IMG/VR virus record: IMGVR_UViG_3300046370_000009
Location: 1-29,786 of that record
From: a virus
Direction: 5' to 3' (one strand)
DNA length: 29,786 bases
Both the position numbers and the translations under genes were made by a program. The notes under the pieces were generated by a model. The model made no database searches. It had not been told where the DNA came from and worked only from the letters and a program-made list of their open reading frames with translations. Shown piece by piece: positions 1 through 29,786 of this stretch. Each line of letters begins with the position of its first letter. Position 1 is the first letter of the stretch.

Positions 1-57
1 AACGCTATCAAGTTGGCACTGTTCAACGACTTGCGTGATCCTGCTGGTCCTGTTCGT
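1..57. repeat. Terminal direct repeat, copy 1 (contig overlap)
   Basis: These 57 bases are identical to bases 29730-29786. The repeat lies inside the portal gene, and the reading frame continues correctly from the right end into the left end. This is what is expected when a circular or circularly permuted genome is assembled and the ends overlap. It is not evidence of a physical terminal repeat of 57 bp. The unit length after removing one copy is 29,729 bp. Confidence 0.95.
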
Positions 58-489
58 AGCGCCACTGAGGTTGCTATTGAATCCCGAGAGCTTGCAAAAC
101 GGATCGGGTCGGCCTTTGGGCGACTTCAGACCGAGATACTCGTACCAATACTCAAGCGTGTCGTCGCAATACTGACTCGACGCGGATTGATCGTCCCTAT
201 CGAGCTAGATGGGCGTGATGTGCAGATCAAGTTCACCTCTCCACTAGCACGGGCGCAGGATGGCGAGGATCTACTAGCCGTCCAGCAAGCCGTGCAGTTC
301 GTATTGGGTACGTCTGGCCCTGAGCAAGTTCTTATGGCCTATAAGACCGAGGACTTCGGTACATGGGCGGCACAGAAGACGGGGATGCCAGCAGAGTTAG
401 TGCGATCTGAGATCGAGAAACAGCAGATCATCCAAGCTGGCGCGCAGGCTCAAATGCAACAACAACAACCACCAATGGAAGCTGAATGA
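1..489 (+). CDS. Portal (head-tail connector) protein, C-terminal part
   Basis: This is the 3' end of the portal gene that starts at 28656 and runs off the right end. The frame at base 1 matches the frame at 29730, so the joined protein is 520 residues, close to the 536 of T7 gp8. The part here reads NAIKLALFND, then AGPVRSATEV and a helical stretch, as in podoviral head-to-tail connectors. It ends in a Gln-rich, acidic tail. The portal dodecamer sits at one capsid vertex, docks the terminase during packaging and holds the tail. The stop overlaps the start of the next gene (ATGA at 486), indicating coupled translation. There is no independent start here; the TTG at 13 is internal. Confidence 0.93.
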   Translation, partial: NAIKLALFNDLRDPAGPVRSATEVAIESRELAKRIGSAFGRLQTEILVPILKRVVAILTRRGLIVPIELDGRDVQIKFTSPLARAQDGEDLLAVQQAVQFVLGTSGPEQVLMAYKTEDFGTWAAQKTGMPAELVRSEIEKQQIIQAGAQAQMQQQQPPMEAE

Positions 490-761
490 CTTGGGAAACA
501 ATTGAGGGCGCAAGCCCGGACGCCAAGAAACAGAAAGCCAAAGCACAAGAACAGATCTCCCAAATGACCAAAGCCTATGCCCGGTGCTTCAATACTGAAG
601 ACGGGCAGAAGGTTTTAGAGGATCTGACACGTCGCTTTCTATTCGACAATGCAACATCCTTATCCAGCCAGAACGTCGCGTATGAAGCGGCGTATCACAA
701 TGGCGAGGCGGGTGTAATTCGCATGATCATCCACTACATACAGCAAGCGGAGAGACAATGA
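486..761 (+). CDS. Bbp19-like small phage structural-region protein
   Basis: This 91-residue protein has an N-terminal Lys/Gln/Ala-rich helix (about 12-30), then a conserved core with DGQKVLEDL and YEAAYHNGEAGVIRMI. That core matches the Bbp19 family of Bordetella phage BPP-1 and relatives, which is typically encoded directly beside the portal gene. Its molecular role is not established; the position suggests a head or head-tail assembly function. The start is the ATG in the ATGA overlap with the portal stop, and its own stop overlaps the next start in the same way. Family assignment is from remembered motif similarity. Confidence 0.7.
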   Translation: MTWETIEGASPDAKKQKAKAQEQISQMTKAYARCFNTEDGQKVLEDLTRRFLFDNATSLSSQNVAYEAAYHNGEAGVIRMIIHYIQQAERQ

Positions 762-1075
762 GCGAGGAACCCAAGAAGCGAACGCGCAAAGCAAAGCCCA
801 AGTATGAGGTAGCGGGCGGGAATCTTGATCACCTAGCTACCATTAACTGCGAGCTTGAGTGGCTGACCCCATTGCATGAGCGGTATGGCTTTGAGAAGTT
901 CGAGTATATCCACAAATTCCGTGCATTCCGGTGCTATAAGGACGGGCAACACGTTGATTGGATCGACGTTAACGACTTAGCCCTGATCAATGGCAAGCGG
1001 AGGCTGGAAGTTATCCTACTGAAACACCAACCCATAAGCCCCAAGAGGGCGATCATTAACTATCCTTGGAGATAA
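758..1075 (+). CDS. Hypothetical protein in head-assembly cluster
   Basis: This 105-residue protein is not recognised. The first 16 residues are very basic (KKRTRKAKPK), followed by a compact globular region rich in aromatic residues (WLTPLHERYGFEKFEYIHKF). The middle, with a YKDGQHVDWI stretch, could form a beta hairpin. No membrane segment or cysteine pair is evident apart from isolated cysteines. It starts in an ATGA overlap with the Bbp19-like gene and ends just before the scaffold start, so it is translated with portal and scaffold genes. A structural or assembly role is inferred from position only. Confidence 0.7.
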   Translation: MSEEPKKRTRKAKPKYEVAGGNLDHLATINCELEWLTPLHERYGFEKFEYIHKFRAFRCYKDGQHVDWIDVNDLALINGKRRLEVILLKHQPISPKRAIINYPWR

Positions 1076-1077
1076 TC

Positions 1078-1812
1078 ATGGACGAACAGGCCGTAGAAAG
1101 TAACGACACCCTGACATCATTAGTAGATGCCGCTGAACCTACATTAGGTGAAGGCGAATTCTTTCTGAGTGAGGGAATCAAGGGCGTAGGCGATCAACCC
1201 GAGTGGTACAAAGCCGACAAGTACAAGTCAGTAGCAGAGCAAGCCAAGGCGTACACCGAGCTAGAAAAGAAGTTCGGCGGATTCACTGGCGCACCTAAAG
1301 ACGGTTACCAGCCTTATGAAGGTGTAGAGGCGGATGACGCGTTGTGGGGCGAGCTGGTTGAGTTTGGCACCAAGCAAAACATGTCTCAGGCCGCTATGAA
1401 TGAGGCGTGGGAGCTACTGACAGCACAAGAGCAAGCCATTGAAGAGGTTTCACTTGAGACTGAGATGGCAAAGCTAGGTGATAACGCTGTTGAGCGTATC
1501 AAGGTTGTCGAACAGTACATGAAGAACAATCTCGATTCGGACACATACGAAGAGCTTCGTTACGCTGTAAACAGTGCTGAGTCTGTCCAACTGATCGAGG
1601 CGCTGATCAAGTCAACTGCCCCTGCTAAGTTGCCGATTGATGGTTACATTCAACCCGGTGGCATTACATGGGATGACATTGAGGCTGAGATGTTCAAGAA
1701 GCATGAGAGCGGTCAGATGCTCCGTGCAGTCGATCCGAACCATGAGCGTAAGATACAGCGCATGATGAAAGAGTTCGGCGGTGATAAGCCATACGAACGC
1801 ATTGTTGGCTAA
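1078..1812 (+). CDS. Capsid scaffolding / assembly protein
   Basis: This 244-residue, strongly acidic, helical protein lies between portal and major capsid, where T7-like phages encode gp9. Visible family features are EFFLSEGIKG, PEWYKADKYKSVAEQAKAY and KKFGGFTGAPKDGYQPYEG near the N-terminus, and a basic C-terminal end (HERKIQRMMKEF) that would bind capsid subunits. It should form the internal scaffold of the procapsid and leave before maturation. An in-frame TTG at 1066 exists, but ATG 1078 is preferred because GGAG lies upstream at proper spacing. It overlaps nothing downstream; a 147-base gap with control signals follows. Confidence 0.85.
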   Translation: MDEQAVESNDTLTSLVDAAEPTLGEGEFFLSEGIKGVGDQPEWYKADKYKSVAEQAKAYTELEKKFGGFTGAPKDGYQPYEGVEADDALWGELVEFGTKQNMSQAAMNEAWELLTAQEQAIEEVSLETEMAKLGDNAVERIKVVEQYMKNNLDSDTYEELRYAVNSAESVQLIEALIKSTAPAKLPIDGYIQPGGITWDDIEAEMFKKHESGQMLRAVDPNHERKIQRMMKEFGGDKPYERIVG

Positions 1813-1832
1813 CACATTTCTTGTGGTATCAT
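1805..1832 (+). promoter_or_regulatory. Candidate extended -10 promoter for the capsid gene
   Basis: TTGGCT (1805-1810), 16 bases, then TATCAT (1827-1832) preceded by TG one base upstream (extended -10 form). The same TGNTATCAT core occurs at 25263-25271. The gap before the capsid gene is one of the few in the late block, so a dedicated promoter for the most abundant protein makes sense. The match is inferred by eye and the start site is unmapped. Confidence 0.4.
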
Positions 1833-1860
1833 AGAGAGATCGGATACCCCTTTCACAAGG

Positions 1861-1909
1861 CCCGGTAGTTTTTAGGTTGAAAGACTGACCGACTGCCGGG
1901 TACTCAGTC
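1861..1909 (+). promoter_or_regulatory. Stem-loop / possible pseudoknot in capsid mRNA leader
   Basis: CCCGGTAGT (1861-1869) can pair with ACTGCCGGG (1892-1900), giving a 9-bp stem with one G-U pair. The loop contains GACTGA (1883-1888), an exact complement of TCAGTC (1904-1909) downstream. The two helices can form an H-type pseudoknot or be alternatives. The structure ends about 38 bases before the AGGAG (1947-1951) of the major capsid gene. Confidence 0.5.
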
Positions 1910-1959
1910 CAAAACCTCTTAATCATTTTTTATACATTTGACATAGAGGAGACTGAATC

Positions 1960-2793
1960 ATGTCAATTAATCTCTCCGCAGTAGCGGTAACTGAATTTGA
2001 CAGCATGGTGAAGCACGCTTATGCGAACGCTGGCTTGCTCAAGAACGCTGTCACACTCCGAAACAACGTCGTAGGTGATACCTACAAATTCCGTCGCATG
2101 GGCAAAGGTCTTGCTAACCAGAAGGCTAGCTCTGTTGACGTAACTCCAATGAACGTAGGACACGAGTTCAAGACTGCGACTCTCGCAAACTGGAACGCGC
2201 CTGAGTTCACTGACATCTTTGACGCACAAGACGTAAACTTTGACGAGAAGCAAGAGTTGGCGACTACAATCGCTGGCGCTTTGGGTCGTCGTTGTGATCA
2301 GCTCGTTATTGATGCAATGGACGCTTCTACTCCACTGACTACTCCAGTAGCGGCTGGTGGCACTAACTTGACTATCGCTAAGGTAAACTCAGCGCAGGTT
2401 GAGTTGCGTGATCAGGGCGTTCCTAACACTGAGCTTTTCGCTGTTATCGAAGCTGGTGGTTTGGGCGGTCTGTTGAACGATGAGAAGGCAACTTCTGGCG
2501 ACTATCAGGCTATCAAGGCTCTTGTATCTGGTGAGATCAACACTCTCGTTGGCTTCCAGTTCATCATTCTTGAGACTCGTGCCGAAGGCGGTCTGACAGA
2601 AGCGGCTAACATCGTAGACTCTTGGTTCTTCCAGCGTCCAGCGGTTGGCCTTGCTGTCGGTATCGACATGAAGACTGAAATCAACTACGTCCCTGAGAAG
2701 ACCTCTTGGCTTACCAACGGTATGCTGAAGGCTGGCTCTGTTGTACGTGACGAAGGTGGTTTGGTTAAGGTCCAGTACGACAAGACTGCATAA
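1960..2793 (+). CDS. Major capsid protein
   Basis: This 277-residue protein follows the scaffold gene and precedes the tail tubular genes, the standard place for the major head protein. Residues 1-90 read like the N-arm and E-loop region of HK97-fold capsids of BPP-1-like podoviruses (SINLSAVAVTEFDSMV, VVGDTYKFRRMGKG). A beta-rich P- and A-domain follows, with FQRPAVGLAVGIDMKTEINY near the C-terminus. At 277 residues it is compact for the fold. Codon choice is visibly more uniform than in neighbours (repeated use of GCT, GGT, CGT, AAG), as expected for a highly expressed gene. AGGAG lies 8 bases upstream of the ATG. Confidence 0.88.
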   Translation: MSINLSAVAVTEFDSMVKHAYANAGLLKNAVTLRNNVVGDTYKFRRMGKGLANQKASSVDVTPMNVGHEFKTATLANWNAPEFTDIFDAQDVNFDEKQELATTIAGALGRRCDQLVIDAMDASTPLTTPVAAGGTNLTIAKVNSAQVELRDQGVPNTELFAVIEAGGLGGLLNDEKATSGDYQAIKALVSGEINTLVGFQFIILETRAEGGLTEAANIVDSWFFQRPAVGLAVGIDMKTEINYVPEKTSWLTNGMLKAGSVVRDEGGLVKVQYDKTA

Positions 2794-2802
2794 GTCTTAT
2801 CC

Positions 2803-2825
2803 GGCCCCTTCGGGGGCCATTCTAT
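2803..2825 (+). terminator. GC hairpin after capsid gene, probable terminator
   Basis: GGCCCC-TTCG-GGGGCC (2803-2818), a 6-bp stem with a stable UUCG tetraloop, lies 10 bases after the capsid stop and is followed by ATTCTATTT. The T-rich tail is imperfect, so partial termination is likely, lowering tail-gene transcription below capsid level. It also sits 20 bases upstream of the next start codon, like other hairpins in this genome. Confidence 0.6.
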
Positions 2826-2838
2826 TTCCGGGTGGATT

Positions 2839-3399
2839 ATGGCGAGCAAGATCGACTTAATTAGCAATGCACTTATTCTAATTGGTGACACTCCGATTAA
2901 TTCACTTACTGGTGGATCACGGCGCGAGACTGTCGCAAACAATCTCTACGACAACATCGTCCAGAACGAGCTAACAAAGCATCGTTGGGGCTTTGCACGT
3001 CGTAAGGCGCAGATATCTCTGCTGACAGATACCCCGACTGATCCCAATGAGTGGAAGAGCATCTACCAGCTACCCACTGATTTACTATTCCTAATCACTG
3101 TTTCCCCTGATTCTAACTATCAGGTCTATGGCGATAAGGTTTACAGCAATTCATCGCAAGCCCTGTACGCTGATTACATTGCAAACGTCACTGAAGATGA
3201 GTGGCCCGTGTACTTTTCCAAGATGATCGAGTACGCACTGGCTATGGACTTCGCGGCGAGCATTAGAGACAGCTCTGCGGCACGAGGTGAGATGGCGGCG
3301 GCTTATGTGAATGCGTCCCGTATGGCGCGATTCACGGACTCTCAACAACATCCCACGCAACCGATACGAAGCAACCCATTCACTAATGTGAGGTACTAA
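2839..3399 (+). CDS. Tail tubular protein A (T7 gp11-like)
   Basis: This 186-residue protein matches the gp11-like tail tube / adaptor family in length (T7 gp11 is 196) and in pattern. The N-terminus KIDLISNALILIGD is followed by RRETVANNLYDNIVQNEL and the characteristic HRWGFARRKAQ. YQLPTDLLFL lies mid-protein, and a helical C-terminal half carries MIEYALAMDFAASI. The adaptor ring binds under the portal and connects to the nozzle protein. GGGTGG precedes the ATG. Its stop overlaps the next start (TAATG at 3397-3401), a coupling typical of these two tail genes. Confidence 0.9.
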   Translation: MASKIDLISNALILIGDTPINSLTGGSRRETVANNLYDNIVQNELTKHRWGFARRKAQISLLTDTPTDPNEWKSIYQLPTDLLFLITVSPDSNYQVYGDKVYSNSSQALYADYIANVTEDEWPVYFSKMIEYALAMDFAASIRDSSAARGEMAAAYVNASRMARFTDSQQHPTQPIRSNPFTNVRY

Positions 3400-5984
3400 T
3401 GGCTAAGACTCGATTCATTCAGTCTAGCTTTGTAAGTGGCGAGCTATCCCCGTTACTGAAGGGCCGCATTGATATCAACCAGTATTATCAGGCGGTAGAG
3501 ACTGCCGATAATGTTGTGATTGTCCCTCAAGGTGGAATGCGTCGGCGTCCGGGCACTTCGTTTGTAGGTCAGGGCGTAAATACATTAGTGGTTGATTCAT
3601 GGACCGGGACTATGCCCAATGGCGGCACTGTCGCGAGTCTCAATGACAATGACCGAAGCACCAGTACACAGACGACAACCCCGCCCGGCACTACAACCGA
3701 TTGGGTGTTTGTTGATTGCGATGTAAGCCTAGCATTCGGCAATATTGTATTTATCGAAGTGACCGACATGTTTACGACTGCCGGTTCCACTAGCGACATG
3801 ATGTTTCAGTATTCGACCGATGGCGGTACAACGTGGGTGGACCAGCAAGCCATTCCACTGATCGGCACTAACCCTCAGAACTTCCGTTTCCCTGTTGACC
3901 CTGCATCGGCGATTACCGATTGGCGCATCATTCGTGATGGCAGTGACAGCTTTGCGGGCAACATTGGTGCGTCGGGTGTTAACTATTACTACAGCGGTGG
4001 CAACCGAGACAGCAGAACCAAGCTAGAGAGCTTCGAGGTTGAGGCTGATCGCAACTATCTGGTTGAGTTTACGCCTGAGAACATCCGCATTTATCGCACT
4101 GACGCGACAACTGGTGACCCCGTACAGCGTGTGATCGACATACTACCGATCTGGAATGCCTACCCTGCTGGCTTTCTTTCGTTTATTGATGTTGAAAACA
4201 TTAGGGTAGCGACGGTTGAGAACGTCATGCTGATCGTTGGCAACTTCCAACCCCTTAGATTGGTCAATCTAGGTACGGATACTGATTGGTCGCTTGATGA
4301 AATACCATTCACCAACGTCCCTCAGTACGATTACGACGATGCACAAAGCCCAACACCTACCAGCGAGATACAGGTGATGACTCTGGGGCATACCGGATCG
4401 GGACAATGGAAGCGTGGCGACCGATTTGAAGTAGATATTGAAAGCGTAGTCTCAAAGTCTATTAGCTATGCGGGTGACTCAACTGCCGATGAGCAAGCCG
4501 CGACTGTCTTCAACATCCAGAAGAACCTGCAAGACATGCCGGTCTTTGGTGAGACGGGTGTACTGGTAGAAAGAACCGGAACCCAAGAGTATACGATCAC
4601 CATATCTGGTGAATCTGCCAAGGATTTCGAGCTATTCTCTGCGTATGTAACCGAAGGCTCTGCTGACCACGAGATAGACTTTACCAAGACGCAATCAGGC
4701 TCCCCACGTAAAGAGGATGTTTGGTCGTCTACCCGTGGATGGCCCAAGACCATTTGCTTTTATGAAGGCCGATTGGTTATTGGCGGCACAGCATCCAAGC
4801 CACAATCATTATTCCTTTCTAAGTCTTCTGACTTCTTTAACTTCGACATTGAAGAAGCGGATGATGACGATGCAATCTTTGCAACCATATCTTCTCGTAC
4901 ACTGAATGATATCGTTGACGTTTATCCCGGCAGAAACTTACAGGTGTTTACCTCTGGTGCAGAGTTTGCTGTAACGAGTAAGCCGGTAACCCCGAGCAAT
5001 ATCCAGATCACGCCACAAACAGCGCACGGCGCGAGCAATGTCGAAGTGCAGGACGTAGATGGCTCGACGATATTCATTGATCGCTTTGGTAAAGCCCTGT
5101 TGACGTTCCTGTACTCGTTCAATGAGGACGCATACACGAGTGATGACCGCTCTGTTCTTGCTAGTCACTTGATTAAACAGCCCCGTGACATGGCGCTTCT
5201 AGCGGGTACTGCAAGCGATGACGCTAACTGGCTATTCGTTGTTAACGATGACGGGACTGCCACCGTCTTGAACACCCTAAGAAGTCAGGATATCAACGGC
5301 TTCACTAGCTGGACGATGGACGATGCGGAAGTGACCAACGTGACAACCGTGGGCGAGAAGCTATTCATGGTTGTAGGTCGTAACCTTGGCCCGAGTGCTG
5401 GCGATATTTCCATTGAGCAATGGGACTTCACCCGATTACTGGACAGCAGTGTCCGTAAAACTGCGACGAGTGGGACTATTTCTGGGTTAGAACACCTCGA
5501 AGGCGAGACTGTCTCAATTGTCACACGCGGTGATGATAGTGACGAAAACGACGGGTTCGTATTGGCAGATCAAACGGTATCAGGTGGCTCGATTACCCTA
5601 CCCGCTCCCTATGACACAGGCTATTCAACCCTTGAATATGAGGTCGGGCGTCGATTCATACCGACTATCAAGCCCATGCCACTGAATACAAACATCGGAT
5701 CAGGCCAGAATCAGATGCGCTTGAAGAAAATCGTACGTATGAACGTACGTGTCTACGAGTCATCGGGCATCTATATCGACAATATCCCTGTGCCTATCCG
5801 GGCATTCGGCCCTGCTGGGGATGAGTCACCATTAAGTCCTGAGTCTATTACGCCGGTAAGTGGCATAATAGAGGACGTTTACGATATTAACGGCTGGGGT
5901 AGAGAGGTCATACCGACGATTACGTGTCCTGATCCTACGCCCATGCACATACAGATGATTGAATACGAAGTTGAGGGTAACTAG
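3399..5984 (+). CDS. Tail tubular protein B (nozzle, T7 gp12-like) with inserted domain
   Basis: This 861-residue protein opens with the hallmark of the family: SSFVSGELSPLLKGRIDINQYYQ, then NVVIVPQGGMRRRPGTSFV. A second family block at about residues 443-480 (RGWPKTICFYEGRLVIGG, SKSSDFFNF) leads into the beta-propeller region of the nozzle. In family members the sequence after RRPGT usually runs quickly to a block like NYLVEFTPENIRIYR. Here that block is delayed to about residue 215 by some 130 Ser/Thr/Gly/Asp-rich residues (about 65-195) that look like a beta-sandwich. The nozzle closes the tail and carries fibres or spikes, so the extra domain could bind glycans. It directly overlaps the adaptor gene. 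Confidence 0.88.
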   Translation: MAKTRFIQSSFVSGELSPLLKGRIDINQYYQAVETADNVVIVPQGGMRRRPGTSFVGQGVNTLVVDSWTGTMPNGGTVASLNDNDRSTSTQTTTPPGTTTDWVFVDCDVSLAFGNIVFIEVTDMFTTAGSTSDMMFQYSTDGGTTWVDQQAIPLIGTNPQNFRFPVDPASAITDWRIIRDGSDSFAGNIGASGVNYYYSGGNRDSRTKLESFEVEADRNYLVEFTPENIRIYRTDATTGDPVQRVIDILPIWNAYPAGFLSFIDVENIRVATVENVMLIVGNFQPLRLVNLGTDTDWSLDEIPFTNVPQYDYDDAQSPTPTSEIQVMTLGHTGSGQWKRGDRFEVDIESVVSKSISYAGDSTADEQAATVFNIQKNLQDMPVFGETGVLVERTGTQEYTITISGESAKDFELFSAYVTEGSADHEIDFTKTQSGSPRKEDVWSSTRGWPKTICFYEGRLVIGGTASKPQSLFLSKSSDFFNFDIEEADDDDAIFATISSRTLNDIVDVYPGRNLQVFTSGAEFAVTSKPVTPSNIQITPQTAHGASNVEVQDVDGSTIFIDRFGKALLTFLYSFNEDAYTSDDRSVLASHLIKQPRDMALLAGTASDDANWLFVVNDDGTATVLNTLRSQDINGFTSWTMDDAEVTNVTTVGEKLFMVVGRNLGPSAGDISIEQWDFTRLLDSSVRKTATSGTISGLEHLEGETVSIVTRGDDSDENDGFVLADQTVSGGSITLPAPYDTGYSTLEYEVGRRFIPTIKPMPLNTNIGSGQNQMRLKKIVRMNVRVYESSGIYIDNIPVPIRAFGPAGDESPLSPESITPVSGIIEDVYDINGWGREVIPTITCPDPTPMHIQMIEYEVEGN

Positions 5985-6401
5985 ATGGACCCGTTTACTA
6001 TATTGGCGATTGCCTTAACTGCTACGTCTGCGGCAACGTCCGCTTACGGTCAGGTGCAGGCGGGGAAAGCTCAAGAGATACAGCTAAAAGAGCAAGCGAA
6101 ACAAGAAGAGTTTGCGGCTCAGAGTCAGGAGCTACAGCGTCGGCAGGAATTGAACCGAGCATTAGCGGCTAATGTCGCGGCACTCTCTACAGCAGGAATA
6201 TCTGGGGAAGGTACGCCAGCTAGTCTGGCATTGGAAAGCGCCAAGCAAGTAGGTCTTAGCGAGATGACTATTGACCTATCAGAGCGTCTACGTAGGGCGT
6301 CATTACAGCGACAAGCGCAAACAGCAAAAGGCACAGCATACATTGGTGCGGCAAGTACATTGTTAAGTGGCGGCGCAAAGGCGGCGCAATTGGCGGAATA
6401 A
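5985..6401 (+). CDS. Small internal virion protein (T7 gp14-like)
   Basis: This 138-residue protein has a hydrophobic, Ala/Thr-rich N-terminus (PFTILAIALTATSAATSAYG, about 3-22), a long Gln/Glu/Lys-rich amphipathic helix (25-60), then GISGEGTPASLALESAKQ and a Gly/Ala C-terminus. That order is typical of the first ejectosome protein of podoviruses, expected to enter the outer membrane at infection. It starts at the base after the nozzle gene stop and is followed by the two larger internal proteins, reproducing the gp14-gp15-gp16 order. Sequence similarity to T7 gp14 itself is weak; the call rests on composition, length and order. Confidence 0.75.
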   Translation: MDPFTILAIALTATSAATSAYGQVQAGKAQEIQLKEQAKQEEFAAQSQELQRRQELNRALAANVAALSTAGISGEGTPASLALESAKQVGLSEMTIDLSERLRRASLQRQAQTAKGTAYIGAASTLLSGGAKAAQLAE

Positions 6402-6407
6402 ACAGTT

Positions 6408-8003
6408 ATGGCTCAGAAGCGCATTGATTACTACGGCAGGTTTACACCAACAGGTGTAGATACGTCTCAGGCTAAACGCTTGCAGGCTCTCTCTGGCTTG
6501 GCTGAACAGGTCGGCGGTATTGCGTATGATGTTGCTTCCGGCATTCAAGAGCGCCGAGGCTTGGAGGCTGGTCTTGCGGCTGGGCAACAGGCGGCAGAGA
6601 AAGGCGAGATCATTGAGACACAAAAAGGCTTTTTGTCACAGATCTCTATATTCGATCAGGCATATAACAACGCTATGTCAAAGGCATACGTTGCTGGCGT
6701 TGATAACGATGCGCGAGAGAACATTAACCGACTGCTGACTGACAACCCCGATGACATTGATGCGTTTGATTCCGCAGTGAATGCGTATCGAACAGGCGTC
6801 ACGCAGAACATAGCCGATGAGTTCAAGCCACTGATTGACCAGTCAATGGATCAGATGATCTCTAGCGCTCGGTCACAGGTACACCAAGCGCAAACAGCCA
6901 AGAATCTCAAGAGCGCAGATGACACGCTCATTCGCTCTGGTCAAACAGCAAGCGAGGCCGCATTGAAGGCGGCACGTATCGGTGACGATGAGTCGGCAAT
7001 GATCGGTCGTATGAATGCGTTTTCATCTTTTGATGCGCGTGTTGAAGCTGGAACGATGACTGAGGCGGCGGCTGAGACTGCAAAGCAAAATCTTATTGTA
7101 GCCACTGAAGGCGAGAAAGCCCGAGGTGGACTGCAAGCTATTATCAAGAATCGTGGCGCGTATGCGGCGGTTGAGTTTATCAATGCGGTAGCTGAGACGC
7201 CTGTTAGTAACTTCACGCTTGAACAGCAGGAAAATCTTGCAGATGTTCTACGTGCTGACTTGAACGAGTACATATCACTGACCAACATCCAAGAGAAGCA
7301 AGCTGAGGACGCACTGAAGGCCCGTCAAGGCGAGAACTTTACTAGCCTGTACGTTGGCATCATTGGCGGCGAGACGGACGTAGGCGACATTACACGCACT
7401 GCTATGGCTGGCAATCTCACGCAGTCACAACTGACTACACTGACCAATGTGATGAACACTCGCGGGCAAGGTATTGATGACTTCGATCTGATCTATGACA
7501 TCCAGACGCAGATGTATCAGAACCCAGAAGCGGCACGTGACTTGATTATTGCTAACACTGGCACACGGCTGACCGGATCTAGGGCGCAATCACTGCTGAC
7601 TACACTAGGCGAAGAGCCTATCTTGAACACGCCAAAGGCTACACGCTATCGCAAGTATGTCAGTACGAACGTGGGCATTGTTGATCCGATTACAGGTCGC
7701 TTTACTGGCGCAGGTACAAAAGAGCGAGCGGCTGACTTAATGCTGGCATTTGATGAGAAGATACTGGCTGGTGAAGATCCTTCCGCTGTCGCAGAGCAAT
7801 TGCTAGATATCAACGACATTCCACCTCAATTCACTAGCGAAGACGATGTGAACAAAGCGCTTGAGCGTTTAGCCGACCAAGTTGATACAACTTACAAAGA
7901 CAATAAGGCTGGCTACAATGCGGAAGAGGAAAAGTTACAGCAGTATTTAGTCCGCATTAGGAACTTCAAGAATATGATGGCTGATATTAAGAGAGGACAA
8001 TAA
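6408..8003 (+). CDS. Internal virion / DNA ejection protein (T7 gp15-like)
   Basis: This 531-residue, almost wholly alpha-helical protein is rich in Ala, Gln, Asp and Glu, with no membrane segment. It begins RIDYYGRFTPTGVDTSQAKRLQALSGLAEQ, a pattern seen at the start of podoviral ejection proteins. It sits second in the internal-protein trio, where T7 gp15 forms the periplasmic tunnel. T7 gp15 is longer (747), so this is a shorter version. The ATG overlaps the following gene's start region (TAATG at 8001-8005), implying coupled synthesis with the largest ejection protein. No enzymatic motif was noticed. Confidence 0.78.
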   Translation: MAQKRIDYYGRFTPTGVDTSQAKRLQALSGLAEQVGGIAYDVASGIQERRGLEAGLAAGQQAAEKGEIIETQKGFLSQISIFDQAYNNAMSKAYVAGVDNDARENINRLLTDNPDDIDAFDSAVNAYRTGVTQNIADEFKPLIDQSMDQMISSARSQVHQAQTAKNLKSADDTLIRSGQTASEAALKAARIGDDESAMIGRMNAFSSFDARVEAGTMTEAAAETAKQNLIVATEGEKARGGLQAIIKNRGAYAAVEFINAVAETPVSNFTLEQQENLADVLRADLNEYISLTNIQEKQAEDALKARQGENFTSLYVGIIGGETDVGDITRTAMAGNLTQSQLTTLTNVMNTRGQGIDDFDLIYDIQTQMYQNPEAARDLIIANTGTRLTGSRAQSLLTTLGEEPILNTPKATRYRKYVSTNVGIVDPITGRFTGAGTKERAADLMLAFDEKILAGEDPSAVAEQLLDINDIPPQFTSEDDVNKALERLADQVDTTYKDNKAGYNAEEEKLQQYLVRIRNFKNMMADIKRGQ

Positions 8004-11000
8004 TGGTTAGCAAGGTAATCACTGCTGTTGCAGAGGGTGTTGCTAAGGCTGGCCCAGAAACTCCCAAGTCAGGCTTCAAGGCTTATCACGGTAGTCCATA
8101 CAAGTTTGAGGAATTCGACTTCGGTGCGATTGGCACAGGCGAAGGCGCTCAGGCGTATGGCTATGGTTTGTACTTTGCTGAGGCGGAAGATGTTGCTCGT
8201 GGATACAAAGAGGCGCTAACTAATCCTCGCATTGAAGTAGAGGGTAAGCCTGCTGACCTTATTTATACAGACGCAATTCGAGATCGCTTTTCAGATTTAT
8301 ATGAAGAGTTTGTTGATGACGATTCGGTTATTGAATTCAAAGAAACGTATTTGTCTGCTGTCCCCGCTGGGAAGCGCAAAGAGATTAGTGACGCACTAGA
8401 TAGCTTGGTTGATGCAACATTTAAAGGCCAAGAAACAACACGAGACTTTGATGCCTTTAGCCCAGACTTAAACGATGCGGTTCGAGAAGAAACTGGCGTA
8501 GACATAAATGACGTTTATGACTTGGTTAGAAGCCAAGAAGTTTTAGATAACGTCTTGAGCAACATGAGCCAAGCAAGTACCGAAAGTGACTTGTCAAACG
8601 TCGTCATGTCATTTGGCCCAGAAGAAAAACGATTCTTTCAGACCTACATTCAGCCGCGAATGGAGTTCGTCCAACCAGAAGGCGCAATGTATGAGGTTCA
8701 AATTAAAGCGGGTCAGGACGAGCTGATTAACTGGGATAGGCCCGTTAGAGAACAACCGCCAAAGATACGAGACGCCTTACTAAAACTTGAGGGTGTTGAT
8801 GAGAACACTAAAGGTGAGTTTGCGTATTACCGACTAGCACCTCAAGCAACAGGTAGAGAGGCGCAAAAGCAAGCCACAGAGAAAGCGAAAGAACTTGGCA
8901 TAAAAGGAATTACGTATGCCGACGGCTTCTCGCGTAAGACTGAAGGCGGTACAAGTAACTTTGTAGTCTTTGATCCACGTATCATCGAGATATCTAAGCA
9001 ATACGGCATAGCACTTCCAATGGCTGGCCTCATGCTGGCTAACCAAGAGGCTGAAGCCGCTGAGTCCATGGCTCTAACTACTGAGCCACGCCCACCAATG
9101 CGTATGCCTACGTTTGAGAATGACGACGCTACTGGCAAGGTGCTTGATGCACGACAAGGCGCAGACCTATCGCCATACGACCGGGCCATGATGAAGGCTC
9201 AGGCACAGCAAGAGCCAATGACACCCTTCGAGGCCATACCTGCAAGAGCTGAACGCTTTGCTCGTGAGGTCACGATACCCGCATTCAGAGATATCTTTGG
9301 CGGAGCAATCGAAGCACCACGTCAAGCTGTAGCTGGCTTCCTTGATGCGACTGCTGAAGCGGCTAGGACAATGGAGTCAATCATCCCGCTAGGCACTATT
9401 AGCGGTGCTGAACCCGAATATATTGAGATTGAAGCCGATCCTCGCACCGTAACGGGCGCAGGTGTACGTGCTATCAGTCAGTTCCTTACGGGCTTTGTCC
9501 CTGCATTGCGCGGTGTTAAGGCGCTTGGTGTCACAGGCGTTGCGGCTCCGGCGGCGGCAGGTGCTATCGCTGACGCTACAGTATTCGATCCGCAAGAAGA
9601 GCGACTGTCTAACCTGATCCAAGACGTACCCTCTTTACAGAACCCAGTCACGGAATACCTTGCGGCTAGTCCAGAAGACACAGACGCCGAGGGACGCTTT
9701 AAAAACGCCGTGGAAGGGCTTGCATTAGGTGGTGTAGCAGACGGCCTGATTCAAGGTGTACGCCTTGTGAAGAACCGCAGGGCGCTTGTAGAAGCGGCTG
9801 AGGCCGAAGGCAAGCCAGTAGAGCAGATGATTGAAGAGGCCATGGCTACCATGAAGGGCGGAATGCCGACCCCTCGTGAGATGCCGCCCGGTCAAGAGTA
9901 CATACCGTTTGATGAGGCGGCTGAAGCTGTACAGCCAACTATCCGAGTGCCTGAGTTCAAGATGGGCGCTACAGATGCAGACCCAGAAGCCGCACGTAAT
10001 ATCAATCTAGCTAACCTCAACACAACCGAGGACGTATCAACCCTCATTGATGAAGTAGCTAGAGCAGACGCACCGAACATTAACGATGCGCGTCGTCAAA
10101 AGATTACTAACCAAGACCTTCCAAAGTTAGCCGATGATCTTGGTATGACTGTCGATGACCTATTGGCACGTCGGCAAGGTGAGGCGTTTAACGCAGAACA
10201 GATCCTAGCGGCTCGTAAAGTCTTAGTGGCCTCTGGTGAGAACCTAGTCAAGCTGGCTGGCGCGGCAAAGAACGGCAGTGAGATGGACCTTGCTCTATTC
10301 CGCAGGGCTATGTCACAGCACAGAGCCATTCAGTCACAAGTATCAGGTATGACGGCTGAGGCTGGTCGTGCATTGCAGTCATTCCGAGTTGTGGCGGCAA
10401 GTTCAAGAGAGCAAGAGCGACTGATTAAAGAGGCGCTTCAGACTACAGGCGGCGAAGCTGTGTCGCGTGACATGGCGGCTATGCTGTCAGAGTTGGATGA
10501 TCCCGCTCAGATTGGTCGTTTTGTTAAGGATGCGAACAAGGCAACTACCAAAGACCAGCTTTACGAGATATGGATCAATGGCTTGCTGTCGTCACCTACG
10601 ACTCACATGGTCAACATACTATCGAACACGATAGTCGCGGCCTTGACTGTTGGCGAGCGTAAGATTGCAAGCGCTATCGGCCCCAACATTCCACCGGGTG
10701 AAACATCCGCACAGCTCAAGGGCTTGGTAGATGGTGCGCGTGACGGCTTCCGATTGGCATGGAATGCACTTAAGACGGGTGAACCTACCGACCCAATGCA
10801 GAAAGTAGAGGCTGAGAAGTTCCGCGCAGTGACTTCTGAGAACCTCAACATTGCTGGCCCTGCTGGTCGCTTTGCTGACTTCATGGGTGAAGCGATACGT
10901 GTGCCCGGTCGTCTGCTAACGGCTGGTGACGAATACTTTAAGTCTGTCGGCTACCGCATGGAGCTATACGCACAGGCTTACCGTCAGGCATTTAACGAAG

Positions 11001-12274
11001 GCTTACGTGATGAAGCGGCGGCAAAGCGTGTTGTTGAGATCATCGAGAACCCGCCTGAGAACATTAAACAGTCGGCTATTGATGCGTCACGCTACCAGAC
11101 CTTTACTAACCAGCTAGGCAAGACAGGTAAGGCTGTTGAGCAGGTTCGGAATAACATCCCATACGCTCGTGTCGTTATGCCGTTTGTCCGTACACCCGTG
11201 AATGTCATGTCGTATGCGTTTGAGCGTACACCTCTGGCTCCGCTGTCTGGCTCATTTAGAGAAGAGATCGCGGCAGGTGGTGCACGTCGCGACCTAGCAA
11301 TGGGCAAGCTCATCGCTGGCTCAATGGCTATGGCGGTATCTGCTGACCTTGTATTGAGCGGATCTATCACAGGAGCAGGGCCAACCAATCCCAAAATGCG
11401 AAACATCATGCGAGCTACTGGCTGGCAACCGTACTCGATCAAAGTAGGTGACAAGTATTACGCATACAACCGCCTTGACCCTGTTGGCGCATTGTTAGGT
11501 TTATCGGCTGACGTGACTGAGATTATTGGACAGACAACCGAAGCTGAAGCGGCTCAGATTGCTACGGCGGCGGCACTGTCCGTTGCTCAGAACATGGCAA
11601 GCAAGACGTATATGTCAGGTGTTACTGACTTCTTTGATGCCTTCTTCTCTGCAAGTCTTGATCCCGAGTCCAGCAACTACAAGCTAACATCTTACTTACA
11701 GCGCATGGCGGCGTCGGTTGTTCCTGCAAGCGTGGCGAACATTGAGCGCTTTCTAAGCCCGGAGATGAGCGCAACGTATGGATTCTTAGATCGCGTTAAG
11801 TCACGTATCCCCGGATACTCAGACGACTTGCCACCACGTCGTAACATCTTTGGCGAACCCATTGTATTAGAAGGCGGTATTGGCCCCGATATCATGTCGC
11901 CTATCTACACGTCTACAGCAAAGGATGACCCTATTGCAGATGAGATGGTACGCCAGCAGGTGGCCGTAGGTATGCCGCGCAGACAGATCCAAGGCATTGA
12001 ATTAGATGCCCAGCAATATGATCGTTACGTTCTTTTGTATAGTGGTATTGAGGCGCAGACTTCTTTGAAGGATCAGCTTCGCACCATGTTCAATGCAAGA
12101 GAATACAAAAATGCTTCAGATGGGCCTGAAGGTGGTAAGGCTTTAATGATAAAATCGGTATTCACAGCATACAGAGACATGGCGCAAGCGCAGATGTTGG
12201 CTGAGGATGACCAACTAACTAACCAGATCACGCTCGCGCAAGAGCAAAGAGTAGAGAAACTACTGGGACGCTGA
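8003..12274 (+). CDS. Giant ejection protein with N-terminal ADP-ribosyltransferase (ART-PolyVal-like) domain
   Basis: This 1423-residue protein is third of the internal trio, the position of T7 gp16 (1318 aa). Residues 27-60 carry KAYHGSPYKF and GTGEGAQAYGYGLYFAE, which match the ADP-ribosyltransferase domain of phage polyvalent proteins. H29 and Y57 are the expected NAD-binding pair. The domain closes with YEVQIKAG (230-237), INWDRP, GIKGITYADG and NFVVFDPRIIEI (319-330). Between the LYFAE and YEVQI blocks lie about 165 residues, much more than in compact members, encoded by visibly AT-richer DNA. The remainder is helical, with WINGLLSSPTTHMVN (about 857) and WQPYSIKVGDKYYAYNRLDP (about 1140), blocks common in large phage internal proteins. 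No lytic transglycosylase motif was seen. Ejection would deliver the ART domain into the host. Confidence 0.8.
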   Translation: MVSKVITAVAEGVAKAGPETPKSGFKAYHGSPYKFEEFDFGAIGTGEGAQAYGYGLYFAEAEDVARGYKEALTNPRIEVEGKPADLIYTDAIRDRFSDLYEEFVDDDSVIEFKETYLSAVPAGKRKEISDALDSLVDATFKGQETTRDFDAFSPDLNDAVREETGVDINDVYDLVRSQEVLDNVLSNMSQASTESDLSNVVMSFGPEEKRFFQTYIQPRMEFVQPEGAMYEVQIKAGQDELINWDRPVREQPPKIRDALLKLEGVDENTKGEFAYYRLAPQATGREAQKQATEKAKELGIKGITYADGFSRKTEGGTSNFVVFDPRIIEISKQYGIALPMAGLMLANQEAEAAESMALTTEPRPPMRMPTFENDDATGKVLDARQGADLSPYDRAMMKAQAQQEPMTPFEAIPARAERFAREVTIPAFRDIFGGAIEAPRQAVAGFLDATAEAARTMESIIPLGTISGAEPEYIEIEADPRTVTGAGVRAISQFLTGFVPALRGVKALGVTGVAAPAAAGAIADATVFDPQEERLSNLIQDVPSLQNPVTEYLAASPEDTDAEGRFKNAVEGLALGGVADGLIQGVRLVKNRRALVEAAEAEGKPVEQMIEEAMATMKGGMPTPREMPPGQEYIPFDEAAEAVQPTIRVPEFKMGATDADPEAARNINLANLNTTEDVSTLIDEVARADAPNINDARRQKITNQDLPKLADDLGMTVDDLLARRQGEAFNAEQILAARKVLVASGENLVKLAGAAKNGSEMDLALFRRAMSQHRAIQSQVSGMTAEAGRALQSFRVVAASSREQERLIKEALQTTGGEAVSRDMAAMLSELDDPAQIGRFVKDANKATTKDQLYEIWINGLLSSPTTHMVNILSNTIVAALTVGERKIASAIGPNIPPGETSAQLKGLVDGARDGFRLAWNALKTGEPTDPMQKVEAEKFRAVTSENLNIAGPAGRFADFMGEAIRVPGRLLTAGDEYFKSVGYRMELYAQAYRQAFNEGLRDEAAAKRVVEIIENPPENIKQSAIDASRYQTFTNQLGKTGKAVEQVRNNIPYARVVMPFVRTPVNVMSYAFERTPLAPLSGSFREEIAAGGARRDLAMGKLIAGSMAMAVSADLVLSGSITGAGPTNPKMRNIMRATGWQPYSIKVGDKYYAYNRLDPVGALLGLSADVTEIIGQTTEAEAAQIATAAALSVAQNMASKTYMSGVTDFFDAFFSASLDPESSNYKLTSYLQRMAASVVPASVANIERFLSPEMSATYGFLDRVKSRIPGYSDDLPPRRNIFGEPIVLEGGIGPDIMSPIYTSTAKDDPIADEMVRQQVAVGMPRRQIQGIELDAQQYDRYVLLYSGIEAQTSLKDQLRTMFNAREYKNASDGPEGGKALMIKSVFTAYRDMAQAQMLAEDDQLTNQITLAQEQRVEKLLGR

Positions 12275-12275
12275 T

Positions 12276-14288
12276 ATGACCGTAGCAGACAATACAAGCC
12301 GTAACCAATATACCGCGACTTCTGGGCAAACAGTATTCGCGTATACATTCGAGATCGTAAACAAGGACGATGTTGTCGTCTTAAAGAACGGTACTACCCT
12401 CTCAGAGGGCACAGATTACACTGTGTCGAACGTGGGCAATGATAGTGGTGGCAATGTAACCCTTGCCGTTGGCGCGACTGCTGGCGACATTCTGACCCTG
12501 TATCGGGACATGCCTTACTCGCGAACCCAGAACTATACAAACTCTGGTGACTTCCTTGCCTCTGAGGTTAACAGCGACTTCGATAATCTCTGGCTGGCGG
12601 GTGAACAGACTCAGCGATCATTCTCTCAGTCTATCCGCAAGCCTATTACCGATTCTGACTCTATCTCGATGGAGCTACCCGAGGCGGCTACTCGTACCAA
12701 TAGCTTTCTAACCTTTGATGCAACTGGCGCGGTAAGCACTCAATCGTTATCAAGTGCAAACACACCATCTAACATTAACCGACAGCAGTTCACAGGTAAT
12801 GGCTCAACGACTGTATTTACTCTAGCGGCTGATCCCGGCTCCCCTGCCGCTGTTGTCATCTACATTGACGGCGTATATCAGGAAGAAGGCACTTATAGCG
12901 TAAGTGGAACTACGCTGACATTTACTGAGGCACCGCCTACTAACGCAAGCATTGAGGTTGTTAGCTACAAAGTAACAGCGATTGGCACGACCGATGCTAA
13001 CTCTGTCACCTATACACCCGCTGGCACTGGCGCAGTACAGACCACAGTACAGACCAAGCTAAGAGAGAGCGTTAGCGTCAAGGACTTCGGAGCAGTAGGG
13101 GATGGAGTTACTGACGACACTGCGGCTATACAGGCGGCATTGGATTATGCAAAAGATATAACGATCGGGTCGGCGGTAGGCGCTGAAGTATTCATGCCAA
13201 GCGGTCACTATATTATCTCTTCAACAATCATATTGAGAGATAAGGTTGCGTTGCGCGGCAATGGGAATCGCTCGACATTTGTACAAGCAAAATCGACGTT
13301 TACCGATCTTTATATGTTCCGAGCGTATGATGAGCCAGCCCCGACCACTTCAATGTTTGGTGCGTTTTTGACTGATATGCAGATTGATTTTAATGATCTG
13401 AATATTTCTGGATCGGCGGCTGTGTATGCACAAGCATGGCAAGAAAACTCAGGTCTACGCAGAGTTGTGATTACTGGCTGGCGAGACACGGCGGTAAAGA
13501 TAACTGACGGTTTTGGTGGTGCGGCGTCATTAAAGTTTGAAGATGTGGAGATATTTAGCTCCACTGATGGTGGCTTGATTGGTATTGATTGTCGAGAAAT
13601 ATCTTCAACCGGAGATTTTTTCTTAGAGATAGATCAATGCACAATTGCAGGTGACTCCACAAACAAACTAAATGAATGTATACGTGTTGCAAAAGATACG
13701 CTATATGCTTCTGGCCTTCATTTTGAGCAAGCCACTAATGGCGTCTCTTTGTATGATGTTGCCGACTTTCAAGCCACTACGATCTCAGGTGGTCCCGGAG
13801 TAACCAGCGTCATCATTAGAAATTCCACCCATACGGGGAATATTTCTTTAGGCAAGCTGGCAAAGAGAACAGCGACAAACGCTATTGATGACAATAGATC
13901 GTCGGGTGCTGGTCCAGATATCACTAGAGACTTGTTAAATTACAATGATGCTCCAGCAGTAGGATCAAACGCTGGCATAGTTGCTTGGTGTGTCTTTAAT
14001 GCTGGTACCACAACTATCATTGATAGTTATAACGTATCTACGATCACGCAGAATGCCGCTGGCGATTTTACTTTTAACTTCACTAATCCTACACCAGCAC
14101 TCGCAAGCGGTGGAGATCGGCCAGTGTCAGGAAATTTTAGTGTGACAACAACCGATGAGCTTTGGATACAAAACAAAGGCGGCACAGTAAATTCACACAG
14201 AGTTATGTGGAAGCGCGGCGGTGCTTATTCTGGCGGTGGATATAACGATCCTCGTGCAAGCGTAATTATTTTTGGCAGGTCTGCATGA
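12276..14288 (+). CDS. Tail spike with T7-fibre-like anchor and pectate-lyase-fold domain
   Basis: This 670-residue protein has three parts. Residues 1-130 resemble the virion-anchoring domain of T7 gp17-type fibres (YTATSGQTVFAYTF, DILTLYRDMPYSRTQNY, DFDNLWLAGEQ). Residues 165-235 form a repeated beta module with FTGNGSTTVFTLAADPGSP. At about 266 the start of a pectate-lyase-type right-handed beta-helix appears (VKDFGAVGDGVTDDTAAIQA), followed by a Ser/Gly/Asp-rich beta region to the C-terminus. It should be the receptor-binding or polysaccharide-degrading spike. DNA from about 13140 to the stop is more AT-rich than the anchor part, as in exchanged spike tips. The start is ATG in GCTGATATG, 1 base after the previous stop. 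Confidence 0.87.
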   Translation: MTVADNTSRNQYTATSGQTVFAYTFEIVNKDDVVVLKNGTTLSEGTDYTVSNVGNDSGGNVTLAVGATAGDILTLYRDMPYSRTQNYTNSGDFLASEVNSDFDNLWLAGEQTQRSFSQSIRKPITDSDSISMELPEAATRTNSFLTFDATGAVSTQSLSSANTPSNINRQQFTGNGSTTVFTLAADPGSPAAVVIYIDGVYQEEGTYSVSGTTLTFTEAPPTNASIEVVSYKVTAIGTTDANSVTYTPAGTGAVQTTVQTKLRESVSVKDFGAVGDGVTDDTAAIQAALDYAKDITIGSAVGAEVFMPSGHYIISSTIILRDKVALRGNGNRSTFVQAKSTFTDLYMFRAYDEPAPTTSMFGAFLTDMQIDFNDLNISGSAAVYAQAWQENSGLRRVVITGWRDTAVKITDGFGGAASLKFEDVEIFSSTDGGLIGIDCREISSTGDFFLEIDQCTIAGDSTNKLNECIRVAKDTLYASGLHFEQATNGVSLYDVADFQATTISGGPGVTSVIIRNSTHTGNISLGKLAKRTATNAIDDNRSSGAGPDITRDLLNYNDAPAVGSNAGIVAWCVFNAGTTTIIDSYNVSTITQNAAGDFTFNFTNPTPALASGGDRPVSGNFSVTTTDELWIQNKGGTVNSHRVMWKRGGAYSGGGYNDPRASVIIFGRSA

Positions 14289-14680
14289 CCCTAACTGACT
14301 TTAACAACCGATACAGCTACAAGTTCGATCCCAAAGGTCGGGATGAATGGCGTGTTCTTGTTGAGGATAGCGACGGAAAGTATCGTGGCGATTGCGAAGA
14401 TTTTTCATTATCTGTCCTGTATTACATTATCTGCAAAGAGTCATGGCTTAGATTCTGGTGGCTACTGTTTACCTTCCAAGCTGAGATATGTGGCTGTGAG
14501 ACTAAGGGCGGCGGTCATGCTGTACTACGCTACGGCGATATGTACATTGATAACTGGACTAAGGCATGGGTCGAGCGTGAAGACATGGAAGAGCTGGGCC
14601 ATGAATTCTGGCCTTGGAACTATACGATTCTCCCCACTACTGTCGCCATTAAGATGGTAATGGCAAAACTGAGAGGCTGA
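14285..14680 (+). CDS. Transglutaminase-like cysteine protease homolog (BTLCP-type) in the tail-spike module
   Basis: This 131-residue protein has a Cys-His-Asp triad in the order of bacterial transglutaminase-like cysteine proteinases: GDCEDFS (C37), GGHAVL (H78) and YIDN (D89). Between them is a hydrophobic, Trp-rich helix (WLRFWWLLFTFQ, 54-65). There is no signal peptide. It starts in an ATGA overlap with spike 1 and ends 1 base before spike 2, so it is co-translated with both. It could process or crosslink spike proteins, act as a virion-borne enzyme on the host surface, or be a non-catalytic chaperone. A truncated relic of the same gene follows spike 2 (16457-16486), which marks this gene as part of a duplicating tail cassette. 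Confidence 0.72.
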   Translation: MTLTDFNNRYSYKFDPKGRDEWRVLVEDSDGKYRGDCEDFSLSVLYYIICKESWLRFWWLLFTFQAEICGCETKGGGHAVLRYGDMYIDNWTKAWVEREDMEELGHEFWPWNYTILPTTVAIKMVMAKLRG

Positions 14681-14681
14681 T

Positions 14682-16460
14682 ATGGCATTAACGAAAGCAC
14701 ATTTTCGTATGATTGAGGGCGCGGCTGTCAATGTAAAAGACTTTGGCGCGGTAGGTGACGGGGTAACGGATGATACGACTGCGATCCAAGCGGCTATTGA
14801 TGCGGCATTTGATGCCACAAAAACGTATGTCAATCACACAGGATCAACAAAAAACAGACCGCAGATTAGTGTCAACTTTGAATCAGGCGCAGAATATCTA
14901 ATATCTTCAACGATTACGGCTCCTGAAGGCATAAGGCTGATTGGTAATAACTGCACCATAAAGACCTCAAGCGCAATCGACATGATTCATATAGAAGGGT
15001 CGACAGGGTCATATTACTCAGGCGCATTTAGTGGCATCGAAAATATGCTTATCTTGGGCAATGATGTTGCAACTAAGGGCGTATTTATTGAAATTGTCAA
15101 TTGGTCTAATTATGAAAATGTCATTGTGCAAGGCTGTGATATTAATTGGACCTTACAGGAGATTCAGTATTCAGTATTCATAAAATGCGAAGGCAATGCG
15201 GGAAAGGTCGGCTGGTATATAACAGCTAGGCCAGCAGACACCTCACTAACATCTATCGACAATGCGTTTTATAACTGTGCAGGCACGAGAAACACTAAGT
15301 ACGGCGTTTGGTTGCAGGCTTCACAAAACACAGGCTTTTATAGATTTGATGCCTCTCGCAATGAAGTGGTGAATGTTTTAATAGGTGGCGAAATTAATGG
15401 ATATCTTCCTACTTATACAGTAACCAATGGCGGCTCTGGATATCCAGTTTCTTCATTCCAAGCCGTTACCATTAGTGGTGGCAGTGGCACAGGGGCGCAA
15501 GCGTATGCAGAAATTGACGCTTCTGGCTCTGTGATTGGCGTGTACAGCTTGGACGGCGGCACTGGATATACCACAGGACATACGATTACTGTAGAAGGTG
15601 GAGGTACTGGCGCAGTAGTAACTGCGACTGCTGTTGATGATGCTGGCCTTGGAGATTTTAACGGCGCAGTATCCGAAGTTAGAAATGGCAATAATTTCTA
15701 TGATTTAAAAATAGAGATGAGCAGAGATAACATCCCAACTTGCGGGTATGCAATATGGCAACGTACAGGCCGCAGTAACGCATTTACCAATACCACTTTC
15801 ACTAGACAAACGGCAGGCACAGCAAGGCCAAGCTCATACGTTAAGTTTGCAAGATGTGATGATTTTGGACTTGTTTTTGAAGGCCTAACGCATCCGTTAT
15901 CAGTAATAAACAAGCCCGGCGTTACTGACGATGCAAGCATATTTATCTCTAGCGTAAGTCAAGGTTTATATGTTGATGCTATAGATTACACATACGCAGG
16001 TTTGAGAAACAAACTGGCGGTTGATGAAAATGACAGCTTTAGCGTGGCTGGCAAAGCATACATTATTGCGCCTGATAGCAGTGGAAGAAGGGCTTCGCTG
16101 TATAGCTCAGAAGGTTTAGCGACTGGAGACTTTAACCGCAGTTTCGTTACAGACGACACAAAAGATCGCTTTAGACAATATGTTACAGGTGAGATGCGTT
16201 GGGGCGATGGCTCGACCGCACCAGACACAATACTCTCTCGCCTAGCGGCTGACACCTTGGGCACAGGAATTGGCGATAGTTTCCGTATAGATAAATCAGC
16301 AAACACTGCGTCAGGTCAGGTTACGTCAACACTTCAATTAAGAGACGGTAATGGTGCAACGTATCACTTGTATGTAGATACAGCAGGAAAATTAAAAATC
16401 GCCACAAGCAAGCCAAGCAATGAATTAACAGGTGGGACTGTAGTTGGCACACAGACATGA
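14682..16460 (+). CDS. Second tail spike, pectate-lyase fold, without virion anchor
   Basis: This 592-residue protein begins almost at once with the beta-helix entry motif (VKDFGAVGDGVTDDTTAIQA at about 18-37), matching spike 1 at protein and DNA level. It lacks the T7-fibre-like anchor of spike 1. Residues 244-330 hold two related beta repeats (TVTNGGSGYPV, SLDGGTGYTTGHTI, each followed by a Gly-rich GTGA strand), a module familiar from marine phage tail proteins. The C-terminal 150 residues are a further beta domain ending in VVGTQT. Without an anchor it probably attaches to spike 1 or another tail protein as part of a branched receptor-binding apparatus. The coding DNA is AT-richer than the head genes. 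The start is in GAGGCTGATATG. Confidence 0.83.
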   Translation: MALTKAHFRMIEGAAVNVKDFGAVGDGVTDDTTAIQAAIDAAFDATKTYVNHTGSTKNRPQISVNFESGAEYLISSTITAPEGIRLIGNNCTIKTSSAIDMIHIEGSTGSYYSGAFSGIENMLILGNDVATKGVFIEIVNWSNYENVIVQGCDINWTLQEIQYSVFIKCEGNAGKVGWYITARPADTSLTSIDNAFYNCAGTRNTKYGVWLQASQNTGFYRFDASRNEVVNVLIGGEINGYLPTYTVTNGGSGYPVSSFQAVTISGGSGTGAQAYAEIDASGSVIGVYSLDGGTGYTTGHTITVEGGGTGAVVTATAVDDAGLGDFNGAVSEVRNGNNFYDLKIEMSRDNIPTCGYAIWQRTGRSNAFTNTTFTRQTAGTARPSSYVKFARCDDFGLVFEGLTHPLSVINKPGVTDDASIFISSVSQGLYVDAIDYTYAGLRNKLAVDENDSFSVAGKAYIIAPDSSGRRASLYSSEGLATGDFNRSFVTDDTKDRFRQYVTGEMRWGDGSTAPDTILSRLAADTLGTGIGDSFRIDKSANTASGQVTSTLQLRDGNGATYHLYVDTAGKLKIATSKPSNELTGGTVVGTQT

Positions 16461-16486
16461 ACCTAACTGACTTCAACAATTACTGA
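16457..16486 (+). pseudogene. 9-codon relic of the transglutaminase-like gene
   Basis: ATG 16457 opens a 9-codon frame (MNLTDFNNY, stop) in an ATGA overlap with the stop of spike 2. The full gene at 14285 starts MTLTDFNN and overlaps its upstream spike in the same way. The first 24 bases agree at 21 positions. The relic then jumps to ACTGAGGCTGATATG, which matches the end of the full gene plus the next start (ACTGAGAGGCTGATATG) with 2 bases missing. This is best explained as an internally deleted copy. It might survive as a coupling peptide between two tail genes. Confidence 0.75.
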
Positions 16487-16493
16487 GGCTGAT

Positions 16494-17009
16494 ATGACTA
16501 TCAAACATTTAGGCGGCATCTTTGGCCGCAACCCCACATTCAACGATGTCACTATTGATGGCGGCATTTATTTTGAGGATGGGCAATCAGGCAACTTGCT
16601 TGATGACTATGAAGAAGGCACATTCACTTTCACGCTACGTGATGCAACGTCAGGCGGCAATGTTTCACCTACTACAAAAACCGCAAGATATACAAAAATT
16701 GGCCGAATAGTTCATATTGAGTTGCAGTCATCTATCGGCAATATAGATACGACGGGGATGACATCAGGAAATACCCTTTATTTTGATTTGCCTTTTGCTA
16801 AAAGTGCAGCAGAAGGAAGTGGAAGTTGTGTGATGGGTAATTTTAGTTTTCCAACTGGATACAGCATTTTTACACCCGAAGCGCTTAGTGGCTCTGTAGG
16901 AATCATAAGAGCAAGCGGAGACAATACGAATACAGTAGGGCTAACGATTGGCGATATTACGTCTGGAGCAACAGACATTACAAGGCTTACATTAACCTAT
17001 ACAACGTAA
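16494..17009 (+). CDS. Short tail-fibre-like protein
   Basis: This 171-residue protein is rich in Gly, Thr and Ser. It opens with IKHLGGIFGRNPTFNDVTIDGGIYF, then has LLDDYEEGTFTF (about 36-47) and YTKIGRIVHIEL (66-77). The DDYEEGT...Y.KIG pattern is frequent in C-terminal domains of tail fibres in aquatic phages, where it is often fused to longer shafts; here it is free-standing. It is likely a distal receptor-binding or knob protein assembled with the two spikes. Its start follows GAGGCTGAT, the same leader found before spike 2, which supports the idea of exchangeable modules. Confidence 0.7.
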   Translation: MTIKHLGGIFGRNPTFNDVTIDGGIYFEDGQSGNLLDDYEEGTFTFTLRDATSGGNVSPTTKTARYTKIGRIVHIELQSSIGNIDTTGMTSGNTLYFDLPFAKSAAEGSGSCVMGNFSFPTGYSIFTPEALSGSVGIIRASGDNTNTVGLTIGDITSGATDITRLTLTYTT

Positions 17010-17019
17010 AGGAAAAACG

Positions 17020-17232
17020 ATGTCATTAAGCAAAGAGGCGGCTGTAGATAAAATTGAAGTCATTGAGACTGAAGAGGGCACTTTTGTGCAAGTTCGCACT
17101 ACTACTCGCGCATTTGACGGCGATACCTTAATTTCGCAATCGTATCATCGTCATGTTATTTGTGCGGGCGATGATTACTCGTCTGAGCCCGCTAACGTAC
17201 AGGCTGTTTGTTCAGCAATATTTGGAGACTAA
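17020..17232 (+). CDS. Hypothetical protein after tail module
   Basis: This 70-residue acidic protein is not recognised. It shows alternating beta-strand-like segments (DKIEVIETEEGTFVQVRTTT, FDGDTLISQSYHRHVI) and a short helical C-terminus with two cysteines (C50, C64). There is no signal peptide or membrane segment. GGAAAAACG lies upstream of the ATG. It sits between the fibre protein and a small beta-rich protein with only a few bases on each side, so it is expressed with the late genes and may be a minor virion protein. Confidence 0.6.
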   Translation: MSLSKEAAVDKIEVIETEEGTFVQVRTTTRAFDGDTLISQSYHRHVICAGDDYSSEPANVQAVCSAIFGD

Positions 17233-17235
17233 ACC

Positions 17236-17541
17236 ATGTCAGGCGAAGTAACAAAGAGCATTACAGCTCAGAACACATTCAGCGATGAGATCAAGGTACA
17301 GGGCTACTTTAACTTGTCTGTCTCTGGTATTGCTGGCGGCACTGTCGTCACAGTACAGAAGCAGTCAGGTGTTGATGGCACTAACTGGACCGACGTTGAT
17401 GACTTCTCATCCGATATCGAAACATACGGCTTTGAGGCAGAGCGTCAGAACTATCGCGTAGGCGTTAAGACTGGCGACTTCGGATCAGGTACGTGCAAGG
17501 TCCGGCTTGGTTGTAAGTGGATTGACTACCTCTCGTCATGA
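17236..17541 (+). CDS. Small beta-rich phage protein, possible minor structural component
   Basis: This 101-residue protein has a beta-sandwich look: KSITAQNTFSDEIKVQGYFNLSVSG, then TVVTVQKQSGVDGTNWTDVDDFSSD and a closing strand with YRVGVKTGDFGSG. The pattern (signal-to-noise-like alternating strands, VDGTNWTDVD) resembles small accessory proteins encoded beside tail genes in several phages. No function is known to me. It overlaps the next gene at ATGA (17538) and follows the previous gene by 3 bases. A tail or capsid decoration role is a guess from context. Confidence 0.6.
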   Translation: MSGEVTKSITAQNTFSDEIKVQGYFNLSVSGIAGGTVVTVQKQSGVDGTNWTDVDDFSSDIETYGFEAERQNYRVGVKTGDFGSGTCKVRLGCKWIDYLSS

Positions 17542-17837
17542 GCACACCAGCATGGCAACGTAAGGCCGGTAAGAACCCCAAGGGCGGCTTAAACGAAGCA
17601 GGTAGACGTTCAGCCAAGGCCCAAGGGATGAATCTCAAGCGTCCTGTAAAGAATGGTGACAACCCTAGACGGGCCAGTTTCCTTGCTCGCATGGGTAACA
17701 TGCCGGGGCCAGAACGCAGGGACGGCGAGCCTACACGTTTACTGTTATCATTGAACGCATGGGGTGCTGACTCAAAGGCAGATGCCAGAAAGAAAGCGGC
17801 GGCTATCTCCAAGAGAAACAAGGCGAGGAAAGCATGA
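17538..17837 (+). CDS. DUF6321-like basic protein
   Basis: This 99-residue, very basic protein has the conserved blocks AWQRKAGKNPKGGLNEAGR, DNPRRASFLARMGNMPGPER and TRLLLSLNAWGADSKADAR. They match a domain of unknown function (DUF6321 as I recall it) that is common in marine phages. The highly basic, Gly/Pro-containing N-terminal half suggests nucleic acid or virion-surface binding, but the role is unknown. It has ATGA overlaps with genes on both sides, placing it firmly in the late transcript just before the lysis genes. Confidence 0.72.
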   Translation: MSTPAWQRKAGKNPKGGLNEAGRRSAKAQGMNLKRPVKNGDNPRRASFLARMGNMPGPERRDGEPTRLLLSLNAWGADSKADARKKAAAISKRNKARKA

Positions 17838-17986
17838 AGAAGCCAAAGAAAGGTTTGTACTACAACATCATGAAGAAGCGAGAGCGCATTAAGTCTGGCT
17901 CTGGCGAGCGTATGCGTAAGCCCGGCACTAAGGGTGCGCCCACTGCCCAAGCATTTAAAGACGCGGCAAAGACAGCTAAGAGGTAA
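17834..17986 (+). CDS. Small basic protein, 50 aa
   Basis: This frame starts at the ATG in the ATGA overlap with the DUF6321-like gene and ends at TAA 17984. The product is MKKPKKGLYYNIMKKRER at the N-terminus followed by SGSGERMRKPGTKGAPTAQAF. It is a short, Lys/Arg-rich protein. Similar KKGLYYNI-type small proteins occur next to this DUF family in phages, to my recollection. Tight coupling and conservation of that opening support a real gene. The function is unknown; the basic charge suggests RNA or DNA contact or packaging into the virion. Confidence 0.65.
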   Translation: MKKPKKGLYYNIMKKRERIKSGSGERMRKPGTKGAPTAQAFKDAAKTAKR

Positions 17987-17989
17987 GTC

Positions 17990-18262
17990 ATGGACGATCA
18001 AGCGGTACGTCTCAACCGAATCGAGAACAAGCTGGATAAGCTCGCTGAAGCAATGACCATGATTGCTCGCGTCGATGAGAAGTTGACTGCGGGAAGTGCT
18101 CGCATTGATCGACTTGAATACCGTCTTGATGAGTACGAAGGTGACCTTGATAACGTGAAAGGCATCGTCGGATACAACGCGCAGAGCGTAAAGATCGCAG
18201 AGCGCTTTGTTTGGATTCTCATATCCTCACTGATCGGCCTTGCAACGTACTATGTTAGATAA
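17990..18262 (+). CDS. Coiled-coil protein with C-terminal membrane anchor (XhlA-like lysis accessory)
   Basis: This 90-residue protein has a long heptad-rich helix from about residue 5 to 60 (LNRIENKLDKLAEAM, IDRLEYRLDEYEGDL) and one hydrophobic segment at the end (FVWILISSLIGLATYYV, 73-89). A coiled coil followed by one C-terminal membrane helix is the layout of XhlA-type proteins that work with holins, or of antiholins. It lies directly upstream of the 3-TM holin, which begins inside its last codons. The lysis role is inferred from layout and position. Confidence 0.65.
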   Translation: MDDQAVRLNRIENKLDKLAEAMTMIARVDEKLTAGSARIDRLEYRLDEYEGDLDNVKGIVGYNAQSVKIAERFVWILISSLIGLATYYVR

Positions 18263-18647
18263 GCTGATCCTGCCTATATCCAAGTTACTGGATAAGGCTA
18301 TCCCGGATGCCGATGAGCGTTACCGATTGGCTAACGAGATCTCTACTCTAGCCACGAGACAAGCCCATGATATCGCCAAAGCTCAAATCGCTGTTAACAA
18401 GGAAGAGGCATCAAGCCATTCAATGTTTGTTTCGGGATGGCGTCCGGCTGTTGGTTGGGTGTGCACACTTGGTCTTGCGACCAACTACCTGTTTGTTCCT
18501 ATTTTCAATTTTCTACTTACTGTCACTGAATCCCCTATCACCGTTCCACCCTTGGACCTAAGCGAAATGATGCCTGTACTCTTGGGTATGTTAGGGCTTG
18601 GCGGTCTGCGTACCTACGAGAAAACCAAAGACGTAGCGAGGAAGTAA
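18252..18647 (+). CDS. Holin of the 3-TM family
   Basis: This 131-residue protein has an amphipathic N-terminal helix (LPISKLLDKAIPD) and a charged helix with ATRQAHDIAKAQIAVNKEEA. The family signature SGWRPAVGWVC starts the membrane part. Hydrophobic segments lie at about 63-86 and 102-116 (MMPVLLGMLGLGGL), and the C-terminus is charged. It matches the 3TM holin family of phages and gene transfer agents. It should open the inner membrane and release the endolysin. ATG 18252 is preferred over the in-frame TTG at 18240. The gene overlaps its upstream neighbour by 11 bases and shares TAATG with the next small gene. Confidence 0.85.
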   Translation: MLDKLILPISKLLDKAIPDADERYRLANEISTLATRQAHDIAKAQIAVNKEEASSHSMFVSGWRPAVGWVCTLGLATNYLFVPIFNFLLTVTESPITVPPLDLSEMMPVLLGMLGLGGLRTYEKTKDVARK

Positions 18648-18775
18648 TGCCATTACAGAAAGGTAAAAGCCGCAAGACTATTGGCAAGAACATAAGCCTG
18701 TTACGTGGTGAAGGCTACCCAGAGAAGCAGGCTGTCGCTATCGCACTGTCAAAAGCTAAGAAAAAAAAGAAGTGA
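18647..18775 (+). CDS. Conserved 42-aa basic phage protein
   Basis: ATG 18647 lies in the TAATG overlap with the holin stop, and the frame ends at TGA 18773. The product starts MPLQKGKSRKTIGKNI and continues EGYPEKQAVAIALSKAKKKK. The pattern MPL.KG.S..TI..NI......GYP.KQA.AIALS.A is a well-known tiny phage protein of unknown function, found in many tailed phages. Its placement between holin and endolysin, with overlaps at both ends, suggests that it is made at the same time as the lysis proteins. Confidence 0.75.
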   Translation: MPLQKGKSRKTIGKNISLLRGEGYPEKQAVAIALSKAKKKKK

Positions 18776-19128
18776 AATATTTTCATATCAGAGAGTTTGA
18801 CTGCACCCATACCGGAATAGGTGGGGACAACATGGACCCTGAGTTTCTAGAAAAGCTCGACCTCTTGCGTGAGAAATGTGGCTTCCCGTTCCGCATTACC
18901 TCTGGTTGGAGAGATGCAACCCACCCTGCTGAAGCGCGTAAAGCTGAACCCGGTACAGGCACACATTGCCAAGGGATCGCGGCTGACATCGCTGTGTCTA
19001 ATGGCTTTGAGCGCATGAACATCGTACATGAGGCGCTCAAGCTTGGCTTCGGAGGTATAGGCGTTGCCAAGGGCTTCATACATATCGACGGTCGCAAAAC
19101 TACACCCGTTATGTGGACCTATTCTTAA
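18772..19128 (+). CDS. Endolysin, peptidase M15 (D-Ala-D-Ala carboxypeptidase-like)
   Basis: This 118-residue protein begins at GTG 18772, which overlaps the previous stop (GTGA). The M15 zinc site is complete: H65 and D72 in THCQGIAADI and H104 in FIHID. SGWRD (44-48) precedes it as in other single-domain phage M15 endolysins. It should cut the peptide stem or crosslink of peptidoglycan after the holin opens the membrane. There is no signal peptide or SAR anchor, consistent with holin-dependent export. No cell-wall-binding domain is present, as is usual for phages of Gram-negative hosts. It is the last gene of the late block. Confidence 0.88.
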   Translation: MKYFHIREFDCTHTGIGGDNMDPEFLEKLDLLREKCGFPFRITSGWRDATHPAEARKAEPGTGTHCQGIAADIAVSNGFERMNIVHEALKLGFGGIGVAKGFIHIDGRKTTPVMWTYS

Positions 19129-19141
19129 ATAACAAATAATG

Positions 19142-19176
19142 TTGCACCTCCCCTAAAGATAACGTAAAGTGTTATC
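19142..19176 (+). promoter_or_regulatory. Candidate early promoter overlapped by an inverted repeat (operator)
   Basis: TTGCAC (19142-19147), 17 bases, then TAAAGT (19165-19170) gives a plausible sigma-70 promoter for the early block. The inverted repeat GATAAC-N7-GTTATC (19158-19176) is centred on the -10 box, as expected for a repressor site. The core TAAC-N7-GTTA recurs at 25211-25225 in the other control region. Confidence 0.5.
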
Positions 19177-19178
19177 TG

Positions 19179-19202
19179 TTCCATGTGGAACTAACCAAGG
19201 GA
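19179..19202 (+). promoter_or_regulatory. Leader stem-loop plus ACTAACCAAGGGA ribosome-binding element
   Basis: TTCC-ATGT-GGAA (19179-19190) is followed at once by CTAACCAAGGGA, then 8 bases and ATG 19211. The 13-mer ACTAACCAAGGGA is found again on the minus strand at 25158-25146 with the same 8-base spacing to a start codon. There too a hairpin abuts it. Confidence 0.55.
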
Positions 19203-19210
19203 GATGACAA

Positions 19211-19570
19211 ATGGCACGTTTTGATTTTTATGAAATCATGGTTAACCATCCCGATTGGGAGGAGAGTTACCACCGCATAACCGACCCCGACATTCGCCGG
19301 GACATCATGCTCGACGTTGAGGAAATATCTCAAGAGCTGGCACCAACTGCAATACACCAAGTAGGCGCTGAGCTTGAATGGATTGATCTTGTCTTCAATG
19401 ACGCGGCTGACCCTCAACTAGTTGTTGAAACTACTCGCGCAATGCTTTGGAACTATTCCGAGGTAATGATCCGTGGCCTTATCGAAGATGAAGCCGCAAA
19501 GCACGCCGACGAAATGGATATCAAGCCTGAGACGGCACTTGATCTGGGGGTACGTGACAGTGACTTTTGA
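19211..19570 (+). CDS. Hypothetical acidic early protein
   Basis: This 119-residue, strongly acidic, helical protein is the first gene of the early block. Segments such as HPDWEESYHRITDPDIRRDIM and LIEDEAAKHADEMDIKPETAL are charged and helical. There is no membrane segment, and only hydrophobic contacts of a small helical bundle can be seen. I do not recognise the family. First position behind a strong-looking promoter and operator suggests an immediate-early protein, for example one that binds and redirects a host factor; small acidic early proteins of phages often do this. That role is inference. Its end overlaps the next gene's GTG start. Confidence 0.65.
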   Translation: MARFDFYEIMVNHPDWEESYHRITDPDIRRDIMLDVEEISQELAPTAIHQVGAELEWIDLVFNDAADPQLVVETTRAMLWNYSEVMIRGLIEDEAAKHADEMDIKPETALDLGVRDSDF

Positions 19571-19772
19571 TACCGAAGAAGTGCTGAACAAAGGCTTGCG
19601 TGAGTACATGGACCCCAAGGTTCGAGCGTACAGGTGCGGGTTCGAGGATGGCATGGGCCATGAGTGGGCAAAGCGCCACATACCAGATCAGGACTACGAA
19701 GCAGGTTATGCCCGTGGTTATGAGTTAATTCAAATGATGGACGCGGCAAGTGTCGCAGGAGAAGTAGCATGA
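19560..19772 (+). CDS. Hypothetical early protein, 70 aa
   Basis: The frame is open from 19473, but GTG 19560 is the likely start because GGGGG (19546-19550) gives 9-base spacing; GTG 19554 is an alternative. The product (MTFDTEEVLNKGLREYMDP...) contains RAYRCGFEDGMGHEWAKRH and YEAGYARGYELIQMM. GYxxGFxxG-like repeats of this type occur in small phage proteins of unknown function. It overlaps the preceding gene by 11 bases and the next by ATGA, so it belongs to the same early message. Confidence 0.55.
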   Translation: MTFDTEEVLNKGLREYMDPKVRAYRCGFEDGMGHEWAKRHIPDQDYEAGYARGYELIQMMDAASVAGEVA

Positions 19773-20362
19773 ATGGTGTCGTAAAAATCCACGGTAAAGA
19801 ATATAAGACCGTGGCACTTCGGGTCGCAGAGTTTAGAGCGGCCCATCCCGATTACACAATCTCAACCGACCTGATCGAGGCCAATGATGTGCTGGTGATT
19901 ATGAAGGCCAGCATCTTGGATAACGAGGGCCGTCTCTTGGCTACTGGCTACTCAGAAGAGGTACGTGCCGCCAGCAAGATCAATGCAACCAGTGCGCTAG
20001 AGAACGCAGAGACCTCCGCTATTGGTCGCTGTCTATCAGCTCTAGGCTTTGGCGGTACTGAGTATGCGTCTGCCGATGAGGTTGCACACGCTATCCAACA
20101 GCAACAAGACACCGGGCCGATCATGGCTCACAACGAAGCACTACAGCGTAACTATGCGTCTGTGTACTTCATTAAAGAACACCTCGCATTGAAGGCATGG
20201 GAGGCTGTAGCAGAAGCATGGGGCGAGATCAGTAACGACGACAAGAAAGCATTGTGGGTTGCACCTAGTAAGGGCGGCATCTTCACAACTGCCGAGCGTA
20301 GTGATCTCAAATCAAATGAGTTTAACGAAGCACGTAAGCTAATCTTGGGAGAGACAGCATGA
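19769..20362 (+). CDS. Probable single-strand annealing / recombination protein (ERF/Rad52-like)
   Basis: This 197-residue protein has an N-terminal KEYKTVALRVAEFRAAHPDYTI block, a beta-rich middle (LVIMKASILDNEGRLLATGYSEE), and the segment TSALENAETSAIGRCLSALGFGG (about 75-97). ENAETSAIGR...GFGG is characteristic of phage single-strand-annealing-like proteins of the ERF/Rad52-like groups. The C-terminal third is helical. It is immediately followed by an SSB-like gene with an ATGA overlap, the usual partnership in phage recombination cassettes. Annealing would support recombination-dependent replication or genome circularisation. The exact superfamily cannot be settled by eye. Confidence 0.6.
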   Translation: MNGVVKIHGKEYKTVALRVAEFRAAHPDYTISTDLIEANDVLVIMKASILDNEGRLLATGYSEEVRAASKINATSALENAETSAIGRCLSALGFGGTEYASADEVAHAIQQQQDTGPIMAHNEALQRNYASVYFIKEHLALKAWEAVAEAWGEISNDDKKALWVAPSKGGIFTTAERSDLKSNEFNEARKLILGETA

Positions 20363-20661
20363 GTAAAGAAACAGTGTTCGCAGATGGATTGATCTGCAAG
20401 CGTAAAGACAATGCACCGGACTTTGTGGTGTGCAATCTATCAGTCAAGAAGTCGGAGTTTGTTCCCTTTTTGAATGCTCAGTCGGGTGATTGGGTGAACC
20501 TGCAAGTTCTTAAAGCAAAAAGCGGAGATAAGATTTATGCCAAGCTCGACACATGGGAGCCAGACCCGGCAAAAGTTCATGCGGATGGCGTTCAGCAAGT
20601 CCGAAGCACCGTCACCACACAAGCCGCAACCGAGCAGTTCAGTGACGACATTCCATTTTGA
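20359..20661 (+). CDS. Single-stranded DNA-binding-like protein with DDIPF tail
   Basis: This 100-residue protein looks like a minimal OB fold: VFADGLICKRKDNAPDFVVCNLSVK, WVNLQVLKAKSGDKIYAKLDTWEPD, then a disordered linker. It ends in FSDDIPF, the acidic-hydrophobic tip (DDIPF) by which bacterial SSBs recruit repair and replication proteins. At 100 residues it is shorter than host SSB (about 175), chiefly through a short linker. It is encoded with the annealing-like protein (ATGA overlap) and overlaps the next HTH gene by 20 bases. The OB fold is inferred from pattern; the C-tail is directly visible. Confidence 0.72.
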   Translation: MSKETVFADGLICKRKDNAPDFVVCNLSVKKSEFVPFLNAQSGDWVNLQVLKAKSGDKIYAKLDTWEPDPAKVHADGVQQVRSTVTTQAATEQFSDDIPF

Positions 20662-20866
20662 TATTGGTCTGTCGCTGAGAACAGCGCAGAAAGAGTTCCG
20701 CGTCAGTAATAAACAACTGGCGCAGGACTTTGGTGTTACTGAGATGACGATCCACAGATGGCGCACGAGCAAGGATGCCAGCATTAGTCGCACAGTGGAT
20801 TTTGCAGAGCGGTTCGATATGGACTTCGAATCGTTTCTTGACTTGCCATATAGGGAGAAAGCATGA
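20642..20866 (+). CDS. Helix-turn-helix DNA-binding protein
   Basis: GTG 20642 inside the last codons of the SSB gene opens a 74-residue protein starting MTTFHFDIGLSLRTAQ. The frame is open further upstream, but those codons lie entirely within the SSB gene and read as a shadow. Residues 22-42 form a helix-turn-helix: SNKQLAQDFGVTEMTIHRWR, with recognition helix TEMTIHRWR. The C-terminal part is helical (TVDFAERFDMDFESFLDL). It resembles Cro/XRE-type single-domain regulators. It could bind the TAAC-N7-GTTA repeats in the two control regions, but that link is only inference. Confidence 0.65.
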   Translation: MTTFHFDIGLSLRTAQKEFRVSNKQLAQDFGVTEMTIHRWRTSKDASISRTVDFAERFDMDFESFLDLPYREKA

Positions 20867-21081
20867 GTCAGAAAGATCGGGTACTTCAGTACCTCAAGCA
20901 GGGTAAGGTGTTGAACAGACTGAACGCATGGGATGAGCTGGGGGTTATTGAGACCCCGGCTCGTATCTCAGAGTTGCGGCATGAAGGTCACGAGATCCAA
21001 ACAACCATGAAGCAAGTGCTGAATCGTTACGGCGAATTGGTGCGGATTGCAGAGTGGTTTATGCAAAGGGAGAAAGCATGA
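20863..21081 (+). CDS. Small winged-helix-like protein
   Basis: This 72-residue protein matches a common phage HTH type: QKDRVLQYLKQGKVLN, then AWDELGVIETPARISELR and HEIQTTMK. The ARISELR..GH.I arrangement (helix, then wing) is typical of small winged-helix proteins encoded in phage early regions. It starts in an ATGA overlap with the HTH gene before it. The 14-mer GGGAGAAAGCATGA precedes both this start and the start of the next gene (21078), a repeated ribosome-binding block. A transcriptional or replication-accessory role is likely. Confidence 0.65.
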   Translation: MSQKDRVLQYLKQGKVLNRLNAWDELGVIETPARISELRHEGHEIQTTMKQVLNRYGELVRIAEWFMQREKA

Positions 21082-21356
21082 AGAAGTTAATCGTTTTACT
21101 AATCACGCTGGTAGCTATGCCAGCATTCGCCGGGACCAAGGCTTACACCAAGAACGGGGAAGGCGGTCAGATCGTCCTAACCGATGAGCGTTGTGAGGCT
21201 GATCCTGAGATGCTTCGGGCCTACTTCTTTACTGAAGGCCACTATACCGAGGAAGGTTGTTGGAAGGACGATGACACAACCATCTTTGCGAAGTGGGATC
21301 AGCAAGGAAAGTACCGCTATCGCAAGTCGATCTTCAAGGTGGTTAATCAGTGGTAA
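21078..21356 (+). CDS. Small secreted (periplasmic) protein
   Basis: ATG 21078 gives 92 residues with a clear signal peptide: MKK, hydrophobic LIVLLITLVAMPA, and an AFA-G cleavage site after residue 18. The mature part has two cysteines (RCEAD and EGCWKD), likely disulphide-bonded, and aromatic/charged strands (TIFAKWDQQGKYRYRKS). An upstream in-frame GTG at 21054 would bury the signal and is rejected. Small secreted phage proteins with two cysteines recur in Gram-negative phages. Possible roles are superinfection exclusion or envelope modification, but none is shown. It is the last gene before a 329-base gap. Confidence 0.7.
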   Translation: MKKLIVLLITLVAMPAFAGTKAYTKNGEGGQIVLTDERCEADPEMLRAYFFTEGHYTEEGCWKDDDTTIFAKWDQQGKYRYRKSIFKVVNQW

Positions 21357-21380
21357 AAAAAAGGCCCCATCACTGGGGCC
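21355..21380 (-). terminator. GC hairpin with T-run on the minus strand
   Basis: GGCCCCA-TCAC-TGGGGCC (21363-21380) is a perfect 7-bp stem. Eight A residues (21355-21362) flank it on the left, so on the minus strand the hairpin is followed by eight T, a textbook intrinsic terminator. Read on the plus strand it has no T-run and lies 28 bases before the GTG at 21408. Confidence 0.6.
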
Positions 21381-21497
21381 ATGTCACTTGTCCAAGGGAG
21401 GGACTACGTGATATCTTCGAAGGGTCAAGTAAGAAGATGAATGGATTATACACTACAATACCCATTCGTATCCTCCCTCATCTACTTTTTTGTCAGA

Positions 21498-21620
21498 GAT
21501 TACTGGGCGTTAGGCCGACGAACCTAAGAACGTCGGAGACGGAGTTGACCCTCTCCATGATGCGCCCCGCAGGCCGAGAGCTGGTCAAGCGGATAGATGT
21601 CAAGATTCGATACAGTAATC
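21498..21620 (+). ncRNA. Candidate structured RNA
   Basis: GATTACTG (21498-21505) is the exact complement of CAGTAATC (21613-21620), closing a domain of 123 bases. Inside, CCGACG (21515-21520) pairs with CGTCGG (21531-21536). TTAGG (21510-21514) can alternatively pair with CCTAA (21523-21527), so two conformations compete. I do not recognise a known RNA family: it is not a tRNA, and no ribozyme core was spotted. It could be a regulatory leader for the genes starting at 21686. Confidence 0.3.
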
Positions 21621-21649
21621 AAAGCTCGTCATTACTAATTAACTGATTT

Positions 21650-21678
21650 GTCGGAGCTTGCTCCGGCATTAAAAGGGA
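21650..21678 (+). promoter_or_regulatory. Leader stem-loop plus AAGGGA before the 21686 gene
   Basis: GTCGGAG-CTTG-CTCCGGC (21650-21667; 7 bp with one G-U) is followed by ATTAA, AAGGGA (21673-21678), 7 bases and ATG 21686. There is no T-run, so the hairpin is not a standard terminator. The same order of elements occurs at 19179, 25504 and, on the minus strand, 25174. Confidence 0.5.
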
Positions 21679-21685
21679 AGTGTGG

Positions 21686-21910
21686 ATGAAATTAAGTAAT
21701 CAAATAAGGCTAAGGCTAGACTCATGGGCTGGCGAGGGCGATATCGTTATATCTGATACATGGGAAGAACACGATGCGCTATGGCGGGCTGATATTCTTC
21801 AAGACTGGATTCTTCATTTAGGCGAGCTGTATAGCGATGCTTGTGAGGACATGGGCAGGGATGGACCTACCGCAATTGAATTCGTGAAGGTCTCTTATGA
21901 TCATTCTTAA
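21686..21910 (+). CDS. Hypothetical acidic protein, 74 aa
   Basis: ATG 21686 is chosen over GTG 21680 because AAGGGA ends 7 bases before it. The product (MKLSNQIRLRLDSWAGEGDIVISDTWEEHDALW at the N-terminus, quoted in part) is acidic, with several Trp residues in helical stretches (DILQDWILHLGELYSDACEDM). No known motif is visible. It is the first gene of the second early unit and overlaps the next by 14 bases. Small acidic Trp-rich early proteins often inhibit host enzymes, but nothing here proves that. Confidence 0.6.
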   Translation: MKLSNQIRLRLDSWAGEGDIVISDTWEEHDALWRADILQDWILHLGELYSDACEDMGRDGPTAIEFVKVSYDHS

Positions 21911-22274
21911 TGACGGTACTTACTACGAACCCGACGATGAGCAAATCATCTTTTGGCAGAATGCTTTTCCGAAGGTAGATATCTTTGCCGAGCTAAGTGC
22001 AATGGCGGCATGGTGTGACGCTAATCCAAAGAAACGTAAGAAGGATGGTAAGCGCTTTGCACAGTCGTGGTTGAGTCGAGCATCCCAGCAAGAGCGAGGG
22101 GTGTCCCCATTTGCCGAGAAAATGCAGACAACTTCTGGTAAAATCGGCTTGAAGAGTTGGAGCTTCCTAGACGATTGCACCCATGATTACCTCAAATCCG
22201 AAAAGTATCGAGCATACTGCCTTGAGAAGTATGGGCAGTACGTCACCTTCGAAGGCGAGCGGGTAACTGCATGA
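21897..22274 (+). CDS. Replication-associated protein fragment-like (phage replication protein C-terminal type)
   Basis: This 125-residue protein contains IIFWQNAFPKVDIFAELSAMAAWC followed by DANPKKRKKDGKRFAQSWLSR. The order W...FP.VD...EL..M..W....P..RK......F...WL is one I associate with the C-terminal part of phage replication-initiation and DnaT-like proteins, where it may bind helicase loader or DNA. Here it stands alone with a short C-terminal extension. In a phage with no visible polymerase or helicase it is the best candidate for a replication adaptor. It starts inside the previous gene and overlaps the next at ATGA. Confidence 0.5.
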   Translation: MIILNDGTYYEPDDEQIIFWQNAFPKVDIFAELSAMAAWCDANPKKRKKDGKRFAQSWLSRASQQERGVSPFAEKMQTTSGKIGLKSWSFLDDCTHDYLKSEKYRAYCLEKYGQYVTFEGERVTA

Positions 22275-22666
22275 GCGAGCGATGGTTCGTCAACAACAAA
22301 TTCCAAGCCGATCAGTTCTGTGAGTACATCCGGGCTAACCAAGACAAGGGGAATATCTACGAGATCATTCCTCTAACCCGGACCGGAAAGCAGAACGACG
22401 CTATTCATGCTTACTGTAGAGAAGTCGCTAGTGTTATGGCGGCTCATGGTATGGACATGAAGACCGTCATTAAAGAAGGCGTACCCATTGACCCCACTAT
22501 GTACCTGATTAAGGATTACATGTGGCGACCAATTCAAAAGGCTGTAACAGGCGTTGATTCCACCAGAAAGATTAATCCCGTGGAGGTCAACGAAATTTAC
22601 GAGGTTTTGAGTAGGCTACTTGTCGAAAAATACTCGATCAACGTGCCATTCGGGAGGCGCAACTAA
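22271..22666 (+). CDS. Conserved phage protein, NinB-like in character
   Basis: This 131-residue protein has the core RTGKQNDAIHAYCREVASVM, then KTVIKEGVPIDPTMYLIKDYMWRPIQ and NEIYEVLSRLLVEKY. The RTGKQN..H.Y...........G.DMK..........P......K..WRP.Q....G..ST motif is widespread in phage early regions. Its general plan resembles NinB recombination proteins, though I cannot equate the families by eye. It is likely a DNA-metabolism accessory. It overlaps its upstream neighbour at ATGA, and 17 bases separate it from the phosphoesterase gene. Confidence 0.5.
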   Translation: MSERWFVNNKFQADQFCEYIRANQDKGNIYEIIPLTRTGKQNDAIHAYCREVASVMAAHGMDMKTVIKEGVPIDPTMYLIKDYMWRPIQKAVTGVDSTRKINPVEVNEIYEVLSRLLVEKYSINVPFGRRN

Positions 22667-22686
22667 CATCTATCCGGGGGGAGATG

Positions 22687-23850
22687 ATGTCATTACTTGA
22701 GTATTGTACTACCGACAGACAACGACAAATTGTAGAGCTTCACGAGCAGGGCTTGGGCTACACCAAGATCAGCCAGCAGATAGGCATTGGCCGTCTTAGT
22801 GTCAGAGATTGCATTAAAAACGTAAAAAATAAAGCCGCCACCCAAGGCTATTCACCCGAGCACGACATGACTCGCACCGTCCCCGATACCTTTACGGTCA
22901 AAGGGGTGTCCACCTACTACAACGAGGACGGAAAACCTGTTGGTCAGTGGGTTAAGTCAATGGCTGACAAGGAAGCGATGCTTGAGGCGGCGCTTGAGTC
23001 ATTCAAGGCTGGATTCCTTGAAGAGATAGATGGCCTCTACAAGCCCATAGAAGCTCCAGAAGCGGCAAAGAATGAAGATAGGCTATCAGCTTATCTAATC
23101 GGAGATCATCACCTGAACGCCCTCTGCTGGTCCCCTGAGACGGGTGGCGATGACTGGGATACAAACATTGCTCAAGACGTACTGATCAAGGCCGTTGATA
23201 AGCTGGTCTCTGCGGCAGGTGACTCAGAAGTGGGTGCACTGATTAACTTGGGTGACTTCCTTCACGCTAACTCAGGTGACAACAAGACAGCCAAAGGAAC
23301 CCCGGTCGATGTTGATGGAAGACTGGGCCGGGTCATCCGTATTGTCGGGAACCTATTCAAAGTTCTAGTCACTCGTATGTTGGAGACGCACAAAGAAGTG
23401 TGGCTGATCAACGTAAGGGGTAACCATGATCCCGATGCGAGCCTATGGCTAAACGAAATGATGCGCCTCTACTTCCATGATGAACCACGGGTGAAAGTGT
23501 TCGACAACTTCTCCAAGTGGATACATTTTGAATGGGGCAAGACTCTTGTTGTTATGCACCACGGAGACCGGGTAAAGACTCAGGCGCTCTATGAGGCTGT
23601 GACAAGAGACTACGCAGAGGAATGGGGTCGCACGACTAACCGATACTTATATCACGGGCATATCCACCACCGGACTGTGACGGAGATGGGCGGCTTGCAC
23701 CTCGAATCGTTTGGCGTGTTATGTCCACCGGATGCGTACCATTCAGCTTCGGGCTATGGGTCCGCAAGGTCCATGTCCTGCGTTATACTCGATAAGAGCT
23801 ACGGCGAGCACAGTCGATTCAAAGTTGGCATTGATGAGGTTAAAGCATGA
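22687..23850 (+). CDS. HTH-fused metallophosphoesterase (calcineurin-like)
   Basis: About 387 residues (one more if ATG 22684 is used; GGGGGGAG is closer to ideal for 22687). Counting from 22684, residues 10-45 are a helix-turn-helix (RQIVELHEQGLGYTKISQQI, then a recognition helix). From about 135 the full calcineurin-like metal site follows: GDHH (140-143), NLGDFLH (D191), RGNHD (247-249), MHHGD (292-295) and HGHIHH (324-329). All metal ligands are present, so a two-metal phosphodiesterase, nuclease or phosphatase is expected. Phages encode such enzymes in replication and recombination blocks. The fused DNA-binding domain suggests that the substrate is DNA or a DNA-bound nucleotide complex. 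It overlaps the next gene at ATGA. Confidence 0.83.
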   Translation: MSLLEYCTTDRQRQIVELHEQGLGYTKISQQIGIGRLSVRDCIKNVKNKAATQGYSPEHDMTRTVPDTFTVKGVSTYYNEDGKPVGQWVKSMADKEAMLEAALESFKAGFLEEIDGLYKPIEAPEAAKNEDRLSAYLIGDHHLNALCWSPETGGDDWDTNIAQDVLIKAVDKLVSAAGDSEVGALINLGDFLHANSGDNKTAKGTPVDVDGRLGRVIRIVGNLFKVLVTRMLETHKEVWLINVRGNHDPDASLWLNEMMRLYFHDEPRVKVFDNFSKWIHFEWGKTLVVMHHGDRVKTQALYEAVTRDYAEEWGRTTNRYLYHGHIHHRTVTEMGGLHLESFGVLCPPDAYHSASGYGSARSMSCVILDKSYGEHSRFKVGIDEVKA

Positions 23851-24092
23851 TCCCAATAATTAGCTGTCCGTTACCGGGCGGCGGTCAGGCACTTATCAAG
23901 ACACAGGACATTGGCGGCGCAACCAGTGGCAAGAATCCAAAAGAGTGCGATGTCTACATTCTAGGCTGGGCGGCTAACGGGATCACAGTCGATTTAAGTT
24001 TGGATGACTTCGCAGAGATATGGGTATCAGCATTGATAGACGATGGAGCGCCGGAGTATGAGATCGTATTTACCCCAGATGAAGTGCACTGA
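23847..24092 (+). CDS. Hypothetical protein, 81 aa
   Basis: This 81-residue protein is not recognised. It is beta-rich at the N-terminus (IPIISCPLPGGGQALIKTQD), with CDVYILGWAANGITVDLSL in the middle and an acidic C-terminus (DDGAPEYEIVFTPDEV). It starts in an ATGA overlap with the phosphoesterase gene and overlaps the zinc-ribbon gene by 14 bases, so it is expressed with them. No signal peptide or membrane segment is visible. Context alone suggests a DNA-metabolism accessory. Confidence 0.6.
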   Translation: MIPIISCPLPGGGQALIKTQDIGGATSGKNPKECDVYILGWAANGITVDLSLDDFAEIWVSALIDDGAPEYEIVFTPDEVH

Positions 24093-24243
24093 GTGCTTCA
24101 AAATCATGGTCCCCCAGTTTAAGCAGGAATACCCGCATAAGCTGGAAGGCTGGTCATGTGACTGCGGGAACAGCGAAAAGGCAATACTTCGAGAGCGTCA
24201 ATACACGAGGGCCGATGATGGCAGTCAAACGCGAACAGTGTGA
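24079..24243 (+). CDS. Small zinc-ribbon protein
   Basis: ATG 24079 gives 54 residues with MKCTECFKIM (CxxC) and WSCDCGN (CxC), four cysteines in a layout that can bind one zinc. The in-frame ATG at 24043 lies deep inside the previous gene and is less likely. The remainder is basic and polar. Such mini zinc-ribbons in phage early blocks are generally DNA-, RNA- or protein-binding. It overlaps its neighbours on both sides and ends within the HNH gene. Confidence 0.55.
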   Translation: MKCTECFKIMVPQFKQEYPHKLEGWSCDCGNSEKAILRERQYTRADDGSQTRTV

Positions 24244-24601
24244 TATCTGGTTTTCAAAGGCGGTAAGGTTACGAGATCAGAAGTGCTTGCACTGCCACAA
24301 AGACGATCGACTTGAGTGCGCCCATATCTACGGACGGGCAAACAAGCGAGTCAGATGGGCCATGTCAAACGCTACCGCTCTGTGCCATGCCTGCCACCGT
24401 TACTTCACGTCCAATCCGATAGCATTCCATGATTGGCTGAATGATCTGCTGGGCGAGGAACACATGGACAAGTTGCGGATGGATCGCAATGAGATATACA
24501 AGACTAATAAACTATTGAGGAAGGATATCGCGGCGCATTACCGCGATGAGGTCAGGCGTAAGGAACTTGATCCTGATTACGAGATTCAGAGCTGGAACTA
24601 A
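24218..24601 (+). CDS. HNH-type endonuclease (NinG-like organisation)
   Basis: ATG 24218 is preferred (GAGG 7 bases upstream), giving 127 residues; ATG 24215 is an alternative. Zinc pairs are C23xxC26 and C56xxC59. The HNH residues are probably H36 (LECAHI), N51 (SNATAL) and H60 (ACHRYF), followed by FHDWLNDLLG. The layout RD..CL.C......L..AH..GR....R....N...LC..CH matches small HNH enzymes and resembles lambda NinG, a recombination nuclease. It may resolve or nick recombination intermediates, consistent with the annealing protein and SSB nearby. Its 3' end overlaps the convergent sigma-4-like gene by 50 bases. Confidence 0.75.
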   Translation: MAVKREQCDIWFSKAVRLRDQKCLHCHKDDRLECAHIYGRANKRVRWAMSNATALCHACHRYFTSNPIAFHDWLNDLLGEEHMDKLRMDRNEIYKTNKLLRKDIAAHYRDEVRRKELDPDYEIQSWN

Positions 24602-24755
24602 CGTAGTCCAGATAATACTGCCGAAGAATGAAACGATCCCGGAGCTTAGTCAGGGCGCTCTTTTCTAACTGAGCCACCCTACTCCGGGTGATACCTAGCT
24701 CATCGGCAATCTCTTGATGAGTCATTAGGTAATCGTCGTTGATTGCTCGCGTCAT
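24552..24755 (-). CDS. Sigma-70 region 4-like DNA-binding protein, stand-alone
   Basis: This 67-residue protein consists almost only of a sigma-70 region 4.2 helix-turn-helix. Residues 11-30 read MTHQEIADELGITRSRVAQL and continue EKSALTKLRDRF, closely following the LxEIAxxLGVSRERVRQLExxALxKLR signature of host sigma factors. No region 1-3 is present; a Ser-rich tail follows. It could bind -35 elements, compete with host sigma region 4, or act as a bridge that redirects host RNA polymerase. GAGGGTGACC precedes the ATG. It overlaps the upstream 48-aa gene at ATGA and runs convergent with the HNH gene, so antisense effects are possible. Confidence 0.82.
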   Translation of the reverse strand: MTRAINDDYLMTHQEIADELGITRSRVAQLEKSALTKLRDRFILRQYYLDYVSSSSESRNQDQVPYA

Positions 24756-24898
24756 TGGTCACCCTCATACGGATCATGGATGCCGGGATACTTCATTAAC
24801 CAAGTGCCCTGAACATTCTCTATGTACCTAGTGCTAACGTCATGGCCTTTACACCAGCTCAAAGCACTCTCCAAACTATTGAATACGATTGTTGTCAT
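24752..24898 (-). CDS. Small protein co-translated with the sigma-4-like gene, 48 aa
   Basis: Reading leftward, ATG 24898 opens a 48-residue frame (MTTIVFNSLESALSWCKGHD at the N-terminus) ending at TGA 24754-24752 in an ATGA overlap with the sigma-4-like gene. AGGGGG lies 5 bases upstream of the start, a strong ribosome-binding site. The protein has two Trp and no known motif; the second half (RYIENVQGTWLMKYPGIHD) looks like a small alpha/beta fold. Coupled translation suggests that it works with or regulates the sigma-like protein. Confidence 0.65.
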   Translation of the reverse strand: MTTIVFNSLESALSWCKGHDVSTRYIENVQGTWLMKYPGIHDPYEGDQ

Positions 24899-24909
24899 CG
24901 TTACCCCCT

Positions 24910-24933
24910 AAAAGAAAAGGCCGCTTATGCGGC
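24910..24933 (-). terminator. Minus-strand hairpin-T tract overlapping the stop of the 70-aa gene
   Basis: On the minus strand GCCGC-ATAA-GCGGC (24933-24920) is followed by CTTTTCTTTTA. The TAA stop of the 70-aa gene lies in its loop. The tract fits an intrinsic terminator or attenuator between the first gene and the sigma-like pair. The AGGGGG site of the 48-aa gene follows directly, so read-through would be needed to express the sigma-like protein. Confidence 0.55.
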
Positions 24934-25137
24934 ATCTGTGTATGGCGCTTGCCACAAAAAACAATGCTCAATACTGAGTGGAAACCAATCCGCGACATTG
25001 TTGTCATCGCCAATTGCTTTTTTAGGAAACCAAGCCTCACTTGCGTTACCAGCAAGTAAAACTGCCTTTGCAGTCTCACGCGCCACCTTGACAGTGGTTT
25101 CGCCTTGGTAGCTATGTGTGATTGTGATTACTTCCAT
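24925..25137 (-). CDS. Hypothetical protein, first gene of the minus-strand unit
   Basis: This 70-residue protein reads MEVITITHSYQGETTVKVARE at the N-terminus, then a helix (TAKAVLLAGNASEAWFPKKA) and an aromatic C-terminal part (WFPLSIEHCFLWQAP). A beta-hairpin followed by SEAWFPKKAI resembles small phage proteins of unknown function. CCAAGGGA lies 8 bases upstream of the ATG and a hairpin abuts it. Its stop lies within a terminator-like hairpin, so it may be expressed alone most of the time. Confidence 0.65.
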   Translation of the reverse strand: MEVITITHSYQGETTVKVARETAKAVLLAGNASEAWFPKKAIGDDNNVADWFPLSIEHCFLWQAPYTDAA

Positions 25138-25145
25138 GTCTTTAT

Positions 25146-25174
25146 TCCCTTGGTTAGTGGCTGTGTCCCCAGCC
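25146..25174 (-). promoter_or_regulatory. Minus-strand leader stem-loop plus ACTAACCAAGGGA
   Basis: On the minus strand GGCTG-GGGACA-CAGCC (25174-25159) is followed at once by ACTAACCAAGGGA (25158-25146), 8 bases, then ATG 25137. The 13-mer and the spacing are identical to the leader of the first plus-strand early gene at 19190-19211, on the other strand 6 kb away. Confidence 0.55.
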
Positions 25175-25210
25175 GATGAAGAGAGTAAACCATACCTAAA
25201 ATCAAAAGTC

Positions 25211-25250
25211 TAACATTTTTTGTTATTCTTTTTTGGTAGGGTAGTTGCAA
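25211..25250 (-). promoter_or_regulatory. Candidate minus-strand promoter with TAAC-N7-GTTA repeat
   Basis: TTGCAA (25250-25245), 17 bases, then AATAAC on the minus strand is a moderate sigma-70 match (4 of 6 in each box). The inverted repeat TAAC-N7-GTTA (25211-25225) overlaps the -10 position, as its twin does at 19160-19174. TTGCAA is its own complement and could serve both directions. Confidence 0.35.
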
Positions 25251-25271
25251 AGCCACAAAATGTGTTATCAT
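25245..25271 (+). promoter_or_regulatory. Candidate extended -10 promoter, divergent
   Basis: TGTTATCAT (25263-25271) has the TGN extended -10 form and matches TGGTATCAT before the capsid gene. TTGCAA lies 15 bases upstream of TATCAT, short of the ideal 17. The expected start site is near 25278, which is the A of the next ATG, so the message may be leaderless. Confidence 0.4.
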
Positions 25272-25277
25272 TGCCGC

Positions 25278-25472
25278 ATGTGTACTACAGTGAAGCGAGC
25301 CATGTTTTGCACTCGTAACGGCTATAAGCACATTGAGAACCTCGATCAGGTATGTGAACTCATCGGGCGTTTGAAAGGACTCACGGAGTCCGAGTATCTC
25401 GATCTATGTGCTATCAACAAGCTAGAGAATGCACGAGCGTTAGAGATGGCGAAACATTACCCCAGTCACTAG
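25278..25472 (+). CDS. Small Cys-containing protein, possibly leaderless
   Basis: ATG 25278 gives 64 residues (MCTTVKRAMFCTRNGYKHI at the N-terminus). An in-frame ATG at 25260 would add MCYHCR, but it overlaps the putative promoter. No ribosome-binding site precedes either. The C-terminal two thirds are helical and acidic (LDQVCELIGRLKGLTESEYLDL, quoted in part). Five cysteines with upstream extension, or four without, might bind metal. The function is unknown. It is the first plus-strand gene after the divergent control region. Confidence 0.5.
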   Translation: MCTTVKRAMFCTRNGYKHIENLDQVCELIGRLKGLTESEYLDLCAINKLENARALEMAKHYPSH

Positions 25473-25503
25473 GCATGGGGATATAACAGGCCGAAAAGGT
25501 CAC

Positions 25504-25530
25504 GGGGCTTCTTGCCCCTCAAAAAAGGGA
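25504..25530 (+). promoter_or_regulatory. Leader stem-loop plus AAGGGA before the membrane protein gene
   Basis: GGGGC-TTCTT-GCCCC (25504-25518) is followed by TCAAAA, AAGGGA (25525-25530), 7 bases and ATG 25538. A plus-strand T-run is missing, so termination is unlikely. The order of elements matches the leaders at 19179 and 21650. Confidence 0.5.
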
Positions 25531-25537
25531 ATGGGTC

Positions 25538-25753
25538 ATGTACGAGCAAGAAATGTTTAACAAGAATCCGGGCTTAGTAATTGGCGCGGTTATCTTATTT
25601 ATCACTGTGTTGGGCATCGTAGGTAATGCCGACATGGAAGAAGAGATCAGCCAATACGAGTTTTATTGTGAGAACGTCGCCATGTGGATTGACTCCAATG
25701 GTGAGAACGGGCATCCAAACTTTCGAGGTGTAGATTGTGAAGCTGACCTATAA
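25538..25753 (+). CDS. Small membrane protein, 71 aa
   Basis: This 71-residue protein has a short polar N-terminus, one hydrophobic helix (about 12-29, GLVIGAVILFITVLGIVG) and a longer acidic C-terminal part with two cysteines (FYCENV, GVDCEADL). The positive-inside rule is weak, but the acidic, Cys-bearing domain is best placed in the periplasm, where a disulphide could form. The family is unknown. Candidate roles are superinfection exclusion or lysis timing, both unsupported by motif. It overlaps the next HTH gene by 17 bases and stands at the head of the packaging block. Confidence 0.6.
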   Translation: MYEQEMFNKNPGLVIGAVILFITVLGIVGNADMEEEISQYEFYCENVAMWIDSNGENGHPNFRGVDCEADL

Positions 25754-25919
25754 GGACGTGCAAGAGGCATCAAAGCTGAATCACAGTGGCGTTACGTTCG
25801 ACAGCCTAGCCATTATCTTTGATGTAAGCCCAACAACTATTCGCCGATACATTCGGGCGTTTGAGCGTTACGGGAAATCATTCTGGGGACCATATCCAAC
25901 TGAGGTAAATGATGCCTGA
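25737..25919 (+). CDS. Small HTH protein before terminase genes
   Basis: GTG 25737 opens 60 residues: MKLTYKDVQEASKLNHSG, then FDSLAIIFDVSPTTIRRYIR, a helix-turn-helix with recognition helix SPTTIRRYIRAF. GAGGTG lies a few bases upstream. The domain covers nearly the whole protein. It may be a regulator of the packaging and late genes or a DNA-recognition factor for packaging. It overlaps the next gene by 8 bases and the previous one by 17 bases. Confidence 0.65.
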   Translation: MKLTYKDVQEASKLNHSGVTFDSLAIIFDVSPTTIRRYIRAFERYGKSFWGPYPTEVNDA

Positions 25920-26079
25920 TCAACGTGGTAAGCTAGACAAGGAAACGCGGGACAGACACTTCCCTGAGCTGAATGGCGGGAAAGGATCAAGACCACGTAA
26001 GTTCACCAAGAGTAGTACGAAAGCATACGCTGACAACTGGGATAGGATATTCGGTGGCAAAGACAAGAGCACAACTTAA
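25912..26079 (+). CDS. Small basic protein, 55 aa
   Basis: ATG 25912 lies inside the end of the HTH gene and the frame closes at TAA 26077. The product is basic and polar: MPDQRGKLDKETRDRHFPEL at the N-terminus, then GGKGSRPRKFTKSSTKAYA and WDRIFGGKD. No known family is recognised. The tight overlaps with genes on both sides, and a length that fills the gap before the terminase, argue for a real gene. It may be a terminase-associated DNA-binding peptide; that is position-based inference. Confidence 0.55.
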   Translation: MPDQRGKLDKETRDRHFPELNGGKGSRPRKFTKSSTKAYADNWDRIFGGKDKSTT

Positions 26080-26344
26080 CAGAGAGACACGCCAAGCCGA
26101 GATGCGGAAGAAGATTGAAGCGTCCGGGTATGAAACGCATGTCCATGAAGTTGTTAAGAAATTGCTAGATCCTGAGCAGGAATACGACTCGATTGAAGTC
26201 CAGCGTATGAAGTCTGCGGCTGACCTTTCCATAAAGATGATGGCTAAGTTCATGCCAGATCTAAAATCCACTGAGATATCAGGCCCGAATGGTGGCGATT
26301 TAGTCATAGCTGTACAGCGTAAGCGATTCGATGGCGACGATTGA
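26054..26344 (+). CDS. Terminase small subunit
   Basis: GTG 26054 (AGGA 6 bases upstream) gives 96 residues, similar to T7 gp18 (89). A longer frame reaches back to 25973, but that part overlaps the 55-aa gene. Features are helical N-terminal RETRQAEMRKKIEASG, mid HEVVKKLLDPEQEYD, and MAKFMPDLKSTEISGPNGGDL near the end, a tail pattern common in small terminases. It should recognise the packaging site and stimulate the large subunit. It overlaps the large-subunit gene by 14 bases. Confidence 0.75.
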   Translation: MAKTRAQLNRETRQAEMRKKIEASGYETHVHEVVKKLLDPEQEYDSIEVQRMKSAADLSIKMMAKFMPDLKSTEISGPNGGDLVIAVQRKRFDGDD

Positions 26345-27794
26345 ATACGTAATGAAGCCGCAGGGCAAAGTTCTCGAAGAGTTTGCAGACTGTCGGGAAC
26401 GTAACTCTTTCATCATGGGGCCACTAGGCTCCGGCAAGACAGTCCAAGTAATCCTCAAGTTCCTAGAGCTGATGTGCGAACAGGCACCAGTAAAGCGGGA
26501 GAGTCATCCCAACTACGGTGTTCGGCTCAGTCGGATCATTGCCGCACGTAATACCTACAGCGAATTATTCTCGACCACGATCAAGGACTGGCTCGAAGTG
26601 CATGGTGATCTAGGTGAGTTCAAGCAGGGCAACAAGGAACCGCCAACGCATCGGATTGAGTTCAAGCTGGAGGATGGCACGACAGTCAGAAGCGAGGTCA
26701 TCTTCATTGCCTTTGATCGCCCTGATCACGTCAAGAAGGCGCGGGGTATCCAGACTACATGGGTGTGGCTAAACGAGGCTAAGGAGCATTCCAAGAGCGT
26801 TGTGGACATGCTCGACTTGCGTTGTGGTCGATACCCGTCGATGAAAGAAGGAATCAAGCCGACTCATTACGGAATGGTGGGAGACTCAAATGCTCCAGAC
26901 GAAGATCACTGGTATTACAAGCTGGCTGAAGAAGAGCGCCCGGAAGGTTGGAAGTTTCATCGTCAACCCGGTGGAGTCTATCGGGAGGGAGATGGTTGGT
27001 ATCTCAATACCAAAGCCGAGAACCTCAACAACTTACCCGAGGATTACTACCGACGCGGATTACAAGGCAAGACCGACGATTGGGTTAAGGTCAACTTGGC
27101 TAACGAGTATGGCTTCGTCTCAAGTGGTAAGCCGGTGCACCCTCTTTATACTGACTCTATACACTGTCTTGGGGATTTGTACGCTCCTAATGCTGACACC
27201 CCTGTTGTGCTTGGTTTCGATTTCGGTCGGACTCCCGCTTGCGCTTTTCTACAGCGCGATGCGTTGGGTCGCTGGATTTGTTTCGATGAATTCTGCATGA
27301 CCGATAGCGGGGCGGTGGACTTTGCACCTACCCTCAAACGATATATCGAGGCGAACTATCCGAAGTTTAAGTTTCGCGGCTGGGGCGATCCCTCTGGCGA
27401 CAACAAGAACCAAGCGAATGCCGACACACCATTTAAGATATTACGAGCGGCTGGTATTCCTTGTACTCCCACGCTGTCTAACGATCCAGCTATGCGGAGA
27501 GCGGCTCTGGAACTACCCATGAAAGAGTTGTGCATGGATGGCAAGCCTCGATTCCTAATCAGCCCCAAGGCAAAGATGATTCGCAAGGGGTTACAAGGCG
27601 GCTTCTGTTACCGGCGGTTACAGCTATCGGGTGAGAAATACACAGATGAGCCAGACAAGAACGAATACAGTCACCCGGTCGAGGCGCTTGAGTACGCATT
27701 GCAGGGCGAAGGCGAAGGCAGACAAGCACTAACCAACTTGCATACAAGGCAACGGCAGACACAGCGGGCGCAGGTTAAGTTCAGTGTCTTCTGA
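26331..27794 (+). CDS. Terminase large subunit (packaging ATPase-nuclease)
   Basis: This 487-residue protein has an ATPase half with Walker A GPLGSGKT (30-37) and a Walker-B-like WVWLNEA (144-150, with catalytic E149). The nuclease half has VLGFDFGRT (D297), GWGDPSG (D353) and HPVEALEYAL (448-457), the expected order of an RNase H-like metal site. Length and motif spacing match podoviral TerL proteins. It translocates DNA into the procapsid and cuts the concatemer. No intein or frameshift is seen. It overlaps the genes on both sides. Confidence 0.93.
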   Translation: MATIEYVMKPQGKVLEEFADCRERNSFIMGPLGSGKTVQVILKFLELMCEQAPVKRESHPNYGVRLSRIIAARNTYSELFSTTIKDWLEVHGDLGEFKQGNKEPPTHRIEFKLEDGTTVRSEVIFIAFDRPDHVKKARGIQTTWVWLNEAKEHSKSVVDMLDLRCGRYPSMKEGIKPTHYGMVGDSNAPDEDHWYYKLAEEERPEGWKFHRQPGGVYREGDGWYLNTKAENLNNLPEDYYRRGLQGKTDDWVKVNLANEYGFVSSGKPVHPLYTDSIHCLGDLYAPNADTPVVLGFDFGRTPACAFLQRDALGRWICFDEFCMTDSGAVDFAPTLKRYIEANYPKFKFRGWGDPSGDNKNQANADTPFKILRAAGIPCTPTLSNDPAMRRAALELPMKELCMDGKPRFLISPKAKMIRKGLQGGFCYRRLQLSGEKYTDEPDKNEYSHPVEALEYALQGEGEGRQALTNLHTRQRQTQRAQVKFSVF

Positions 27795-28131
27795 TATCGC
27801 CTATGTGGCGTTCTCAATGGATGAGGGTCACTGGTGGTCATGGATGCTACACCCTGAGATACGACACTGTTACGTCGTGATTCCGAATGATGGCGAATGG
27901 CTTGCACTGGGCAAGTCAACGGAAGGCATAGAGCTAATGATCGTCGATAACATTACGGATGTAGTCCAGAACGATATTCTGATAAAATCCAAAGTTACTA
28001 GGCCCAAGCGTGGGCTATTTATGTTGAACACTTGTGTCGGTTATACGAAGCAGGTGTTAGGAATTAACAAGCCGTTCATATGGACGCCATATCAGTTATA
28101 TCGGTATTTGGAGAAACAGGATGTCGGGTAA
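27784..28131 (+). CDS. Permuted NlpC/P60-like (LRAT-like) protein next to terminase
   Basis: GTG 27784 opens 115 residues. HCYVVIPNDGEWLALGKS (His at about 28) near the N-terminus and NTCVGYTKQVLGI (Cys at about 83) near the C-terminus give a His-first, Cys-last order, as in circularly permuted NlpC/P60 enzymes such as YiiX/LRAT types. The end WTPYQLYRYLEK is conserved in small phage proteins beside TerL. Possible roles are a peptidase, amidase or acyltransferase, either virion-borne or acting on the envelope. The fold assignment is from motif order only. Confidence 0.5.
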   Translation: MSSDIAYVAFSMDEGHWWSWMLHPEIRHCYVVIPNDGEWLALGKSTEGIELMIVDNITDVVQNDILIKSKVTRPKRGLFMLNTCVGYTKQVLGINKPFIWTPYQLYRYLEKQDVG

Positions 28132-28342
28132 GTTTGGTCTGGATAAAATGATGCGTGGGCAAATAGGCTTGCTACGCGGCAAAAGCTTTCGCAAGGAGGC
28201 CGGTCTCAAGCGTACAGGCAGAGAATCCGAGCGTTATCGAAGGGAGCAAGGCAGTAAGCGCCCATCACTCATAGGCTATGACGGCAAAGAATTCACACGT
28301 AATGGGCAACCATTCACCCCATCGACGAGGATAAACGACTAA
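28121..28342 (+). CDS. Hypothetical basic protein, 73 aa
   Basis: This 73-residue protein is rich in Arg, Lys and Gly (KMMRGQIGLLRGKSFRKEAG, then RESERYRREQGSKRPSL) and ends in DGKEFTRNGQPFTPSTRIND. It looks disordered or DNA-binding, and no family is recognised. It overlaps the preceding gene by 11 bases and the next by one base (TAATG). The position between terminase and portal is that of small virion or assembly proteins. Confidence 0.6.
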   Translation: MSGKFGLDKMMRGQIGLLRGKSFRKEAGLKRTGRESERYRREQGSKRPSLIGYDGKEFTRNGQPFTPSTRIND

Positions 28343-28647
28343 TGAAAGCACCAAAGGCACCTAAGCCCACAGCACAGCAGATCGCTGTTGAGCGTCGTCA
28401 AGCGGCGGCATTGGATGAAGAGATCCGAGAGCAGGAAGAGCGTTTCCGTGCAATGGCTCGCGGTAAGCTAGGCACTAAGTCATTGTTAGGCGGTGTACCT
28501 CGCAGTCGTGCTGAAGCGGCTGGCGGTCGTGCTGGTGCGGCCCCGGCTCGTACCATGTTAGGCATGGGTGGCGGAGCGGCTGGTCCACGTCGTGGAGGCG
28601 GCACTCCAACAGGTCCGTATGGCGGCATGAATATCCAATTTAAGTAG
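28342..28647 (+). CDS. T7 gp7.3-like small virion/tail assembly protein candidate
   Basis: This 101-residue protein has an N-terminal charged helix (PTAQQIAVERRQAAALDEEI) and a disordered Gly/Ala/Arg half with GTKSLLGG, ending in YGGMNIQFK. T7 gp7.3 (99 aa) has a similar place (just before the portal gene), similar length, and a Lys/Ala/Gly-rich body ending in GGGINI. The likeness is compositional and positional, not a proven homology. gp7.3 is a virion protein needed for tail assembly and adsorption. The next ATG (portal) is 8 bases after the stop. Confidence 0.5.
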   Translation: MKAPKAPKPTAQQIAVERRQAAALDEEIREQEERFRAMARGKLGTKSLLGGVPRSRAEAAGGRAGAAPARTMLGMGGGAAGPRRGGGTPTGPYGGMNIQFK

Positions 28648-28655
28648 GTAATCTT

Positions 28656-29786
28656 ATGAGCTTGCCCCCGCATCTAGGCTCGATCCAAGATATTAAGGAA
28701 CGAGAGCAAAAGGCATTCAGCACTCAGGCAATGTGGCACGACCAATTGCAGGATGTGTATGAATATTTCCTACCTCAGCGAAACCTGTTCGACACTGAGA
28801 ACACAGGCCAGAAGAAGATGGACCGCATCTTTGACTCGACTGCGTTGACAGCTATCCAACAGGGCGCGAGCAAGCTACAAGAGAACATCGCACCGATCAT
28901 GTCGCGTTGGGCTACCTTCCAGCCGACCGATGAGATCATCCGATTGGTCGAATCAGGTCAGTTCGATGTGTCTGAAGAGGACATCCGAGCGAACCTAGAC
29001 CAGCAATGCGAGCTGGTATTCGACTATATCAACCGTTCCAACTTCCATACGCAGTTCTATGAGGCGGCACTCGATCTATTGGTAGGCACTGCCACCATGA
29101 AGATTGAAGAAACGGACGATGAGACCAATCCTATTTGCTTCAATACGATCCCGCAGAAGGGTATCGCGTTTGAGGAAGGTCCGTATGGTGGCGTTGAGAC
29201 GCACTGGCGACGGTTTGAGGTTAAGGCTCGCTTGTTAGAGCGCATGTGGCAGGGCTTTGAGGCGTCACAGAAGATCCGCAACATGATCGAGAACAGCCCC
29301 AACAGCGAAGTCCGTGTATCTGAGGGCGTCATATTCGACCCTAAAGACAAGAAGTATTACGGTTGCCTATGGGTGGCAGAGGAAAACCGATTCTCATGGA
29401 CTGAAGACTTCGGCCAATCAAGCCCTTGGGTTACTGGTCGCTACACAAAGGTGGCTGGTGAGGTCCGCGGTCGCGGTCCAGCTATGCAATCACTGCCCGA
29501 TGTACGCTCATTGAACAAAGCGAAAGAGTTTGTATTGCAGAAGGCCGCAATCGACCTTGCTGGTATGTACACAGCTACTGACGATGGCGTTACTAACCCG
29601 TACAATATGGTCATTGCACCGGGTGTCGTGATTCCAGTCGGATCAAACAACACCAACAACCCTTCTATTCAACGTCTCGATACAGGATCGAACCTTGCTC
29701 TCGCGCAATTCGAAATCGTGGAGCTACAAAACGCTATCAAGTTGGCACTGTTCAACGACTTGCGTGATCCTGCTGGTCCTGTTCGT
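28656..29786 (+). CDS. Portal (head-tail connector) protein, N-terminal part
   Basis: ATG 28656 opens a frame that is still open at the window end and continues at bases 58-489 after the 57-base overlap is collapsed; the joined protein has 520 residues. The start MSLPPHLGSIQDIKEREQKAF leads to WHDQLQDVYEYFLPQRNLF and KKMDRIFDSTALTAIQQGA, hallmark blocks of podoviral head-tail connectors. MSRWATFQPTDE follows, then a long alpha/beta body. It forms the dodecameric ring that TerL docks on. Weak AGGT precedes the ATG. The family is very well supported. Confidence 0.95.
   Translation, partial: MSLPPHLGSIQDIKEREQKAFSTQAMWHDQLQDVYEYFLPQRNLFDTENTGQKKMDRIFDSTALTAIQQGASKLQENIAPIMSRWATFQPTDEIIRLVESGQFDVSEEDIRANLDQQCELVFDYINRSNFHTQFYEAALDLLVGTATMKIEETDDETNPICFNTIPQKGIAFEEGPYGGVETHWRRFEVKARLLERMWQGFEASQKIRNMIENSPNSEVRVSEGVIFDPKDKKYYGCLWVAEENRFSWTEDFGQSSPWVTGRYTKVAGEVRGRGPAMQSLPDVRSLNKAKEFVLQKAAIDLAGMYTATDDGVTNPYNMVIAPGVVIPVGSNNTNNPSIQRLDTGSNLALAQFEIVELQNAIKLALFNDLRDPAGPVR
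29730..29786. repeat. Terminal direct repeat, copy 2 (contig overlap)
   Basis: These bases are identical to bases 1-57. They lie in the portal gene and keep its frame. They show that the assembled molecule closes on itself. Physical ends of the packaged DNA cannot be placed from this. Confidence 0.95.

Follow-up and report, generated by a model that had tools for sequence, protein, structure and literature searches.

A candidate ADP-ribosyltransferase domain in a variable N-terminal slot of a predicted T7-like phage ejection protein

That phages carry ADP-ribosyltransferases (ARTs) in proteins codelivered with their DNA was already proposed in 2017 (PMC5512222). In that work, a comparison with T4 Alt was drawn and the fusion to the virion RNA polymerase of an N4-like podovirus, Roseovarius Plymouth podovirus 1, served as prototype of ART-PolyVal (Tox-ART-HYD2), a family whose active site is given as H-Y-D with the Asp in strand 5 (Iyer et al., 2017). 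T4 Alt belongs to a different clade (Alt/VIP2), with an R-S-E active site, and is a separate myovirus head protein. A 2022 survey reported ARTs in 3% of podoviruses (PMC9503650). Among ejection proteins, T7 gp16 has periplasmic wings formed by residues 1-156, which carry a transglycosylase, and its N-terminus stays in the periplasm (PMC8954989).

We analyzed a virus record of 29,786 bases, hereafter the window, by which we mean this whole stretch of DNA. Its two ends carry 57 identical bases, which makes a closed circular genome of 29,729 bases probable, with the portal gene spanning the join. The genes are those of a short-tailed phage: portal, capsid, tail tubular proteins A and B, a gp14-like protein, a gp15-position protein, spike, and terminase, the closest annotated relative of the latter being the terminase of Burkholderia podovirus BcepC6B (50% identical). 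Megablast with 25 kb of the window found no close isolate among annotated phages, and the ORFs scanned, among them part of the small ones, gave no match to an RNA or DNA polymerase of phages. The ORF studied here, at 8003-12274, follows tube A, tube B, the gp14-like gene and the gp15-position gene, in that order, and precedes the tail spike:

2839-3399, + strand: tail tubular protein A-like (phrog_394, E=4e-37)
3399-5984, + strand: tail tubular protein B-like (phrog_376, E=1e-110)
5985-6401, + strand: gp14-like internal virion protein (phrog_418, E=4e-5)
6408-8003, + strand: gp15-position protein of 531 aa, without family match in Pfam or PHROG
8003-12274, + strand: predicted ejection protein in the gp16 position, 1423 aa (ART, linker and internal-virion-protein core)
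12276-14288, + strand: tail fibre/spike protein 3' of the ejection module (phrog_1640, E=5e-30), with a pectate-lyase-like domain

The ATG of ORF 8003-12274 overlaps the stop codon of the preceding ORF, and AGAGAGGA is a Shine-Dalgarno-like stretch. A first-pass annotation had described this ORF of 1423 aa, which is indeed present, as an ejected internal protein with an ART at its front. We divide it as follows:

8066-9013, + strand: PolyVal-type ADP-ribosyltransferase domain, aa ~22-337 (PF18760, phrog_873, alignment, AlphaFold, Foldseek)
8087-8089, + strand: codon of H29 (61/61 sequences)
8171-8173, + strand: codon of Y57 (62/62 sequences)
8204-8206, + strand: codon of Y68 (62/62 in alignment A2; Phe in L099, L102 and L105)
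8255-8659, + strand: all-helical insert in the ART fold, aa ~85-219 (DSSP of the model)
8957-8959, + strand: codon of N319 (Asn in 58/60, Asp in 2/60)
9014-9424, + strand: linker 3' of the ART, opening with the hydrophobic stretch IALPMAGLMLANQEAEAAES (sequence comparison)
9425-12271, + strand: conserved core of the internal virion protein, aa 475-1423 (PHROG, tblastn, comparison of relatives)

Gene order favours the description of the carrier as an ejected internal protein, and so does the homology between aa ~430-1423 and internal virion proteins annotated in other phages. The PHROG 6651 profile (internal virion protein) matches aa 968-1422 (E=5e-58), and tblastn aligned aa ~430-1400 with marine-phage genes annotated 'internal virion protein D', mostly at 23-28% identity. 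Across most close relatives, the linker keeps 87-98% identity from about aa 338 onward. The protein is like T7 gp16 in its gene-order place, its size class and the presence of an N-terminal enzymatic domain on the last ejection protein, but it has an ART where gp16 has the transglycosylase, and homology to T7 gp16 was not detected (hhalign probability 0.5%, phrog_342 against phrog_6651). Our gp16 label denotes position and membership in a marine T7-like family of core proteins, rather than established orthology with T7 gp16. Pfam and PHROG gave no lytic transglycosylase match anywhere in the 1423 aa; the first-pass annotation had likewise seen none, and Pfam returned ART-PolyVal alone. The name 'endolysin' of phrog_873 was dropped as evidence for a hydrolase, since the matched part, at positions ~1093-1206 of the 1277-position profile, is only the ART. 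A PDB sequence search with the full protein gave no useful match, and in six annotated internal virion proteins from this core family Pfam detected no ART.

The ART itself is well supported by Pfam and PHROG profiles, a 62-member alignment and the predicted fold. The motifs originally quoted for it are present, namely YHGSP at 28-32 (with H29), IGTGEGAQAYGYGLYFAE at 43-60 (with Y57) and NFVVFDPRIIEI at 319-330, although the domain ends slightly farther than the position 9000 first given, at about aa 337 (9013). When compared with ART-PolyVal (PF18760), a check suggested at that stage, aa 27-70 match with E=9e-6, but the score of 26.9 bits is under the gathering cutoff of 31.2. Scores in relatives are 38.0 (L002), 29.7 (L003), 33.1 (L004) and 31.2 bits (L097), and both L002 and L004, which have the same layout as the window protein, exceed the cutoff. 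We place the window ART beside the ART-PolyVal family because of these relatives and the fold, not on its own score alone. The second half of the domain (aa 218-335) is matched by phrog_873 (E=1e-15), and a PDB sequence search with the ART profile gave spurious matches only. The 62 members of our alignment, A2, are 22-91% identical to the window ART; besides H29, Y57 and Y68, E47 is invariant (62/62), and R311 (61/62), D307 (60/62) and N319 (the remaining two being Asp) are nearly so. We take H29 to correspond to PARP1 H862, from a by-eye alignment and the spacing of the PARP1 motifs, and Y57, by motif spacing, to Y896. Y68 presumably corresponds to Y907, the 11-residue spacing being identical in both, and N319 to the catalytic E988 (SNFVVFD against PARP1 NEYIVYD).

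An AlphaFold2 model of aa 1-346 (mean pLDDT 89.6) places H29 within strand E25-31 and Y57 within strand E56-59 according to DSSP, with a closing strand pair at 318-322 and 328-334. The helical insert is the most variable part: of 11 ART-bearing relatives compared, 8 are 22-32% identical over aa 75-219. Foldseek searches with this model matched viral models named ART-PolyVal in BFVD (E from 1e-12 upward) and gave weak matches in the PDB, probably on account of the insert. The top PDB match, a pre-ejectosome chain of cyanophage A4, was rejected as too weak (E=0.19, rmsd 12). For a short homologue, L054 (222 aa, 45% identical, model pLDDT 88.7), the PDB structures ranked highest are diphtheria-class ART domains, RES-Xre enzymes (ranks 4-5), tankyrases, PARP4 and PARP15; the best of them is moderate (E=6e-3, probability 0.89, TM ~0.34). 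The fold comparison, which the first-pass annotation had named as a possible refutation, favours an ART fold with scores that are moderate and not overwhelming.

The window domain is like ART-PolyVal in its H in strand 1, its Y in strand 2, its phage origin and its match to the same Pfam model, and, as in the prototype, it is fused to a large virion protein presumed to enter the cell. It differs from the family in a score just below the cutoff, a large helical insert and an Asn in the place of PARP1 E988; for the third residue, the published description names an Asp in strand 5. From the prototype it differs in its carrier, here a T7-like ejection protein instead of a virion RNA polymerase, and in a slot that varies between close relatives. 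Candidates for the Asp are D324, just after N319 (48/62 rows), and D307, before it (60/62); N319 lies at the start of the strand. PARPs with a residue other than Glu at this position are mono-ADP-ribosyl transferases, some of them acting by substrate-assisted catalysis (PMC9189837). An Asn at the third catalytic position therefore argues against polymer synthesis and not against activity, and N319 makes mono-ADP-ribosylation or NAD cleavage appear likelier than polymer formation.

From these sequence and fold comparisons, we consider it probable that the N-terminal ~337 aa are an H-Y type PolyVal ART cargo, delivered by the virion and acting on the host at the start of infection. Homology and gene order suggest that the protein would be stored inside the head, in its internal core, and T7-like phages suggest that it would exit the virion before or with the DNA. 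The ART would then meet NAD+ within the cell and, judging from fold and residues, move a single ADP-ribose to a host molecule, or cleave NAD+, at the onset of infection. As a predicted virion-borne ART that is delivered with the DNA for early action on the host, it is like T4 Alt, but its residues are H-Y-N (H29/Y57/N319), and it is a domain of an ejection protein. The idea in the initial description 'like Alt but in a podovirus' had been proposed before, and Alt belongs to the R-S-E clade. Cytoplasmic delivery is not a given: by analogy, an ART held in the periplasm as in T7 would lack NAD+. The T7 topology is not transferable, because gp16 is undetectably related and ART positions differ between ejection proteins.

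We regard as unlikely that the delivered ART is an NAD+ glycohydrolase (or phosphorolase) only, which would drain or alter host or NAD-defence signals with no macromolecule modified. The RES-Xre toxin structures among the L054 fold matches (ranks 4-5), the Asn in place of the catalytic Glu and the commonness of NAD-based anti-phage systems (PMC9503650) fit such a role. However, the large variable helical insert resembles a partner-recognition surface, beyond the needs of an NADase, and a T7-like protein would presumably be present in few copies per virion, of little use for bulk NAD depletion.

Fifteen loci found with the core encode relatives 86-96% identical to the window's own core. Compared gene by gene, aa 338-1423 are 86-95% identical (72% in the exceptional L009), whereas aa 1-337 range from 34 to 92% across 11 distinct ART-bearing contigs. 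In a twelfth relative, L109, the slot has no match to the ART and holds an unrelated domain. In a sliding comparison of 11 sequences, the mean identity lies between 0.15 and 0.63 in the slot, is 0.81-0.96 over aa 321-1360 and changes abruptly near aa 320-340. This variability is absent from the first-pass annotation and emerged from the comparison of relatives. For close pairs we obtained dN/dS values of 0.04-0.15 in the ART and of 0.05-0.12 in the core; the ART values are near those of the core, and therefore the domain is maintained, each allele being kept by selection. Slot alleles appear to be exchanged among related phages.

Other genes vary at the same loci too: the gp15-position gene is 53-93% and tail tube B 63-96% identical, and the distal part of the tail spike is almost entirely replaced.

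Three relatives carry altered catalytic residues in the same slot, H29T and Y68F in L105 and Y68F in L099 and L102, and have R311K in common. The earlier suggestion that conservation of H29 and Y57 points to activity is fair, but incomplete given the Asn at the third position and these three relatives.

We examined slot contents more widely in the best 80 contigs from a further core search and local profile scan, partly on contig fragments. Among the matches listed, L135 (core 52% identical) has an ART in the slot, L134 has the ART and the L109 domain together, and L109, L128, L131, L132 and L136 have the L109 domain alone. Also among the matches listed, the N-termini of L133, L137 and L138 are merely 115-126 aa long, more distant cores mostly have short N-termini without an ART, and a search of these wider relatives' N-termini for a T7-type transglycosylase was negative. 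The long N-terminus of L183 had no PDB match, and the L109 domain no Pfam or PHROG match. Relatives of the L109 domain in the annotated phages C72C1 and CRP-902 sit near the portal gene, a placement that resembles that of the ART of Sulfitobacter phage phiGT1, between the portal and capsid genes.

The phiGT1 protein, gp5 (QLB38217), and DBA35080 of vir555 (Caudoviricetes sp.) belong to the same ART subfamily, with the same motifs and 33-42% identity. Unlike the window fusion, phiGT1 gp5 is a stand-alone gene of 387 aa, and the vir555 ART is internal (aa ~487-735) to a gp16-position protein of 1974 aa, where that of the window is N-terminal. In L046 the ART ends the gp15-position ORF; an M15 peptidase is part of that ORF too, and a core homologue lies directly downstream. 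L051, L073, L083 and L092 encode the ART in large ORFs (1683-2984 aa) that lie downstream of tail tube B. In L181 the core is split over two successive ORFs, of which the first opens with the beginning of the core and closes with the ART, and the second holds the remainder of the core. For the subfamily at large, stand-alone relatives included, the neighbours are mainly portal, terminase and scaffold genes. Similar predicted ARTs recur in ejection-module proteins of other T7-like phages.

These comparisons also bear on whether the domain is a pseudo-enzyme or a structural piece of the ejection tunnel, replacing the periplasmic N-terminal domain of T7 gp16 and kept for binding. Its N-terminal position is that of the T7 periplasmic wing domain (PMC8954989), and the substitutions in L105, L099 and L102 fit this idea, as does the dN/dS of 0.044 between L099 and L102, which indicates that an altered form is still selected. 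We find it quite unlikely, however, as H29, Y57, Y68 and N319 are otherwise essentially invariant in 62 diverse members, the domain is also found elsewhere in other proteins, and the cores of L133, L137 and L138 lack it, so that the tunnel can do without an ART. Least probable is that the ART works in the producing cell, where it would act on proteins of phage or host at the stage of late expression or assembly, with an incidental presence in the virion: it is fused to a late structural gene and its transfer to the next cell is a prediction, but fusion to predicted ejection proteins recurs in different phages, and a late enzyme would not need it.

Counting against our preferred reading, a virion-delivered ART acting on the host, are the Asn as third residue, alterations of the L105 type, the N-terminus that in T7 lies in the periplasm, a compartment poor in NAD+, and the moderate PDB matches. 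Slot exchange would fit a host-directed effector with a varying target or opposing defence, and a front end that is swapped, altered or absent suggests a delivered weapon. More tentatively, and with rather less confidence, we propose that the N-terminus is a hypervariable effector cassette on a conserved ejection engine, holding ART alleles, another domain, a tandem or none, whose exchange matches varying host targets or defences before phage gene expression.

A hypervariable region of pelagiphage HTVC010P includes an internal virion protein, according to a citation in PMC10504331. Our literature search, largely of journals outside subscription, found no paper on ARTs in T7-like ejection proteins. 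What appears to be new here is the T7-like carrier, the repeated placement in the ejection module and the swappable slot. The active-looking, altered, replaced and empty versions on a near-identical carrier form a natural comparison set. If our reading is true, an enzyme that modifies the host is delivered with the DNA by small podoviruses in which no RNA polymerase of their own is recognised; this enzyme rides on a protein that helps to form the entry channel, and it varies faster than the remainder of its carrier. The host molecules that decide the first minutes of infection would become testable, and T7-like ejection machines would bring exchangeable enzyme domains into bacteria.

The position of the predicted ADP-ribosyltransferase (ART) domain, at the variable N-terminus of the gp16-position protein, is occupied in five related contigs (L109, L128, L131, L132, L136) by an uncharacterised domain of about 400 residues, which gave no match in Pfam or PHROG. 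The same domain lies after the ART in L134, and it has relatives in phages C72C1 and CRP-902, in each case encoded close to the portal gene. In another contig, L046, the gp15-position ORF carries an M15 peptidase mid-protein and an ART at its end, and a relative of the window's conserved core follows directly downstream.

Features of the window and of two related contigs
Window 9014-9070 (aa 338-356): hydrophobic stretch directly C-terminal of the ART
Window 22684-23850: DNA repair exonuclease-like (phrog_704, E=9e-96; calcineurin-like phosphoesterase match)
Window 24158-24601: NinG/Rap-like protein
L046:5740-11858: gp15-position ORF with M15 peptidase and ART
L109:5270-6700: uncharacterised ~400-aa domain in place of the ART

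Many stand-alone ART relatives also have a hydrophobic stretch immediately after the domain, often (K/R/Q)YGI..P.AA..; the Kyte-Doolittle mean exceeded 1.2 over 17 residues in 19 of 61 non-identical post-ART tails.

Tail tubular protein B (window 3399-5984) shares ~65% identity with most close relatives versus 96% with L097 and L107, and on sequence comparison is a second mosaic point of the structural module. The window's ends are identical over 57 bases (1-57 = 29730-29786); because of this identity, and because joining the portal halves unchanged duplicates 19 residues, the actual circle probably measures 29,729 bases.

Three ART alleles that sit on almost identical carriers have changes at positions aligned with PARP1 H862 and Y907: H29T and Y68F in L105, and Y68F in L099 and L102. 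Judged by these substitutions, the three alleles are natural candidates for loss or alteration of enzyme function.
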